Positions 1 to 64,000 of a DNA stretch of 64,000 nucleotides are shown piece after piece. The translations under genes were made by a program, and so were the position numbers. The notes beneath the pieces are model-generated. The model worked only from the letters and a program-made list of their open reading frames with translations. It did not search any database and was not told the DNA's origin. The DNA comes from Winogradskyella flava (GTDB taxonomy: Bacteria > Bacteroidota > Bacteroidia > Flavobacteriales > Flavobacteriaceae), in contig NZ_JACLCP010000001.1 of NCBI RefSeq assembly GCF_014243395.1, positions 1,116,001-1,180,000 on the forward strand, written 5' to 3'. The number at the start of each line of letters is the position of its first letter. Positions within the stretch are counted from its first letter, which is position 1.

Positions 1-1594
1 CTGGTGCTTTCCATTTGGCTCGTCTTTGTTGTAGTTCTACCTCAGAAACTTCTAGTGATATTGAATTGGTTTCTGCGTCTATAGTAATGATGTCTCCATC
101 TTTTACTACAGCAATGGTGCCGCCTTCTTGTGCTTCTGGCGTAATGTGTCCAACAACAAAACCATGAGTTCCCCCGGAGAATCTTCCATCAGTTATTAGT
201 GCTACATCTTTCCCTAGGCCAGCTCCCATTATTGCGGCAGTAGGTTTTAACATTTCTGGCATTCCAGGACCGCCTTTGGGACCTTCATAACGAATAACAA
301 CGACGTCTCCTTTTTCAACTTTGCCATCTCTGATGCCATCATTAGCTGCATATTCCCCTTCAAAGACTTTGGCTTCTCCTCTAAAGCACAAACCTTCTTT
401 TCCAGTTATTTTTGCTACGCTGCCTTCTGTGGCTAGATTACCGTAAAGCATTCTTAAATGTCCAGAAATTTTGATAGGTTTTTCGATTGGTTTTATGACG
501 TCTTGCCCTTCTGTTAGATCTTGGACATCCAATAAATTTTCTGCAATTGTTTTGCCAGTTACAGTTAAACAATCGCCATGAATCAATCCTTTTTTGAGTA
601 AATATTTCATCACTGCAGGAATACCACCTACCGCATGTACATCTTCCATGAGGTATTTACCGCTAGGTTTTAAATCTGCTAAAAATGGTGTGTTATCACT
701 TATATCTTGAAAATCTTTAAGTGTGAAATCTATTTGAGCAGCTCTTGCAATGGCTAAAAAGTGGAGCACTGCATTTGTGGAGCCACCAAGTATGGTGACT
801 AATCTCACAGCATTTTCTAAAGATTTTCGAGTGATTATGTCTGAAGGTTTAATATCTTTCTCAAGTAACACTCTCATCGCTTCTCCCGCACGAATGGATT
901 CTTGTTTCTTTTCGTTACTTAACGCAGGGTTTGAAGAATTAAAAGGTAGCGCCATACCTAGGGCTTCAATGGACGAGGCCATAGTGTTCGCTGTATACAT
1001 ACCACCACAGGCACCTGCTCCTGGACAAGCTTTTTCGACGATATTTTGGTATTCATTTTCAGACATTGTACCAGCTACTTTGCTGCCCCATGCCTCAAAT
1101 GCAGAAACTACGTCAAGCTTTTTACCATCATGACAACCAGAATCAATCGTTCCACCATAGACCAAAATAGATGGTCGGTTTAAACGGATCATAGCCATTA
1201 AGGCGCCTGGCATGTTTTTGTCGCAACCTACGACCGTGACTAAACCATCATAGCTCATCGCTTGTACTACAGTTTCCATAGAATCTGCAATAATATCCCT
1301 TGACGGCAAAGAGTAACGCATGCCTGGTGTTCCCATGGAAATACCATCACTAACACCAATGGTATTGAAAATTAATCCAACTATATCCTCATTTTTAGTA
1401 CCTTCTTTAACAAGTTTCGCCAAATCGTTAAGGTGCATATTGCAAGGATTACCTTCGTAACCTGTGCTTGCAATACCTATTATGGGTTTAAAAAAATCTT
1501 CCTTTGTTAATCCTATAGCATGCAGCATAGCTTGTGCTGCTGGTTGCGTAGAATCTTGTGTAACGGTTTTACTGTATTTGTTTAATTGACTCAT
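1..1594 (-). CDS. ilvD: Dihydroxy-acid dehydratase IlvD (3' end outside window)
   Basis: Catalyses dehydration of 2,3-dihydroxy-3-methylbutanoate or -pentanoate to the 2-keto acid, a late step of valine, isoleucine and leucine synthesis in the cytoplasm. Reading the minus strand from the ATG at 1594 gives 531 uninterrupted codons with IlvD signatures: GCDKNMPGA with Cys124, [15 protein letters not shown] with Cys196, an early Cys51 in GNPCN, and GGSTNAVLH. The three cysteines fit the Fe-S cluster ligands of the family. The family is about 560 residues long, so roughly 30 C-terminal codons lie beyond position 1. This is truncation by the window edge, not a broken gene. Further ilv genes would be expected downstream on this strand, outside the window. 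Confidence 0.95.
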
Positions 1595-1809
1595 GCGTTT
1601 TTGTGCGGCAATTTTTATTTAAAGTCTAAATTAGTTGATAGCGCATCTATTTACTGTAACATCGGAAGTGTTAATCTAAACTCAATTATGTGAAGAGTAT
1701 TTTAAATTATTCATTTTCAATGACTTGCGCATGAATAATTATGATGTTCAAAGAATATTATTTTTTGGTTTTTTTGTTGAAAATATATGTAGTGCTACGT
1801 GAAAAAGAA

Positions 1810-1839
1810 AAAGGCATGTTTTTTTTAAAACATGCCTTT
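1810..1839 (-). terminator. Rho-independent terminator of the lipoprotein gene
   Basis: Inverted repeat AAAGGCATGTTTT / AAAACATGCCTTT (1810-1822 and 1827-1839). On the minus strand it is followed by a T-rich tract. It lies 24 bases beyond the stop of the lipoprotein gene at 1863 and separates it from ilvD. Confidence 0.8.
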
Positions 1840-1862
1840 AATAACGATATAAGATTTAAGAA

Positions 1863-2912
1863 TTAACCTCCCGTTGTTTCAACAGGACATAATTGTCCAC
1901 CAGATAATGTGGTTCCTGAAACAATTTCTAAACCGGGAATAAATAATCCAGGACCGATAACTTCGGAACAGTCCGTCGCTAGTATATCTACTTGTTCACC
2001 ATCTACAAATAGTACAATACTGTCACTAAAGGTGCCATCTGTATTATTACCAGTCACAGTAAATTCTTCATTGACTTGTAGTGTGTTTTCGAAGATAAGC
2101 TGACCATCTGAAGTTTCAATTCTTACGATGGCTTGTGGTGAAAATCCCACGTATTCAAACATTAATTGCGTGATATTACTATCACAATCTACGCAGTTCT
2201 CTTCCGTTTCTAATTCAAGTGAGATATTATCAATAGCACCAGAGCTATTCATAATTATTTCCATAAATGCAACACCAGAAGTATTTTCTAGGTCTACTTT
2301 CACTTTAGAATTATTACCTCCAGGTGTGATTTCTTTACTAAGAAGGATATTGCCATCTAAGTCGTATAACGCAACAACCGTTGGATTCGAAGATTCTTCA
2401 ATGTCTAAGATATCGAAAGTATGCAGTGTTACATTCGCATTAGCGCTAAAGTCAAAATAGAAGCTTGCTCCAACTTCAAAGATATCATCTGGGTCATTTG
2501 AGTCGAGATCTTCCGATAGGATTAGAACATTGCCTAATGCAGTATCATTACTAGCTCCTCCATTTCCTATTCCAGGTCCACCGTAACTCTCATTGGGAGT
2601 GCCAATATCGTAATCTCCTCCAGTCGGATTTGAAGAATCGAAGATCATGGCAGCATTACTATTTGGAAACGCCATTGTTATACCAGCAACTTGAGCATTT
2701 TCAAAGGGATCTGTTATAGATATTTCGGACACAATATCACCCGGATTAAATTGTTCAAAATCAATGATAAAGCTTTCGGTAGTTGAAAATTGTGCTGTAG
2801 TTACATAAGCATAAAAAATCTGTTGCTCAACTTCTGGACTAACATCTGGGTCAGTTTCACAAGAAAAGACGAAGCACAGGAGTGCTAATAAAGTAAAAGA
2901 TAACTTTTTCAT
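1863..2912 (-). CDS. Putative lipoprotein of unknown function
   Basis: A 349-residue protein with a type II signal peptide: a charged start (MKK), a hydrophobic stretch and a lipobox-like FVFSC with Cys18 as the probable lipidated residue, followed by an acidic segment (ETDPD) that is usual in surface or outer-membrane lipoproteins of Bacteroidota. The mature part is rich in Asp, Asn, Ser and Thr and looks beta-rich. A short C-x2-C pair (ENCVDCDS) lies near residue 240. I do not recognise a catalytic motif or named domain. It stands alone between ilvD and tRNA-Phe and has its own terminator, so it is probably monocistronic. A surface-exposed binding or adhesion role is possible but unsupported. 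Confidence 0.75.
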   Translation of the reverse strand: MKKLSFTLLALLCFVFSCETDPDVSPEVEQQIFYAYVTTAQFSTTESFIIDFEQFNPGDIVSEISITDPFENAQVAGITMAFPNSNAAMIFDSSNPTGGDYDIGTPNESYGGPGIGNGGASNDTALGNVLILSEDLDSNDPDDIFEVGASFYFDFSANANVTLHTFDILDIEESSNPTVVALYDLDGNILLSKEITPGGNNSKVKVDLENTSGVAFMEIIMNSSGAIDNISLELETEENCVDCDSNITQLMFEYVGFSPQAIVRIETSDGQLIFENTLQVNEEFTVTGNNTDGTFSDSIVLFVDGEQVDILATDCSEVIGPGLFIPGLEIVSGTTLSGGQLCPVETTGG

Positions 2913-3065
2913 GGTAGATTAAGTTTTAAAAGATTTGGTCTAAGAAAATTAGAAAAAAAACTATCCTTAAAACATTTTTTAACTTAAAAACCGTTGAATA
3001 ACGTATTTTGTAATTTATTTCTTACTTTAAATTACATGTTATCCTTGTCTTCATGCTTTAAAACC

Positions 3066-3096
3066 AAAAAACCTGATTCATACGAATCAGGTTTTT
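3066..3096 (-). terminator. Terminator downstream of tRNA-Phe
   Basis: Inverted repeat ACCTGATTC / GAATCAGGT (3071-3079 and 3084-3092), flanked by A-runs and T-runs. On the minus strand it reads as a GC-containing stem followed by T6, three bases beyond the tRNA CCA end. Confidence 0.8.
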
Positions 3097-3098
3097 GA

Positions 3099-3174
3099 TG
3101 GTGGTGCCTCCAGGAATCGAACCAGGGACACAAGGATTTTCAGTCCTTTGCTCTACCAACTGAGCTAAGGCACC
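3099..3174 (-). tRNA. tRNA-Phe (anticodon GAA)
   Basis: The minus strand folds as a 76-nt cloverleaf. The acceptor stem is GGTGCCT/AGGCACC, with discriminator A and an encoded CCA. The D-arm contains AGCTCAGTTGGTAGAGC. The anticodon stem AAGGA/TCCTT encloses the loop CTGAAAA with GAA at 3141-3139, and the T-arm contains GGTTCGATTCC. A terminator follows directly, so it is transcribed alone. Confidence 0.97.
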
Positions 3175-3251
3175 AGTTGCTTAATTAAGCGGATGCAAAT
3201 ATAAATTCATTTTTAGTATTACCAAAAAGAAAATTGTAAAATTTGATTTTA

Positions 3252-3259
3252 TAAATTTG
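3252..3259 (+). promoter_or_regulatory. Putative -7 box of the coaX operon
   Basis: TAAATTTG matches the Bacteroidota TANNTTTG element. A TTG at 3234-3236 is 15 bases upstream, shorter than the usual 17-23 spacing. Transcription would begin near 3266, on the in-frame TTG at 3265, which argues for translation from the ATG at 3277. Confidence 0.45.
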
Positions 3260-3276
3260 CATAATTGCAAAAGCTT

Positions 3277-4005
3277 ATGAATCTAATTGTAGATGTTGGT
3301 AATACCTTTGTGAAGTTTGCTGTTTTTGACAATGATCGATTGACTCACAAAACAAGCTTTGAACTTTCAGAATTTAAAAAACAGTATAAGAATTTAAAAA
3401 AAGTCTTTACTGAATTAAATAACTGTATCATCTCATCTGTTGGCAAATTATCTAAAACACAGACCGATATCATTGATAAGGATTTAAATGTTCTTCAGCT
3501 GAATCATAGTTTAAAATTACCATTTCAGAATCTTTATAAAACTCCTAAAACGCTTGGTGTGGATCGAATTGCATTGGTCAGTGCTTCAGTAAATCAGTTT
3601 CCCAATAATAACGTATTAGTTATTGATGCAGGAACTTGCATAACCTACGATTTTGTTACAGATAGGAATGAATACCTGGGAGGAGCAATTTCCCCTGGGA
3701 TCAGGTTGCGCTACCACGCACTTCATAATTTAACAGCCAATCTTCCGTTATTAGAAAAAGACCAACCTAAGACAATTACAGGTAACTCCACGGAATCCTC
3801 AATACATTCTGGTGTTATTATAGGTGTTATTAAGGAAATTGATGGTGTAATTGACCAATATAATAAGAATCATCAAGATTTAACAGTTATTTTAACAGGT
3901 GGTGATGCCAAATTTTTGTCAGACCAATTAAAAAATAGCATATTTGCGAATTCAAATTTCCTATTAGAAGGTTTGAATTTCATACTAGATTTTAATTCAA
4001 AATAA
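3277..4005 (+). CDS. coaX: Type III pantothenate kinase
   Basis: Phosphorylates pantothenate with ATP, the first step of coenzyme A synthesis, in the cytoplasm. The 242-residue protein shows the type III (CoaX, ASKHA-fold) motifs: DVGNT at residues 6-10 (phosphate binding), LGVDR near 93-97, VIDAGTCITYD near 115-125 and the glycine-rich GGAISPG near 135-141. An in-frame TTG at 3265 would add four residues, but the ATG at 3277 begins directly before the conserved MNLIVDVGNT. The stop overlaps the next ATG by one base (TAATG), so it heads an operon with the outer membrane protein, TPR protein and lptC. A predicted -7 box lies just upstream. Confidence 0.95.
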   Translation: MNLIVDVGNTFVKFAVFDNDRLTHKTSFELSEFKKQYKNLKKVFTELNNCIISSVGKLSKTQTDIIDKDLNVLQLNHSLKLPFQNLYKTPKTLGVDRIALVSASVNQFPNNNVLVIDAGTCITYDFVTDRNEYLGGAISPGIRLRYHALHNLTANLPLLEKDQPKTITGNSTESSIHSGVIIGVIKEIDGVIDQYNKNHQDLTVILTGGDAKFLSDQLKNSIFANSNFLLEGLNFILDFNSK

Positions 4006-5327
4006 TGATAAAACGTCTCATTGTAATTTGTATTGCAATTATAGGTTCTTGTGCTTATGCCCAGACAGGAACGGCCTCGCCATATTCATTTTACGGAATA
4101 GGTGACCTTAAATTTAAAGGAACAGTAGAAAACAGAAGCATGGGAGGCATCAGCGTTTATTTAGACAGTATCCATGTTAATCTTAGAAATCCAGCATCAT
4201 ATGTTAGTAAAAATATAGCAGCTGATCCTTTTGATGGGGAAAGCAGACCAGTCAAGTTTACTGTTGCAGGTACCATGTCTGATGTGAAATTAAAAAGTAA
4301 CTCCGGAGATGCCAATACTAACAGTTCCACATTCGACTATTTAGCATTATCTGTTCCAGTAGGTAGATTTGGATTTGGATTTGGCCTATTACCATACACC
4401 TCTGTTGGTTACAAAATAGATGATGCTAATGAGAATAATGATTTGATAGGTCTTTTTAATGGTGAAGGTGGAATTAACAAGGTGTTTGCTGGCTTTGGTT
4501 ATCAGATTTCAGATAAGTTAAGTGCAGGTTTGGACATAAGTTATAACTTCGGTAATATCCAGAATCAGGCCATTGAGATAAAATATACGCCAGAGGGAGA
4601 ATTGGTGCAATACCAAACTCGAGAAAATAATAGATCGGATTTAAGTGGTGTAAACTTTAATTTTGGATTGGCTTACAAGACAATGATTAATGATCAACTA
4701 GAATTATCAGCTACAGCAACTTACGCACCCGGGAGCACGCTGACTTCTGATAATGAAAGGTCTTTTTCTACAGTGTCATTAGATGGTGGAACATTCCAAG
4801 TGGCTCGAGTATGGCAAACACAAGATGTAGATTTAGCTTCGCAGAATTTAGAAAATACAGAATTAACTTTACCATCTAGATTATCATTTGGCGCAGGACT
4901 GGGTAAACCAAAATCCTGGTTTGTTGGTGCAGAGTATACCTTACAAAATACAGGTGATTTTTCTAATCCTGTTTTTAGAAATAATAATTCATCTTTCGAA
5001 GATGCATCCCAGATTTCGGTGGGAGGCTTTTATATTCCTAGGTATAATGCATTTTCAGGCTATTTTAAGCGTGTAGTCTACAGAGCCGGTTTTAACTTTG
5101 CGAATACAGGTTTAGTCATAAATGATGAGTCAATTAATGAGTTTGGCATATCTTTTGGTTTAGGTTTACCAGTTGGAGATCGAAGACTCTTTTCTAACGC
5201 CAATGTTGGCTTTGAAATTGGAAAACGAGGTACGACTGACAAAAATTTAATTCAGGAGAATTTTATAAACTTTAACTTAAGTTTATCTTTGAACTCTCGA
5301 TGGTTTAGACAAAGGAAGTATGACTAA
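4005..5327 (+). CDS. Outer membrane beta-barrel protein
   Basis: A 440-residue protein with a Sec signal peptide (hydrophobic core, cleavage likely after SCAYA with Gln20 as the mature N-terminus). The mature sequence has many alternating aromatic/polar strands and Gly-rich turns (FGFGFGLLPY, GFGYQISDKLSAGLDISYNFG), typical of an outer membrane barrel of roughly FadL/PorV size. I cannot assign a substrate. It is translationally coupled to coaX (one-base overlap), and its stop overlaps the long reading frame of the TPR gene. The same operon encodes LptC, so an envelope assembly or transport role is plausible but inferred from context only. Confidence 0.8.
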   Translation: MIKRLIVICIAIIGSCAYAQTGTASPYSFYGIGDLKFKGTVENRSMGGISVYLDSIHVNLRNPASYVSKNIAADPFDGESRPVKFTVAGTMSDVKLKSNSGDANTNSSTFDYLALSVPVGRFGFGFGLLPYTSVGYKIDDANENNDLIGLFNGEGGINKVFAGFGYQISDKLSAGLDISYNFGNIQNQAIEIKYTPEGELVQYQTRENNRSDLSGVNFNFGLAYKTMINDQLELSATATYAPGSTLTSDNERSFSTVSLDGGTFQVARVWQTQDVDLASQNLENTELTLPSRLSFGAGLGKPKSWFVGAEYTLQNTGDFSNPVFRNNNSSFEDASQISVGGFYIPRYNAFSGYFKRVVYRAGFNFANTGLVINDESINEFGISFGLGLPVGDRRLFSNANVGFEIGKRGTTDKNLIQENFINFNLSLSLNSRWFRQRKYD

Positions 5328-5343
5328 CAAAAATTATAAAAAC

Positions 5344-6708
5344 ATGAAGACGAGATTTACATTACTGTTACTAGCATTTTTTGCAAGTATTAACATTAGT
5401 TTTGCTCAGCAAGATGAGGAATGTATGAATAACCTATCAATATTTGATAGTTATGTGAAGAGCAAAAAATATGATGACGCTTATGGTCCATGGAAGATTG
5501 TACGCGAGAAGTGTCCAAAATTCAATAGAGCAATCTATGCACATGGTGAAAAGATTTTAAATCATAAAATTGAAAATTCTACAGGAGCAGATCAAGTAGC
5601 GCATATTAAGGACTTAATGAAGCTTCATGATGAAAGTAGAGAGCATTTTCCTTCTAAATATGATTTGGCTGAAGTAATGGTAGATAAGGCAAACCTTATG
5701 TACAAATACAAGAAAGAATTAAACATGTCTCTTGAAGAGGATTATAAAATGTTTGATGAGGCCTTTAATAAGGACAAGGAGAATTTTACAAATGCGAAAG
5801 GGCTATATACTTATTTTTCTCTTGCGGTAGATTTATTTGACGCTGGTAAACTGCCTGCACAAAAAATGTTTGATAAGTATGATGATGTTTTGGAGGTCAT
5901 AGAGAATATAGTTGGAAAGAATACAATTGGACTTAACAAATTAGTGCAAAAAGAGGAATCTGGAGGAACTTTAACTAAAAAGGAGTCAAGACAGAAAAAA
6001 TATTACGAGTCTAGTATTAAGGCCTTTGAAGATCAGGTTATCCCTAGTATGGATAAGAAGTTAGGAGATAGAGCTACATGTGAAGTGTTAGTGCCATTAT
6101 ATCAAAAAAATTACGAAGAGAACAAAAACGATGGTGTTTGGCTACAACGTGCTATGAACCGTATGTATGCCAAAGGATGTAAGGAAGATCCTTTATTCTT
6201 AAAGCTTGTAGAGCAAAAGAATAGTATAGAACCTAGTGCAGATACAGCGTTTTATCTTTATTTATTAACTGGAGAGCAAAAGTATTTTGACCAAACAGTA
6301 CAACTAGAAACAGATCCATTAAAAAAAGCGAAGCTTTATAAAAAGTTGGCGCAAGAGCTTAAAGCTAAAGGAAGCTATAGTAAAGCTAGACAGTACTATA
6401 TGGATGCAGTAAAGCTAAATCCATCTGACGGTTCACCTTATTTGCAAATTGCAAATATGTATGCCAAGAGCGCTAATAATTGTGGGGACTCTAACTTTAA
6501 TAAGAGAGCTGTGTTTTGGTTAGCAGCTTTAGAAGCTGAAAAAGCAGGTCGAGTAGATGGTCGCTTAAAATCTGCAGCCGCAAAGACAGCGGCGAGTTAT
6601 AGAGCTAGTGCACCTTCCAAGTCAGATATATTTACCGAAGGTAATGCCGGACAGACAATAAAAGTTGGATGCTGGATTGGACGCTCGGTTAAAGTACCTA
6701 GTATTTAG
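5344..6708 (+). CDS. Secreted TPR-repeat protein
   Basis: A 454-residue periplasmic or envelope protein. The chosen ATG at 5344 begins a good signal peptide (MKTRFTLLLLAFFASINISFA, then QQDEE). An upstream in-frame ATG at 5320 would place eight polar residues before it and overlap the previous gene. Tetratricopeptide-like helices are clearest at about residues 335-400, where the segment KLYKKLAQELKAKGSYSKAR and the part after it have the TPR Ala/Gly/Tyr spacing. Several Cys residues occur in the mature part. The stop TAG overlaps the GTG start of lptC. TPR domains mediate protein contacts, so it may act as an assembly partner of its barrel or LptC neighbours; no enzyme motif is visible. Confidence 0.8.
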   Translation: MKTRFTLLLLAFFASINISFAQQDEECMNNLSIFDSYVKSKKYDDAYGPWKIVREKCPKFNRAIYAHGEKILNHKIENSTGADQVAHIKDLMKLHDESREHFPSKYDLAEVMVDKANLMYKYKKELNMSLEEDYKMFDEAFNKDKENFTNAKGLYTYFSLAVDLFDAGKLPAQKMFDKYDDVLEVIENIVGKNTIGLNKLVQKEESGGTLTKKESRQKKYYESSIKAFEDQVIPSMDKKLGDRATCEVLVPLYQKNYEENKNDGVWLQRAMNRMYAKGCKEDPLFLKLVEQKNSIEPSADTAFYLYLLTGEQKYFDQTVQLETDPLKKAKLYKKLAQELKAKGSYSKARQYYMDAVKLNPSDGSPYLQIANMYAKSANNCGDSNFNKRAVFWLAALEAEKAGRVDGRLKSAAAKTAASYRASAPSKSDIFTEGNAGQTIKVGCWIGRSVKVPSI

Positions 6709-7262
6709 TGAGAATAAAACATTCACATATAATTAAAAACTTAGTCACAGCCCTTGCTGTGACTTTGTTTTTTGGATGTGAAAATAATTTTGATGATGTT
6801 CAAAAAGTTGGTGTTCTGCAGAATCAACCCGTCGGTGAAGCCGAGAACATAGATTTAAAATATACCGAATTAGAGAAAGACACTGTCCATCTGTTGGCTA
6901 ATCTTATTAGTCCTAAGATGTTGGACTATTCGAATAGAGACTTTTCGTTTAGGGAATTTCCTGAGGGCATTTTGCTTAAGCTTTATGATGAAGACGATAA
7001 CTTAACCACCATTCGGTCAAAGTATGCCATCTTTTATACAGCAACAAATGTCATAGACCTCAGAGATAACGTTACCATTAAAACCCACAAGAATGAAACT
7101 TTGGTCACCGATCAATTGTATTATAACGAAAAACTAGAATGGGTTTTTACCAATGAACCATGGGTATATGGAACATTGCATGGTATAGGCTTCGATGCCG
7201 ATAAAGATTTCAAGAACTTTCAAATGTTAGAAATGGGTGGCGATTTCGAACTTGATAATTAA
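6708..7262 (+). CDS. lptC: LptC-like LPS export lipoprotein
   Basis: A 184-residue protein with a lipobox (LFFGC, Cys24), unlike E. coli LptC which is anchored by a transmembrane helix. The mature part resembles the LptC/OstA-like beta-jellyroll family: FREFPEGILLKLYDEDDN, SKYAIFYTATNVIDLRDNV and NETLVTDQLYYNEKLEW are the conserved strand pattern. In this family it passes lipopolysaccharide from the LptB2FG transporter to the periplasmic bridge. It starts with GTG at 6708, overlapping the TPR stop by one base. It is the last clear member of the coaX operon, because a new -7 box appears immediately after its stop. Confidence 0.85.
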   Translation: MRIKHSHIIKNLVTALAVTLFFGCENNFDDVQKVGVLQNQPVGEAENIDLKYTELEKDTVHLLANLISPKMLDYSNRDFSFREFPEGILLKLYDEDDNLTTIRSKYAIFYTATNVIDLRDNVTIKTHKNETLVTDQLYYNEKLEWVFTNEPWVYGTLHGIGFDADKDFKNFQMLEMGGDFELDN

Positions 7263-7263
7263 C

Positions 7264-7271
7264 TATCTTTG
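7264..7271 (+). promoter_or_regulatory. Putative -7 box before the small membrane protein
   Basis: TATCTTTG, an exact TANNTTTG match, begins two bases after the lptC stop. No well-spaced TTG -33 element is seen. Transcription would begin near 7278, about 16 bases before the ATG at 7294, supporting that start. Confidence 0.45.
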
Positions 7272-7293
7272 TACCCTAAACTTTGCATACCTC

Positions 7294-7485
7294 ATGAAAA
7301 TTCTTCAATTCTTTCAATATGCCTATCTTATCATAGCTGTATTGTTTCTTTATAAAGCTATTTCTGAATGGAGTACCGATAGAAATGGTGCTTATATGAG
7401 CCTGTTTTTTGCAGCACTTGCCATATTTATGTTCTTTTTTAGAAAGCGATTCAGAAAAAAGTTTGAAGACCGCAATAAACAGTAG
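7294..7485 (+). CDS. Small membrane protein, unknown function
   Basis: A 63-residue protein from the ATG at 7294 with two hydrophobic helices (around YAYLIIAVLFLYKAI and MSLFFAALAIFMFFF) joined by a short polar loop, and a strongly basic C-terminal tail (RKRFRKKFEDRNKQ) that should be cytoplasmic. An in-frame codon at 7237 would extend it into lptC, but the -7 box at 7264-7271 makes that unlikely. It lies three bases before the CorC-like gene, so the two are probably co-transcribed. I do not recognise the family. Confidence 0.7.
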   Translation: MKILQFFQYAYLIIAVLFLYKAISEWSTDRNGAYMSLFFAALAIFMFFFRKRFRKKFEDRNKQ

Positions 7486-7488
7486 TTT

Positions 7489-8775
7489 ATGACTGTAGAC
7501 ATAGTCATAATTGTAACTATGCTTTTGCTTTCAGCCTTTTTTTCGGGTATGGAGATCGCCTATGTATCTTCTAACAAAATTCATATTGAACTTGAAAAAA
7601 AGCAAGATGATTTTTTTGGTAGAATCTTAACAAGATTAACGGCTAAGCCCTCAAAATATATTGCCACTATGCTTATTGGCAACAATATTGCTTTGGTTAT
7701 TTATGGGCTTAAAATGGGTGATGTACTAATCAGGTGGTTCCAAGCTATTACTACGGAAAATGTCTTTTTTACTAGTTTGCTTACGGATTTTCAATTGTTA
7801 ACACAAACCGTCATTTCGACTTTGGTTATATTGATAACGGCTGAATTTTTACCTAAGGTGTTTTTTCAAATTTATGCGAATACTTTAATGAAGGTGTTGG
7901 CGCTACCAACCTATATTTTTTATATCATGTTTAATTGGATTTCCGATTTTGTGCTTTGGATTTCTGATGCTATTTTAAAAAACGTGTTTAAGGCCAAAGG
8001 CGAAGATGTGGCATTAGCAATGACTAAGGTAGAACTTGGTAATTATATCAGTGAGCAAATGGAATCCGTAGAAGATCATGACGACGTGGATAGCGAAATT
8101 CAAATATTCCAGAATGCTTTGGAATTTTCTGATGTAAAGGCAAGAGAGGTTATGGTGCCTCGAACAGAGATAACCGCTGTGGATATTTCAGAATCCATAG
8201 AAAATTTAAGGCAACTATTCATTGATACAGGTAGAACAAAAATCATCGTTTATAAGAACAATGTTGATGATATTTTAGGTTATGTTCACGCTTTTGAATT
8301 GTTTAAAAAACCGAAAAATATCAGGTCCATAATTATCCCTGTGAGCTTTGTGCCAGAAACTATTCTTATAAAAGATGTTCTCAATATTTTAACAAAGAAA
8401 AGACAGAGTATAGCCATTGTCATTGACGAATATGGAGGGACGTCAGGCATCATGACTGTTGAAGATATCATAGAAGAACTATTTGGAGAAATCGAAGATG
8501 AACATGATACACTGGAAATGACCGAAGAGCAGGTTGGTGAAAATACTTATAGATTCTCAGCGCGCTTAGAGGTGGATTATATTAATGAGACTTATAAATT
8601 AAATCTTCCTGAAAGTGAAACCTATGAAACTTTAGGCGGGTTGATCGTTAATGAGACAGAAGGTATTCCAGAGGAAAATGAAGATGTAATGGTAGCTCAA
8701 TTTAAGTTTACTATTGAGGAGGTGTCATCTACAAAAATAGATGTAGTCTTGCTTAAGATTCTAGAAGTGGACTAA
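7489..8775 (+). CDS. CNNM/CBS-domain membrane protein (HlyC/CorC family)
   Basis: A 428-residue inner membrane protein with the standard domain order. The N-terminal CNNM/DUF21 region (about 1-180) contains FFSGMEIAYVSSNK. A pair of CBS domains follows (about 205-325), with VMVPRTEI and VIDEYGGTSGIMTVEDIIEELFGEI. A C-terminal CorC_HlyC domain (about 345-425) contains ETLGGLI. Relatives are linked to divalent cation efflux, and GldE of gliding bacteria belongs to the same family, but no gld gene is beside it here. The ATG at 7489 is three bases after the small membrane gene. No terminator is seen before the PpiD-like gene. Confidence 0.85.
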   Translation: MTVDIVIIVTMLLLSAFFSGMEIAYVSSNKIHIELEKKQDDFFGRILTRLTAKPSKYIATMLIGNNIALVIYGLKMGDVLIRWFQAITTENVFFTSLLTDFQLLTQTVISTLVILITAEFLPKVFFQIYANTLMKVLALPTYIFYIMFNWISDFVLWISDAILKNVFKAKGEDVALAMTKVELGNYISEQMESVEDHDDVDSEIQIFQNALEFSDVKAREVMVPRTEITAVDISESIENLRQLFIDTGRTKIIVYKNNVDDILGYVHAFELFKKPKNIRSIIIPVSFVPETILIKDVLNILTKKRQSIAIVIDEYGGTSGIMTVEDIIEELFGEIEDEHDTLEMTEEQVGENTYRFSARLEVDYINETYKLNLPESETYETLGGLIVNETEGIPEENEDVMVAQFKFTIEEVSSTKIDVVLLKILEVD

Positions 8776-8832
8776 TAGCAATAATAGCATATAAAAACCG
8801 AACTTCTCCTTTTATAATTTGCTAGAAAATAC

Positions 8833-8840
8833 TATTTTCG
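8833..8840 (+). promoter_or_regulatory. Putative -7 box of the PpiD-like gene
   Basis: TATTTTCG matches the TANNTTCG variant of the Bacteroidota -7 element, 28 bases before the ATG at 8869. No well-spaced TTG is visible upstream. Confidence 0.4.
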
Positions 8841-8868
8841 CAGCCTTATTTATATCAAACGATAGACT

Positions 8869-11013
8869 ATGGCAATTTTAAATAAAATTAGACAGCGTTC
8901 ATTAATCCTAATATTGGTAATAGCATTGGCATTATTTGCATTTGTTATTCAAGGTGTAATTGATAATCCAAATGCATTTTCCAATACACAGGGTGTCGTG
9001 GCTACTGTGAATGGACAGGACATTGATAGAGTTGACTTTCAACAGAAAGTGAAAAACTATCAAGATCGAGTGGGTGGAAGAGTGACCTCTACACAAGCTA
9101 TGAATACAATTTACAGTCAAGAACTCCGCAAGATTGTTATGGAGAATGAGTATGAAGCTTTAGGATTGTCTGTTGAGAAAGATGAAATGCGTAATTTATT
9201 GAAAAACAGCTTTCAGTCTTATCCAGAGTTTCAAGATGAAAACGGAAACTTCGATGTTAATCGTCTAAATGCCTTTATTGTCAATTTGAAAGACCTCAAG
9301 GGTGATACTGCACCATTAGGGAATTTTTTGGTAAACTATGAAAGCTGGGCTAATAACGAACAGACTATTGCTTCTAATGCCATACAGCAAACTTATTATA
9401 ATATGATAAAAGCTGGTGTGGGAGCTACAATTGCAGAAGCTAAAGATGAGTATTTAGCTGATGCTAAAACTGCTGATATTCGTTATGTGCAAGTTCCATA
9501 CACATCTATAGCAGATAGTTTGGTAGAAGTATCAAAGTCTGATGTTAAGGCTTACATGAAAGCGCACGAAGATAAGTTTAAGGCAGACGCTAGTAGGGAA
9601 GTGGTTTATGTTGAGTTTAAGGAAGAAGCTTCTAAAGCAGATGAAGATGATATCATAGCAAGTCTATTGAAACTTAAGACAGATCAACCTTTATATAATG
9701 AAAGTAGTAAAAACATGGATACCATTCCTGGTTTTGATTCTGCGGCAGACATTGAAGAGTTCATTAATTCAAATTCTGATATTAAATACAACGATTCATT
9801 TTTAAGGTCAGCAGAATTATCAGCTACGGTAAAAGATAGTTTGATGAATCTGGAAATAGGTGAATACTATGGTCCATATAAAGATGGTGAGTATTTTAAA
9901 CTTTCCAAAATGATTGCTGTGAAGCAACTACCAGATTCTGTTAAGGTAAGACATATATTAGTGCCTTATATTGGAGGACAAAGAGCTGATGCATCGGTGA
10001 CTAAAACTCCAGAACAAGCAAAAGCAACTGCAGATAGCATCTTAGCAAAAATAAAAAGTGGCACTAAGTTTATGGATTTGTTGGAGTTATCTTCTGATAA
10101 AGTCAGTAATGAAAAGGATGGTGAGATTGAGTTTGCTTACAATGCTGGTATGGCTCCGGAATTTAAAGCCTTTTCTCTTGAAAATAAGGTAGGCGATGTG
10201 GATGTCGTAGGAACGTCTTTTGGATATCACGTTATTGAAATATTAGAACAAAAAAGTGTTAACAATGCATATAAGATTGGCACATTAGCTAGAAAGATAG
10301 AACCATCGGATCAAACACTTCAGGATGTGTTCAATAAAATGTCGAAGTTTGAAATTGCCGCGAAAGATGGGGAATTCACTGAATTGGCTAAAGAGCGAGA
10401 GTTAACCGCAAAACCAATTACATTTAAAGAATTAGATGAGAATATTCCTGGTCTAGGAAGTCAACGTCAAGTAGTACGTTGGGCTTTTGAGGAAGATACT
10501 GATGTTGGAGACTATAAAAACTTCCCTGTTTCTGGTTTTGGATTTATCGTAGCCAAGGTTGTTGAAAAGAATGACGAGGGAATGATGAGTGTTGAAGATG
10601 CTTCTGTTATTGCTGCTCCTGAAATTAGAAAAGAGAAAAAAGCAACAATGATTCGCGAAAAAATTAAGGCAAATACATTAGACGATATTGCCAAGAATCA
10701 AGGTCAAACTGTGAGAACAGCTGCGGCTTTAACTTTAAAAAATACAACATTGTCTGGTGCAGGTGCAGAGCCAAAGGTTATTGGTACAGCATTTGGTTTA
10801 GGTCAAGGGGAATCTTCACAACTTATTGACGGTGAAAAAGGTGTGTATATGATTGAAGTAACTAAGGTAACTGAGGCCACAGAGTTGGATAATTATACAT
10901 CGATAATGAATCGTTTAAATACAACGATTAGAAATTCGGTTCAGACTAAAGTGTACCAAGCTTTAGAAAAAGCTGCAGATATTGAAGATAATAGAGCAAA
11001 AACGGTTTACTAG
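8869..11013 (+). CDS. PpiD/SurA-like periplasmic peptidyl-prolyl isomerase
   Basis: A 714-residue chaperone-type protein. A single N-terminal transmembrane anchor (about residues 12-30) is followed by a SurA_N-like helical domain. A parvulin/PpiC domain at about 355-455 shows VKVRHILVPYIGG and FGYHVIEILE. A long C-terminal region has a second, weaker parvulin-like segment. This architecture (inner membrane anchor, large periplasmic part) is that of PpiD, which helps fold proteins leaving the Sec translocon. The length is somewhat above E. coli PpiD (623). It has its own predicted -7 box, and a bidirectional terminator follows. Confidence 0.9.
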   Translation: MAILNKIRQRSLILILVIALALFAFVIQGVIDNPNAFSNTQGVVATVNGQDIDRVDFQQKVKNYQDRVGGRVTSTQAMNTIYSQELRKIVMENEYEALGLSVEKDEMRNLLKNSFQSYPEFQDENGNFDVNRLNAFIVNLKDLKGDTAPLGNFLVNYESWANNEQTIASNAIQQTYYNMIKAGVGATIAEAKDEYLADAKTADIRYVQVPYTSIADSLVEVSKSDVKAYMKAHEDKFKADASREVVYVEFKEEASKADEDDIIASLLKLKTDQPLYNESSKNMDTIPGFDSAADIEEFINSNSDIKYNDSFLRSAELSATVKDSLMNLEIGEYYGPYKDGEYFKLSKMIAVKQLPDSVKVRHILVPYIGGQRADASVTKTPEQAKATADSILAKIKSGTKFMDLLELSSDKVSNEKDGEIEFAYNAGMAPEFKAFSLENKVGDVDVVGTSFGYHVIEILEQKSVNNAYKIGTLARKIEPSDQTLQDVFNKMSKFEIAAKDGEFTELAKERELTAKPITFKELDENIPGLGSQRQVVRWAFEEDTDVGDYKNFPVSGFGFIVAKVVEKNDEGMMSVEDASVIAAPEIRKEKKATMIREKIKANTLDDIAKNQGQTVRTAAALTLKNTTLSGAGAEPKVIGTAFGLGQGESSQLIDGEKGVYMIEVTKVTEATELDNYTSIMNRLNTTIRNSVQTKVYQALEKAADIEDNRAKTVY

Positions 11014-11033
11014 TCGTTAGATAATAAAAAATG

Positions 11034-11065
11034 AAAAGGCTTTACAGAAATGTAAGGCCTTTTTT
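11034..11065. terminator. Bidirectional terminator between convergent genes
   Basis: Stem AAAAGGCTTTACA / TGTAAGGCCTTTT with a GAAA tetraloop (11047-11050) and one G-T wobble. T-rich tracts are present in both directions. It serves the PpiD-like gene on the plus strand and directly abuts the stop of the GHMP kinase gene on the minus strand. Confidence 0.8.
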
Positions 11066-12005
11066 AGTTTAAGGCCATATCCTTATAGGGAAAAACAGTG
11101 CCGAAACCTTTAGTGCTAAAATAAGTAGTTGGATCGGTTTCTGAAGTCGCTAAAACAAAATCCCCTCCCCAAGCACCAAGGCTTTTTATTTCACCATTAA
11201 AATCGTTGAATAGTCTAGATTTTATGGTCTCTTGTTCAATCAAATTTGAAATTAATGCTTCATGCGCTTCCAAAAGAGTATCAAACTCAGAAAGTGTTTG
11301 GCAAGTAATTATCGATTCGGTTAATGTATTTATACGTCCTATGATTTTATCATCAACTTTATTAAGCGTCTTATAGGCCTTAATACCATCTCTGCTATTT
11401 TGTTTTTGGTTGAGGTAAACAAAATAAAGATGATCTTTAAAATGAGGGTTAAATTGGACGGATTCTACGATTGGACTTTTAGTGTTTTTAAGTTGATAAG
11501 TTATGGGCGTATTATTTTGGGCACACGCAATATCATAACCACTGCCTCCAAAAGTCTTTTCTAAAAGTTGATAGGCATCAACATTTGCCCAATTTGCAAT
11601 GTTATTTATTAAAGTTGATGATGTCCCTAATCCCCATTTTCGATTAAAATCTTGACGGGTTATAATAGTATAACCTTGGTTCGAAATCAAAAACTTAGGA
11701 TTTAAATCTTTTGCAGCATTTAGTATTTGTATCAGTCTATCAGAAATAAAGTTGTCATTCTGAACTTCTGTACTGAGTGGAGTCGAAGTATGTTTCGGAA
11801 TCTCATCACAATGAAGTTTAAATTTTTCCTCAAACCAAACAGTACCCAATTCATCATGACTTTTCCAATGAATGTTATTGTTATCGTTCCTTTCAACGGT
11901 TAAGCTTTGCCCATATTTGGTTGGAATAGCTAAAGCCTTTGCGCCATCTAAAACCACGTATTCTCCTGTAAGCAGTAGCTTTCCATTACTTCTAAAGGTT
12001 TTCAT
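11064..12005 (-). CDS. GHMP kinase of the GYDIA family (mevalonate pathway)
   Basis: A 313-residue small-molecule kinase. GHMP hallmarks are the N-terminal SNGKLLLTGEYVVLDGAKAL (about 6-25), the phosphate-binding loop KWGLGTSST (about 123-131, a variant of PxxxGLGSSA) and FGGSGYDIA at 152-160, the segment that names this Bacteroidota family. Its place one base downstream of HMG-CoA reductase points to phosphorylation of mevalonate or phosphomevalonate in isoprenoid synthesis. Which of the two cannot be decided from sequence alone. It is co-transcribed with HMG-CoA reductase from a predicted promoter near 13330. Confidence 0.85.
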   Translation of the reverse strand: MKTFRSNGKLLLTGEYVVLDGAKALAIPTKYGQSLTVERNDNNNIHWKSHDELGTVWFEEKFKLHCDEIPKHTSTPLSTEVQNDNFISDRLIQILNAAKDLNPKFLISNQGYTIITRQDFNRKWGLGTSSTLINNIANWANVDAYQLLEKTFGGSGYDIACAQNNTPITYQLKNTKSPIVESVQFNPHFKDHLYFVYLNQKQNSRDGIKAYKTLNKVDDKIIGRINTLTESIITCQTLSEFDTLLEAHEALISNLIEQETIKSRLFNDFNGEIKSLGAWGGDFVLATSETDPTTYFSTKGFGTVFPYKDMALN

Positions 12006-13307
12006 TTAGTTTCTCAGGTTTTCAATGGCTTCAACAACAGCACTGTGCGTGACTACATTGGTTTTAAAATGCTCCACTAGCTTTGTTTTTTCATCTTGGG
12101 TAGCTTCAAATTGATTGAGAATATTCATCAGGTGCATTTTCATATGTCCTTCTTGAATTCCAGTAGTGGTCAAGGATTTTACTGCACCGAAATTCTGGGC
12201 CAATCCGGCAACAGCAACAATTTGCATCAAATCTTTCGCTGTGGGTCTTTTTAGCATTTCAAGCGAAAATTTCACTAAAGGATGTAGACTTGTTAGACCA
12301 CCTACGGTTCCTAGTGCGAGTGGAATTTCAATCCAAAATTTAAAGACCTCATCGTCAATAGAGCAATGCGTTAAACTAGAATACTTTCCATCTCTTGCGG
12401 CATAGGCATGTACACCTGCCTCCACAGCCCTAAAGTCATTGCCAGTTGCCAGAACCACAGCATCAATTCCATTCATTATGCCTTTGTTATGTGTTACGGC
12501 TCTGTAAGGTTCAGTTTCTGCGATGCTAATGGCTTGCTTAAATTTTTGAGCGAACAATTCAGGATTAGAAATATCCTTGCTTTTTAATTCGGAAATTTCA
12601 CAAGATACTTCTGCTCTTACCAAACAATTTGGCACATAATTGGAGAGGATACTCATCACAATTTCTAAATCATCCTTTAAATGTGTTTCAGCTTCTATTT
12701 TAAATGTCTTTGCGAATTGCTCAAGACATGAATTGATAAAATTTGCACCCATAGCATCAAGCGTTTCAAACGTTGCATGCAATTGATAGTAGTTGTCTAA
12801 ATCTTTAGACTTATTTTTTAGTTCAATATTTAGAATACCTCCACCCCGTCGTTCCATATTCTTGGTAATTTCTGAAGTAGAAGCAATTAATTTTGATTTT
12901 ACACTTTCAAAAAATGATTTAAGTTTTTCAAAATTGCCATTGTACATAAAATGAACCTGGCCAATTTTTTCAGTAGAAATCACTTCGGCTTTAAAGCCAC
13001 CTCTATCCAACCAAAATTTTGCCGCTTTGCTAGCTGCTGCTACTACAGAACTTTCTTCGATAGCCATAGGTATCGTATATAGCTCGCTATTTATTGAGAA
13101 ATTTGGAGCAACGCCTAATGGTAAATAGTAATTGGTAATGGTGTTCTCAATAAACTCATCATGAAGCTTTTGCAGCTTCTCGTTAGAATTCCAATACTGT
13201 TTCACAAGGTCACGTGCAGTGTCTTTATTGTCAAAATAAGTCTCTAAAAGCCACTCAATCTTTTTAGATTTAGAAAGTTTGGAAAAGCCAGAAATAGCGT
13301 TTGGCAT
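12006..13307 (-). CDS. Hydroxymethylglutaryl-CoA reductase, class II type
   Basis: Interconverts HMG-CoA and mevalonate using NAD(P)H. The 433-residue sequence follows the class II (Pseudomonas mevalonii type) pattern: the N-terminal ISGFSKLSKSKK, MAIEESSVVAAAS with the catalytic Glu near 84, DAMGANFIN near 184-192, HNKGIMNG with Lys275, GNDFRAVEAGVHAYAARDG with Asp291, and QEGHMKMH with catalytic His388. It has no membrane anchor. Class II enzymes were once called degradative, but paired with a GHMP kinase it is likely biosynthetic here. It is the first gene of a two-gene operon. Confidence 0.93.
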   Translation of the reverse strand: MPNAISGFSKLSKSKKIEWLLETYFDNKDTARDLVKQYWNSNEKLQKLHDEFIENTITNYYLPLGVAPNFSINSELYTIPMAIEESSVVAAASKAAKFWLDRGGFKAEVISTEKIGQVHFMYNGNFEKLKSFFESVKSKLIASTSEITKNMERRGGGILNIELKNKSKDLDNYYQLHATFETLDAMGANFINSCLEQFAKTFKIEAETHLKDDLEIVMSILSNYVPNCLVRAEVSCEISELKSKDISNPELFAQKFKQAISIAETEPYRAVTHNKGIMNGIDAVVLATGNDFRAVEAGVHAYAARDGKYSSLTHCSIDDEVFKFWIEIPLALGTVGGLTSLHPLVKFSLEMLKRPTAKDLMQIVAVAGLAQNFGAVKSLTTTGIQEGHMKMHLMNILNQFEATQDEKTKLVEHFKTNVVTHSAVVEAIENLRN

Positions 13308-13328
13308 AGGTTAATCAGTTTTAGAAAG

Positions 13329-13336
13329 CAAAGATA
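13329..13336 (-). promoter_or_regulatory. Putative -7 box of the mevalonate operon
   Basis: On the minus strand this reads TATCTTTG, an exact TANNTTTG match, about 20 bases upstream of the HMG-CoA reductase ATG at 13307. No TTG at standard spacing was found. Confidence 0.45.
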
Positions 13337-13455
13337 CTTAGATTGGCATAAATTGTGTGCATTATCAATGGTTATTGCCGATTTACTGTTAATAATCACT
13401 GTTTTTTGCATAATTTTTAGTAAACTTGGCATTGCTTTATTGAAATAGAAAATTT

Positions 13456-15687
13456 ATGAAATTGAGACACGTCATTGCCATTATTGGATTTTTAACTACC
13501 TCCTTAATTTATTGTCAAAACAAGCAAATCTCCCTCGAAGATATCTGGAATGGGGAATTTCGAACAGAAAGAATGCAAGCTTTGCATTCCATGAAAAACG
13601 GTAAACAGTATTCAGTCTTAAATTTTGATAGAAGTACAAGAACTTCAACAATAGATATTTACGACTACAAAACCTTAGAAAAAGTAAAAACCTTGGTTTC
13701 TTCTGCCGATATTGAAGATATTCAAGGTTTTTTTGATTACACCTTTAGTGAAGATGAATCCAAAGTCATCCTAACCACCAACGAAGTACCCGTATTTAGA
13801 CGTTCGCGTTTAGGTGAATACTATGTTTATGATATTGAAAGTAAAGAATTAACCAAGGTATCCGATGATTTGGTTCAAGAACCAACATTGTCTCCTGATG
13901 CCAAAAAAATAGCTTACGGTTTTGAAAATAACCTTTATGTCAAAGATCTAAGTTCTGGAAAAATAGAACAAATTACAACAGATGGCTTAAAGAACAAGAT
14001 AATCAATGGTATTACCGATTGGGTTTACGAAGAGGAATTTAGTTTTGTAAGGGCTTTTGATTGGAACGCCAATAGTGATCAAATTGCTTTTATCCGTTTT
14101 GATGAGACTGATGTACCTGAGTTCTCTATGGATGTCTTCGGATCTGGTCTATACCAAACACAACAAGTATTTAAGTATCCAAAAGCAGGGGAAACCAACT
14201 CAAAAGTATCCTTGCATTTATATGATTTGAAATCTAAAAATGTATCAGCTTTAAAAGTCGATAAAGCCTATGAAGACTTCTATATTCCAAGAATAAAATG
14301 GACCAAAGATCCTAGTGTTTTGAGTGCGCAATATATGAATCGCCACCAAAATGAATTAGACCTTTGGATGATTAATACGCAATCCATGACTTCAGATTTG
14401 GTTTTGGCTGAAAAAGACAAAGCCTATATCGATGTCACTTTCAACCTAACGTTTTTAAAAGATAATAGCTTTATTTGGACGAGTGAAAAAGATGGTTACA
14501 ATCATATTTACCATTATGCTAAAGATGGTAAATTGATCAATCAAGTGACGAAAGGCAATTGGGAAGTGACCAATTATTATGGTTTTAATGAAAAAGCAAA
14601 TGCTATCTACTACCAATCTGTTGAAAATGGTTCAATCAATAGAGATGTCTATACCATTAAATTGAACGGTAAGGGCAAAAAGAGACTTACGAAATCTGAA
14701 GGTACCAACAGTGCTTCATTTAGTGCTGATTTCTCTTATTTTATTAATACACACTCAAGTGCAACATCGCCACCAGAATATACCTTACATAACGCAAAGT
14801 CTGGAGACCTGGTAAAAGGGATAAAGGATAATGATAAATTAGCTCAAAAGGTTGGGGACTTTGTGACTTCTAAAAAAGAGTTTAGTACTATAAATATCAA
14901 CGGCAACGATTTGAATATGTGGATGATTAAGCCAGCAAATTTTGATGAATCCAAGGAATATCCACTGTTTATGTATCAATATTCTGGACCAGGTTCGCAA
15001 CAAGTAGCCAATCGTTGGAATGGCACTAATGACTACTGGTATCAAATGTTAGCGCAGCAAGGCTATATTGTAGCATGTGTGGATGGAAGGGGAACAGGGT
15101 TTAAAGGTGCTGACTTTAAGAAAGTCACTCAAAATGAATTAGGAAAATACGAAGTAGAAGACCAAATAGCTGCAGCTAAAAAATTAGGAGCCTTACCCTA
15201 TATCGATGAATCTCGAATAGGAATTTGGGGTTGGAGTTATGGTGGTTTTATGAGTAGTAATGCCCTTTTTAAAGGTAATGATGTGTTTAAAATGGCAATT
15301 GCAGTTGCTCCAGTAACAAGCTGGAGGTTTTATGATACTATTTACACCGAACGCTATATGACCACGCCACAAGAAAACCCAAGTGGCTATGATGAAAATT
15401 CACCAATAAATCATGTGGATAAATTAAAAGGAGATTTCCTGTTGATTCATGGGTCTGGTGATGATAATGTGCATCTACAAAACACCATGCGAATGGTTGA
15501 AGCATTGATTCAGGCAGATAAGCAATTCGAATGGATGGTATATCCTGACAAGAATCATGGCATTTACGGAGGAAATACAAGGCTACATTTATATAAAAAG
15601 ATGACCAACTTTATCAATGAGACTTTAGGTGATAAGTTGGAAAAGAATGAAGAAGAAGAACAAGAAACAACTAAGATAAAAGGCTAA
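13456..15687 (+). CDS. Dipeptidyl peptidase IV (S9 family)
   Basis: A 743-residue secreted or periplasmic serine peptidase that removes N-terminal dipeptides, usually X-Pro or X-Ala. A signal peptide (MKLRHVIAIIGFLTTSLIYC, then QN) precedes the N-terminal beta-propeller (about 40-480), which carries the EE motif (DWVYEEEFSFVRAF) that holds the substrate N-terminus. The C-terminal alpha/beta hydrolase domain has the triad Ser594 (GWSYGG), Asp669 or 670 (GSGDDNVH) and His701 (KNHGIY). Two POT-family peptide transporters follow at once, so released di- and tripeptides are probably imported by them. The C-terminal tail is unusually Glu-rich. Confidence 0.93.
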   Translation: MKLRHVIAIIGFLTTSLIYCQNKQISLEDIWNGEFRTERMQALHSMKNGKQYSVLNFDRSTRTSTIDIYDYKTLEKVKTLVSSADIEDIQGFFDYTFSEDESKVILTTNEVPVFRRSRLGEYYVYDIESKELTKVSDDLVQEPTLSPDAKKIAYGFENNLYVKDLSSGKIEQITTDGLKNKIINGITDWVYEEEFSFVRAFDWNANSDQIAFIRFDETDVPEFSMDVFGSGLYQTQQVFKYPKAGETNSKVSLHLYDLKSKNVSALKVDKAYEDFYIPRIKWTKDPSVLSAQYMNRHQNELDLWMINTQSMTSDLVLAEKDKAYIDVTFNLTFLKDNSFIWTSEKDGYNHIYHYAKDGKLINQVTKGNWEVTNYYGFNEKANAIYYQSVENGSINRDVYTIKLNGKGKKRLTKSEGTNSASFSADFSYFINTHSSATSPPEYTLHNAKSGDLVKGIKDNDKLAQKVGDFVTSKKEFSTININGNDLNMWMIKPANFDESKEYPLFMYQYSGPGSQQVANRWNGTNDYWYQMLAQQGYIVACVDGRGTGFKGADFKKVTQNELGKYEVEDQIAAAKKLGALPYIDESRIGIWGWSYGGFMSSNALFKGNDVFKMAIAVAPVTSWRFYDTIYTERYMTTPQENPSGYDENSPINHVDKLKGDFLLIHGSGDDNVHLQNTMRMVEALIQADKQFEWMVYPDKNHGIYGGNTRLHLYKKMTNFINETLGDKLEKNEEEEQETTKIKG

Positions 15688-15715
15688 CTAACAATAACTA
15701 ACTAAAATAGATCAT

Positions 15716-17107
15716 ATGTCAACAGCAATTAAACAACCACATGAAAAGGAACTTTTTGGGCATCCAGTAGGATTATATGTGCTTTTCTTTACAGAAATGT
15801 GGGAGCGTTTCTCATATTATGGGATGAGAGCATTATTAGTGCTATACTTAACATCCAAGACTACAGATGTAAACCCAGGTGTTGGGTGGACTCAGGGTGA
15901 AGCTTTGGCCCTTTACGGATGGTATACTGCGTTGGTTTATATAATGTCCATTCCAGGAGGAATTTTAGCTGATAAGTTTTTGGGGCAAAAAAAATCTGTT
16001 ATTCTTGGAGCAATACTTTTAGTTATAGGACATAGTGTTTTAGCCATAGAGGCTATGTGGGCTTTTTATACAGGTTTAGCTTTTATTATTCTTGGAGTAG
16101 GCTGTTTAAAACCTAATATTTCTACTATGGTAGGTGGGCTTTACAAAAAAGGTGATGTTAGAAGAGATAAAGGGTTTACAATATTTTACATAGGTATAAA
16201 CATTGGTGCTTTCCTATCTGGATTAGTAGTAGGTTATGTAGGTGAGGTTCATGGGTGGCATTATGGATTCGGATTGGCAGGAATATTAATGGTGTTGGGC
16301 TTAATTCAATTTTTAGCTGGGCAAAAATATCTTGTGCATGTTGGAAATTACTTAGGTAAATCTGATAAGGTAGAAGATCAAGAAGCATACAAAAGACCAC
16401 TTAACAAAATTGAGAAAGATAGAGTAATCGTATTATTGATCTCATTCTTATTAATTATAGCATTTTTTGCAGCTTTTGAACAGGCCGGAGGCTTAATGAA
16501 CATTTATGCTAAAGAGAAGACTAATAGAATGCTAATGGGATGGGAAGTGCCAGCAACTTGGTTCCAGTCGTTAAATTCCTTTTTTATAATAACTCTAGGC
16601 GTTGGGATAGCAGCATTTTGGGCTAAACGTAAATTAAAGGGGACTGAAGCATCCTCTTTGTTTAAGATGATAATTGGTTTGGGTATTACAGGTATAGGAT
16701 TCTTATTTATGTCAGCAGCAGCCTCAGAATACGATAATGCAGGAACATCTGCTATGTATTGGTTGGTCTTGGCTTATTTATTTCATACCATCGGAGAGTT
16801 ATGTTTATCGCCAGTGTCATTATCTTTTGTTACAAAACTAGCTCCAGCAAAATATGCATCTATTATGATGGGAATTTATTTCGCTACTACAGGATTAGGA
16901 AATAAAGCTGCGGGTTTACTTGGTGAATCTTCATCAGTATTTGGTGAGTTTAAAGTGTTTACAGGAATAGCTATTTTTTGCATTGGTTTTGCTGCTTTGG
17001 TATTTATCTTCTTTAAGAAATTGAAAGTGCTTACTCATGGTGCTGAAGATAATGAAGTTGATTATAGTACTAAAGAAGCTGAAGGTTTCGAATTAGCAGA
17101 TAATTAA
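15716..17107 (+). CDS. Proton-dependent peptide transporter, POT family (1)
   Basis: A 463-residue inner membrane MFS protein of the POT/PTR2 family, importing di- and tripeptides with protons. The family signature ExxERFxYYG is intact (E27, E30, R31 in TEMWERFSYYG). The second signature region, GGILADKFLGQKKSVILGA, follows TM2, and LSPVSLSFVTKLAP lies near the C-terminal half. The hydrophobicity pattern supports about 12-14 helices. It starts 28 bases after the dipeptidyl peptidase stop, consistent with a joint transcript, and ends at a clear terminator. Confidence 0.93.
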   Translation: MSTAIKQPHEKELFGHPVGLYVLFFTEMWERFSYYGMRALLVLYLTSKTTDVNPGVGWTQGEALALYGWYTALVYIMSIPGGILADKFLGQKKSVILGAILLVIGHSVLAIEAMWAFYTGLAFIILGVGCLKPNISTMVGGLYKKGDVRRDKGFTIFYIGINIGAFLSGLVVGYVGEVHGWHYGFGLAGILMVLGLIQFLAGQKYLVHVGNYLGKSDKVEDQEAYKRPLNKIEKDRVIVLLISFLLIIAFFAAFEQAGGLMNIYAKEKTNRMLMGWEVPATWFQSLNSFFIITLGVGIAAFWAKRKLKGTEASSLFKMIIGLGITGIGFLFMSAAASEYDNAGTSAMYWLVLAYLFHTIGELCLSPVSLSFVTKLAPAKYASIMMGIYFATTGLGNKAAGLLGESSSVFGEFKVFTGIAIFCIGFAALVFIFFKKLKVLTHGAEDNEVDYSTKEAEGFELADN

Positions 17108-17118
17108 TCTTATTATAG

Positions 17119-17147
17119 CCCTTGTTTTAACTAAACAAGGGTTTCTC
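17119..17147 (+). terminator. Terminator between the two POT genes
   Basis: Stem CCCTTGTTT / AAACAAGGG (17119-17127, 17133-17141), followed by TTTCTCTTTT. It separates the two paralogous transporter genes. Confidence 0.75.
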
Positions 17148-17169
17148 TTTTCTAACTAAACTAACTATT

Positions 17170-18984
17170 ATGAATACAGAATCTTCTACAGATCATTTTT
17201 TTGAGCATCCTGTTTTGGGTCACCCTTCGGGCTTATTTGTCCTCTTTTTTACAGAAATGTGGGAGCGTTTCTCTTATTACGGTATGCGTGCGCTTTTAGT
17301 GCTATTTTTTACGGCTTCTATAATGGATGAAGGATGGGGTTGGCCTAGAGAACATGCTATGGCTTTGTTCGGAACTTATACGGGCTTAGTCTATTTATCG
17401 ACTATGTTAGGAGGATATTTTGCTGATAAAAAGATTGGTTATCGCTATGCCGTGGCTGTTGGGGCTTTATTAATGACTTTAGGACATGCTTGTATGGCCT
17501 TAGAGACACAGTTCTTTATTTATCTAGGATTAACATTTCTAGTGTTTGGAAGTGGTTTTTTTAAGCCCAATATGACTTCGATTATTTCAGAAATGTATAA
17601 AAACCATGAAAAGAAAAAGGATGGAGCTTATACCATTTTTTATATGGGAGTCAATGCTGGTGCATTTCTTGGTATTTTACTGTGTGGTTACTTGGGTGAA
17701 AAAGTAGGGTGGAGTATAGGGTTTGGGTTAGCAGGAATATTTATGCTTTTTGGTTTATTGCAATTTTGGTTCTCTCAAAATATTTTTGGAGATATTGGTT
17801 TGAAACCAACTGCAGAGTCTAAAGCTGCACAGTTGCAAGATGACACTGATAAACGTAATCCTTTCTCTAAATGGCAATTAGTGCTAATCGCAGTTTCAAG
17901 TTTGTTAGGTTTGGCTTGGTTAATAAATTCTCCAGCCTCTAAAATTTCTGGAGGAGACTTTAATATATTCGATTTTGAAATTTTAGGTCTTGGTGGTAAC
18001 GATTTTGCAATTTTATCAGCACTGCTGATTTTTATTTTTCTACTAATATATCGCTTGACAAAGTATTCTAAAATTACTCGAGATAAAATGATTGCTATTG
18101 CATTTTTCTCATTTCTAATTATATTCTTTTGGGCAGTGTTTGAGCAATCGCCAGGAACACTTACAATTTTTGCCAATGATTATACAAATAGGGTTTTGAC
18201 AGGTAATGCTAGTCTAACGTTTTTGATAGTAAATACATTAGTCTGTGTTGTACCTTTGGTTATTATTAACTGGGTATTACTGCAATTGTTTAAGAGAACA
18301 TTTAGACAATATTCCTTAGCAAATATTATCCTCTCAGTAAGTTTTGTTATGATTTGGGCGATAACACTCTGGATGTTAATCAATGAATGGTATCAGGCTG
18401 GATTTTTATCATTGTCTGATGGTTTTAGAGAGTCATTAATGATTGAGAAAAACACAACACCACTAACAGAAGTGCCAGCATCTTGGTTCGGAATATTAAA
18501 TTCATTATTTATTATCACGTTTGCTCCATTGTTTTCAAGATGGTGGGAGAGTAAGTATAATCCAACGGCTAATATGAAATATGCAATAGGACTATTTTTA
18601 TTAGGTTTAGGAATGGCTTGTGTGGCCTTTGGCGCAAGTGGTATTGAAGCAGGTGCAAAAACAGCTTCTGTAAGTATGATTTGGTTAATATTGGTCTACT
18701 TATTTCATACATTAGGAGAATTGTGTATTTCGCCAGTAGCACTGTCTTTGGTAAGCAAACTATCACCAGCTAGAATGATAGCTTTTATGTTTGGTGTTTA
18801 TTATTTAGCAGTTGCAATAGGAATGAAACTTGCTGGAATATTTGGCGAAAATGTTGATAAGATTGCAAATGAGAATGGTATAAGCTATTTCTTCTGGATG
18901 CTTACCATTATTTCATTAGTATTGGCCGTATTTGCCTTAGTCATGCAACCTGTTATTAAAAAATTAATGCACGGTGTACGCTAG
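17170..18984 (+). CDS. Proton-dependent peptide transporter, POT family (2)
   Basis: A 604-residue paralogue of the preceding transporter, with the same N-terminal signature TEMWERFSYYGMRALLVL (E29, E32, R33) and the late motif ELCISPVALSLVSKLSPARM. It is about 140 residues longer than its neighbour. The extra length lies mainly in the middle (about 215-290 and 370-440), where extra hydrophobic segments and a Gly/Asn-rich loop occur. An adjacent second copy with different length suggests old duplication and divergence in peptide size or affinity. Terminators flank the gene on both sides, so it may have its own promoter. None is obvious. Confidence 0.92.
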   Translation: MNTESSTDHFFEHPVLGHPSGLFVLFFTEMWERFSYYGMRALLVLFFTASIMDEGWGWPREHAMALFGTYTGLVYLSTMLGGYFADKKIGYRYAVAVGALLMTLGHACMALETQFFIYLGLTFLVFGSGFFKPNMTSIISEMYKNHEKKKDGAYTIFYMGVNAGAFLGILLCGYLGEKVGWSIGFGLAGIFMLFGLLQFWFSQNIFGDIGLKPTAESKAAQLQDDTDKRNPFSKWQLVLIAVSSLLGLAWLINSPASKISGGDFNIFDFEILGLGGNDFAILSALLIFIFLLIYRLTKYSKITRDKMIAIAFFSFLIIFFWAVFEQSPGTLTIFANDYTNRVLTGNASLTFLIVNTLVCVVPLVIINWVLLQLFKRTFRQYSLANIILSVSFVMIWAITLWMLINEWYQAGFLSLSDGFRESLMIEKNTTPLTEVPASWFGILNSLFIITFAPLFSRWWESKYNPTANMKYAIGLFLLGLGMACVAFGASGIEAGAKTASVSMIWLILVYLFHTLGELCISPVALSLVSKLSPARMIAFMFGVYYLAVAIGMKLAGIFGENVDKIANENGISYFFWMLTIISLVLAVFALVMQPVIKKLMHGVR

Positions 18985-19004
18985 TAAAACCGTTAAAATA
19001 ACAT

Positions 19005-19033
19005 AAAAATGCTCCTTAAAAGGAGCATTTTTT
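19005..19033 (+). terminator. Terminator after the second POT gene
   Basis: Stem AAAATGCTCCTT / AAGGAGCATTTT, with a short A-rich loop, followed by T-rich sequence, about 20 bases past the stop at 18984. Confidence 0.85.
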
Positions 19034-19067
19034 GTAAGTTAGGCACAAGAATTGCAACAAATCAAAC

Positions 19068-19637
19068 ATGAAGAAATTACATTATATAATAGCCTTTATT
19101 GCGTTTGGAACGCTTATGTCTTTTCAAAAAGTCAATGAAACACCAGAAAATGAAATCAATTGGGTGACTATTGAAGAAGCTGTTGAACTTCAGAAAAAAG
19201 AGCCTAAAAAAATCATCATGGATGTCTATACCAACTGGTGTGGTCCATGCAAAATGTTAGATAAAAACACATTTCATAATGAAGATGTAGTAAATTATAT
19301 AAATGAACATTTTTATGCGGTGAAGTTTAATGCGGAGGGTAATGATGAGATAACCTTTGATGAGAAAACATTTACAAACCCGAATTATGATGCTGCAAAG
19401 GCAAATCGACGTAATAGTTCCCATGAGTTTACAAGGTATCTTAAAGTAAGCGGATATCCAACATTGGCGTTTTTTGATGAAGAAGCTAAATTGATAGCGC
19501 CAATAAGTGGCTACCGCAAGCCACGACAGTTAGAGTTGTATTTAAAGTTATTTAAAACAGATAAATACAAAGAGATGACAACTCAAGAGCAATTTAATGA
19601 ATATTTCAAATCCTTTAAGCCTGAGTTTAAAGAATAG
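19068..19637 (+). CDS. Secreted thioredoxin-like protein
   Basis: A 189-residue protein with an N-terminal hydrophobic signal (about 1-18, ending near LMSFQ), so it acts in the periplasm or at the membrane. The thioredoxin fold carries an intact WCGPC active site (Cys58 and Cys61) in MDVYTNWCGPCKMLDKNTF, and the cis-Pro region is SGYPTLAFFD. Such proteins reduce or isomerise disulfides of exported proteins. The insertion between the active site and SGYPT (NPNYDAAKANRRNSSHEF) is typical of the DUF255/thioredoxin_7-like subgroup. It is convergent with comEC, 16 bases away, with no clear terminator between them. Confidence 0.88.
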   Translation: MKKLHYIIAFIAFGTLMSFQKVNETPENEINWVTIEEAVELQKKEPKKIIMDVYTNWCGPCKMLDKNTFHNEDVVNYINEHFYAVKFNAEGNDEITFDEKTFTNPNYDAAKANRRNSSHEFTRYLKVSGYPTLAFFDEEAKLIAPISGYRKPRQLELYLKLFKTDKYKEMTTQEQFNEYFKSFKPEFKE

Positions 19638-19653
19638 AGTCTAACGGAATATT

Positions 19654-21684
19654 TTACCTAAGTATAAAAGCACCCTTTTCATTGGTATAATGGAAAGGGA
19701 TTTTTTTAGCTCTAGAACTCGCTTTCCAACGTTTTACATAAGACTTGTAATTACTGGCATCGGCAATGATTTTTTCAGGATGCAAGGAGTCAATTAAACG
19801 ATTGAGATTAATTCTTGGCGAATTTCGAAGTAAAACAAAATTAGGCTTTACGGTTAAACTTTTATAAACGCCTAGGCTATCCACTACCAATATGGTTTTG
19901 TCTCTGCACTGATAAGCATGCTGTAAACTATCGGATTCGATGGGACCAAGCATTTCCCCAACCTTATAATTTCTTATAATATTATCATTAGCTTGCTTGG
20001 TAGAATCTAGATTATGATGCACGACAAGCTTGTCGTTATGTTTTAGGCCAATTATGGAGTATCGACTCTTATTAAAAACTATAAACGCATCATCTTTATT
20101 TGTAAAGTCATTATATATAAAAGTACCTTGAAAAGCCATGATTCCAATCAGGGTAAATACTATCCATTTAAAAGATTTATTAGCGTAGATCTGTAGCAGC
20201 ACGATAATTATAAAATAAACGCAAATGACTTGTAGCAACGTAAATGGAATATCACGAAACAGAAACGCTTCAAACTGGGCAACCCAAGCAATGAAACCGT
20301 TTAGGCTTTCGATAACAAAACTATAGGCAGTTACGATAACATTGTTGAGCAAATTTAATAAGGCTAGGACAATGACAAGAAGTCCAAATCCTAGAATCAG
20401 TCCTAAAAATGGAATCACTACCAAATTCGAAATAAAGAATAAACCTGGGAACTGATGAAAATAGAACAGGCTGATTGGAACAACTCCAATCTGAGCGGCT
20501 AGAGTTACGGTAAAGATTTGCCAAAGCTTGTCAGGAATCAAATATTTTGGTTTCCAAAACTTATAAAGTATGGGTTGTATGCTAACAATACCCAAAACCG
20601 CCAAATAGCTCATCTGAAAACCAACAGCAAATAAATAGGTTGGCTTAAATAGAAGTATTAAAAAAGCCGAAATCGCTAAGGTATTGTAAATGTTAGCTGG
20701 TCGTTTTAGATGCATGGCAATACTGATAATACTAAACATGGTTACCGCACGTGTAACAGAGGGCGACAAACCTGCAATTACTGCAAAGGACCAAAGTATG
20801 GCTACCAAAACTATTGGTCTAATATAATTGCCATATTTGAGATGGAGCAAAGGTCTGAACAAGAAATTTAGCATCCACAGTATGATCCCAACATGTAATC
20901 CAGAAACTGCTAGTATATGTATGGTCCCAGAATTTACATAATTATTGTAAATGGTTGTATCAATAGTTTGTCGTTGACCTAATAACAAAGCGTTCATAAT
21001 ACTTAAGACATCATCTTTGAAACCTGCTGAAATTAATCGTTCATTGATGGTCTTTCTTAACTGATCAGCATAGCCATAGGCAGATGTTTTGGAGTTAGAA
21101 ACTATTCTGAATTTATCTTTTTCTATGTACAATTGATGATGTACTTGTTGTAATTCTAAATATTTTGAATAGTCGAACTGATGCGGATTCAATGGTTGTT
21201 GAATGTTCTCTAATTCTGACGATGTAAATAGAATTGCATCAACATCTAGGCTTTCGGTAAGACTATCTCGTTTTAGGTTGACTAATAATTTGCCTGATGA
21301 TACTTTCTCATTAAATGATAGTACTGACATGATATACTTGTCATTATAAGCATCAGGTTTGAGACGCTCTTTGACCTTTAGGATTAACGTATTGTGAGTC
21401 ACATTTTGAGTGAGATTACTATAATGATCAGGTTGTAGCTTTTCATTCTGAATATTATAGGTATTAAGGCCAATGCTCGTCATACAGAGGTAAGCCAATA
21501 GTGCAAAATATGGAGAACGATTTATTTTTTGCCTAAGAATTAGCCAATAGATACCAAGAAGAATAATTAATAGTATTGTACTATAGGGCGTAAGGCTAAA
21601 GTCGAGCTCAATATAATGCGCCAGTACAATACCGATGATTAGACAAATGGTCAGTTTGAATATGGTGAAATTTAGTAACTTCAT
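19654..21684 (-). CDS. comEC: ComEC/Rec2 family DNA-uptake channel protein
   Basis: A 676-residue polytopic membrane protein. The N-terminal helices and DUF4131-like beta domain (about 1-210) are followed by the ComEC competence domain with the signature AVSGLHVGIILWM (SGLHVG at 261-266) and PSVTRAVTMFSI near 305. About ten helices are predicted. The C-terminal 130 residues after the last helix are short and lack the HxHxDH metallo-beta-lactamase motif found in long ComEC proteins, so this is the shorter form. In the family it forms the inner membrane channel for single-stranded DNA during transformation. Gene order suggests transcription with the NlpC/P60 gene just upstream (28-base gap). 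Confidence 0.9.
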   Translation of the reverse strand: MKLLNFTIFKLTICLIIGIVLAHYIELDFSLTPYSTILLIILLGIYWLILRQKINRSPYFALLAYLCMTSIGLNTYNIQNEKLQPDHYSNLTQNVTHNTLILKVKERLKPDAYNDKYIMSVLSFNEKVSSGKLLVNLKRDSLTESLDVDAILFTSSELENIQQPLNPHQFDYSKYLELQQVHHQLYIEKDKFRIVSNSKTSAYGYADQLRKTINERLISAGFKDDVLSIMNALLLGQRQTIDTTIYNNYVNSGTIHILAVSGLHVGIILWMLNFLFRPLLHLKYGNYIRPIVLVAILWSFAVIAGLSPSVTRAVTMFSIISIAMHLKRPANIYNTLAISAFLILLFKPTYLFAVGFQMSYLAVLGIVSIQPILYKFWKPKYLIPDKLWQIFTVTLAAQIGVVPISLFYFHQFPGLFFISNLVVIPFLGLILGFGLLVIVLALLNLLNNVIVTAYSFVIESLNGFIAWVAQFEAFLFRDIPFTLLQVICVYFIIIVLLQIYANKSFKWIVFTLIGIMAFQGTFIYNDFTNKDDAFIVFNKSRYSIIGLKHNDKLVVHHNLDSTKQANDNIIRNYKVGEMLGPIESDSLQHAYQCRDKTILVVDSLGVYKSLTVKPNFVLLRNSPRINLNRLIDSLHPEKIIADASNYKSYVKRWKASSRAKKIPFHYTNEKGAFILR

Positions 21685-21712
21685 GATAATGAGTTACTAA
21701 TATAGAAAATTG

Positions 21713-22222
21713 TTATAATACTCTACGTGCTTGCACAAAAGCAAAATACCAATACTTTTCTGCTAAAGAAGAAATCATCACGCCACGACTGCTGGATGCA
21801 TGTATAAATTCAATATTGCCAGGTCTTATCCTAGTGACTAGGCCAACATGATTGACCTTTCTGCTATTTTTTTTAGTAGCAAAAAACACCAAATCACCAA
21901 CATTGACATCTTTTAAATCTACCCAATCACCATAGCTTTTTAGGTCGGATGTAGTTCGTGGTATATTTACATTGTTATCTTTAAAACTAGTATATATTAA
22001 ACCAGAACAATCCATACCACGTTTTGTGGTGCCACCATATTTATATTTGGTGCCATCAAACTTCTTGGCATAATCGGCAATGGTTTCAGCCTCTTCGGAT
22101 GCTTTTGTACGAGTATTAACTTCAATGGTCGGGCTCTGTTGTTTATTGCTAGAATAGGCTTTTTTGGATTTGCAATTACTTAATAAAATTGCCAGAAATA
22201 GAAATGGTAATAGTTTTTTCAT
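21713..22222 (-). CDS. NlpC/P60 cell-wall peptidase, lipoprotein
   Basis: A 169-residue protein with a lipobox (LLSNC, Cys17) and a C-terminal C40 peptidase domain (about 45-169). The catalytic residues are visible: Cys72 in MDCSGL, His125 in VNHVGLV and His141 in FIHASSS. These enzymes cleave D-Glu-diaminopimelate bonds in peptidoglycan stem peptides. The single catalytic domain without SH3 modules resembles E. coli Spr/MepS-type hydrolases. It is presumably anchored in the outer membrane and works on cell-wall growth. No promoter box at good spacing is visible in the 146-base gap upstream. Confidence 0.92.
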   Translation of the reverse strand: MKKLLPFLFLAILLSNCKSKKAYSSNKQQSPTIEVNTRTKASEEAETIADYAKKFDGTKYKYGGTTKRGMDCSGLIYTSFKDNNVNIPRTTSDLKSYGDWVDLKDVNVGDLVFFATKKNSRKVNHVGLVTRIRPGNIEFIHASSSRGVMISSLAEKYWYFAFVQARRVL

Positions 22223-22368
22223 GTATTACGAAGTAGGTTTAGATCGGAAAAATAGGAAAAAAGATATTGGTTTTCGATAGGCCGTTATTTAGTTATTAAC
22301 CACTTCTTCACAGCACCGTGTTGCTTATTGATTACGATGATAGGAGAAAATATTAAGGCTATTTAAAT

Positions 22369-23478
22369 TTATTTTATGGCTTTGTAAATTAATTGAGCCG
22401 TTGTCTTGCTCGCACCTTTTCCGCCTAATTTTTTCTCCAATTCAAAATAATCAAGAAACAGTTGTTCTCGTTTTCCCGATTGTAAAATGGCGCCTAATTC
22501 TTCTTTTAGACGTTTTTTATTTAGGTCCCCTTGGATAAGCTCTGTAACCACTTCACGATCCATAATTAAGTTAACCAAAGAAATAAACTTCAAAGTGATA
22601 ATCCGTTTGGCAATCTGGTAAGATATCGCATTGGCTTTATAGCAAACAACTTGCGGTACTTTATACAAAGCGGTTTCCAAAGTTGCAGTACCTGAGGTTA
22701 CCAAAGCTGCATAAGAAATACTTAAAAGGTCATAGGTTTTGTTCGAAATAAAATTGACATTATTCTTTGTAATGAACCTTTCATAAAACTCAAAATCCTG
22801 ACTCGGAGCGCCAGCAATGACAAATTGGTAATTCTCAAAATCATCAACCAAACTAAGCATAACACCTAGCATTTTTGTAATTTCTTGTTTTCTGCTTCCC
22901 GGTAAAAGTGCAATGATGGGTTTTGTGCTTAATTGATGCTGTTGGCGGAATTCGCTCTCATTTATCTGATGCCGATCTGCAATGGCATCAATTAATGGAT
23001 GACCAACAAAGTGCACGTCGTAATTGTGTTTTTTGTAAAATTCCTTTTCAAAAGGAAGAATACAGTACATAGCATCGATATCCCGCTTTATTTTTTCAAC
23101 ACGACCAGCTCTAGAAGCCCAAACTTGAGGTGAAATATAATAGTGGGTTTTGAAATGTTTCTCCTTTGCCCATTTGGCGATTCTAAGGTTAAATCCAGAA
23201 TTATCGATGAAAATGATGACATCTGGAACAAATTTTTCTATATCACTTTTACAGAATTTTATATGACCGAAGATTTTTCTGAGATTAAAGATCACTTCGG
23301 CAAAACCCATAAATTGACGTTCCTTATAATGCATGACGAGTTCACCATCAACAGATTGCATTAAATCACCGCCCCAAAATCTTATTTGGGCTTCACTATC
23401 TTCGTTTAACAAAGCTTTCATGAGATTGGATCCATGCAGATCACCTGAAGCTTCGCCGGCAATGATATAGTACCTCAT
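22369..23478 (-). CDS. lpxB: Lipid-A-disaccharide synthase
   Basis: Joins lipid X and UDP-2,3-diacylglucosamine to form the beta-1,6 disaccharide of lipid A at the cytoplasmic face of the inner membrane. The 369-residue GT19 glycosyltransferase shows the family start (YYIIAGEASGDLHGSNLM), FIDNSGFNLRIA, YYISPQVWASR, GHPLID, LLPGSRKQEI and TSGTATLE. The length is normal for Bacteroidota. The start at 23478 lies one base after the small membrane gene, which in turn overlaps surE, forming a surE-95aa-lpxB operon. Confidence 0.96.
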   Translation of the reverse strand: MRYYIIAGEASGDLHGSNLMKALLNEDSEAQIRFWGGDLMQSVDGELVMHYKERQFMGFAEVIFNLRKIFGHIKFCKSDIEKFVPDVIIFIDNSGFNLRIAKWAKEKHFKTHYYISPQVWASRAGRVEKIKRDIDAMYCILPFEKEFYKKHNYDVHFVGHPLIDAIADRHQINESEFRQQHQLSTKPIIALLPGSRKQEITKMLGVMLSLVDDFENYQFVIAGAPSQDFEFYERFITKNNVNFISNKTYDLLSISYAALVTSGTATLETALYKVPQVVCYKANAISYQIAKRIITLKFISLVNLIMDREVVTELIQGDLNKKRLKEELGAILQSGKREQLFLDYFELEKKLGGKGASKTTAQLIYKAIK

Positions 23479-23479
23479 T

Positions 23480-23767
23480 CTAATTCATGAATTTTATGAC
23501 CATGGTCCCTATAAAAACTAAAATAGTAGCAATTAAAACGCCTTTGGCTCTATTGTCTTGATTCTTTTTAAGAAAAAGAAAAAAGGCACCAAGATTTAGT
23601 AGTGCGCCAATACTCATTAGCTTGGTCAAAAAGCCCTCGGAAATCGCACGTCTTACAACTTCGCCCCAATCATCAGACTTTCCAAAAATTTGAATGGCGA
23701 ATATGAGCCCGAATACGGTGGCTATAAGCCCAATTATAAATCCTATGAGTATGTCTTTTCTAGTCAT
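23480..23767 (-). CDS. Small membrane protein between surE and lpxB
   Basis: A 95-residue protein with three predicted hydrophobic helices (IGFIIGLIATVFGLIFAIQIF, residues about 52-68, and LIATILVFIGTMVIKF near the C-terminus) and no catalytic motif. It overlaps the surE stop by eight bases and ends one base before lpxB starts, so translation is probably coupled. The tight placement beside lpxB suggests an envelope role, but I do not recognise the family. Confidence 0.75.
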   Translation of the reverse strand: MTRKDILIGFIIGLIATVFGLIFAIQIFGKSDDWGEVVRRAISEGFLTKLMSIGALLNLGAFFLFLKKNQDNRAKGVLIATILVFIGTMVIKFMN

Positions 23768-24533
23768 TTAATTTCCAGGTATTTAAGTTTTGAATAGCAT
23801 GATGTGCCGTCAAGTCAAACTGAACAGGTACCACTGAAACATAGCCATGCTCCAAAGCCCATTCATCTGTATCTTCTCCACCATCTAAATTAACAAATTT
23901 TCCGGCTAGCCAGTAATAATCACGGCCCATTGGATTGGTGCGTTTATCAAATTCCTCTACCCAATTAGCACGTGCTTGTCGGCAAATTTTAATACCCTTT
24001 ATATCGGATTGCTTCAAATTTGGTAAATTAACGTTTAACACTACGCCATCAGAAAGGCCATGTTCCAAAACCTGTCTGGTTATGGTCTCTACAAAAGGCT
24101 TACAATGTTCAAAGTTGGCATTCCAATTATAGTCTAAAAGTGAAAAACCAATAGCAGGTATACCCTCAATACCGGCTTCTAATGCAGCGCTCATAGTGCC
24201 GGAGTATATCACATTTATAGATGAATTTGAACCATGATTTATTCCGGACACGCAAATGTCCGGTTTTCGCTCTAATATTTCCCTTACGGCAAGTTTTACA
24301 CAATCTGCAGGTGTTCCGGAGCAACTATATTCTGGTTGTTTTCCATCAATATTCACCTTTTCTAGGTATAATGTAGAGTTCACTGTAATGGCGTGTCCCA
24401 TGGCGCTTTGTGGGCTGTCTGGCGCAACAACGACAACATCTCCAATGTTTCGCATTACTGTAATTAAGGTTCTAATTCCAGGTGCGGTGATGCCATCATC
24501 GTTAGTCACTAAAATCAAAGGACGCTTAGCCAT
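23760..24533 (-). CDS. surE: 5'/3'-nucleotidase SurE
   Basis: A 257-residue metal-dependent phosphatase acting on nucleoside monophosphates and short polyphosphates in the cytoplasm. The diagnostic N-terminus LVTNDDGITAPGI places the metal-binding Asp pair at 12-13. Further SurE motifs are APDSPQSAMGHAIT, SGTPADCV, and the metal-ligand Asn in SGINHGSN near residue 98. The length is typical. It is first in the surE-95aa-lpxB operon. Confidence 0.96.
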   Translation of the reverse strand: MAKRPLILVTNDDGITAPGIRTLITVMRNIGDVVVVAPDSPQSAMGHAITVNSTLYLEKVNIDGKQPEYSCSGTPADCVKLAVREILERKPDICVSGINHGSNSSINVIYSGTMSAALEAGIEGIPAIGFSLLDYNWNANFEHCKPFVETITRQVLEHGLSDGVVLNVNLPNLKQSDIKGIKICRQARANWVEEFDKRTNPMGRDYYWLAGKFVNLDGGEDTDEWALEHGYVSVVPVQFDLTAHHAIQNLNTWKLND

Positions 24534-24699
24534 AAAAAGTGGATTCTATTAATAACGTAAAAATACTAAAAAGCATAAGAATGTCGTGTAATTGTAGCTT
24601 TAACAAAAAATTATTGTCTCTATTTTTTATGGCACGGTTTTTTCTTCTATTTTAGTGAAAAATTCAGAACCTACTTAAAACAAACAAAATATATAGACA

Positions 24700-26877
24700 A
24701 TGAAAGGGAATTATAAGTTTTTGTTATTGGCATTATTGATTGCATTTGCCTCATGCAGCTTTACGAGTAAAACGTTTGACAACCCTGACAAGGATAAAAC
24801 ATTAATAGAATTGATTACCTATGTCCTTAGTAATGGACATTTTAATCCACAGGATATAAATGATGCTTTTTCGGAAAATGTTTTCGAAGACTATTTGACG
24901 CAACTAGATCCGTTTAAACGTTACTTCTACGAATCTGACATAAAGGAATTTGAAGCCTATAAAACACAACTAGACGATCAGATCAAGGCTTACGACGTAG
25001 CATTTTTCAATTTAACGCACGAGCGTTTATTGCAGCGTATCGAAGAATCTAAAAAGGTATATAATGATATTCTGAGCGAACCTTTCGATTTTAATAAGAA
25101 AGAGGAATATTCAGCAGACTACGAGAGCCTTGATTACGTAAAGAGCAAGCGTGAAATGAAAGAGCGATGGAGACAACAGTTGAAATTTTCTACGATTGCT
25201 AATTACGATGATGCCATCTCGCAACGTAAAGCAGATTTGGAAACTAACGATCTTCCTGAAAGTGTATTTTCTGCCCAGAATGAAAAACCTAAAAACAATA
25301 ATGAAAAGAAGTCATTAAATCAGATTGAAAAGGAAGCTAGAGAGGCAACTAAACGTTCGCTTGATGAATTGTATGACTTTATTGATGATAGACAGCGCAA
25401 GGATTGGTTTGCCGTTTATATTAATGCCATAGTTGAGGAATTCGATCCACATACATTCTATTTTGCGCCAGAAGACAAGGATCGTTTCGACGTCGCGATG
25501 TCAGGAAATTTTGAAGGTATAGGAGCAAGATTGCAAAAGCGAATGGATGCGATCCTAGTAAATGAAATTATTAGTGGAGGTCCTGCTTGGAGAGCGAATG
25601 AGCTAGAGGTGGGAGATCAAATCCTCAAGGTGAGACAAGAAAAGGAAAAGGAGCCTGTTAACATCGTAGGTATGCGACTGGATGACGCCATTAAACTTAT
25701 AAAAGGCCCAAAAGGAACTACAGTGGTGTTGACACTTAAAAAAGTGGACGGTACTATCGAAGATATTTTTATTACAAGAGATATTGTGGAGCTCGAAGAG
25801 ACCTATGCTAAATCATCGACCGTTATTAAAGATGACAAGAAATTTGGTGTTATTAATTTACCGAAATTCTATATTAACTTCGAGGATTACAATAAGCGAA
25901 ATGCAGCATCCGACATTAAACAAGAAATTATTCGTCTTAAAGATGAAGGTGTTGAAGGTTTGGTTTTAGATCTAAGAAATAATGGCGGTGGGTCGCTTCA
26001 GACTGTTGTGGACATAGCAGGCTTGTTTATAGAAGAAGGGCCAATAGTGCAAGTTAAGACTACAGGAGAACCTAAAGAGGTATTAAAAGATAAAGACAAA
26101 TCTATTATTTGGGATGGGCCTTTGGTCATTTTAGTTAATGAACTGTCTGCTTCAGCATCTGAAATTCTGGCTGCTGCAATGCAAGATTATAAAAGAGCTA
26201 TCATCATTGGAAGTAAACAAACCTACGGCAAAGGTACTGTACAAAATGTATTGGACTTAAATCGACTAGTGCGCAATAACTCCAATGGCGATATGGGAGC
26301 ATTAAAGTTTACTACTCAAAAATTCTATAGAGTTGATGGAGGGTCAACACAACTTGAAGGTGTAAAGAGCGATGTGGTTGTTCCAGACCGTTACAGTTAT
26401 ATTAACATCGGTGAGAAAGATCAGGAGAATCCATTGCCATGGGATAAAATTGGTGCCGTGGATTACGAACTCTGGGGAAATTACTTTGATTATGATACAA
26501 CCATAGAGAAAAGTAAAGCTCGTATGGCTGCAAATGAGCAGTTAAAGTTAATTGATGCCAATGCAAGATGGGTAAAGAAAATAAGAGATCGCGAACTTTA
26601 CTCTTTAAATTACAATGAATATAAGAAAGAGATGGAACTTAATGAGGAGGAGGCAAAACGTTTTGAAAAACTCTCCGAATATAAAACAGATTTAACGTTC
26701 AATTCATTGCCATACGAGATTCAGCTAATGGAGCAGGATTCTGTTTTAAAGGAGAAACGAAATCGTTGGCATAAAAGCCTAGCTAAGGATGTCTATATAG
26801 AGGAAGCCTTAAATGTACTTCACGATTTAAAGATGACCTATGCTATAAAAAATAAAGTGGCTGGTGTGAAGAATTAA
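24700..26877 (+). CDS. Carboxy-terminal (tail-specific) processing protease
   Basis: A 725-residue periplasmic lipoprotein protease (lipobox FASC near Cys19) of the S41/Prc type. The N-terminal helical region (about 30-250) is followed by a PDZ domain (about 255-350, NFEGIGARLQKR and GPAWRANELEVGDQIL) and the catalytic core with SASASE (residues 483-488) and Lys511 in YGKGTVQ, the Ser/Lys dyad of the family. A DUF3340-like C-terminal region follows. Its size and layout match E. coli Prc (about 680). Prc-type enzymes degrade or process envelope proteins from the C-terminus, including cell-wall hydrolases such as MepS, a relative of which lies nearby at 21713. Confidence 0.93.
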   Translation: MKGNYKFLLLALLIAFASCSFTSKTFDNPDKDKTLIELITYVLSNGHFNPQDINDAFSENVFEDYLTQLDPFKRYFYESDIKEFEAYKTQLDDQIKAYDVAFFNLTHERLLQRIEESKKVYNDILSEPFDFNKKEEYSADYESLDYVKSKREMKERWRQQLKFSTIANYDDAISQRKADLETNDLPESVFSAQNEKPKNNNEKKSLNQIEKEAREATKRSLDELYDFIDDRQRKDWFAVYINAIVEEFDPHTFYFAPEDKDRFDVAMSGNFEGIGARLQKRMDAILVNEIISGGPAWRANELEVGDQILKVRQEKEKEPVNIVGMRLDDAIKLIKGPKGTTVVLTLKKVDGTIEDIFITRDIVELEETYAKSSTVIKDDKKFGVINLPKFYINFEDYNKRNAASDIKQEIIRLKDEGVEGLVLDLRNNGGGSLQTVVDIAGLFIEEGPIVQVKTTGEPKEVLKDKDKSIIWDGPLVILVNELSASASEILAAAMQDYKRAIIIGSKQTYGKGTVQNVLDLNRLVRNNSNGDMGALKFTTQKFYRVDGGSTQLEGVKSDVVVPDRYSYINIGEKDQENPLPWDKIGAVDYELWGNYFDYDTTIEKSKARMAANEQLKLIDANARWVKKIRDRELYSLNYNEYKKEMELNEEEAKRFEKLSEYKTDLTFNSLPYEIQLMEQDSVLKEKRNRWHKSLAKDVYIEEALNVLHDLKMTYAIKNKVAGVKN

Positions 26878-26937
26878 AGTGATTTTTATTAGCATCGAGC
26901 TTGGTCAAGATGTAATTAAATTCATAAATTGTCATCG

Positions 26938-28032
26938 ATGACTCACTCAAACAATTCACTAACAAGCTTAGCGCTTCAAAAGTTTAAAAAAAACTTTTGG
27001 GGCGTTTTTAGTTTGAGCATCATCATATGTATTGGAGTCATATCAATTTTTGCTTATCTGTTTGCGCCAGATGCCTCTAAAAATGCCAATCAAATGCATT
27101 TATCTATACATTCTAAATCGCCAGGATTTGAGGTGCAAATGCTAACCATTCCATCTGGAATAAAGTCCAATCAAGATTTTCTGTCAAAATTATTCTTCGG
27201 AAAAGAGAATACAGATACAGAAATACCCTTAGCTTCATATGAGGTTAAAGGTGATGTTTTGCATTATGTTGAATATGCTTCCGATAGCTTGAAAGGTTTA
27301 GAAAAGCAGGTTGCATTGAGTAAATTTTCAAATTCAGATTATCAAAGTTTTGTTGATAATCGACACTTTGTGTTTGGGACTGATAAATATGGCAGAGACT
27401 ATTTAAGCCGAATTTTAATAGGTTCTCGTATTTCCTTTTTTATTGGATTTGTTGCGATATTTATTTCATTAATCGTAGGCCTGATCATGGGCAGTTTAGC
27501 AGGTTATTATGGTGGGAAAGTAGATGCAGTTATTATGTGGATTATCAATGTCACTTGGTCTATTCCTACTTTATTGTTAGTAATTGCTATTACTTTAGCT
27601 CTTGGTAAGGGGTTTTGGCAGGTGTTTATTGCGGTTGGTTTAACCATGTGGGTCGAAGTGGCAAGAGTTGTTAGAGGGCAGATTATTAGCGCAAAAGAAA
27701 TGCAGTATGTTACAGCCGCAAGAGCATTAGGCTATAATGACTATAGAATTATCACAAAACATATTTTACCAAATATTTTTGGGCCTTTAATTGTAATATC
27801 AGCAGCTAATTTTGCCGCTGCTATTTTGATAGAAAGTGGATTGAGCTTTTTGGGTATTGGTGCACAGCCGCCTATGGCAAGTTGGGGCGCAATGATAAAA
27901 GACCATTATAATTATATTATTCTGGGAAAGCCTTATTTAGCCCTAATTCCAGGAATATGCATTATGCTATTGGTCATGGCGTTTATGCTAGTAGGTAATG
28001 CTTTACGTGATGCGTTGGACGTTAAAACCTAG
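26938..28032 (+). CDS. ABC transporter permease, OppC/DppC type
   Basis: A 364-residue inner membrane permease. The first helix and OppC_N-like segment (about 20-60) are followed by a roughly 80-residue periplasmic stretch, then FGTDKYGRDYLSRILIGSRIS and a BPD_transp_1 domain with the EAA-type loop (TAARALGYNDYRIITKHILPN, near 260). The ATG at 26938 is preferred over an in-frame TTG at 26929. In oligopeptide/nickel ABC importers such a subunit pairs with an OppB-type permease, ATPases and a binding protein, but none is adjacent here, so its partners must be encoded elsewhere. Its last 11 bases overlap the convergent gene. Confidence 0.88.
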   Translation: MTHSNNSLTSLALQKFKKNFWGVFSLSIIICIGVISIFAYLFAPDASKNANQMHLSIHSKSPGFEVQMLTIPSGIKSNQDFLSKLFFGKENTDTEIPLASYEVKGDVLHYVEYASDSLKGLEKQVALSKFSNSDYQSFVDNRHFVFGTDKYGRDYLSRILIGSRISFFIGFVAIFISLIVGLIMGSLAGYYGGKVDAVIMWIINVTWSIPTLLLVIAITLALGKGFWQVFIAVGLTMWVEVARVVRGQIISAKEMQYVTAARALGYNDYRIITKHILPNIFGPLIVISAANFAAAILIESGLSFLGIGAQPPMASWGAMIKDHYNYIILGKPYLALIPGICIMLLVMAFMLVGNALRDALDVKT

Positions 28033-28729
28033 ACTTTTCGGAAACCTTAATGTCTTCGCTACGTTTAAAAAATTGTGACCATATTTCCGGCTCTAGACTT
28101 TTCGCCATCCAGTCTGCTCTATATTCTCCATTCCTGATTAAGGTTTGTCCATTTGGTATTATAATGCCCTTTGAGCCACATAAAGTAGGATTTGAAAATA
28201 AATTAGACCTAAAATAATTGTACTCATCTAAGAAAAAGTATTCGGTGGATTTCTTTGGTTTATTCTTTAGTGTCATATCTTTTTCGAACAAACAGAGAAA
28301 AACAATGCCTTTTTCATTTAAGCTTTCTTTTATTGGATTTAGGAAATCTTTACGTTGTTTGATTTCCTCTTTTGTCCACTTATTGTTTTGTGCAGATGTG
28401 CACAAATCATCTTTGAAATAATATGATATTAGTATGGTTGATGAGTCCGGTATATTAGTTGAGATTATTTTCTCCAATTCTTTCTTAATAATAGAATAAT
28501 CTATCGTGCCTTTAAGGAATAATTCTTTTTTAAGTTTACAGTATCGCTTATTGTTTTCTCCTAAGGAATCCCATCTAGATAAGCTTAAATCTGGATTTCT
28601 CCATTTATTTTGGAAATAGGTTTCACTAATAGTATCTCCTTTCTCATCAATATGAATTTTTTGTTGAGCATTTGAGTGAAGTGATAGAGATAGAAAGAGC
28701 AGTAAATAGGTTGCTTTTTTTATAATCAT
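28022..28729 (-). CDS. Secreted protein of unknown function
   Basis: A 235-residue protein with a Sec signal peptide (MIIKKATYLLLFLSLSLHSNA, mature N-terminus QQK). The mature part has no motif I recognise. It contains two Cys pairs (RYCKLKK and DDLCTSAQ, then TLCGSKG), Trp-rich stretches (WRNPDLSLSRW), and the segment YFFLDEYNYFRSNLF. Its 3' end overlaps the 3' end of the convergent ABC permease by 11 bases. No terminator is seen, so antisense read-through of the two ends is possible. It appears to be a lineage-specific envelope protein. Confidence 0.65.
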   Translation of the reverse strand: MIIKKATYLLLFLSLSLHSNAQQKIHIDEKGDTISETYFQNKWRNPDLSLSRWDSLGENNKRYCKLKKELFLKGTIDYSIIKKELEKIISTNIPDSSTILISYYFKDDLCTSAQNNKWTKEEIKQRKDFLNPIKESLNEKGIVFLCLFEKDMTLKNKPKKSTEYFFLDEYNYFRSNLFSNPTLCGSKGIIIPNGQTLIRNGEYRADWMAKSLEPEIWSQFFKRSEDIKVSEKSRF

Positions 28730-28769
28730 CTATTTAATTTTTAGTTTGTTCACTTGGATTAAGATAGAT

Positions 28770-29384
28770 TCATTGATTTCTCAACTGTTCTATTTCTTCA
28801 TTAGTAGCTTCAATAAAATTCAATACATCTTCCTGTCCAATTTTCTTGCTCGAAGATGTCACAAAATATGGTGGTAATTCTTCCCAAGTTTTCAATAGTT
28901 CTTGGCAATAGTCCTCAACTTGTCTTTCAATGGCTTTTGGTTTTAATTTATCTGCCTTTGTGAAAATAATGCCAAAAGGAATGCCACTTTCACCTAGATA
29001 CTGCATAAACTCTAAATCTATCGGCTGAGGTTTATGCCTTATGTCTACCAATACGAAAGCTGAAACAAGTTGCTGACGTTGTTCAAAATAGTTGGTGATG
29101 AACTTCTGGAATTTCTTTTTAGAGGTCTTGGAAACACGAGCATAGCCATAGCCAGGTAAATCCACTAGAAACCAATGGTCATTAATGATAAAATGATTAA
29201 TGAGTTGCGTCTTGCCAGGACGACCAGATGTTTTTGCCAAACTCTTCCGGTCAGTAAGCATGTTGATTAATGAGGATTTTCCAACATTACTACGGCCAAT
29301 AAACGCATATTCAGGAATAGGATTCTTAGGGCATTTTGCCACATCAGAATTACTCATTACAAATTCAGCAGACTTTATTTTCAT
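28770..29384 (-). CDS. engB: Ribosome biogenesis GTP-binding protein EngB/YsxC
   Basis: A 204-residue TRAFAC GTPase needed for large ribosomal subunit assembly. The G motifs are all visible: G1 GRSNVGKSSLIN (30-41), the switch I region with GRPGKTQLIN, G3 DLPGYGYA, G4 TKADK and G5 TSSSKKIGQ. The length is normal for the family. It is a cytoplasmic protein that binds the 50S intermediate. It lies downstream of the alpha/beta hydrolase gene with a 40-base gap, so co-transcription is likely. Confidence 0.95.
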   Translation of the reverse strand: MKIKSAEFVMSNSDVAKCPKNPIPEYAFIGRSNVGKSSLINMLTDRKSLAKTSGRPGKTQLINHFIINDHWFLVDLPGYGYARVSKTSKKKFQKFITNYFEQRQQLVSAFVLVDIRHKPQPIDLEFMQYLGESGIPFGIIFTKADKLKPKAIERQVEDYCQELLKTWEELPPYFVTSSSKKIGQEDVLNFIEATNEEIEQLRNQ

Positions 29385-29424
29385 GACACGTCCTAGGAAA
29401 GTAGGAGTCTTTTAGATTAAAGGT

Positions 29425-30189
29425 TTAGAGACCGCGTTTTTCTAACCAACCATTCAAAATTTTATTGAATTCTTCGGGGTGTTCCATCATAGCAGCATGG
29501 CCACATTTATCAATCCAAAATAAATCAGAATCAGGTAAAAGCTCATGAAACTCCTCTGCGACTTCTGGAGGTGTTACATTATCATTTTTTCCCCAAATAA
29601 TACAAGTCGGTGTAGTCATTTTAGGCAAATCTTTAGCCATATTATGTCTAATAGCACTTTTGGCAATAGCTAAAGTTTTTATGAGCTTATTGCGATCATT
29701 TACGGTTTCGTAAACTTCATCAACAATCTCTTTAGTGGCAACGGCTGGGTCATAAAACACGTCCTGAGCTTTTTTCTTTATTACTTCATAGTCACTACGC
29801 TTGGTGTAACCACCTCCCATGGCACTCTCATAAAGTCCAGAACTCCCGGTAATGATAAGCCCTTTAATCTTTTGGGGATAAAGTTTTGTGTGATACAAAC
29901 CAATATGTCCTCCTAGAGAGTTTCCTAAAAGAATGACCTCCTTAAAACCTTTAAATTCAATAAAGTCCTTGAGGTAATTGGCAAAACTCTTAACGTTGGT
30001 TTTTATTAGTGACATAGTGTAGATCGGTAGCTCGGGTATAACTACCTTATATCCGTTGCTTCCAAAGAAATTCGTAACGGCATCAAAATTGCTCAATCCG
30101 CCCATTAAACCATGAAGCACTATGATTGGTGTGCCTTCTCCTACTTCAATATATCTATAATCCTTTTCTTTTTTTAAAAGGTGTGCCAT
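29425..30189 (-). CDS. Alpha/beta hydrolase
   Basis: A 254-residue cytoplasmic serine hydrolase. It has the oxyanion segment IIVLHGLMGG (22-31), the nucleophile elbow GNSLGG with Ser91, an acid residue in GKNDNVTP near 206 and His231 in KCGHAAMMEHP. The family includes esterases, C-C bond hydrolases and haloperoxidase-like enzymes. The substrate cannot be predicted. A -7 box candidate lies 29 bases upstream of the ATG. Confidence 0.88.
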   Translation of the reverse strand: MAHLLKKEKDYRYIEVGEGTPIIVLHGLMGGLSNFDAVTNFFGSNGYKVVIPELPIYTMSLIKTNVKSFANYLKDFIEFKGFKEVILLGNSLGGHIGLYHTKLYPQKIKGLIITGSSGLYESAMGGGYTKRSDYEVIKKKAQDVFYDPAVATKEIVDEVYETVNDRNKLIKTLAIAKSAIRHNMAKDLPKMTTPTCIIWGKNDNVTPPEVAEEFHELLPDSDLFWIDKCGHAAMMEHPEEFNKILNGWLEKRGL

Positions 30190-30217
30190 TTATAAAGTCA
30201 GTGCTTAGTGTTAAAAA

Positions 30218-30225
30218 CAAAAGTA
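30218..30225 (-). promoter_or_regulatory. Putative -7 box of the hydrolase-engB operon
   Basis: On the minus strand this reads TACTTTTG, an exact TANNTTTG match, 29 bases upstream of the hydrolase ATG at 30189. No TTG at standard spacing is seen. Confidence 0.4.
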
Positions 30226-30528
30226 CATGATTTTTTTCATTTATAAATTCATAAGAATAAAATGGGAAAAAATTATGCGCTAATGAAAAGACTACTTATG
30301 TAAAACTCAATCTCGCAGGCTTAAGGGACAAAATTTGGTTTTTACAAAAGACATGTAGCTAAACCCTTTTTAATATAATCGAATTAATGCATTTGTACTG
30401 ATTTTATTCTTCTAGATCTGAAAACAAATCTGTTAATAATTACCACTTAGCTGATTTAGTTTCAGGCTACAGCCTCACTACGCTCAGAAAGCGTCTTAAA
30501 ATTATACCGGCAAAACTTATCAACAAAA

Positions 30529-30593
30529 GTGGGAGACTGTGGTAAAATGTGGTAAAATTTTCAATATATTTGAATCTTAATCGTTTAAGTGGG
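30529..30593 (+). promoter_or_regulatory. Putative MraZ operator repeats upstream of the dcw operon
   Basis: GTGG begins at 30529, 30539 and 30549, exactly 10 bases apart (GTGGGAGACT, GTGGTAAAAT, GTGGTAAAAT). A further AGTGGGA has its GTGGG at 30589, 40 bases on and so in the same phase. The cluster spans the expected -33 region of the promoter with -7 box at 30565. MraZ of other bacteria binds short direct repeats containing TGGG or GTG just upstream of its own gene, so autoregulation is a reasonable inference. Confidence 0.6.
30565..30572 (+). promoter_or_regulatory. Putative -7 box of the dcw operon
   Basis: TATATTTG, an exact TANNTTTG match, 33 bases before the TTG start of mraZ. The usual -33 TTG is absent; GTGG repeats occupy that position. 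Confidence 0.55.
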
Positions 30594-30605
30594 AAACCAA
30601 TCGCG

Positions 30606-31076
30606 TTGAATTCATTTATAGGAACATACGAGTGTAAGGCAGATGTCAAAGGCAGACTGATGATTCCTGCTGTACTGAAAAAGCAGTTATCTGCTGCTCT
30701 ACAAGATGGTTTTGTGTTGAAACGTGCTGTGTTTCAGTCATGTTTAGAGCTTTACCCGATGTCAGAATGGAATACGTTAATGGCTAAAGTGAACAAGCTT
30801 AATCGGTTTAAGAAAAAAAACAATGACTTCATAAGACGTTTTACGGCTGGTGTGAAAGTGGTGGAAGTTGACAACGCAGGCCGTTTGCTCATACCAAAAG
30901 ATCTCATAGGTTTTTCAGGTATAAAGAAGGAAGTGGTTTTGGCTTCTGCTGTCAACATTATTGAGATTTGGGATAAAGAAAAGTATGAACAGGCTATTGA
31001 CGATGCTGCTTCTGATTTTGCGGATTTAGCTGAGGAGGTTATGGGACAAGAGGATGATGACAATGGAGTATCATAA
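30606..31076 (+). CDS. mraZ: Transcriptional regulator MraZ
   Basis: A 156-residue AbrB-fold DNA-binding protein, first gene of the division and cell-wall cluster. Two MraZ repeats are visible: GTYECKADVKGRLMIPAVLK near the N-terminus and VEVDNAGRLLIPKDLIGF near residue 95. The TTG at 30606 is chosen because it begins the conserved MNSFIGTYECKAD and lies downstream of the -7 box. Upstream in-frame codons such as GTG 30549 fall inside the operator repeats. MraZ usually represses its own operon and is antagonised by RsmH, the next gene. An acidic tail (EEVMGQEDDDNGVS) ends the protein, overlapping the rsmH start. Confidence 0.92.
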   Translation: MNSFIGTYECKADVKGRLMIPAVLKKQLSAALQDGFVLKRAVFQSCLELYPMSEWNTLMAKVNKLNRFKKKNNDFIRRFTAGVKVVEVDNAGRLLIPKDLIGFSGIKKEVVLASAVNIIEIWDKEKYEQAIDDAASDFADLAEEVMGQEDDDNGVS

Positions 31077-31959
31077 TGCAGTACTGCTTAAAGAAACGGT
31101 TGATGGTTTAAGTATAAAGCCAGATGGAATTTATGTTGATGTGACGTTTGGCGGTGGAGGGCACAGTAGAGCGATTTTATCGCGACTTGGACCAAATGGA
31201 AAATTGTATGCTTTCGATCAGGATAAGGATGCTTTAGCTAATACCATAGAAGATGATCGATTTGTTCTCATCAATGAGAATTTCAGATATATAAAAAGGT
31301 TCTTAAGATTTTATGGTGTCAAGGCTGTTGATGGCGTTTTGGCCGACTTTGGAGTTTCCTCGCATCAATTTGATGTTGCAGAGCGTGGTTTTTCAACACG
31401 TTTCGAAGCAAAACTCGATATGCGAATGAATCAAGATAGCAAGTTATCTGCATTCGAGGTGGTCAATGAGTATGAAGAAGAACAGCTAAGAGCGGTTTTG
31501 TTGCAGTATGGTGAGTTAAGGCAAGCACCAGCTATGGCAAGAGTTATAGTTTCGGAACGAAAAACGCAACCAATAGAAACAAGTGAGCAATTAAAAGAGG
31601 TATTAAAACGCTTTTTAAATCATAGAAAGGAAAATAAGGTTTTGGCGCAAATCTATCAAGCTATTCGAATAGAAGTGAATCAAGAAATTGAAGTGCTGAA
31701 AGAGCTTTTGTTGCAAATACCAGAAATACTAGAAGTTGGAGGGAGATTGAGCTTTATCTCTTATCACTCACTCGAGGATAGATTGGTAAAGCGTTTTATT
31801 AGAAACGGATTATTTGAAGGTGAGCCGGAGCGCGATGTATTTGGGAATTTTGAAGTGCCATTAAAAAAAGTAGGAGGTTTAATAGTACCGTCAGAATCAG
31901 AAATTAAAATGAACAATAGAGCGCGGAGCGCAAAGCTTCGTATCGCTGAAAAAGTATGA
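31063..31959 (+). CDS. rsmH: 16S rRNA (cytosine1402-N4)-methyltransferase
   Basis: A 298-residue SAM-dependent methyltransferase modifying C1402 of 16S rRNA. The start MEYHNAVLLKETVDGL at 31063 is the family N-terminus. Nearby ATGs at 31054 and 31057 would add only three or two residues. The SAM motif is VDVTFGGGGHSRAIL, followed by DQDKDA and LADFGVSSHQFD; SYHSLEDRLVKRFI lies near the C-terminus. It overlaps mraZ by 14 bases and ftsL by four, indicating coupled translation. Confidence 0.95.
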   Translation: MEYHNAVLLKETVDGLSIKPDGIYVDVTFGGGGHSRAILSRLGPNGKLYAFDQDKDALANTIEDDRFVLINENFRYIKRFLRFYGVKAVDGVLADFGVSSHQFDVAERGFSTRFEAKLDMRMNQDSKLSAFEVVNEYEEEQLRAVLLQYGELRQAPAMARVIVSERKTQPIETSEQLKEVLKRFLNHRKENKVLAQIYQAIRIEVNQEIEVLKELLLQIPEILEVGGRLSFISYHSLEDRLVKRFIRNGLFEGEPERDVFGNFEVPLKKVGGLIVPSESEIKMNNRARSAKLRIAEKV

Positions 31960-32279
31960 AGAAAAACATCTACAGCATATTACGTGGAAAATTTCTAATC
32001 AGTGATGATTCGTTTAAAAATTGGCGCATCATCATTTTTATTTCGTTTCTGGCCATTGTGATGATTGCTAGTTCGCATAGTGCAGATAAAAAGGTGCATG
32101 AAATCGCAAAACTCACAAATGAAGTAAAGGAATTAAGATCGGCTTTTGTAGACGGGCGCTCAAAATTAATGCGCTTAAAAATGGAGTCATCCATTATCAA
32201 TAAAGTGGCAGAAAAGGATATTCAGATTTCTGAGATTCCTCCAACAAAAATAAAAGTAAAGTCATCAAACCTAGAATAA
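31956..32279 (+). CDS. ftsL: FtsL-like division protein
   Basis: A 107-residue bitopic protein: a basic cytoplasmic N-terminus, one transmembrane helix (about 25-43, IIIFISFLAIVMIASSH), then a predicted coiled coil (HEIAKLTNEVKELRSAF). This shape and its position between rsmH and the transpeptidase identify it as FtsL, although sequence conservation is low in the family. FtsL joins FtsB and FtsQ in activating FtsW and FtsI. The start overlaps the rsmH stop by four bases (ATGA). Confidence 0.85.
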   Translation: MKKNIYSILRGKFLISDDSFKNWRIIIFISFLAIVMIASSHSADKKVHEIAKLTNEVKELRSAFVDGRSKLMRLKMESSIINKVAEKDIQISEIPPTKIKVKSSNLE

Positions 32280-32282
32280 GTT

Positions 32283-34295
32283 TTGGCAACAACAGAAACC
32301 AACATATTAAACAGATTGTACTTTGTAGCAGGCTGCATGTTTGTGTTTGCTATTGCGGTGGTTTTTAAGTTGTGTACGATTCAATTTATCCAAGGAGACG
32401 AATACCGAGCACTTGCAGAAAAAAGGACCGTTAAGGATTTCGATATAGAACCGAATCGTGGGAATGTGTATTCAGCGGATGGAAGTTTATTAGCAACTTC
32501 TATCCCAAAATATGATATTAGAATTGATGCTATTCAAGCGAAAGAGGCAGTATTTAATGAGCATATTGGTGTATTGGCAGATTCGCTTTCTGTATTTAGG
32601 GGAAAATCGGCTTCTTACTATAAAGACATTATTAGAAAAGCGCGAAGAAATAAAAATAGATACTTCTTGCTAGCAAGAAATATTAGCTATTCTGATTATA
32701 TACGCATGCGTAATTTTCCATTGCTGAATCTGGGTGCTATTAAGGGTGGGCTAATCGTAGAGCAAACAACGCGACGTGAACACCCTATGGGAGAAATTGC
32801 GGCACGTTCTATTGGTTACGAAAAGATAGATGAAAACAATTACGCTACTAGAGTTGGTATAGATGGTGCTTTTGGTGAAAAATATTTAAGAGGTGTAAAA
32901 GGAAAACGGTTAAAACAAAAAATCGGGAATGGTCAGTGGAAACCTATTGCAGATTTTGATCAAGTAGAACCTAAGGATGGTTTAGATGTTTATACAACAA
33001 TCGATGTAAACATACAGGATATTGCTCACCACTCACTTTTAGGTCAACTCGAAAAATATGAGGCAGAACATGGCTGCGTAGTAGTCATGGATGTAAAAAC
33101 AGGGGAAATTAGAGCAATTTCCAATTTGGCTAAAACATCTAAAGGCACGTATTACGAGCGACTCAATTATGCTGTAGGCGAAAGTCATGAACCTGGTTCG
33201 ACGTTTAAAGTTATGGCTATGATGGCTGCTCTAGAGGATAGGGTTATTGATACATCCACCGTTGTTGATACTAAAAATGGAAGAAAGTATTTCTACGGTC
33301 GTTTAATAAATGATTCTGGTCCAGGGCATGGAAAAATTTCTGCTGCGACGGCCTTGGAAGTGTCATCCAACATTGGCATGGCAACTATTATTGATGACCA
33401 TTACTCAAATAATCCTAAAAAGTTTTTGGATCGACTTAGTAAATGGAAGTTGGATCAACCCTTAGGAGTATCAATTATTGGTGAGGGTAAACCAGATATA
33501 CCAAGACCCGGAGCTGCCAATTGGAGTCGAAATGCATTACCGTCAATGGCCTATGGCTATAATCTTACTATGACACCACTTCAGACCTTAGCTTTTTACA
33601 ATGCTATTGCTAATAATGGTGAATTAATAAAACCTCGATTTATTAGATCTGTAAAATCTTTTGATAAGGATGTAGAGGTCTTTAGAAAGGAAGTTTTGGT
33701 TAAAAAAATATGTTCAAATAAGACTTTGGCTGAAATTCAGGATATGCTTAAGAATGTTGTGATTCGAGGTACAGGAAAACGCATGTATTCAGAAACATTC
33801 TCCATGGCTGGAAAGACAGGAACAGCACGAACCGATTATGCCAATTATGAAGAATGGAAAGAAGATAAAAAGTATATCTCCTCTTTCGCTGGGTATTTCC
33901 CTGCTGATAACCCTAAATATTCTTGTATAGTCGTAATACATAAGCCAAGTACTGAAGTTGGCTATTATGGTGCTGATGTCTCCGGTCCCGTATTTAAGCG
34001 CATAGCTCAAAAAATATACACGGATACTCCAATTGTCGATGAGGTTGAAGCATTGAATTTCAACAATAACGTAGTAGATGAAGATTTTGAAACCTACTAC
34101 GAGAATGCTCGTAAGTATAAAGAGCTTATGCCTCTCGTTATTGGCATGCCAGCTATGGATGCTATTGCCTTATTAGAAAATCTTCAGGTTGATGTAAAGG
34201 TAAAATTAAATGGTAGTGGAATCATTAAAACACAATCCGTTGAACGACACCAAAAGTTAAGGCCAAACCAAACCATAGTTCTGGAAGCATCATGA
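32283..34295 (+). CDS. ftsI: Septal penicillin-binding protein (FtsI/PBP3 type) with PASTA domain
   Basis: A 670-residue class B transpeptidase that crosslinks septal peptidoglycan. One N-terminal transmembrane helix (about 9-28) is followed by a dimerisation/pedestal domain and the transpeptidase domain with the SxxK motif at Ser306-Lys309 (PGSTFK), SSN in EVSSNIG near 365, and KTGTA starting at Lys511. A single C-terminal PASTA-like segment (about 612-670, PLVIGMPAMDAIALLENL) follows, as is usual in Bacteroidota. Translation begins at TTG 32283, three bases after ftsL. The ORF overlaps murE by four bases. Confidence 0.93.
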   Translation: MATTETNILNRLYFVAGCMFVFAIAVVFKLCTIQFIQGDEYRALAEKRTVKDFDIEPNRGNVYSADGSLLATSIPKYDIRIDAIQAKEAVFNEHIGVLADSLSVFRGKSASYYKDIIRKARRNKNRYFLLARNISYSDYIRMRNFPLLNLGAIKGGLIVEQTTRREHPMGEIAARSIGYEKIDENNYATRVGIDGAFGEKYLRGVKGKRLKQKIGNGQWKPIADFDQVEPKDGLDVYTTIDVNIQDIAHHSLLGQLEKYEAEHGCVVVMDVKTGEIRAISNLAKTSKGTYYERLNYAVGESHEPGSTFKVMAMMAALEDRVIDTSTVVDTKNGRKYFYGRLINDSGPGHGKISAATALEVSSNIGMATIIDDHYSNNPKKFLDRLSKWKLDQPLGVSIIGEGKPDIPRPGAANWSRNALPSMAYGYNLTMTPLQTLAFYNAIANNGELIKPRFIRSVKSFDKDVEVFRKEVLVKKICSNKTLAEIQDMLKNVVIRGTGKRMYSETFSMAGKTGTARTDYANYEEWKEDKKYISSFAGYFPADNPKYSCIVVIHKPSTEVGYYGADVSGPVFKRIAQKIYTDTPIVDEVEALNFNNNVVDEDFETYYENARKYKELMPLVIGMPAMDAIALLENLQVDVKVKLNGSGIIKTQSVERHQKLRPNQTIVLEAS

Positions 34296-35755
34296 TGATA
34301 CTAAAAGACATATTGTATAAGGTTACAATTAATGCTGTGGTTGGTAGCACGAGTATATCCGTAAATAAAATTGAATTCGATTCACGAGAAATCAAGGAGA
34401 ATGATGTCTTTGTTGCCATCTTAGGAACCATAAACGATGGACACAAATTCATCAATAAGGCCATTGCTGATGGTGCAAAAACTATTATTTGCGAAAAGTT
34501 GCCAGAACATTTAGATAATGGTATAACCTATATAGAAGTGGACAATTCTAATCAGGCATTGGCATATATGGCTGCGAATTATTATGACCATCCTTCTGAG
34601 AACTTAAAGCTGGTCGGTGTCACAGGAACCAATGGTAAGACTACGGTGACAAGTCTTCTATATCAATTGTTTAAAAAAGCAGGTTTCAAAGTGGGTTTAC
34701 TGTCTACCGTAAAAATTATGGTAGATAATAAAGAGTATAAAGCCACGCATACAACTCCGGATTCATTAACGATTAATCAATACTTGAAGTTGATGAATAA
34801 TGAGGGCGTGGAATTTTGTTTTATGGAAGCAAGTTCTCATGGTATCCATCAAAGTAGGACAGAAGGTCTCAAGTTTACAGGTGGGATTTTCACGAATCTG
34901 TCCCATGATCATTTGGACTATCATGATACGTTTGCGGAGTATAGAGATGTGAAAAAGGCATTTTTTGATGGTCTGCCCAAAGATGCGTTTGCCTTATCTA
35001 ATATGGACGACAAGAATGGGTTGGTAATGCTTCAGAATACAGTAGCCAAGAAATATACCTATGCCTTAAAAAATTACGCAGATTACAGAGCGCAAATATT
35101 AGAAAATGAATTTGGAGGCTTGCTACTTAAGGTCAATGACAATGAATTATGGACACGTTTAATAGGAAGCTTTAATGCCTATAATATATTGGCAATTTAT
35201 GGAGCTGCCGAATTATTGGGATTAGAAAAAGATGAAATCTTAAGATTAATTAGCGAACTCGATAACGTTTCAGGACGCTTTCAATATTTCATCTCAGATG
35301 AGAAAATTACAGCCATTGTTGATTACGCGCATACACCTGATGCACTAAAGAATGTATTGGAAACTATTAACAGTATTAGAACTAAGAATGAAGCATTGAT
35401 TACGATTGTTGGTTGTGGCGGAGACAGAGACAAAACAAAGCGTCCTAAAATGGCACATATCGCGTCGGCTTTAAGCACGAAAGTCATTTTTACCAGTGAT
35501 AACCCGCGAAGCGAAGTGCCAGAAACAATTATTGAAGACATGGAGAAAGGTGTTGAACCTCAAAATTTCAAAAAAACTTTATCCATAACAGATCGTAGAC
35601 AAGCCATAAAAACAGCTTGTCAAATGGCAGATCCAAAAGATATTATACTAATTGCTGGAAAAGGACACGAAACTTATCAGGAAATCAAAGGCGAGCGCTT
35701 TGATTTTGACGATTATAAAACGGTACAAGAATTTTTAAAACAATTACAAAAATAG
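34292..35755 (+). CDS. murE: UDP-MurNAc-L-Ala-D-Glu:meso-diaminopimelate ligase
   Basis: A 487-residue Mur ligase adding the third residue of the peptidoglycan stem peptide in the cytoplasm. It has the ATP loop GVTGTNGKTTVTSLLY near 109-124, the substrate loop TTPDSLTINQYL, and the specificity motif DNPR in FTSDNPRSEVPE (near 410), which marks meso-diaminopimelate rather than lysine enzymes. The start overlaps the transpeptidase stop (ATGA); a second ATG follows immediately. The next gene, mraY, begins at the base after its stop. Confidence 0.95.
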   Translation: MMILKDILYKVTINAVVGSTSISVNKIEFDSREIKENDVFVAILGTINDGHKFINKAIADGAKTIICEKLPEHLDNGITYIEVDNSNQALAYMAANYYDHPSENLKLVGVTGTNGKTTVTSLLYQLFKKAGFKVGLLSTVKIMVDNKEYKATHTTPDSLTINQYLKLMNNEGVEFCFMEASSHGIHQSRTEGLKFTGGIFTNLSHDHLDYHDTFAEYRDVKKAFFDGLPKDAFALSNMDDKNGLVMLQNTVAKKYTYALKNYADYRAQILENEFGGLLLKVNDNELWTRLIGSFNAYNILAIYGAAELLGLEKDEILRLISELDNVSGRFQYFISDEKITAIVDYAHTPDALKNVLETINSIRTKNEALITIVGCGGDRDKTKRPKMAHIASALSTKVIFTSDNPRSEVPETIIEDMEKGVEPQNFKKTLSITDRRQAIKTACQMADPKDIILIAGKGHETYQEIKGERFDFDDYKTVQEFLKQLQK

Positions 35756-36997
35756 ATGCTGTATTACTTATTTGAATATCTCGAACAACAATTCCAGTTT
35801 CCTGGTGCGTCTCTATTCGGTTTTTTAACCTTTAGAGCTGCAGTAGCTATTATTTTGTCATTGTTGATCTCTACAATTTATGGTAAGCGTATTATTCGAT
35901 TTTTACGGAAGAAGCAAGTTGGTGAGACGATTAGAGATTTAGGTTTAGAAGGGCAAGTTGAAAAAGCTGGCACACCTACTATGGGAGGAATCATCATCAT
36001 TTTGGCGACGCTTATTCCGGTATTGTTGTTGGCCAAGCTCGAAAACATTTACGTCATACTTCTCATCATTACAACATTATGGATGGGAACGATTGGATTT
36101 ATCGATGATTACATCAAAAAGTTCAAGAACGATAAAGAAGGTCTAAAAGGAAAATTCAAAGTGTTGGGTCAAGTTGGCTTGGGTCTTATTGTTGGATTGA
36201 CTTTATACTTCCATGATGACGTCACCATAAAGGAGGAGTTACCAATACAGGAGCAAAGAGCGTTGCTTGCCGAAAATCCTAATTTGCCTGAAGCGCAGCT
36301 ATTCGATGTGGCAAAAAAGTCCACCAAAACAACAATACCTTTTGTAAAAAATAATGAATTTGATTATTCGGATTTAATTACTTGGATAAACCCAGATCTC
36401 GAAGAATATGCCTGGATTATTTTCATTTTGGTTGCTATAACTATTGTTACGGCAGTTTCCAATGGTGCAAATCTTACTGATGGTATTGATGGTCTGGCTG
36501 CAGGCACTTCAGCAATTGTGGTACTTACCCTAGGAATTTTTGCTTGGGTTTCTGGTAATATCATATTCTCAAAGTATCTCGATATTATGTATATCCCTCA
36601 AGTTGAGGAAATCACAATATATATAGCAGCATTTGTAGGAGCGTTGATCGGGTTTCTATGGTACAATGCTTATCCTGCACAAGTATTTATGGGTGATACA
36701 GGAAGTTTAACCATTGGAGGAATTATTGCAGTCATCGCGATTGCGGTGAGAAAAGAATGGCTGATTCCTGTGTTATGTGGCATTTTTCTGGCTGAAAATT
36801 TATCAGTGATGATGCAGGTGAGCTACTTCAAATACACAAGGAAGAAGTATGGTGAAGGAAAGCGGATTTTTAAAATGTCGCCTTTGCATCATCATTATCA
36901 AAAATCAGGATATCACGAAAGTAAAATTGTAACGCGATTTTGGATTATTGGCATTTTACTAGCCATTATCTCCATTGTGACATTGAAAATTAGATAA
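35756..36997 (+). CDS. mraY: Phospho-N-acetylmuramoyl-pentapeptide transferase
   Basis: A 413-residue integral membrane enzyme forming lipid I from UDP-MurNAc-pentapeptide and undecaprenyl phosphate. Family motifs: GTPTMGG, the Asp-rich [10 protein letters not shown] (near 117-126), [24 protein letters not shown] and the His-rich PLHHHYQ. It is about 50 residues longer than E. coli MraY (360). The extra material is a hydrophilic insert at about 150-205 between two membrane helices. The gene abuts murE and overlaps murD by one base. Confidence 0.95.
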
Positions 36998-38328
36998 TGA
37001 AACGTTTGGTAATTCTTGGAGGAGGAGAAAGTGGAGTGGGAACTGCGCTTTTAGGAAAAGCAAGAGGGTACGATGTATTTGTTTCCGATAAAAGTGAAAT
37101 AAAAAAAAAATATAAAGACGTTCTTTTAAATAATGAGATTGAATTTGAAGATAGACAGCATACAGAATCAAAAATTCTAAGTGCAGATATCGTCATGAAA
37201 AGTCCAGGTATTCCTGATAAAGTGGCTTTGGTGAAACAAATTCGTGAGGCTGGTATTAAAGTAGTTTCAGAAATTGAATTTGCTTCAATATACACGGATG
37301 CAACCTTGGTCGCTATTACTGGTAGCAATGGTAAAACAACTACGGCAACATTAACGCATCATTTGCTCACACAAGAATTAGATGTTGGATTAGCAGGAAA
37401 TATAGGTGACAGCTTTGCGAAACAAGTGCTTGAGGAAAATCATAACAATTATGTCTTGGAAGTCAGTAGTTTTCAGTTAGATGATATTTATGAATTTCAG
37501 CCAAAAGTCGCGATTCTAACGAATATCACACCAGATCATTTAGATCGCTACGATTACAAGTTTGAAAATTATATCGCCTCAAAATTTAGAATTGTAGAGA
37601 ATCAAACGGAAGACGATTATTTCATCTATGATGCAGATGACGAGGTGATTTCGGAATGGCTCGAAAACATTCAAATTCAATCTAAAAAATTGCCTTTTTC
37701 ATTAAATAAAATAATTGAGGAAGGCGCCTATTACAAAGACAATACGATAATAATAACAATAGATAACAATCAAATCATTATGCCAACAGACAACATAACA
37801 TTAGAAGGTAAACATAACATTAAGAATGCAATGGCAGCCTCTACTGTGGCGCATTTACTCAAGATTAGAAAACAAACCATACGTGAGAGTTTAGAGAACT
37901 TTCAAGGTGTTGAACATCGATTAGAGCACGTGTTAAAAATCAATAAAGTGCAATATATCAATGATTCTAAAGCCACGAATGTTAATGCAACATACTTTGC
38001 CTTGGAAAGCATGGATGCACCTACGGTTTGGATTGTTGGTGGTGTAGATAAAGGCAATGATTATAAAGAATTATTTCCGTTTGTAAATGAAAAGGTAAAG
38101 GCGATCATTTGTCTAGGTGTTGATAATGAAAAGCTATTCAAAGCCTTTGGGAACATGGTAGATGTTATCATTGAAACACAATATATGAGTGAAGCGGTTA
38201 AGATAGCTTATAAGGTTGCTGATGCTGGGGATAATGTGCTATTATCACCTGCGTGTGCTAGTTTTGATTTGTTTGAGAATTATGAAGATAGAGGACGTCA
38301 ATTCAAAAATGCAGTACGTAATTTATAG
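36997..38328 (+). CDS. murD: UDP-N-acetylmuramoyl-L-alanine:D-glutamate ligase
   Basis: A 443-residue Mur ligase adding D-glutamate to UDP-MurNAc-L-Ala. The N-terminal Rossmann-like GGGESGVGTALLGK, the ATP loop ITGSNGKTTTATLTHH near 107-122, EVSSFQLDD, TNITPDHLDRY and NDSKATNVNAT are all present. The length is typical. Its start overlaps the mraY stop (TAATGA region). A 52-base gap, the largest inside the mraZ-murC part of the operon, precedes ftsW. Confidence 0.95.
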   Translation: MKRLVILGGGESGVGTALLGKARGYDVFVSDKSEIKKKYKDVLLNNEIEFEDRQHTESKILSADIVMKSPGIPDKVALVKQIREAGIKVVSEIEFASIYTDATLVAITGSNGKTTTATLTHHLLTQELDVGLAGNIGDSFAKQVLEENHNNYVLEVSSFQLDDIYEFQPKVAILTNITPDHLDRYDYKFENYIASKFRIVENQTEDDYFIYDADDEVISEWLENIQIQSKKLPFSLNKIIEEGAYYKDNTIIITIDNNQIIMPTDNITLEGKHNIKNAMAASTVAHLLKIRKQTIRESLENFQGVEHRLEHVLKINKVQYINDSKATNVNATYFALESMDAPTVWIVGGVDKGNDYKELFPFVNEKVKAIICLGVDNEKLFKAFGNMVDVIIETQYMSEAVKIAYKVADAGDNVLLSPACASFDLFENYEDRGRQFKNAVRNL

Positions 38329-38380
38329 TAATAACTGTAAAGATGAATTAGGGGATCATCTATAAAACAAAAGGTTAAGC

Positions 38381-39580
38381 GTGCGAAATATATTTTCACA
38401 GATAAAAGGAGATAGAGCCATCTGGGCCATAGCTACATTGTTGGCAATTTTTTCGTTTTTACCAGTGTATAGTGCGGCGAGTAATTTGACAGATTATGGT
38501 GAGAGCGGTAGTACGATTTCCTTTTTTGTGAAGCATTTTATGCATTTGTCTCTTGGATTTGCAATTATGTTCGCTGTACACAAAATTCCATATAAATATT
38601 TTAAAGGGCTATCAATTATATTGATTCCGGTCGTTTTAGTATTGTTATTAATTACGATTTTACAAGGATCTACAAATTCAGCAGGTACCAATACTAGCAG
38701 GTGGATCAATATTCCTGTGGTAAATATGTCATTTCAAACATCAACATTAGCTGCAGTCGTTTTAATGGTGTATGTAGCACGTTATTTATCAAAAATAAGA
38801 GATAAATCAATTTCCTTTAAAGATACGATCTTGCCACTTTGGATTCCAGTTTTTTTTATTTTAATATTAATTCTGCCTGCAAATTTTTCGACAACAGCCA
38901 TCATTTTTACTATGGTAATGATGCTAACATTTATTGGGGGCTATCCGGTTAAATATCTATTAGTAATAATAGGAACAGGTATAATGTCCTTAATCTTATT
39001 CGTTTTAGTAGCTAAGGCTTTTCCTGAGGCTATGCCAAATAGAGTAGATACTTGGATGAGTAGGGTTGAAAATTTTTCAAATGCCGAGGATACCGAAGAA
39101 GATTATCAGATAGAACGGTCTAAAACTGCTATTGCATCAGGAGGTGTTTTTGGTCTTGGTCCTGGTAAAAGCCCGACTAAGTATATTTTACCACAATCAT
39201 CATCAGATTTTATATTCGCAATTATTATTGAAGAGTATGGTTTAATTGGAGGCCTGCTTTTATTGATTTTGTATTCGTGGCTTTTATTTAGAATAGTTAT
39301 AGTATCCCAAAAATCAGATACCGTTTTCGGTAAACTATTAGTGCTTGGAGTTGGTTTGCCTATTGTTTTTCAGGCCTTAATTAATATGGCGGTTGCCGTA
39401 GAGTTATTTCCAGTTACAGGTCAAACTTTGCCTCTAATCAGTAGTGGAGGAACATCTATTTGGATGACATGTTTGGCTATAGGAATCATTCTAAGCGTAA
39501 GTGCAAAACGACAAGAGATTAAAGCAAAAGAAATATTTGAAGGCGATAATCCTTTGGACATATTGAGTGAGACTATTTAA
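38381..39580 (+). CDS. ftsW: Septal peptidoglycan polymerase FtsW
   Basis: A 399-residue SEDS-family membrane glycosyltransferase that polymerises lipid II at the septum with FtsI. About ten helices are predicted. Conserved SEDS features include [18 protein letters not shown] (with the Arg/Trp patch), [33 protein letters not shown] and [10 protein letters not shown] near the C-terminus. Translation begins at GTG 38381, the first start codon compatible with the first helix. The stop overlaps the murG ATG by one base. Confidence 0.94.
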
Positions 39581-40674
39581 TGGACAATTATAAATTCATA
39601 TTATCTGGTGGAGGGACGGGAGGTCATATTTATCCTGCTGTGGCAATTGCAAACGAATTAAAGTCGCGCTATCCTAATGCTGAATTCTTATTTGTTGGTG
39701 CATCAGATCGTATGGAAATGGATAAGGTGCCACAAGCTGGATATGAGATAGAGGGATTGTGGATATCAGGAATCCAAAGAAAACTGACACTTAAGAACTT
39801 GGCGTTTCCTTTTAAGTTAATGACGAGCTTGATGCGTTCAAGAAATATTATAAAGACATTTAAGCCTGATGTAGTTATCGGGACTGGTGGATTCGCAAGT
39901 GGGCCATTGCTGCAAGTGGCAACCTCTAAGAACATACCAAGTCTTATTCAGGAACAAAACTCTTATCCAGGAATTACCAATAAACTCTTAGGGAAAAAGG
40001 TTAACACCATTTGCGTAGCATATGAAGGCTTAGAGAAGTTCTTCCCCAAAGATAAGATAAAGTTAACCGGTAATCCGATTAGAAAGGATTTACTAGAGGT
40101 TAAAGGAAAACATATTCAAGGTAAAGATGCTTTTACATTAATACATAGTAAACATATACTATTAGTTTTAGGTGGTAGTTTGGGCGCCAGACGAATTAAT
40201 CAGTTAATAGAAGCAAACTTGGAGTTTTTTGAAGCTCAAAATGTTCAGTTAATATGGCAATGTGGCAAGTTGTACTATGATCAATACAAGCAATATAATG
40301 AGTTAAAACATGTTCAGGTACATGCGTTTCTCAATAATATGGATATGGCTTATGCTGCTGCGGATATCATTATCTCTAGAGCCGGGGCAATTTCTGTTTC
40401 AGAGTTGTGCATAGTTGGTAAGCCAACCATTTTTATCCCATCACCAAATGTCGCGGAAGATCATCAAACCAAAAATGCAAAAGCTGTAGCAGATAAAGAT
40501 GGTGCTGTTCTTATTAAAGAAAAAGATCTTGATGCCGAATTCCAAAATCAATTTTCGGAATTGATTCGGAATGAAGACAAACGAAACGAATTAAGTAAAA
40601 ATATTGAAGCTTTAGCCTTGGTTAATGCAACAAATGATATTGTAGACGAAGTTGAAAAACTATTAAAAAAGTAA
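39580..40674 (+). CDS. murG: UDP-GlcNAc:lipid I N-acetylglucosaminyltransferase
   Basis: A 364-residue GT28 glycosyltransferase producing lipid II at the inner face of the cytoplasmic membrane. Signatures: the N-terminal loop [16 protein letters not shown] (8-23), [37 protein letters not shown], and the UDP-GlcNAc site [12 protein letters not shown] ... [14 protein letters not shown]. It is joined to ftsW by a one-base overlap and directly followed by murC. Confidence 0.96.
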
Positions 40675-42027
40675 ATGAACCTAAAAACTATAAATAACGT
40701 TTATTTTATCGGTATTGGTGGTATCGGTATGAGTGCCTTGGCGCGTTATTTTATAGCTAATGGAAAACAGGTGGCAGGTTACGATAAAACGGTATCTGAT
40801 ATCACTAAGGCATTAGAGGATTTAGGAATAGATATTCATTTCAATGACGGTATTACTGAAATCGCATCAAAGTTTTTGAATAAGGAAGATACGTTGGTGG
40901 TTTATACACCTGCAATTCCAAATAGTCATTCCGAATTAACCTATTTCAGAAACAATGATTTCAAGGTTCTAAAGCGTTCTGCTGTTCTTGGCGAAATCAC
41001 AAAACAGACTAAATGTCTTGCAGTAGCTGGAACGCACGGTAAAACTACAACTACTAGTATCCTGGGCCATTTACTCAATTTTTGTAATGAGCCTGTTACG
41101 GCATTTTTAGGAGGAATTAGTGAGAATTATAATTCAAATCTAATATTGAATGGTACAGAGGTTACTGTCGTTGAAGCCGATGAATTCGATCGTTCATTTT
41201 TAACCCTATCGCCGGATTTGGCATGTATAACCTCTATGGATGCAGATCATTTAGACATTTACGGCGATGCTTCGGAGCTCATAAAAAGTTTCAAGGATTT
41301 TTCAGAATGTATTAAGACGAACGGAAAGCTTTTTGTTAAAAATGGATTACCGCTAGAAGGGATAACCTATGGCGTTGAAGACGATTCTGATTATAGCGCT
41401 CAAAACGTAAGAATACTAAATGGAAGTTACTTGTTCGATGTGCAGACACCGAATGGATTATATAAAGATTTTGAATTTAACCTACCGGGTAGACATAATC
41501 TGTCGAATGCAATAATTGCCTTAGCGATGGCTGTCGATTACGGTTGCTCTCACAACCAGCTCGCTAAGGGATTAGCATCTTATAAAGGTGTAAAGCGCAG
41601 ATTTACCTATCAGATTAGAACAGACGATTTCGTGTTTATTGATGACTATGCACATCATCCTGAAGAAATTAGTGCCGTTTATCAAGCGGTTAGAGAAATG
41701 TATACCAATAAAAAAGTATTGGTAATCTTTCAGCCACATTTATATAGCAGAACGAAAGATTTTGTTGATGGATTTGCAGAAAGCCTTTCAAATTTTGACG
41801 AAGTATTGCTTTTGGATATTTATCCAGCAAGAGAATTGCCAATAGAGGGAGTTACTTCTAAATGGTTATTGGAAAAGATAGAAAATCCCTGTAAAAAGTT
41901 GATTTCAAAATCAGAACTAATAGATGAAATAAAATTGTCCAGTGCACAAATAATACTGACTTTGGGAGCTGGGGATATTGGAGAGGAAGTAAAACATATT
42001 AAAGAAGCCTTTAGTCTTGCGAATTAA
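40675..42027 (+). CDS. murC: UDP-N-acetylmuramate:L-alanine ligase
   Basis: A 450-residue Mur ligase adding L-alanine to UDP-MurNAc. The N-terminal GIGGIGMSALARYF, the ATP loop AGTHGKTTTTSILGH, VVEADEFDRSFL, DADHLDIYG and DDYAHHPEEI motifs identify it. The gene starts immediately after the murG stop. Its last 11 bases overlap the TTG start of ftsQ, implying coupled translation. Confidence 0.96.
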   Translation: MNLKTINNVYFIGIGGIGMSALARYFIANGKQVAGYDKTVSDITKALEDLGIDIHFNDGITEIASKFLNKEDTLVVYTPAIPNSHSELTYFRNNDFKVLKRSAVLGEITKQTKCLAVAGTHGKTTTTSILGHLLNFCNEPVTAFLGGISENYNSNLILNGTEVTVVEADEFDRSFLTLSPDLACITSMDADHLDIYGDASELIKSFKDFSECIKTNGKLFVKNGLPLEGITYGVEDDSDYSAQNVRILNGSYLFDVQTPNGLYKDFEFNLPGRHNLSNAIIALAMAVDYGCSHNQLAKGLASYKGVKRRFTYQIRTDDFVFIDDYAHHPEEISAVYQAVREMYTNKKVLVIFQPHLYSRTKDFVDGFAESLSNFDEVLLLDIYPARELPIEGVTSKWLLEKIENPCKKLISKSELIDEIKLSSAQIILTLGAGDIGEEVKHIKEAFSLAN

Positions 42028-42736
42028 CTATAACTATATAAAAATCATTGGATTACTGCTTTTGGTGGTTGGTTTGTTTGCGTTTGCTAGGAACAGAAAT
42101 GATAACAGAAAGGTGACTGAACCACAGATACAATTCTTGGGAGAGAATAAATTGTTCATTACGGACGCCACTGTTAGTAAATTGTTAATACAAAATCAAG
42201 AGGCTGTTACGGGACAACCTAAAGAAATTATAGATTTGAACGAGTTAGAAACTGCCCTAAAGTCTAATTCAATGATAAAGAAAGCAGAAGTGTTTATGTC
42301 AGTAAACGGTGAGCTTTCAGCAGAAATTGAACAAAAACGACCTATTGCAAGAGTTAATACAAATGCATCATATTATATTGATGATAATGGATCATACATG
42401 CCTTTGTCATCTAATTATGCCGCAAGAGTACCGCTAGTTACTGGTAGTATTAAGAAAAATAATCTTGAAACAGTTTTTCAGTTTGCTAAAACTGTTGATG
42501 AAGATGAATTCTTAAAAAAGCATGTCATTGAGATTCGTCAGAATGACGATAGAACCATTGATTTTAAAATAAGAAAAAGTGATTTTATAGTTCATTTGGG
42601 AACTTTAGAAAAGCTAGAAAAGAAGATTAATAATTTTAAAGCTTTTTATCAAAAAGCTCTAAAAGATAAGATATTAGATAATTACAAGCTTGTGAATCTG
42701 AAGTTTGATAAACAAGTAATTTGCACCAAAACATAA
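42017..42736 (+). CDS. ftsQ: FtsQ/DivIB-type division protein
   Basis: A 239-residue bitopic protein: a short cytoplasmic N-terminus, one helix (IIGLLLLVVGLFAFA, about 9-23) and a periplasmic region with a weak POTRA-like segment followed by the FtsQ beta domain (RPIARVNTNASYYIDDNGSYMPLS and FKIRKSDFIVHLGTLEKLEKKINNF). Sequence identity to FtsQ is low but the position between murC and ftsA is diagnostic. It uses a TTG start at 42017 inside murC. No ATG in frame precedes the membrane helix. Confidence 0.88.
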   Translation: MRINYNYIKIIGLLLLVVGLFAFARNRNDNRKVTEPQIQFLGENKLFITDATVSKLLIQNQEAVTGQPKEIIDLNELETALKSNSMIKKAEVFMSVNGELSAEIEQKRPIARVNTNASYYIDDNGSYMPLSSNYAARVPLVTGSIKKNNLETVFQFAKTVDEDEFLKKHVIEIRQNDDRTIDFKIRKSDFIVHLGTLEKLEKKINNFKAFYQKALKDKILDNYKLVNLKFDKQVICTKT

Positions 42737-42739
42737 ACT

Positions 42740-44071
42740 ATGGACAATCATAACATTTCGGTAGGTTTAGATATAGGAACCACAAAAATTGTGGCCATGA
42801 TTGGTCGTAAGAACGAGTACGGTAAAGTTGAAATTCTCGGCGTAGGTAAATCCAAAAGTATGGGCGTACATCGAGGTGTGGTTAACAATATTACACAAAC
42901 CATTCAATCTATTCAACAAGCCGTACAAGAAGCAGAAGCCGCGGCCTCGGAAAAAATTGAAGATGTAACAGTTGGTATTGCAGGACAACACATACGTAGT
43001 TTGCAACATAGTGATTATATCACAAGAGCAAACTCTGATATGGTTATTGATGAATCTGATATTGATCGTTTAATTAACCAAGTTCATAAGTTAGTAATGC
43101 TTCCAGGTGAAGAAATTATTCATGTGTTACCACAAGAGTTCAAGATTGATGGTCAAGCAGAAATAAAGGAGCCTATTGGTATGTATGGTGGACGATTGGA
43201 GGCTAATTTCCATGTTGTTGTAGGACAAGTCTCTTCAATTAGAAATATTGGACGTTGTGTTAAAAGTTCAGGTTTAGAACTCGAAGGTATCACGTTAGAA
43301 CCTTTAGCATCTGCAAATGCCGTTTTAAGTCAAGAAGAAAAAGAAGCAGGAGTTGCATTAATAGATATAGGTGGTGGAACAACCGATTTAGCCGTTTTTA
43401 AGGATGGAATCATACGTCATACCGCTGTAATTCCATTTGGTGGAAATGTAATTACGGAGGACATAAAGGAGGGTTGCTCAATTATCGAAAAGCAGGCTGA
43501 ATTATTGAAGATAAAATTTGGTTCAGCATGGCCAGGAGAGAACAAGGATAATGAAATAGTATCTATTCCTGGATTAAGGGGAAGAGAACCGAAAGAAATC
43601 ACGTTAAAAAACTTATCAAAAATCATTCATGCAAGAGTCGTGGAAATTATTGAGCAAGTTTACGTTGAAATAAAGAATTACGGTCACGAAGAACAGAAGA
43701 AAAAATTGATAGCAGGTATAGTATTAACTGGTGGAGGTAGCCAATTAAAACACTTAAAACAATTAGTAGAATACATCACAGGTATGGATACCAGAATAGG
43801 TTATCCTAACGAGCATTTGGCAGGAGATAGTGATGACGATATAGCTAGCCCTTTGTTTGCCACTGCCGTTGGTTTGGTGATGGATGGCTTAAAGCGTCAA
43901 GATAGAAAGAAAGCAGAAGCTTTCGAGGAGGAAATCTTTAATGCCGCAGAGTTAGAACAAAGTGCTGAATTAGAGCAAGAAGTTGTTGTCGAACAAACGG
44001 TAAAAGAGCGTCGTTCGTTTTTAGACAAATTAACTGAACGCGTTAAAGAGTTTTTGGACAACGCAGAATGA
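42740..44071 (+). CDS. ftsA: Cell division protein FtsA
   Basis: A 443-residue actin-like ATPase that tethers FtsZ to the membrane. The phosphate-1 motif VGLDIGTTKIVAMIG (8-22), the SHS2/1C subdomain, phosphate-2 LIDIGGGTTDLAVF (near 210-223) and the adenosine motif GIVLTGGGSQLK are present. The C-terminus ends with an amphipathic basic helix (FLDKLTERVKEFLDNAE), the expected membrane-targeting sequence. A Glu-rich stretch (EQSAELEQEVVVEQ) precedes it. It starts three bases after ftsQ. Confidence 0.96.
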   Translation: MDNHNISVGLDIGTTKIVAMIGRKNEYGKVEILGVGKSKSMGVHRGVVNNITQTIQSIQQAVQEAEAAASEKIEDVTVGIAGQHIRSLQHSDYITRANSDMVIDESDIDRLINQVHKLVMLPGEEIIHVLPQEFKIDGQAEIKEPIGMYGGRLEANFHVVVGQVSSIRNIGRCVKSSGLELEGITLEPLASANAVLSQEEKEAGVALIDIGGGTTDLAVFKDGIIRHTAVIPFGGNVITEDIKEGCSIIEKQAELLKIKFGSAWPGENKDNEIVSIPGLRGREPKEITLKNLSKIIHARVVEIIEQVYVEIKNYGHEEQKKKLIAGIVLTGGGSQLKHLKQLVEYITGMDTRIGYPNEHLAGDSDDDIASPLFATAVGLVMDGLKRQDRKKAEAFEEEIFNAAELEQSAELEQEVVVEQTVKERRSFLDKLTERVKEFLDNAE

Positions 44072-44121
44072 TATTGAAATTAATTAATCAAGACATATAA
44101 AATCCCATAATCTCAAAAAGT

Positions 44122-46047
44122 ATGAGTAATAGTAACGAATTTGGAGATATCTCATTTGATTTACCAAAGCACCAATCTAATGTTATCAAAGTTATTGGCG
44201 TTGGTGGAGGCGGTAGCAATGCCATTAATCACATGTTTCAACAAGGTATAAAAGGTGTTGATTTTGTGATTTGTAATACTGATGCTCAGGCACTTCATAA
44301 TAGTGGTGTTCCAAACAAAATTCAACTAGGTGTCAACTTAACGGAAGGTTTAGGTGCAGGAGCTAATCCAGATGTTGGAGAGCAAGCTGCTGTCGAGAGT
44401 TTAGAAGACATCCGCAGAATGTTAGATACCAATACCAAAATGGTATTTATTACTGCTGGAATGGGAGGAGGTACAGGTACAGGTGCTGCACCAATCATAG
44501 CGAAAATGGCTAAGGAGTTAGATATTCTTACTGTGGGTATTGTCACTATGCCATTCCAGTTTGAAGGTAAAATGCGTAACGAACAAGCACAGCGAGGCAT
44601 AGAGAACTTGCGAGCACATGTAGATTCTTTAGTTGTAATTAACAACAACAAGCTTCGTGAAGTTTATGGAAACCTTGGTTTTAAAGCTGGCTTCTCAAAA
44701 GCAGATGAAGTGTTATCTACCGCTTCTAGGGGAATTGCAGAAGTAATTACACATCACTACACTCAGAACATTGATTTACGTGATGCTAAGACGGTATTGA
44801 GTAATAGTGGAACTGCCATTATGGGATCGGCAACTGCTTCTGGTCAAACCAGAGCTCAAGAAGCTATTATGAAAGCCTTGGATTCTCCTTTGCTTAACGA
44901 TAATAAGATTACTGGTGCCAAAAACGTATTGTTACTTATCGTTTCTGGTTCTCAAGAAATCACTATTGACGAAATAGGTGAAATCAATGATCATATTCAA
45001 AATGAAGCAGGTCACGGCGCAAATATTATTATGGGTGTTGGTGAGGACGAATCTTTAGAAGAATCAATTGCAGTTACGATTATTGCGACAGGTTTTGATT
45101 TGGATCAACAGAACGAAATTTCTAATACAGAAACCAAGAAAGTAATCCATGCTTTGGAGGATGCTTCAGACAATGTAGATACTCAAGAAAAGGATCCAGC
45201 GATTATTACACCAGATATTGTTTTAGAGGAAGAAAATGAAACACCAGTTGTAAAACATGTGTTGATTGATGACAATGAAATTGAATCAGATGTCAATAAT
45301 GATATGGATATTATTTCGACTACGGATTTGCTTCGAAATATGAATGTGTTATATGATGAGGTTTTGGATACTAAGGCTGAGGTTGAAATAGAACCTGAAG
45401 AATTTATCATAACACCAATTGAAAACAAAGCCGAAACACTAGACATAGAGCAAGAGGAAGAGCAAATTACATTGACGTTTGATTTACCAATTTCTAATAA
45501 AGCACAAGATATCGTTGAAATAACAGAATCTAGTGAAGAAAAAATGTTCTTCAGTTTAGATGATGAGGTTAAGGATATAAATGTCAATGAGCATGTTGAA
45601 ATTATTTCGGTGACAGAAGTTAATGAAGAAGGTGAGAAGCGCTATGCCTTAGATGATTTCGAAACGTTTGAATCTTCAATAAATACTAATACAAAAGAAG
45701 CTGAAGTCAAAGAGGAAATTGTTTTTGAAAAGAAAACACTTCCTGAACAAGAGACAGAGGAATTTATTGAGGATACAATTGACCCAATGAACAGTCCAAT
45801 TTCTGAACTTATTAAAGCACGTGCTGATGAGCGAAGAAAACACATGAAAGATTTTAACTATAAGTTCAATACGGCTAAAATAGACGAAATAGAAAAGGAA
45901 CCTGCTTACAAGAGACAAGGCGTTAATTTGGAGGATGCACAGCATTCCTCTGAAACCAATGCTTCCAGACTATCTGTTGGTACCGATGATAACGACGATA
46001 TTCAACTAAGAAGTAATAATTCATTTTTACACGATAATGTGGATTAG
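44122..46047 (+). CDS. ftsZ: Cell division GTPase FtsZ with long C-terminal linker
   Basis: A 641-residue tubulin homologue forming the Z ring. The GTPase domain (about 15-335) contains VIGVGGGGSNAINHM, the tubulin signature GGGTGTG at 115-121, and the T7 region with NNNKLREVYGNLGF and FSKADEVL. The rest, about 300 residues, is a low-complexity Glu/Asp/Thr-rich linker ending in a conserved-looking tail (DDIQLRSNNSFLHDNVD). Typical FtsZ is about 380-400 residues, so the linker is several times longer than in E. coli; a long linker is common in Bacteroidota. It is the last gene of the dcw operon. Confidence 0.96.
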   Translation: MSNSNEFGDISFDLPKHQSNVIKVIGVGGGGSNAINHMFQQGIKGVDFVICNTDAQALHNSGVPNKIQLGVNLTEGLGAGANPDVGEQAAVESLEDIRRMLDTNTKMVFITAGMGGGTGTGAAPIIAKMAKELDILTVGIVTMPFQFEGKMRNEQAQRGIENLRAHVDSLVVINNNKLREVYGNLGFKAGFSKADEVLSTASRGIAEVITHHYTQNIDLRDAKTVLSNSGTAIMGSATASGQTRAQEAIMKALDSPLLNDNKITGAKNVLLLIVSGSQEITIDEIGEINDHIQNEAGHGANIIMGVGEDESLEESIAVTIIATGFDLDQQNEISNTETKKVIHALEDASDNVDTQEKDPAIITPDIVLEEENETPVVKHVLIDDNEIESDVNNDMDIISTTDLLRNMNVLYDEVLDTKAEVEIEPEEFIITPIENKAETLDIEQEEEQITLTFDLPISNKAQDIVEITESSEEKMFFSLDDEVKDINVNEHVEIISVTEVNEEGEKRYALDDFETFESSINTNTKEAEVKEEIVFEKKTLPEQETEEFIEDTIDPMNSPISELIKARADERRKHMKDFNYKFNTAKIDEIEKEPAYKRQGVNLEDAQHSSETNASRLSVGTDDNDDIQLRSNNSFLHDNVD

Positions 46048-46081
46048 AATAAATTTAAGTTAATTGGTTAAACCATTGTTA

Positions 46082-46121
46082 AGCCCAAAAAGTGCCCTCA
46101 ACTTTTTGGGCTTTTTGTTTT
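46082..46121 (+). terminator. Terminator of the dcw operon
   Basis: Perfect 12-bp stem AGCCCAAAAAGT / ACTTTTTGGGCT (46082-46093, 46101-46112), with a seven-base loop and a TTTTTGTTTT tail, 34 bases after the ftsZ stop. Confidence 0.92.
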
Positions 46122-46142
46122 ATGATGTTAGTTATTTCTGTT

Positions 46143-46170
46143 TTGACCTCTGACTTTTTTAGTATCTTCG
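46143..46170 (+). promoter_or_regulatory. Promoter of the YqeY-like gene
   Basis: TTG at 46143-46145, a 17-base spacer, then TATCTTCG at 46163-46170. This is the cleanest -33/-7 pair in the window. Transcription should begin near 46176, giving an 18-base leader to the ATG at 46194 but almost none to the in-frame ATG at 46182. Confidence 0.65.
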
Positions 46171-46193
46171 CATCTTAATTAATGAAGTTAAAT

Positions 46194-46643
46194 ATGAGCT
46201 TACAAAATGACATCATGGCTGCTATGAAAACAGCAATGAAAGAGAAAGATCAAGTGGCCTTAGAAGCTCTAAGAGCTGTAAAATCAGCCATATTATTGGC
46301 TAAAACATCTGCTGGCGGCAATGATGAACTAAGTGAAGAAGATGAGCTTAAAATACTTCAGAAGTTGGTAAAGCAACGCAAGGATAGTGCTGCCATATAT
46401 TTGGAACAAGATAGAAAGGATTTAGCGTTGCCCGAGATTGATCAAGCAGAAGTAATTAGTCTGTTTTTACCAGAGGCACTAAGTGAGGAGGAGATTGAAA
46501 AAGTTGTTGTAATGACTATAGATCATATTGGTGCAGAAAGTATGAAGGACATGGGTAGAGTTATGGGTATTGTCAATAAGGAATTAGCTGGTAGAGCCGA
46601 TGGGAAGACAATTTCCACAATTGTAAAAGCTAAACTTTCTTAA
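46194..46643 (+). CDS. GatB/YqeY domain protein
   Basis: A 149-residue cytoplasmic helical protein of the YqeY family, related to the tail domain of the tRNA amidotransferase subunit GatB. Recognisable stretches are SLQNDIMAAMKTAMKEKDQ, ALRAVKSAILLAK, KLVKQRKDSAAIY and DMGRVMGIVNKELAGRADGK. The ATG at 46194 is preferred because of the promoter at 46143-46170 and the family N-terminus. The biochemical role is unsettled; a link to tRNA-dependent amidation has been proposed. It lies just before tRNA-Arg on the same strand. Confidence 0.9.
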   Translation: MSLQNDIMAAMKTAMKEKDQVALEALRAVKSAILLAKTSAGGNDELSEEDELKILQKLVKQRKDSAAIYLEQDRKDLALPEIDQAEVISLFLPEALSEEEIEKVVVMTIDHIGAESMKDMGRVMGIVNKELAGRADGKTISTIVKAKLS

Positions 46644-46653
46644 ATAAATTTAA

Positions 46654-46727
46654 GGCCACGTAGCTCAGCTGAATAGAGCACTGGATTTCGGCTCCAGCGG
46701 TCGTAGGTTTGAATCCTACCGTGGTCA
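46654..46727 (+). tRNA. tRNA-Arg (anticodon TCG)
   Basis: A 74-nt cloverleaf: acceptor GGCCACG/CGTGGTC with discriminator A, D-arm AGCTCAGCTGAATAGAGC, anticodon stem CTGGA/TCCAG around loop TTTCGGC with TCG at 46688-46690, and T-arm GTAGG/CCTAC with TTTGAAT. CCA is not encoded, unlike the tRNA-Phe at 3099. It starts 10 bases after the YqeY-like stop, so it may share that transcript. Confidence 0.96.
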
Positions 46728-46732
46728 CGCAT

Positions 46733-46792
46733 AAATACTTCAAAAGGAAAAAATGCCAAGCTTGCTTGAGCATTTTTTTGTTTGAAGTATTT
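46733..46792 (+). terminator. Long hairpin after tRNA-Arg
   Basis: The outer arms AAATACTTCAAA (46733-46744) and TTTGAAGTATTT (46781-46792) are perfectly complementary. Inside them AAAAAATGC pairs with GCATTTTTT around the loop region CAAGCTTGCTTGA. The inner stem with its T-run would work as a terminator. The outer extension is unusually long for one. Confidence 0.65.
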
Positions 46793-46824
46793 TCAAGGCG
46801 GATCACCAAGGATGCGATAGCAAT
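46756..46824 (+). repeat. Intergenic direct repeat, copy 1
   Basis: This 69-base segment, from CCAAGCTTGCTTGAG to GGATGCGATAGCAAT, recurs 114 bases downstream with two single-base indels and two G/A substitutions. It starts inside the hairpin after tRNA-Arg. It contains no reading frame. Confidence 0.85.
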
Positions 46825-46869
46825 CCATTGTGAAACGTTTTGATATGAATTGGAATCGTCTTCTTTATA

Positions 46870-46936
46870 CCAAGCTGCTTGAGCATTTTTTGTTTAAAGT
46901 ATTTTCAAGACGGATCACCAAGGATGCGATAGCAAT
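46870..46936 (+). repeat. Intergenic direct repeat, copy 2
   Basis: A 67-base second copy of the segment at 46756-46824. Unlike copy 1 it is not preceded by the complementary left arm, so it cannot form the long hairpin. It ends 61 bases before the M90-like peptidase gene. Confidence 0.85.
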
Positions 46937-46997
46937 ACTTTATTAAAGGTTCGTGGTTTGTAATTAAAAATCACAAAAAATCTTTCTATATTTAACA

Positions 46998-47846
46998 ATG
47001 ATCTACTTACAGGCAGCTCAATCTTCTGAAACTAACCCAACTTTAATTACTATTTTATTAATTGTTTTGGCATTAGTGATTCTAAGAAGATTTATCATTT
47101 ATGTCGAACAAATCTATGCTTTAAAGTATAAAAAACCTTTCTTTCGCAATATCATTTTAGTTAAGAATCAGCTAACTGATAACCAGTTAAAACTTCTTGA
47201 AAAAGAATTCACTTTTTATAAAAACCTTAGTGATAAGGAGCAGGCAGTGTTTAGGCACCGAGTTGCAACATTTATAAAAAATAAAAAGTTCATAGGTAGA
47301 GAGAGTTTGGTTCCCAATGATGAAATAAGAACTTTGATATCTGCAACAGCCGTGATGCTAACCTTTGGTTTTAGAAAATATTTGATAGATTTAATTGAGA
47401 AGATAATAATTTATCCAGAAGCTTATTATTCAACATTAAATGACACTTACCACAAAGGTGAAATAAATCCTCAAATGAACGCTATCGTTTTTTCGTGGAA
47501 AGATTTTCAAGAAGGTTATCATATCGGTGATGACAACTTAAATCTTGGTATACATGAATTTGGACATGCCATTCATTTAAATGCTTTTAGTAAGGATGAT
47601 ATAAGTAGCTTAATTTTTCAGACGGGCTTTAAAAACCTTACAGACTACCTGCAGCAAAACCAAGCTGTAAGGCAAGATCTTATAGACTCAAAATATTTTA
47701 GAGCCTATGCCTACACTAACCATTATGAGTTTTTTGCTGTACTATTGGAGAATTTCATTGAAACACCTAATCAATTCAGGACTCACTTCCCAGAACTTTA
47801 CAGCTTTGTGAAGCAAATGCTCAATTTTAAGTTCGCTCGCTTTTGA
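46998..47846 (+). CDS. Membrane-anchored zinc peptidase of the MtfA (M90) type
   Basis: A 282-residue protein with an N-terminal transmembrane helix (about 16-35, TLITILLIVLALVILRRFII) followed by a soluble MtfA-like domain. The zinc motif is HEFGHAIH with His186, Glu187 and His190. Family landmarks around it are FFKNLSD-like KEFTFYKNLSDKEQAVFRHRV, SATAVMLTFG and YTNHYEFFAVLLENF near the C-terminus (the third-ligand region). E. coli MtfA is soluble, about 265 residues, and links glucose-PTS control to Mlc. The membrane anchor here suggests a different target. It follows the tRNA-Arg repeat region and has no clear promoter. Confidence 0.85.
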   Translation: MIYLQAAQSSETNPTLITILLIVLALVILRRFIIYVEQIYALKYKKPFFRNIILVKNQLTDNQLKLLEKEFTFYKNLSDKEQAVFRHRVATFIKNKKFIGRESLVPNDEIRTLISATAVMLTFGFRKYLIDLIEKIIIYPEAYYSTLNDTYHKGEINPQMNAIVFSWKDFQEGYHIGDDNLNLGIHEFGHAIHLNAFSKDDISSLIFQTGFKNLTDYLQQNQAVRQDLIDSKYFRAYAYTNHYEFFAVLLENFIETPNQFRTHFPELYSFVKQMLNFKFARF

Positions 47847-47901
47847 GTTGGACCTAGAGCTTTGCGCAGCTTTCAGTGAATATTAAAACCGGGCTTAGAT
47901 A

Positions 47902-48489
47902 TTACAATCTAAATAAGAATTGAATACTATATTGAAAATGATTATTTGGGTATTCGTCACCGCTATTACTATGGTTCAAAGCAAACTTACCTACACCTTG
48001 AAGTTTTATACCAAATTGTTTTCTAACATTAGGCCAAATCATCATACCACCACCAACATTGATCGAAATGTTGGTATCTTCGATAGTGAAAATACCTAAT
48101 CCAGCGCTTCCATAAAAATCTATCCACTCGCTTCTAGGTAAAATAAATTCACCAAAATAGTATTTTACAGAGGAGTCTAAAGACCAATATGACAGATTTT
48201 CATCAGGAGGTCCCGCAGCATCCAGTCGTTCGTTTTCTTCAAATCCATTAAAGTTAAGAGCGATATCGAGAGAAAATAATTTAGCCCACCTTGTTTCCAT
48301 ACTCAAAGATATAGGAAATCTAAATGCCCAGTCTCCTGGTGAGTTAAAAGGGCCTTTGGTACCAAGAGAATTAACTGTATTGACACCAACTCCAAGTATA
48401 TATTCTCCTCTTTCTATAGATCGATCTGATTGGGCAGACACTGTTACACCTAAAAAAAACACTAATAAAATTATGATATTTTTTTTCAT
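47902..48489 (-). CDS. Outer membrane beta-barrel protein
   Basis: A 195-residue protein beginning with a signal peptide (MKKNIIILLVFFLGVTVSA, mature QSDRS). The remainder alternates strands and turns (GEYILGVGVNTVNSLG, LFSLDIALNFNGF, WSLDSSVKYYFGEF) and ends with a terminal aromatic/Arg strand HFQYSIQFLFRL, as expected for an eight-stranded OmpW/OmpA-like barrel. A longer in-frame start at 48525 would put 12 residues before the signal and overlap the -7 box, so 48489 is chosen. It is downstream of the nucleotidyltransferase gene but seems to have its own promoter. Confidence 0.8.
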   Translation of the reverse strand: MKKNIIILLVFFLGVTVSAQSDRSIERGEYILGVGVNTVNSLGTKGPFNSPGDWAFRFPISLSMETRWAKLFSLDIALNFNGFEENERLDAAGPPDENLSYWSLDSSVKYYFGEFILPRSEWIDFYGSAGLGIFTIEDTNISINVGGGMMIWPNVRKQFGIKLQGVGKFALNHSNSGDEYPNNHFQYSIQFLFRL

Positions 48490-48522
48490 CTGTATATAAC
48501 TAAAAATAAATTTTTTATGCTT

Positions 48523-48530
48523 CAAAAATA
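48523..48530 (-). promoter_or_regulatory. Putative -7 box of the barrel gene
   Basis: On the minus strand this reads TATTTTTG, matching TANNTTTG, 33 bases upstream of the ATG at 48489. It suggests a separate transcript from the kinase/nucleotidyltransferase genes. Confidence 0.4.
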
Positions 48531-48541
48531 GTATTTTCTTG

Positions 48542-49585
48542 TTAAATACGTCTTTTATCTTGCAGAAATATCTTGCAATATAAGTGTTTTCTGTAATTTT
48601 TATTAGATTTTATGAGATATATACGGGTACTAATAAATAGAAAGCTAGATTTTAGACACCTTACTACAATTCGTAACAACCTATATTTCATCGTTATTTT
48701 ATGAGATAAACCTCTGATGCTAACTCTTTCATTGGGTGAATCAAGGGTGAATTCATTAAAGTAAATATTTGCTATTTCAAAGTAGGCCTGACATATTTTT
48801 GACTGGCATAAACGAGACATCATTACCTCATGTTTGTATGTCTTTAGTGAAATAACATCGTAAAGCGATTTAAAATGTACTCCATTATAATAGTAACCTT
48901 TGTCATTTACTTGCCAACTTAAAATTTGATGTTTGTTTAAGTGCAATGAACTAGGAATAGCAACTCCATCTGAAAAGATTTTATTATTAAGCACTGTTTT
49001 TGCATCCAATAACGACCTGTAAGGTATGTTCAAGAGTTCTTCATGCAGTTCTATTGCTGCCAGTTCTTTAGATGATATTAGCCTGTCAAGATGCCTATAG
49101 TTGATTTTTTCATAAGCAAATCCAAACGTTTTATCATAGCCACTTTCATTAATTAGTGCGAATGCATGATTAAGCCTTGATTTTTCAATTAAGATGTCAA
49201 TATCTCCAACCATTCGCTCTCCATTATTATCGTAACATCCGCTCACTAGAAGTGCAGCACCCTTTAAAAATACATGTTCGATGCTATGCTTATTGAGCAG
49301 CTTGGACAATGTATGTACTTGTTTAATGATAGACTTATTTCTATTTCTATTTATCGTTGTAATTTCGTCTAGATACGTATTTAAGTCATCTGGTAGTACG
49401 TGAAGAAGTTTTCTTGCTTTCAACCTACAATAAATTGCAGGCAATACTAAATGCTTACTGGCCTCTTTGACTATAGAATCCCAATTAAATCCTGGCCTGT
49501 TTAGGCGTTTTTCTAATATATTATTTTGAGTTTCAAAACTTAGAATATGTGCGATATGATGATATGTATCGGCTAGGTTGGCCAT
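48542..49585 (-). CDS. Nucleotidyltransferase of the NTP_transf_5 type
   Basis: A 347-residue protein of the uncharacterised nucleotidyltransferase family (PF14907-like). Key motifs are VFLKGAALL (Lys108, Gly109) and the metal-binding pair GDIDILI (Asp128 and Asp130), followed by the AIELHEELLNIPYRSLL segment typical of the family. A basic C-terminal region (LIKSNKNYRKHLYCKIFLQDKRR) ends it. Relatives occur in RiPP clusters, including some lasso-peptide ones, with HPr-kinase-like partners; their reaction is generally unknown. It lies 22 bases downstream of the kinase-like gene and is almost certainly co-transcribed with it and the small peptide gene. Confidence 0.82.
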   Translation of the reverse strand: MANLADTYHHIAHILSFETQNNILEKRLNRPGFNWDSIVKEASKHLVLPAIYCRLKARKLLHVLPDDLNTYLDEITTINRNRNKSIIKQVHTLSKLLNKHSIEHVFLKGAALLVSGCYDNNGERMVGDIDILIEKSRLNHAFALINESGYDKTFGFAYEKINYRHLDRLISSKELAAIELHEELLNIPYRSLLDAKTVLNNKIFSDGVAIPSSLHLNKHQILSWQVNDKGYYYNGVHFKSLYDVISLKTYKHEVMMSRLCQSKICQAYFEIANIYFNEFTLDSPNERVSIRGLSHKITMKYRLLRIVVRCLKSSFLFISTRIYLIKSNKNYRKHLYCKIFLQDKRRI

Positions 49586-49607
49586 AATTTAACTAATATA
49601 CATAATG

Positions 49608-50738
49608 TTAGTTTCTGAGTTCATCAAATAGAACAGATAACCTATTAATTACACTTTTGGTATCACTGTAAGTAAGCTGATATAATTCTGATTGTTCTAG
49701 CCAATCAATAAACTGTTTTGCGTAAGCTTGGTTTGGAGATAACCATGAATCTGGAATTAATGTCTCTAGTACCTTTTTTATTGAAATACTATCTAATGTA
49801 GTTTCCGATTCATTTTTGTAATTGACCATAACTATTGCCTTGCAAGGATAATGATCCTTTTTTGGCTTTTCGAAAGGTACATGTTTTATAAGTCCTTTAG
49901 ATTTATTGAAATATGTTGTGGGCAAATTTTCAAAACCATCGATTATGTTTTTCAACCTATCAAAAGCGCCCTGTTTTATGGATAGAGCAGAATGATTGCG
50001 ATAGATATTTAAGTCTCTTGAAAGCATTGGTGAGACATCATCAGCGACTAATTCATAACCATTAGCGGCTAATAAGGCGCATAATGTGCTCTTTCCTTTT
50101 CCAGACTTGCCAATAATAAGAATTGAATTCCTGCCATCAGCTATAGTAGATCCATGAAAAGTACCTAGCCAATCTGTTTCAGCTTTATTGTTTGCCAATG
50201 ATATTAGTTCCATGAAAAATTTACCCTGTAATAAATGGTAGTCTCTCTTAGGGATAGAGGTGATAAGCGTTTCATTTATAAACAGACATAAAAAGTCTTC
50301 TTCCAAGTATATATCAAATATAACTTCGGCTTTAGTATTATTTTTCACTTTGAGGTGAGCGATAGAAGGATGGATGGTTTTCTCTACCAGTTTGGAATCA
50401 AAGAAAATTTCTATTTTTTGATTCTTAATTTTATATTGTCTACAAATATTCCGAAATGAAGCTTTAAACTTTGGGCTATTTTTTTTAGTCGGCTTAGATA
50501 TTAAGTTGCAAGCTTGCAAATAATTCTCAATATTCCGCGAAATCACACTAGCATCAGATTTACTATCGATCATAGCTAGTTTAGAGCTAAATTCATCAAA
50601 AGAATTTGAGTCAAAATAAACATCTAAAATCATCTTAAATTCAGACTCTACAACACTGTAATTGTTAGATGTGGAGTACCATAATACCCAATAAGGACTA
50701 AACAACCTTTTATATGTTGGTGCCAAGTCGTTATTCAA
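49608..50738 (-). CDS. HPr-kinase-like protein with possible PqqD-like N-domain
   Basis: A 376-residue protein. Its central part matches the HprK C-terminal kinase fold: Walker A IIGKSGKGKST (209-218), then the family's LAANGYELVADDVSP with Asp233-Asp234. Residues about 15-80 have the rhythm of a PqqD-like winged helix (YSVVESEFKMILDVYF, then an Asp/Ser-rich turn, VISRNIENYLQACNLI), the fold that binds leader peptides in RiPP systems. That assignment is an inference. No HPr or other PTS gene is near, so a carbon-control role is unlikely. It is 18 bases downstream of a 52-residue peptide gene and 22 bases upstream of the nucleotidyltransferase. Confidence 0.8.
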   Translation of the reverse strand: MNNDLAPTYKRLFSPYWVLWYSTSNNYSVVESEFKMILDVYFDSNSFDEFSSKLAMIDSKSDASVISRNIENYLQACNLISKPTKKNSPKFKASFRNICRQYKIKNQKIEIFFDSKLVEKTIHPSIAHLKVKNNTKAEVIFDIYLEEDFLCLFINETLITSIPKRDYHLLQGKFFMELISLANNKAETDWLGTFHGSTIADGRNSILIIGKSGKGKSTLCALLAANGYELVADDVSPMLSRDLNIYRNHSALSIKQGAFDRLKNIIDGFENLPTTYFNKSKGLIKHVPFEKPKKDHYPCKAIVMVNYKNESETTLDSISIKKVLETLIPDSWLSPNQAYAKQFIDWLEQSELYQLTYSDTKSVINRLSVLFDELRN

Positions 50739-50756
50739 AACACTTTGTAAAAGTAA

Positions 50757-50915
50757 TTAGTCGAAAGGATTCCCTCCTGGATCTGGAGAGGTCTGTTGAG
50801 CTTTAAGCGGATTTAAAATCACGAATGTCCCTACAGCGGTTAGCGCCGCATACTTCCCCATTTTTTTAATGGCATCCTTACGTGTGATCTTATCTATATT
50901 GTTTTCTTTCTTCAT
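50757..50915 (-). CDS. 52-residue exported peptide, possible substrate of the adjacent kinase
   Basis: A short frame from the ATG at 50915 to the TAA at 50757. The N-terminal part is basic (MKKENNIDKITRKDAIKKMG), with TRKDAIKKMG resembling a Tat-like or leader segment. A hydrophobic stretch (YAALTAVGTFVIL, residues 22-34) and a possible cleavage site after LKA (residue 39) follow. The remainder is a 13-residue tail, QQTSPDPGGNPFD, rich in Pro and Gly and containing Thr42 and Ser43 as possible phosphate acceptors. A -7 box lies just upstream and the kinase gene follows 18 bases later. It is too short for default gene calling. Coding status is supported by position, promoter and the secretion-type layout, not by homology I can check. 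Confidence 0.65.
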   Translation of the reverse strand: MKKENNIDKITRKDAIKKMGKYAALTAVGTFVILNPLKAQQTSPDPGGNPFD

Positions 50916-50936
50916 GGCGGTAGCCTAAATTTGGTT

Positions 50937-50944
50937 CAAAAATA
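50937..50944 (-). promoter_or_regulatory. Putative -7 box of the peptide-kinase-nucleotidyltransferase operon
   Basis: On the minus strand this reads TATTTTTG, matching TANNTTTG, 22 bases upstream of the peptide ATG. No TTG is found at standard spacing. Confidence 0.4.
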
Positions 50945-51001
50945 ATAAAATAATTTATTTATTGAGGGAAAAAATAAAAAGGTTTGTTACAAAATAAGCA
51001 T

Positions 51002-51089
51002 TAAGTATTTTTAAAGTGAGACTATTTAGTCTATAAACAGACCTTACTGAGACCAATATATATAAATAATCTCACTTTAGTGATACTTA
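51002..51089. repeat. Imperfect inverted repeat, 20-base arms
   Basis: The left arm 51002-51021 and right arm 51070-51089 are complementary at 17 of 20 positions. The perfect core is TAAAGTGAGA / TCTCACTTTA. The intervening 48 bases are AT-rich. There is no T-run beside it, so it is not a classic terminator, and I see no target-site duplication. Confidence 0.6.
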
Positions 51090-51168
51090 TGTAAGAAATT
51101 ACTGTTGCATTTTTTAAGCGTACTGCATAAACTCCAGTGTTCAAATAGTCAACATTAATACTATTTCT
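51070..51168 (-). pseudogene. Remnant of a T9SS C-terminal sorting domain
   Basis: Read on the minus strand, 51168 downwards gives RNSINVDYLNTGVYAVRLKN and then ATVISYISITKVRL. This parallels the end of the intact domain of the neighbouring gene (SIDVSNLTSGVYIVQLQN then SEATRTQKVILK). An in-frame TAA lies immediately before it and no start codon or longer frame exists, so it is a fragment of about 33 codons. It begins about 27 bases after the stop of the intact T9SS gene on the same strand. Confidence 0.7.
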
Positions 51169-51194
51169 TTATTTTAAGGCTCTTAAATCTAAAT

Positions 51195-54100
51195 CTATTT
51201 TAAAATTACTTTTTGCGTTCTAGTGGCTTCACTATTCTGTAATTGTACGATGTAAACGCCAGAAGTCAGATTTGATACATCAATACTGTGTCTCGTTGCA
51301 TTAGAGCTTAATTGAGATGTAGTCATTATTCTACCCTGAATATCTATAACTTGTAGTACGGTGTTAGACTCTAATTGCCCCTTGACTACTAGTTGTTTCG
51401 GGTTTGCAATAGCGAAAATTTCTAATCCGTTTAAAATATCATCTGCTACTCCAAGTTGCTCACGCGAGAAGTGTATATAAAAACGACCTGTATCTGCTAA
51501 GGCAGTACTTGGTGTTATATTGTAATCTCCAGCTCTTAAATCAGTAAAAGTATTGTTTAAATTATCTTCCAAAAATATCGAAACATCTTCAGGTATATTA
51601 GTATCTGCTATAGAGAATTTGATTTGTTCACCTTGCAATGCGTTAACACCTATCGGAATAATAATATTATCTAAGGCATCGTAATCTACAGATTGTACAG
51701 CCATATCTTTATTCAAGTTATCTTCAACCAAATGGGAGTAGATGGCGAAATCAGGGGTCTGCTCATTAAAAATGACAGCATCATATCCAGCATCCATACC
51801 TAAACTTGCATTTTCGTTGAAATATAAATCTGTTCTAAATTTTTTCTCATTACCTGAAAGCTCTAAATTTAAATATGCATTAATAGGCACGACCTCAGCG
51901 TCTCTACCAAGAATAAAATCATCTGAAGTGCCAATAGAGCGCATAGCGGGTGTGAAAGAAATTGTACCACCACCAGCTGCGGAAGCTACTAAAAATCCTT
52001 GTCCTGGTGTAATTACTGCTCCCATATTGGCATCTGAGTAGCCTTGATTCCAGACTGTAAACCCACTTGTTAAATCACCTGGATAGCCATAAACACCAGA
52101 GCTACCAGGGTCAAACAAACTATTATTAGCATCTAAGAAATCACTAAGGCTTAAATAGGACGGATAAGGATTTCCTATAAGATTAAAAATACTTCCTGTA
52201 CCAACAGTAATAGGAACCGAAACATTACCTGTTTCTACATCACCAACAAAAGTAAACAGAGAGCCACCAGGAGTCGTAGAGGCTGTTCTGTAGCCAATTC
52301 CTGGCTCTACAGGATCTGTAAGATTAGAATCATTATAATTTACATAGGCATTTTCATTATTGTCAAATGGACCAAACAAAAATGACGGTACAGTATTAAT
52401 GGTACCTGTTGGAATAACAGGATTAGCATTTGCTAAAGCTTGGAAATCTTGGTTCGAATTTGTAACAGGCGCTGCAATTAAATCATTCTCACCAGTTGTA
52501 GCACCAGGTATGCTTTGAAATTGGTTAACATGTCTATTATAAGTGACGTCACCAGAAGAAGTACCATTCACAATTAAACTAGAGTAGGTGTCTGAAGTTG
52601 AAGTAAGTTCTAGGCTGCCATTATTTACTAAATCACCATTGATTGTTAGTGATTGAGCTACAGTAATTATAGTTTGCGCACCAACGTTTACAATAAAATC
52701 ATTAATTTGAACATTCCCTATTACACTGTAGGTACCATCAATTACTAGTGCATCTTGAGCTCCAGTTGTAGCATCTGGTTCTATATTATCTTTCCATCCA
52801 CCTATATCTGTGTAAACTAAACCATCAAATTCGCTAACTATTCTAAAATTGTCAAACCCTGAATAACCGTCTGTACGATTATTTCTTAATCTTACTTGTA
52901 GTCCTACAGTAGTATTACCATCTGGGACATCAATTTTTACTCTACCTTGATCATCGTTGATTGATCCGTTACCGTCAAAAACGGTTACCCAACCACCACT
53001 AGCGCTGCCATTGATAAACAAACGATATTGTATGTCATTGGCGTTGTTATTGTAACCCACAACTTGCCAATCAAATTCTATTCTTACCTCATTATAAACA
53101 CTAATATCAATATTAGCAAAAGTCAAGACTGCAAAGGGATTGTTGACATCATTTAAATCATTTTCACCAAATATCTCATCAGAGAATAAAGGGCTATCTA
53201 TTGGAGCCGCATCTACTAGAGCAATTTCACCAAAATATCCTATAGTATCACCCCAATCTGCAACAGTTCCGAATGGTGGAATAGAAGTGGTGTATGTCCA
53301 ATTCGTGGCAGTATCAAAATTTTGTCCAGCAATACTAATGAGCGGACCATTAATATCAAACACTGTACTACTGCCTGATAAGGAAGGTGAAGTTGAAGTG
53401 GCTATAAGATTTCTATTGGCCTCTTCTGCGGTAAAAACAACATTGTCTAAAGTCGCGAAACCGTTTACCATATCATAAGTTTCACCTACAATACTACTTG
53501 CCCCAAAGGTTGTCGTCACATCAATTCCAGTAATATTTGCATCCAAATCTCTGTTAAGATTAGCATCTACAGCTTCAATCGTGGGGTATGGGACCATAAC
53601 TTCGGATTGGTTGCCATCAGTTGGTTGTTGCACAAATTGAAATTGATCAGCTGTAACTTCGATTCTATTATCATCTCCTGCAATAGAAGTTTCAGCAGCA
53701 CCTGCATCACCCGAAGCAAATAAAGAACTTCCAGTAGCTGGAGTAGTAACTGAATTAACTGTCAATTGTATTTGCTCGTTATCTGTAACAGTCGATTTAA
53801 ATGTTGCAAATACAAAAAAGTCTTTTGTGTTATCATCAGGGGCAATTAAATTTAATCCGGTAAAAGTTGTGAGATCTGTTACACTAGTAACTTCGGCTAC
53901 ATTTACAAAGCCATCAAAAATTGCCAGTGCCGCAATATTCTCACTGTTTTCTACATCAAAAGTAATTGAGTTTAACGTTGTAGCGTCAGTATCAGAATCA
54001 GGTGAAGATGCTCCGCCATCTCTAATTGTAAAAGCGCCTATAGCTATAGAATTAGGAGATGGAAATGCACTTAATCCAGAAGTCGCATTAAAAGCAGTAT

Positions 54101-54791
54101 AGTCGATATTGGTACTAGGAACTCCAGGAAAAGAAGCAACAATAATATCTGATTCTATGCTATTAGTTGAAGTTGAAGTAACCGTACCTACAAGTCTAAG
54201 ACCAGGAGATGGTACGGCAGGAGATATATCCCAAGCATTATTTTGTATTACACGTAACCAACCACCATTAGTAGTTGCGCCCCATGCATAAAGCCTAAAA
54301 GTTATGGTGCCTGATACTCCTGATAAGACTCCTAGACCAGGTAAATTAAAATTAGTAGTCGTAAGAGATGCCAGTGTTTGAGACCCACTTGGAAGTGCTA
54401 TACCCGCAGAAGTAAAGCCATCTAAACTATAAAAAATTTGCCATTCACTTGGTCCATTTCCGTTTCTTCTCAGGCGAATATCTAATTCGTCCAAAGCAAT
54501 TTCAAAAGTTGTATTTGCAGTAACTGACCATTCGATGTAATCATTATTGGCTTCGGCTGTCGCTTGGTCACCACCAATTGTCCATCCATTAGAAGTAAAA
54601 TTTGCGTTACCTGAATTGCTAAGCGCTATACCAGTGCCACGAGTAAATCCAATTGAAGACACAGTTGAAATGTTGTCAGTGGCAGTAGGCCCAACAATAT
54701 TAGGTCGATCTATGGTTGTAAAAGTCTGACTAAATCCGAGTCCTACCGTTAATACAGTGGCAATTAACAAGAAAATGTAATTTTTTTTCAT
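51195..54791 (-). CDS. Large secreted protein with T9SS type A sorting domain
   Basis: A 1198-residue surface or secreted protein. The signal peptide MKKNYIFLLIATVLTVGLGF is cleaved near SQ; the chosen ATG at 54791 begins it, while an in-frame ATG at 54896 would prepend 35 residues including Cys clusters. The body is made of beta-rich Asn/Thr/Gly segments, including an FDTATNWTY-type jelly-roll region near residue 500 and a parallel-beta-like stretch (VIDGTYSVIGNVQINDFIV) near 680. The C-terminus (LEIFAIANPKQLVVKGQLES ... SGVYIVQLQ ... KVILK) is a type A sorting domain, which directs export by the type IX system and is removed. No enzyme motif is seen; adhesion or matrix binding is possible. 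Confidence 0.88.
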   Translation of the reverse strand: MKKNYIFLLIATVLTVGLGFSQTFTTIDRPNIVGPTATDNISTVSSIGFTRGTGIALSNSGNANFTSNGWTIGGDQATAEANNDYIEWSVTANTTFEIALDELDIRLRRNGNGPSEWQIFYSLDGFTSAGIALPSGSQTLASLTTTNFNLPGLGVLSGVSGTITFRLYAWGATTNGGWLRVIQNNAWDISPAVPSPGLRLVGTVTSTSTNSIESDIIVASFPGVPSTNIDYTAFNATSGLSAFPSPNSIAIGAFTIRDGGASSPDSDTDATTLNSITFDVENSENIAALAIFDGFVNVAEVTSVTDLTTFTGLNLIAPDDNTKDFFVFATFKSTVTDNEQIQLTVNSVTTPATGSSLFASGDAGAAETSIAGDDNRIEVTADQFQFVQQPTDGNQSEVMVPYPTIEAVDANLNRDLDANITGIDVTTTFGASSIVGETYDMVNGFATLDNVVFTAEEANRNLIATSTSPSLSGSSTVFDINGPLISIAGQNFDTATNWTYTTSIPPFGTVADWGDTIGYFGEIALVDAAPIDSPLFSDEIFGENDLNDVNNPFAVLTFANIDISVYNEVRIEFDWQVVGYNNNANDIQYRLFINGSASGGWVTVFDGNGSINDDQGRVKIDVPDGNTTVGLQVRLRNNRTDGYSGFDNFRIVSEFDGLVYTDIGGWKDNIEPDATTGAQDALVIDGTYSVIGNVQINDFIVNVGAQTIITVAQSLTINGDLVNNGSLELTSTSDTYSSLIVNGTSSGDVTYNRHVNQFQSIPGATTGENDLIAAPVTNSNQDFQALANANPVIPTGTINTVPSFLFGPFDNNENAYVNYNDSNLTDPVEPGIGYRTASTTPGGSLFTFVGDVETGNVSVPITVGTGSIFNLIGNPYPSYLSLSDFLDANNSLFDPGSSGVYGYPGDLTSGFTVWNQGYSDANMGAVITPGQGFLVASAAGGGTISFTPAMRSIGTSDDFILGRDAEVVPINAYLNLELSGNEKKFRTDLYFNENASLGMDAGYDAVIFNEQTPDFAIYSHLVEDNLNKDMAVQSVDYDALDNIIIPIGVNALQGEQIKFSIADTNIPEDVSIFLEDNLNNTFTDLRAGDYNITPSTALADTGRFYIHFSREQLGVADDILNGLEIFAIANPKQLVVKGQLESNTVLQVIDIQGRIMTTSQLSSNATRHSIDVSNLTSGVYIVQLQNSEATRTQKVILK

Positions 54792-54867
54792 TTTTTTAAA
54801 TTTTAAATTTAAAAAACACTTACATATCTTATTGATAAGTAAGGTTTTAAGCAAATTGAGGGTTTGG

Positions 54868-54875
54868 CAAAGGTA
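54868..54875 (-). promoter_or_regulatory. Putative -7 box of the T9SS substrate gene
   Basis: On the minus strand this reads TACCTTTG, an exact TANNTTTG match, about 77 bases upstream of the ATG at 54791. It lies downstream of the alternative ATG at 54896, so the shorter protein is favoured. Confidence 0.45.
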
Positions 54876-55014
54876 ACAAAATTTGGGAAATATCATATTT
54901 TTTATCGGAAATACCTAGGCAAATATGAATTAGTTGGAATGATTTTAAAATTTCCAATATTAAGAGACTTTAGTTTAAAGTTGACTTTCAATTATAAAGT
55001 CTTCAGATTTGTTT

Positions 55015-55022
55015 TAGATTTG
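55015..55022 (+). promoter_or_regulatory. Putative -7 box of the polysaccharide cluster
   Basis: TAGATTTG matches TANNTTTG. Transcription would begin near 55028, on top of the in-frame ATG at 55027, so translation should begin at the ATG at 55081 with a leader of about 50 bases. Confidence 0.45.
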
Positions 55023-55080
55023 CAAAATGATTGACCAATTGCTAAAATTGGTTAATAAACCTAAATCAAGTAATTTTAAA

Positions 55081-56196
55081 ATGAGTAAAGTTGCATTTAT
55101 CACAGGGGTAACAGGTCAGGATGGCGCTTACCTCAGTGAATTTTTGTTAAAGAAAGGTTATAGGGTACATGGCTTAAAGCGTCGTTCCTCACTCTTCAAT
55201 ACGGATAGGATAGATCATTTGTATCAGGACCCTCATGTAGATAATCGCAATTTTCATCTCCATTATGGAGATATGACAGATAGCACAAATCTTATCAGAT
55301 TGATTAAGGAAATTCAGCCTGATGAAATATATAACCTTGCAGCAATGAGTCACGTGGCAGTATCATTTGAAATGCCAGAATATACAGGTAATGCCGATGG
55401 ATTGGGTACGCTCAGAATATTGGACGCAGTTCGTTTACTTGGACTTGAGAAAAAGACAAGGATATATCAAGCCTCAACATCCGAATTATATGGTAAGGTA
55501 CAAGAAGTTCCTCAGACAGAAACTACGCCATTCTACCCGCGTTCACCTTATGCAGTTGCTAAAATGTATGCGTATTGGATTACTGTTAATTATAGAGAAG
55601 CTTATGGTATGTATGCTTGTAATGGTATATTATTTAATCATGAGTCGCCAATACGCGGTGAAACTTTTGTCACAAGAAAAATCACAAGGGCCGTTTCAAG
55701 AATTGCATTAGGGCTGCAAGACAAATTCTATTTAGGCAATTTAGATGCTCAGCGTGATTGGGGACATGCTAAAGATTATGTACGTATGATGTGGATGATA
55801 TTACAGGCAGAGGAAGCTGAAGACTGGGTCATAGCTACAGGGAAAACAACTACTGTGCGCGATTTTGTGCGCATGAGCTTTGCACAGATTGGTGTAGACT
55901 TAGAGTTTAAAGGCGAGGGGGAAACAGAAAAAGCTTATGTCTTAAAATGCAATAATCCTAATTACCAATTAGAAACAGGCAAAGAAGTCTTGGCCGTAGA
56001 TCCAAGATATTTTAGGCCTACTGAAGTAGATTTACTTATTGGTGATGCTTCAAAAGCAAAAGAAAAATTAGGCTGGGAATGCAAGTATGATTTGCAAGAT
56101 TTGATAACAGATATGATGCAAAGCGACTTAAAGTTAATGAAAGAACAGCAGTACCTTGAAGATGGAGGCTATAAAACCATGAATTATTTTGAGTAA
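55081..56196 (+). CDS. gmd: GDP-mannose 4,6-dehydratase
   Basis: A 371-residue SDR-superfamily enzyme converting GDP-mannose to GDP-4-keto-6-deoxymannose, the precursor of GDP-fucose and related deoxysugars. The N-terminus [20 protein letters not shown] has the NADP-binding GxxGxx[28 protein letters not shown] with the catalytic Thr/Ser-Glu, [10 protein letters not shown] (YxxxK) and [15 protein letters not shown] are diagnostic. An upstream in-frame ATG (55027) adds 18 unlike residues and sits at the predicted transcription start, so it is rejected. It heads the polysaccharide operon and overlaps fcl. Confidence 0.96.
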
Positions 56197-57151
56197 AATA
56201 ATAAATAAAGATTCAAAAATATATATAGCAGGTCATCGAGGTATGGTTGGTTCTGCTATTTGGCGCGCTTTAGATTCAGAAGGTTATAGTAATTTAATTG
56301 GAAAAACGAGTAAGGAGTTAGATCTTAGAAATCAATTGGCGGTCAATAGATTTCTTAACACTGAACAACCAGATGTTATTATAAGCGCTGCAGCGAGAGT
56401 TGGAGGTATTTTGGCTAACAATGACAACCCATATCCATTTCTAATGGAAAACCTTCAAATTCAAAATAACCTGATTGACGGCGCACATAAAGGAGAAGTG
56501 GCTAAGTTTATTTTTTTGGGAAGTTCATGTATTTATCCAAAATACGCACCGCAACCTTTAAAGGAGGAATATCTTTTAACAGATAGTCTGGAGCCAACTA
56601 ATCAATGGTATGCTCTAGCCAAGATTGCAGGCGTAAAAGCGTGTGAAGCGATAAGAAAACAATACGGAAAGGATTTTGTGAGTCTAATGCCTACAAATTT
56701 ATATGGACCAAATGATAACTTTGATTTAAATAATTCTCATGTATTACCGGCAATGTTAAGGAAATTTCACGAGGCCAAGGAAAATGATCATTCACCAGTA
56801 ACACTGTGGGGAAGTGGCACTCCAATGCGTGAATTTTTGCATGTTGATGATTTAGCTCAAGCAGCATTGTTTGCCTTAGAAAATGTCTTGCCTGACCATC
56901 TTTATAATGTTGGTACTGGTACTGATTTGACTATTAAAGAATTGGCAAATGCAATTCAAAATGTTGTTGGTCATAATGGCGGTGTGGTTTGGGATACTAG
57001 TAAACCAGACGGGACACCAAGAAAGCTAATGGACAGCTCAAAATTGCAAGCTATAGGTTGGCAGCCAACAATTGGTTTAAAACAAGGTATTGCCAAGACC
57101 TACCAATGGTATTTAAATAGTACGGAAATTAAAATAAATAACCCTATATGA
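56189..57151 (+). CDS. fcl: GDP-L-fucose synthase
   Basis: A 320-residue SDR epimerase/reductase turning GDP-4-keto-6-deoxymannose into GDP-L-fucose, the step after Gmd. It has the N-terminal [31 protein letters not shown] with catalytic Ser, and YALAKIAG (YxxxK), followed by [12 protein letters not shown] and [14 protein letters not shown]. Translation begins at TTG 56189 inside the last codons of gmd. The next gene overlaps its stop by four bases. Confidence 0.95.
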
Positions 57152-58104
57152 AAAACTTTGCCCTAATAGGTGCTTCAGGTTATATCGCACCAAGACATAT
57201 GCGTGCCATTAAGGATACTGGAAATCGATTAATAGCTGCATTAGATCCATATGATGGTATTGGCATCATGGATAGTCATTTTCCTGAGGCTAGTTTTTTT
57301 ACGGAGTTCGAGCGCTTTGACCGCTTTGTAGATAAATGGCATCGTGATAGCGGAAATAAAATTGAGTATGTCTCCATCTGTTCGCCAAACTATTTACACG
57401 ACTCACATATAAGGTTTGCTTTAAAAAATGGTGCAGATGCCATTTGTGAAAAACCGCTAGTTTTAAATCCTTGGAATATTGATCAATTAAGACTAATTGA
57501 AAAGGAAACAGGGCAAAAGATTTATAATATACTTCAATTAAGATTACATGATTCAATTATCGCATTAAAAAAAAGAATTGCAAAAGAACTCAAAGAGAAT
57601 CCAAATAAAGTTTACGATATAGATTTGACCTATCTCACTTCTAGAGGTAAATGGTATTTTGTATCGTGGAAAGGGGACCAAACGAAATCGGGTGGTATTG
57701 CTTCTAATATAGGTGTTCACTTTTTTGATATGTTGTGTTGGATTTTTGGTGAAGTAGAAGAGAATAAAGTACATTTAAAAACTGCTGACGCCAATGCAGG
57801 TTATTTAAAGTTAAAAAATGCCAATGTAAAATGGTTTTTATCTGTTAATTACGATTATATCCCTAATGAAATCAAAGATAAAGGGTTAACAACCTTTAGA
57901 TCTATAACGGTTAATGGAGAAGCGATTGAGTTTAGCGGTGGATTTACGGAATTGCATACACGCAGCTATGAGCAGATTATTAAGGGCAATGGCTTTGGTT
58001 TAGATGAAGCCTATGGCTCTATAAATACAGTGTCTCAAATAAGAAATTTAGAACCGTTGGGTCTAGTTGGAGATTATCATCCGTTTTGTAAAAAGATAAA
58101 ATAA
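57148..58104 (+). CDS. wbpB: UDP-GlcNAc-uronate 3-dehydrogenase (WbpB/WlbA type)
   Basis: A 318-residue Gfo/Idh/MocA oxidoreductase. The sequence [40 protein letters not shown] and [13 protein letters not shown] is very close in pattern to WbpB/WlbA, which oxidises C3 of UDP-N-acetylglucosaminuronic acid as the first step toward 2,3-diacetamido-uronic acids of O-antigens. The catalytic Lys lies in the EKP motif and the C-terminal half has [15 protein letters not shown]. The partner dehydrogenase and aminotransferase (WbpA, WbpE) are not in the window and may lie beyond 64000. Confidence 0.92.
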
Positions 58105-58676
58105 TGGCAGACCATTTTGTACATGAATCTAGTTATGTTGATGAGAATGTTAGCATAGGAGACAATACCAAGGTTTGGCATTTTTCGCATATACTGTCAA
58201 ATACAACTATTGGTAAAAATTGTTCTTTTGGACAAAATTGTGTGGTTGGACCAAGAGTTAATATTGGAAATGGTGTCAAGGTACAAAACAATATCTCCAT
58301 TTATGAAGGTGTAGAAATAGAAGACGATGTGTTTTTGGGCCCCTCTATGGTATTTACAAACGTTATCAATCCCAGAAGTTTTATTGTGAGACGAGAAGAA
58401 TTTAAAAAAACACTTCTCAAGCGTGGCTGCTCTGTAGGCGCTAATACGACTATTGTATGTGGGAACACTATTGGTGCATATGCCTTTATTGGTGCAGGTA
58501 CAGTAGTGACTAAAGACGTACCGAATTACGCTTTGATTGTCGGTAATCCATCTCGTCAAATCGGATGGGTCAGTAAGGCAGGTCATAAATTGATTTTTGA
58601 CGAAAAGGGTATTGCTACTTGCAAGGTATCGCAAGAAACTTACATGTTGGAAAACGGCAAGGTGAGAACACTATAA
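58104..58676 (+). CDS. wbpD: UDP-3-amino-GlcNAc-uronate N-acetyltransferase (WbpD/WlbB type)
   Basis: A 190-residue left-handed beta-helix acetyltransferase, the length of WbpD. Hexapeptide repeats run through most of the protein ([67 protein letters not shown]). It N-acetylates the 3-amino group made by the WbpB/WbpE pair, using acetyl-CoA. The catalytic His is probably in VWHFSH. It overlaps wbpB by one base, confirming operon structure. Confidence 0.92.
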
Positions 58677-58693
58677 TTACCACTGGTAGACCA

Positions 58694-59971
58694 TTGAAAA
58701 ATACTCTTAAATTCATACAACGCTTAAAGGCATCTTTATATGTGCGCAATGTAGCCACCTTGGCCGGGGGAACAACCTTTGCCCAGGCCATATCTGTGTT
58801 TACGGCACCCATTTTATACCGTATTTATTCTAAGGTAGATTACGGGACTTTAGGATTGTACATGGCTATTGTGGGTGTTGTTGGGGTGTTTTCAACATTT
58901 CAATATTTTCAACCTATTTTGTTAGAAAAAAATGATGATGATGCCAAGAAAGTGATGTGGCTAAATCGCCTTATTAATTTGGTAACTACATTAGCTGTAT
59001 TGCTGTTAGTGCTTTTATTTGGTGACAATCTTTCGAGATTATTAGGAAATGAAAAGTTAATGCCATGGCTTTATTTAGCGCCGATATCGATATTTTTTTC
59101 GGGACAAGGTCAGATATTTGGCATATGGGCCAACAGAAAGAAGAAATACAAAATATTATCGTTTAATACCATATTAACGGCAGTATTGGTGCCTTTGGTT
59201 TCTATAACTATTGGGCTATATAACAACGGGCCATTGGGTTTGTTTCTGGGCTTGTTGATAAGCCATGTGGTGCCACCAATTGTGTTACTTATTAGGTTAA
59301 CAAAGTATGATGATCTAGGACTAAAGTATTTTGATTGGGAGGTTATTAAAGGAAAAGCCAAAGAGCACAAGAACTTTCCAAGTTACACCCTGCCTTCTGC
59401 TTTCATTAATAGACTGACCAATCAGTTACCAGTATTTATGTTGAGTGCTTATGCTGGGCCAGCGGTAGTTGGTGTCTATAATCTCTGTGTACGTATGTTG
59501 GGCTTGCCCATTAATTTAATTGGTAATGCCATCACTAGGGTGTTTCAGCAAAAGGCTGTGGAAGAATACAATGAAAGAGGTGATTTTAAAAATGTGTTTG
59601 TTAAAACTTTTAAAACACTGAGCCTAATTGCCATACCGGGCTTGATTCTTATTTTGATATTAGGGCCAAAGCTTTTTTCTTTTGTCTTTGGTCCTGAATG
59701 GCGAGAAAGCGGCGTTTTTGCTCAAATTTTAATCATTATGTTTGCTTTAAAGCTTATAATATCACCTCTATCATATGCATTTTATATTAAGAAGAAACTC
59801 AAAGAAGATATGTTCTTACATTTGTATATTTTGGTTTCTATGGTGATTATATTTTTAATTGGCTTTAATACGACTGATAATCACAAGAATGTAATACTTT
59901 TATACGCGATTAATTATTGTTTAATATATTCGGTCTATTTAACAAGGGCTTATAATTTGTCTAAAAAATAA
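58694..59971 (+). CDS. Polysaccharide flippase, Wzx-like
   Basis: A 425-residue multi-pass membrane protein of the MOP superfamily. It begins with a basic cytoplasmic segment (KNTLKFIQRLKASLYVRNVA) and then the Wzx-like LAGGTTFAQAISVFTAPIL, with about 12 helices. It would move lipid-linked repeat units across the inner membrane. The TTG at 58694 is preferred, 17 bases after the wbpD stop. An in-frame TTG at 58619 would overlap wbpD by 58 bases and add 25 polar residues. No polymerase (Wzy) or ligase is visible in the window. Confidence 0.85.
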   Translation: MKNTLKFIQRLKASLYVRNVATLAGGTTFAQAISVFTAPILYRIYSKVDYGTLGLYMAIVGVVGVFSTFQYFQPILLEKNDDDAKKVMWLNRLINLVTTLAVLLLVLLFGDNLSRLLGNEKLMPWLYLAPISIFFSGQGQIFGIWANRKKKYKILSFNTILTAVLVPLVSITIGLYNNGPLGLFLGLLISHVVPPIVLLIRLTKYDDLGLKYFDWEVIKGKAKEHKNFPSYTLPSAFINRLTNQLPVFMLSAYAGPAVVGVYNLCVRMLGLPINLIGNAITRVFQQKAVEEYNERGDFKNVFVKTFKTLSLIAIPGLILILILGPKLFSFVFGPEWRESGVFAQILIIMFALKLIISPLSYAFYIKKKLKEDMFLHLYILVSMVIIFLIGFNTTDNHKNVILLYAINYCLIYSVYLTRAYNLSKK

Positions 59972-59977
59972 TTATTA

Positions 59978-60628
59978 GTGAAAATCTCAATATTTGAAAG
60001 GTATCTATATCTAATTACACCAAACTTTTTGTTAAGAAAACTTCTACCGTTTTTTGATAAATTTGATTTTTTAAAGAAGACCAAAAAGACCCAAACTCCT
60101 ATAACATTTGATTTGTGGTATAATCAAAAAGTTAAAGGACATTGCAAGCAGGCCTATTGGCCTGTTCATTCAACCAGTAGAGTATTTAATCCAAAAAACA
60201 TCTATTGTGGTATTGAAACTAGCCCTGGATACAGTCAAGGCAACTATATTCAGGCAATTGGTAAAATTTATATAGGCGATTATACTCAAATTGCACCAAA
60301 CGTAGGTATTATTAGCGCGAACCATGAATTAGAAGATAATAGAAAACACATAGTAAAAGATGTAAAGATAGGGAAGTACTGTTGGATTGGTTTTGGGGCT
60401 GTTATTCTACCAGGAGTAGAATTAGGAGATTACACAATCGTAGGTGCTGGCGCTATTGTGACAAAAAGCTTCAAAGAAGGTTATTGTGTTTTAGCTGGGA
60501 ATCCTGCAAAATTGGTTAAACGTCTAAATAAAGCGGAATGTATTTATCATAAAAGTGACAATGAATACAATGGGTATATAAAAAATACTGACTTCGAAGA
60601 TTTTAGAAAGAAAAATTTAAATGTCTAA
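59978..60628 (+). CDS. Hexapeptide-repeat acyltransferase
   Basis: A 216-residue protein with a basic N-terminal region (residues 1-60) and a C-terminal left-handed beta-helix with hexapeptide repeats (IGDYTQIAPNVGII, HELEDNRKHIVKDVKIGKYCWIG, LPGVELGDYTIVGAGAIVTK). The motif SANHELED resembles the catalytic His loop of maltose/galactoside O-acetyltransferases. It probably O-acetylates a sugar of the repeat unit. It starts with GTG six bases after the flippase and overlaps hisH2 by one base. Confidence 0.85.
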   Translation: MKISIFERYLYLITPNFLLRKLLPFFDKFDFLKKTKKTQTPITFDLWYNQKVKGHCKQAYWPVHSTSRVFNPKNIYCGIETSPGYSQGNYIQAIGKIYIGDYTQIAPNVGIISANHELEDNRKHIVKDVKIGKYCWIGFGAVILPGVELGDYTIVGAGAIVTKSFKEGYCVLAGNPAKLVKRLNKAECIYHKSDNEYNGYIKNTDFEDFRKKNLNV

Positions 60629-61248
60629 TGTTGGTGATTATAGACTACAAAGTAGGTAATTTAACCTCGGTTCAAAAGATGTTAAAGAAAGTAGGTTGCA
60701 GTGATGCTGTAATTTCTTCTGACCCAGAGGTTATTGTAAAAGCCTCAAAGCTCGTCTTACCAGGTGTAGGGCATTTTGATTATGGCATGAAACAGCTAAA
60801 ATTATCTGGTTTAATTGATGTGCTTAACACACAAGTTGTAGAACATAAAATCCCAATTTTGGGTATTTGTTTGGGAGCGCAGTTATTGACCCGAGGTAGT
60901 GAAGAGGGCAGTGAAAAAGGCTTAGGCTGGATAGAGGCAGACACCATTTTGTTTGATCAAAGCAAATTTGACCAAAAGTTAAAAATCCCGCACATGGGCT
61001 GGAGTAATGTTAATTTTAATAGCGATATACCCTTGTTTAAGGATATGCCTCTAGCATCTCGCTTTTATTTTGTTCATAAATATCATATGGTTTGTGATGA
61101 AGGAGCGGACAATTTAGTTTCGGCAAAATATGGCTATAAATTTGCAGCTGGAATAGGTAAAAACAATATTATAGGCGTTCAGTTCCACCCCGAAAAAAGT
61201 CATAAATTTGGTATGCAACTTATGCGTAATTTTATAACATATTATTAA
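60628..61248 (+). CDS. hisH: HisH-like glutamine amidotransferase of the acetamidino system
   Basis: A 206-residue class I glutaminase that releases ammonia for a HisF-like partner. Catalytic residues are intact: Cys81 in GICLGAQLL, His187 and Glu189 in QFHPEKSH. The oxyanion region PGVGHFDYGM is present. Given wbpB, wbpD, a HisF paralogue and WbpG in the same operon, it is HisH2 of the surface-polysaccharide pathway (compare P. aeruginosa O5), not histidine biosynthesis. Unusually it is separated from hisF2 by a sulfotransferase gene. Confidence 0.88.
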   Translation: MLVIIDYKVGNLTSVQKMLKKVGCSDAVISSDPEVIVKASKLVLPGVGHFDYGMKQLKLSGLIDVLNTQVVEHKIPILGICLGAQLLTRGSEEGSEKGLGWIEADTILFDQSKFDQKLKIPHMGWSNVNFNSDIPLFKDMPLASRFYFVHKYHMVCDEGADNLVSAKYGYKFAAGIGKNNIIGVQFHPEKSHKFGMQLMRNFITYY

Positions 61249-61250
61249 TT

Positions 61251-62081
61251 TTGAAAGGCAGACTACCTGATTTTATGATTATAGGCGCCATGAAAAGTGG
61301 CACCACTAGCTTACATGACTATCTTGGTAAGCATCCTCAGATATTTACATCCAAAGTAAAAGAGATTCATTATTTTGCTAATGATAAGTATCAGAAATAC
61401 GATTTAGAATGGTACAAAAATCACTTTATATCCGAAAAGAAAATAGTGGGCACTTCACCACAAAACTATACGAAGTGCCATAACAAATATTATCAAGACA
61501 TACCAGAGCGCATTAAGAAGCATATTCCGGATATTAAGCTTATTTATATCTTAAGAGATCCGATAGAACGCTACAAATCTCACATACTCGAGAATTATTA
61601 CGGCGAACCTAAAAAAGATATGGTGTATAATATCCAAACCAATCAATATGAAAAAACAGGATTGTATCATTACCAGCTTCAAGAATATTTGAAGTACTTT
61701 GATTTAAGCCAAATTCATATCTTAACCTTAGAAGATTTAAGGGACAATAGATTAGTTACCTTAAATAAAGTGTTTACATTTTTAGGGGTACAAAATATAG
61801 AAGATGAAAGGCTGTTTGATTTTGTGAGCAATGACCATAGAGCAAAGGCACTGCCCTACAATGTAATAAGTACTATACCTTATAGAGCCTTACATAAGTT
61901 TTCTCCAAATTTTGCAAAAAAAATAGTATCAAGTGAGTTGCTCAGAAAAATTATTTTTAAAAAAGGGAAAAAGAGACATTTAAAACCCCAAGAGATTGAA
62001 AGGCTTAAAGTGGTATATAGTGAAGATAAAAAAGCCCTAGAGCAACTCACGGGTTTGTCTTTTGACAAATGGAATTTATAA
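61251..62081 (+). CDS. Sulfotransferase
   Basis: A 276-residue PAPS-dependent sulfotransferase. The 5'-phosphosulfate loop is FMIIGAMKSGTTSLHDYL (residues 8-25) and the 3'-phosphate site includes IYILRDPIERYKSHI near 100. A histidine/acid pair follows (EIHYFAND). The family includes carbohydrate sulfotransferases related to heparan enzymes. In a marine-type polysaccharide operon it likely sulfates a sugar of the glycan. Translation begins at TTG 61251, two bases after hisH2, and ends nine bases before hisF2. Confidence 0.85.
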   Translation: MKGRLPDFMIIGAMKSGTTSLHDYLGKHPQIFTSKVKEIHYFANDKYQKYDLEWYKNHFISEKKIVGTSPQNYTKCHNKYYQDIPERIKKHIPDIKLIYILRDPIERYKSHILENYYGEPKKDMVYNIQTNQYEKTGLYHYQLQEYLKYFDLSQIHILTLEDLRDNRLVTLNKVFTFLGVQNIEDERLFDFVSNDHRAKALPYNVISTIPYRALHKFSPNFAKKIVSSELLRKIIFKKGKKRHLKPQEIERLKVVYSEDKKALEQLTGLSFDKWNL

Positions 62082-62090
62082 CTAATTAAG

Positions 62091-62864
62091 ATGAGACGTA
62101 TCCGTGTTATTCCCATATTATTGATACAAAAAGGTGGTTTGGTAAAATCCATAAACTTTAAAAACCACAATTATATTGGAGATCCTATAAATGCGGTGAA
62201 GATTTTTAACGATAAGGAAGTTGATGAAATCGCCATTATTGATATTTCTGCGACAAAGGAAAACCGTGAACCTAATATTTCTCAAATCAGTGAAATAGCT
62301 GGAGAAGCTTTTATGCCACTTTCTTACGGAGGAGGAATTACGACCTTAAATCAAGTAAAGACAATTTTGTATGAAGGTGCAGAAAAGGTCATACTGAACA
62401 CAAGTGCGTTGGATAACTTAAGGCTGGTGACACAAATTGCGGAACAATTTGGAAGTCAGAGCGCAGTGGTTTCTATTGATGTAAAAAAAGATTGGTTAGG
62501 TAAGTATAGGGTATATAGAAATAATGGCAAAAAAAAGACTAGTTTTGCACCCGAAACCTTTGCAAAAAAAGTGGAGGAAGCTGGTGCAGGTGAGATTATC
62601 TTAATGTCTATTGATAGAGATGGGACTTACAAAGGATTCGATTTAGAACTAATGAAAAATGTTAGTGATGCCGTAAATATACCTGTTGTGGCCGTTGGTG
62701 GCGCATCTCAACTCAATGATTTTGTTGAGGTTGTTAATGTAGGTGGTGCATCCGCTGTTGCCGCAGGGAGCTTGTTTGTATATGCATCTGAGCAAAGAGG
62801 TGTAATGATCAATTACCCAAAGCAAGCACGATTAATGAATGCTATTTTTGAAAAAATAATATGA
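62091..62864 (+). CDS. hisF: HisF paralogue, HisF2/AglZ type acetamidino protein
   Basis: A 257-residue (beta/alpha)8-barrel of the HisF family. It aligns with HisF throughout: RVIPILLIQKGGLVKSINF at the start, IGDPINAVKIFNDKEVDEI, MPLSYGGGITTLNQV, SAVVSIDVKKD and SIDRDGTYKGFDLEL, then VPVVAVGGAS-like NIPVVAVGGASQL. The Asp at position 11 that acts as catalytic acid in imidazoleglycerol-phosphate synthase is Leu11. This fits HisF2/AglZ paralogues, which pass ammonia from HisH2 to the WbpG-type amidotransferase. Its stop overlaps the next gene by four bases. Confidence 0.9.
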   Translation: MRRIRVIPILLIQKGGLVKSINFKNHNYIGDPINAVKIFNDKEVDEIAIIDISATKENREPNISQISEIAGEAFMPLSYGGGITTLNQVKTILYEGAEKVILNTSALDNLRLVTQIAEQFGSQSAVVSIDVKKDWLGKYRVYRNNGKKKTSFAPETFAKKVEEAGAGEIILMSIDRDGTYKGFDLELMKNVSDAVNIPVVAVGGASQLNDFVEVVNVGGASAVAAGSLFVYASEQRGVMINYPKQARLMNAIFEKII

Positions 62865-64000
62865 TAATAAAGCAAAGTAAATATCATCCAGATTTGTTCA
62901 ATGGTAGGTCCTATCAAATGTGTTCAAAAACCGTCATGGACACAACAGATTTGGAGATTGAATTTGACGCCAAAGGCGTTTCAAACCATTACCATAAGTA
63001 TCAGATAGCAGCAGAGCAACGCCTTTTAGAAGAACCCAAGCGTTCAAAAGAACTCAACAGAATAGTTGCTGAGATAAAGGAAAAAGGTAAAGGTCAGAAG
63101 TATGATTGCCTCATTGGTTTAAGTGGAGGTGTAGATAGTACCTATGTTGCCTACATAGTAAAGGAATACGGACTTAGGCCCTTAGCTGTTCATTTTGATA
63201 ATGGATGGAACTCAGAATTGGCGGTTCACAATGTTAACAGTATTATTGAGACTTTGGGGTTTGACCTACACACCATTGTTGTTAATTGGGAAGAATTTAG
63301 AGATTTACAGCTGGCTTATCTAAAGGCTTCGGTCATTGATATCGAGGTAGTTTCAGATCATGCTATTCAAGCCACAATGTATGAGCTGGCGGCCAAGTTC
63401 AAAATCAGTTACATTATTAGTGGAACAAATATTGTTACAGAGCAAATTTTACCGAATTCATGGGTCTTTAAAAAATTAGATTATACAAATCTAAAAGCCA
63501 TACATAAAAAGTTTGGTAATATTAAGCTTAAGACTTATCCAAGAGTGCCATTTTATAAAATGGTAAAATATGCTGGTATCAATAAATTGGTGCCATTTTC
63601 TATTTTAGATTATGTAGATTACAACAAAAAAGATGTCATTGAGGTTATTAAAAAAGAACTGGACTGGAGAGATTACGGTGGTAAGCATTGTGAATCTCTA
63701 TGGACAAAGTTCTACCAAAATTACATTCTTCCAGAAAAATTTGGAGTTGATAAACGTAAGGCACATTTAAGTACACTTATATGTTCAGGGCAAATGAAAA
63801 GAGAAGAAGCGTTGAGTATTTTAAACACTGCGCCTTATGATGCTGAAGAATTGAAAAACGACAAACCCTATATACTCAAAAAGCTAGGGCTGTCAGAGCA
63901 AGCCTTTGAAGACATCATGAAGACTGCTCCAATTCCTCATAAACATTACGGAACTGACGTGTCAAAACGAGAAAAATATATGGAGCTCACAAGGAAAACT
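62861..64000 (+). CDS. wbpG: N-acetyl sugar amidotransferase WbpG (3' end outside window)
   Basis: The frame from the ATG at 62861 is open to the window edge and gives 380 codons, close to the usual family length. The ATP-PPase loop LIGLSGGVDSTYVAY (SGGVDS at 88-93) and the IISGTNIVTEQ segment identify the WbpG/PseA family, which converts an N-acetyl group to acetamidino with ammonia supplied by HisH2/HisF2. The N-terminal zinc knuckle is degenerate: C-x2-T (Cys21, Thr24) instead of C-x2-C, and GVSNHY instead of GVCNHC, so three of four cysteines are missing. It overlaps hisF2 by four bases. Confidence 0.9.
   Translation, partial: MIIKQSKYHPDLFNGRSYQMCSKTVMDTTDLEIEFDAKGVSNHYHKYQIAAEQRLLEEPKRSKELNRIVAEIKEKGKGQKYDCLIGLSGGVDSTYVAYIVKEYGLRPLAVHFDNGWNSELAVHNVNSIIETLGFDLHTIVVNWEEFRDLQLAYLKASVIDIEVVSDHAIQATMYELAAKFKISYIISGTNIVTEQILPNSWVFKKLDYTNLKAIHKKFGNIKLKTYPRVPFYKMVKYAGINKLVPFSILDYVDYNKKDVIEVIKKELDWRDYGGKHCESLWTKFYQNYILPEKFGVDKRKAHLSTLICSGQMKREEALSILNTAPYDAEELKNDKPYILKKLGLSEQAFEDIMKTAPIPHKHYGTDVSKREKYMELTRKT

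Follow-up and report, generated by a model that had tools for sequence, protein, structure and literature searches.

A gene for a 52-residue peptide was found in the Winogradskyella flava genome beside genes for an HprK-like kinase, an NTP_transf_5 nucleotidyltransferase and a cargo protein of the type IX secretion system (T9SS). The arrangement is probably best explained by a RiPP-like peptide that the kinase and the nucleotidyltransferase modify, and that partners the T9SS cargo at the cell envelope. As judged by comparison with related loci, the peptide gene is genuine, the peptide has a conserved Ser, the catalytic residues of both enzymes are intact, and kinase, peptide and cargo co-occur. 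All coordinates refer to the window, the whole 64,000-nt stretch of DNA that was analysed.

The peptide (50757-50915), the kinase (376 aa, TTG start; 49608-50738) and the nucleotidyltransferase (347 aa; 48542-49585) are encoded on the minus strand, with gaps of 18 nt between the first and second genes and 22 nt between the second and third; an earlier, sequence-only reading had placed the three ORFs at exactly these positions. The set is larger than the three genes of that reading. A T9SS type A cargo protein of 1233 aa is encoded upstream of the peptide (51195-54896, minus strand), and downstream lies a gene for a 207-aa protein (47902-48525, minus strand) with a signal-peptide-like start, which resembles an outer-membrane β-barrel by eye and, at thresholds up to E 1, matches neither Pfam nor NCBIfam. 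The four genes from cargo to nucleotidyltransferase were present together in 30/30 same-genus and sister loci (L001 and L032-L060; 7-16 kb read). The 207-aa gene adjoins the nucleotidyltransferase gene in 28/30 of them; L060 lacks it and L059 has a far-off copy. L001, from Xanthomarina spongicola (Flavobacteriaceae), carries the set; it corresponds to G319 in the genome sample, and L100, which duplicates it, was not counted. The set had also been called a minimal system, a description ill suited to one that comes with a dedicated class of T9SS cargo and whose kinase may carry its own recognition domain.

The peptide gene lies directly upstream of the kinase gene in all 30 of these loci. Two outcomes had been named that would count against it, namely the lack of a homologous peptide upstream of related kinase genes and the lack of codon-level constraint, and neither was observed. 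Over 406 same-genus pairs the mean pN of the peptide was 0.106 and the mean pS 0.574, which indicates purifying selection and rules out a chance ORF. The window peptide is 75-92% identical to its same-genus relatives and 56% identical to a divergent second copy (L060); the corresponding values are 43-59% and 31% for the kinase (alignment of 29/31 sequences, leaving out L051, interrupted by an in-frame stop codon, and L052, for which the match was in two parts), and 36-54% for the nucleotidyltransferase among the 23/31 sequences given to the aligner. Searches of Pfam and NCBIfam with 37 peptide members returned nothing credible (best E 0.03-0.06).

The predicted -7 promoter box, TATTTTTG (50937-50944, minus strand), was also borne out: it lies 29 nt before the peptide ATG, and the motif TAnnTTTG is retained 28-32 nt before the ATG in 24/31 same-genus peptide genes. 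A short hairpin, GGC-TACC-GCC (50916-50925, minus strand), abuts the start codon. The same GGC-loop-GCC form with a 3-bp stem, once as GGT/ACC, precedes the ATG in 24/31 same-genus genes, a frequency counted without a shuffle control, and could serve translation control or be a binding site.

The window peptide has a basic start, a leader and hydrophobic stretch (ITRKDAIKKMGKYAALTAVGTFVILNP), Ser43 and the tail PDPGGNPFD; the conserved Pro/Gly tail proposed earlier was found in its relatives. The first ~40 residues are the better conserved part (pN 0.074, against 0.211 for the remainder, over the same pairs), and the core that follows them is 8-13 residues long in 61/79 peptides and longer in the rest. 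Near the start of this otherwise variable core, the seventh residue after an L-x-P motif is Ser in 77/79 peptides (Ser43 in the window), Thr in L060 and Tyr in L238, and it is the natural candidate for the acceptor of a modification. Phe or Trp occurs among the last three residues in 64/79 peptides, and Cys in 0/79. These are the features of a RiPP-type precursor: a short gene, a conserved leader and a more variable core, beside putative modifying enzymes. The better conservation of the leader also fits a role without modification, and a hydrophobic leader is unusual for a cytosolic enzyme to bind, which counts against the RiPP reading. L110 (10180-11956) and L240 (648) encode variant peptides whose Pro/Gly tail is long or repeated; one variant has two core-like repeats.

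Export of the peptide with cleavage is plausible from its sequence. A small-x-small motif, [AST]-x-[AS], precedes the core in 64/79 peptides (the window peptide reads AQQ), and cleavage at this site would put Ser at position 2 of the mature product. Tat export by the strict motif was rejected: the second Arg is missing in all 74 peptides that show the motif, the residue after the conserved Arg being Lys in 69, Asn in 3, Gln in 1 and Glu in 1.

The catalytic part of the kinase was assigned earlier to an HprK-like protein by its Walker A and DD motifs. The motifs stand, together with a His-Lys-Asp-Asp tetrad (H195, K216, D233, D234) that is identical in 53/53 full-length relatives (ORFs >330 aa, which leaves out L116, split, as well as L125 and L130), and the H195-K216-D233 spacing of 21 and 17 is presumably that of HprK. 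The assignment by family models is weak. The window kinase scored 22.2 bits with PF07475, below the cut-off of 33.3; one relative (L112) passed at 34.5, and most HprK family scores across the kinases scanned were below the cut-off. The best-matching curated family was HPr-rel-A (TIGR04352, HprK_rel_A), which matched 29/29 members and gave the window kinase E 2e-14 and 53.2 bits against a cut-off of 200; in the phylum sample this model exceeded its cut-off in 0/148 genomes. The partners of HPr-rel-A kinases are PqqD and a nucleotidyltransferase; the window kinase differs in its low score and in that its PqqD-like part would be fused rather than separate. A PDB sequence search with the kinase profile placed HPr kinases at the top of its weak matches (3tqf, E 0.0003). 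In the L116 genome the kinase ORF is in two parts (9233-10367).

With such a catalytic domain, the protein could be an ordinary HPr kinase/phosphorylase-like regulator next to an unrelated short ORF. This is highly improbable: the peptide is conserved and co-inherited with the kinase, the HPr(Ser) kinase model gave the window protein 22.9 bits against a cut-off of 240, and the kinase occurs in just 29/299 genomes of the family.

The first ~80 residues of the kinase (residues 1-79; 50502-50738, minus strand) are likely, though not settled, to form an RRE/PqqD-like domain, a candidate for recognition of the leader. Three strands followed by three helices were predicted for residues 9-76 in both AlphaFold runs (pLDDT 36.6 and 61.5), of which the whole-kinase run on two sequences (pLDDT 36.6) served only for the secondary structure of the N-terminus. 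The order βββααα defines RREs according to PMC12710340, while the introduction of PMC7470986 gives the opposite order of elements. In hhalign, a profile of the N-terminal region (53 sequences) aligned end to end over 69 columns with a set of 25 PqqD sequences (25/26, locus L141 being left out), with a score of 19.1, P 0.0026 and a probability of only 11%, i.e. a weak, collinear match. None of 300 column-shuffled controls reached 19.1 (best 18.2); the reversed profile scored 9.3, and the best window of the nucleotidyltransferase or the rest of the kinase 12.7. Resemblance to RRE/PqqD (PF05402) thus consists of the predicted order of elements and this collinear match, whereas a family-level match and a significant structural match are both lacking: Pfam scans of 39 kinases gave no PqqD among the matches listed, down to ~E 0.02 in one table, and Foldseek with the N-terminal model (pLDDT 61.5) gave 11 matches at E up to 10, none significant. 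Among these 11 were four TbiB1-leader complexes and two matches to a sactipeptide enzyme, which is a hint only. A PqqD (PF05402) search of the whole W. flava genome at E 0.001 gave no match, in line with the earlier remark that no lasso set is present.

The nucleotidyltransferase assignment held firmly, with 104.8 bits for PF14907 (NTP_transf_5) against a gathering cut-off of 31.2. Its D-x-D and distal E (D128, D130, E179) are intact in 45/45 sequences, and the pairing of peptide, kinase and nucleotidyltransferase that had been predicted proved recurrent. The gene adjoins that of the kinase in 30/30 genus and sister loci and in 23/27 further loci (L101-L125, L130, L135); the four exceptions are L120, which ends at a contig end, and L121, L124 and L125, which have no adjoining nucleotidyltransferase gene. 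In L121, an ORF beside the kinase (1270-2157) resembles a sugar-phosphate nucleotidyltransferase by eye and is a possible replacement for the NTP_transf_5 gene.

The closest precedent is the tailoring of lasso peptides. PadeK and ThcoK are described as phosphorylating a Ser of the precursor by means of His-Lys-Asp-Asp, and for pseudomycoidin PsmK is described as phosphorylating and PsmN as adding one or two hexoses to the phospho-Ser, or possibly nucleotidylating it (PMC9266682). As in those systems, a kinase with the HKDD tetrad and a nucleotidyltransferase are encoded beside a small precursor with Ser as the likely acceptor. The window set differs in its hydrophobic leader, in the possible recognition domain within the kinase and in its location at a T9SS cargo locus. 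The label of lasso peptide itself fails on the C-terminal Ser acceptor, since the conserved Ser of the window peptide lies near the start of the core.

Because the window kinase and nucleotidyltransferase resemble PsmK and PsmN, the same two steps are proposed for them. The peptide would be a RiPP-like precursor in which the first ~40 residues form the leader together with an export or membrane signal and the rest forms the core. The PqqD/RRE-like domain at the N-terminus of the kinase would grip the leader, the kinase would phosphorylate the conserved Ser at the core start, and the nucleotidyltransferase would then place a nucleotidyl or hexose group on that phosphate, as reported for pseudomycoidin. 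The product would pass the inner membrane and act at the envelope with its T9SS cargo partner, whose gene normally lies directly upstream. Recognition of the leader by the N-terminal domain, modification by either enzyme, export and the way in which peptide and cargo interact are inferred from the comparisons described here.

The distribution of the genes points to a system inherited as a unit. Among 60 relatives searched, 29 had the kinase, and every one of these belongs to the genus of the window (29/37 genus genomes, its own included); the peptide was found in 0/8 of the same-genus genomes without the kinase. Two of these eight genomes are under 90% complete, and they may form one clade, so that the absence may represent a single loss. 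In a sample of 299 evenly drawn genomes of the family, the kinase (profile search, E up to 1e-10) occurred in 29, the peptide in 32 and both in 28, compared with 3.1 expected if they were independent. The only genome with the kinase alone (G107) is 82% complete and has it at a contig start; in the four genomes with the peptide alone (G195, G333, G341 and G353; 82-92% complete) a closer search found no kinase. The peptide was matched in 4/296 genomes of the phylum sample with a narrower profile and in 7/246 of the order sample with a wider one, so the system appears largely confined to Flavobacteriaceae. Matches outside the family (G755, which also has the kinase, and G760) come from assemblies 62-66% complete and may be contamination. 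Viral contigs gave no confirmed relatives. Assignment to a defence system was rejected, the PADLOC matches being weak ones alone (best AriA, E 0.003).

Comparison of the genomes also showed that cargo and peptide are paired and that such pairs have been duplicated at a distance from the one kinase. In G440, each of six peptide genes adjoins a cargo gene (gaps of 13-116 nt), but the only kinase gene lies with a nucleotidyltransferase gene on a different contig, where the 19-kb stretch around them gave no match to the peptide. The pattern recurs in G854, with six peptides and a single kinase on a different contig; five of the six lie <=25 nt from a cargo gene and the sixth, behind another peptide, at 532 nt. 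In G010 two of three peptides are not on the kinase contig, and in G182, G208 and G126 kinase and peptide are apart. With several peptides per kinase in trans, a single set of enzymes seems to act on more than one substrate, which is what a modification system would do.

These pairs without an adjacent kinase (six of six in G440, five of six in G854) also suit a peptide that is never modified, acting as a small exported or membrane helper of the T9SS cargo (a chaperone, plug or anchor) while the enzymes modify another target of that pathway. The greater conservation of the leader than of the core is in its favour as well. Such a helper is nevertheless unlikely, if worth keeping in mind, because the presence and absence of the peptide track those of the kinase almost perfectly, and because one Ser is retained so widely at the start of a variable core.

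The modified peptide of the preferred reading is tied to one class of cargo. The cargo protein of the window, the one member examined in this respect, has a C-terminal type A sorting domain (Por_Secre_tail, PF18962/TIGR04183); no further model of Pfam or NCBIfam exceeded its cut-off. In contrast to type A cargo in general, it falls in a subfamily of its own, which is defined by residues 690-1165 (51402-52829, minus strand) and occurs together with kinase and peptide. A gene with this region lies upstream of the peptide on the same strand within <=500 nt in 63/79 cases and within <=2500 nt in 72/79. The seven peptides without one in range comprise four at contig ends (L229, L241, L242, L243) and three (L226, L235, L237) with no cargo gene within the stretch examined.

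A profile of residues 690-1165 (A7), built from peptide-bearing loci, matched at >200 bits in 34/299 genomes of the family, including all 29 with the kinase; 130 further family genomes gave only weaker matches. Since the profile derives from such loci, the unbiased comparison is that of genomes which contributed no row to it: 14/14 with the kinase had a match at >200 bits, versus 4/269 without it (G125, G180, G333 and G350), several of the 14 sharing a genus with row-giving genomes. That A7 merely describes a generic region preceding T9SS sorting domains was rejected, the scores falling into two groups, >207 bits (partial genes included) and <=~159. G180 is a true exception to the co-occurrence: this 99% complete genome encodes a cargo-family protein (268 bits) and neither kinase nor peptide. 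G011 has 11 A7 matches, nine of them strong, but one peptide, and such genomes with many cargo copies and few peptides indicate that the pairing is not one-to-one everywhere.

The link of the system with a single class of cargo suggests a role in displaying, maturing or attaching T9SS proteins. In a more specific form, which we regard as doubtful, the modified peptide would itself be part of the maturation or attachment of this cargo class, a RiPP serving as a structural handle. Ser, at position 2 once the signal is cleaved off, would bear a phospho-sugar or a nucleotidyl moiety. This Ser-modified tag would hold the cargo or be joined to it, either replacing the usual lipopolysaccharide sugar, the known linker of which has a seryl group, or acting by way of it.

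HprK-like and nucleotidyltransferase-type enzymes have so far been described as tailoring a few lasso peptides (PMC9266682). In the present case, two enzymes of these kinds are co-inherited with a peptide that belongs to no known family, as well as with a single class of surface protein that is secreted. Should the peptide prove to be modified, the system would join RiPP chemistry with type IX secretion, suggest a substrate for an uncharacterised family of nucleotidyltransferases and offer a very small setting for testing the action of PsmN-type enzymes. We found no report of this peptide or locus, or of a link between RiPPs and type IX secretion, in a literature search whose scope mostly excluded subscription journals.

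A divergent set of polysaccharide genes beside the cargo gene (55027-62864) encodes a GDP-mannose dehydratase, an epimerase, an oxidoreductase, hexapeptide acyltransferases, a flippase family member, a sulfotransferase and a pair made up of an amidotransferase and a HisF-like protein. Its position would suit a scheme in which the two enzymes make a phosphorylated sugar linker for a surface polysaccharide or for A-LPS-type anchoring of the cargo, with the peptide as an accessory or regulator. To our knowledge, the characterised HprK-like enzymes act on proteins or peptides, which counts against such a linker, on the whole an improbable reading; the lasso case is an example of action on peptides (PMC9266682). 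For Porphyromonas gingivalis, T9SS cargo is described as tethered via a sugar with a seryl group (PMC13086638), in keeping with the linker. Matches to the genes of this set, on the other hand, were found in 10/78 stretches only, a lower bound because the stretches reach only ~8-10 kb on each side. Seven of these 10 are gmd or fcl at >=74% identity, and one is wbpB/wbpD-like. As a separate observation, a 119-aa ORF that looks GIY-YIG-like by eye is repeated five times in tandem, at a spacing of ~391 nt, in L226 (3580-5503).
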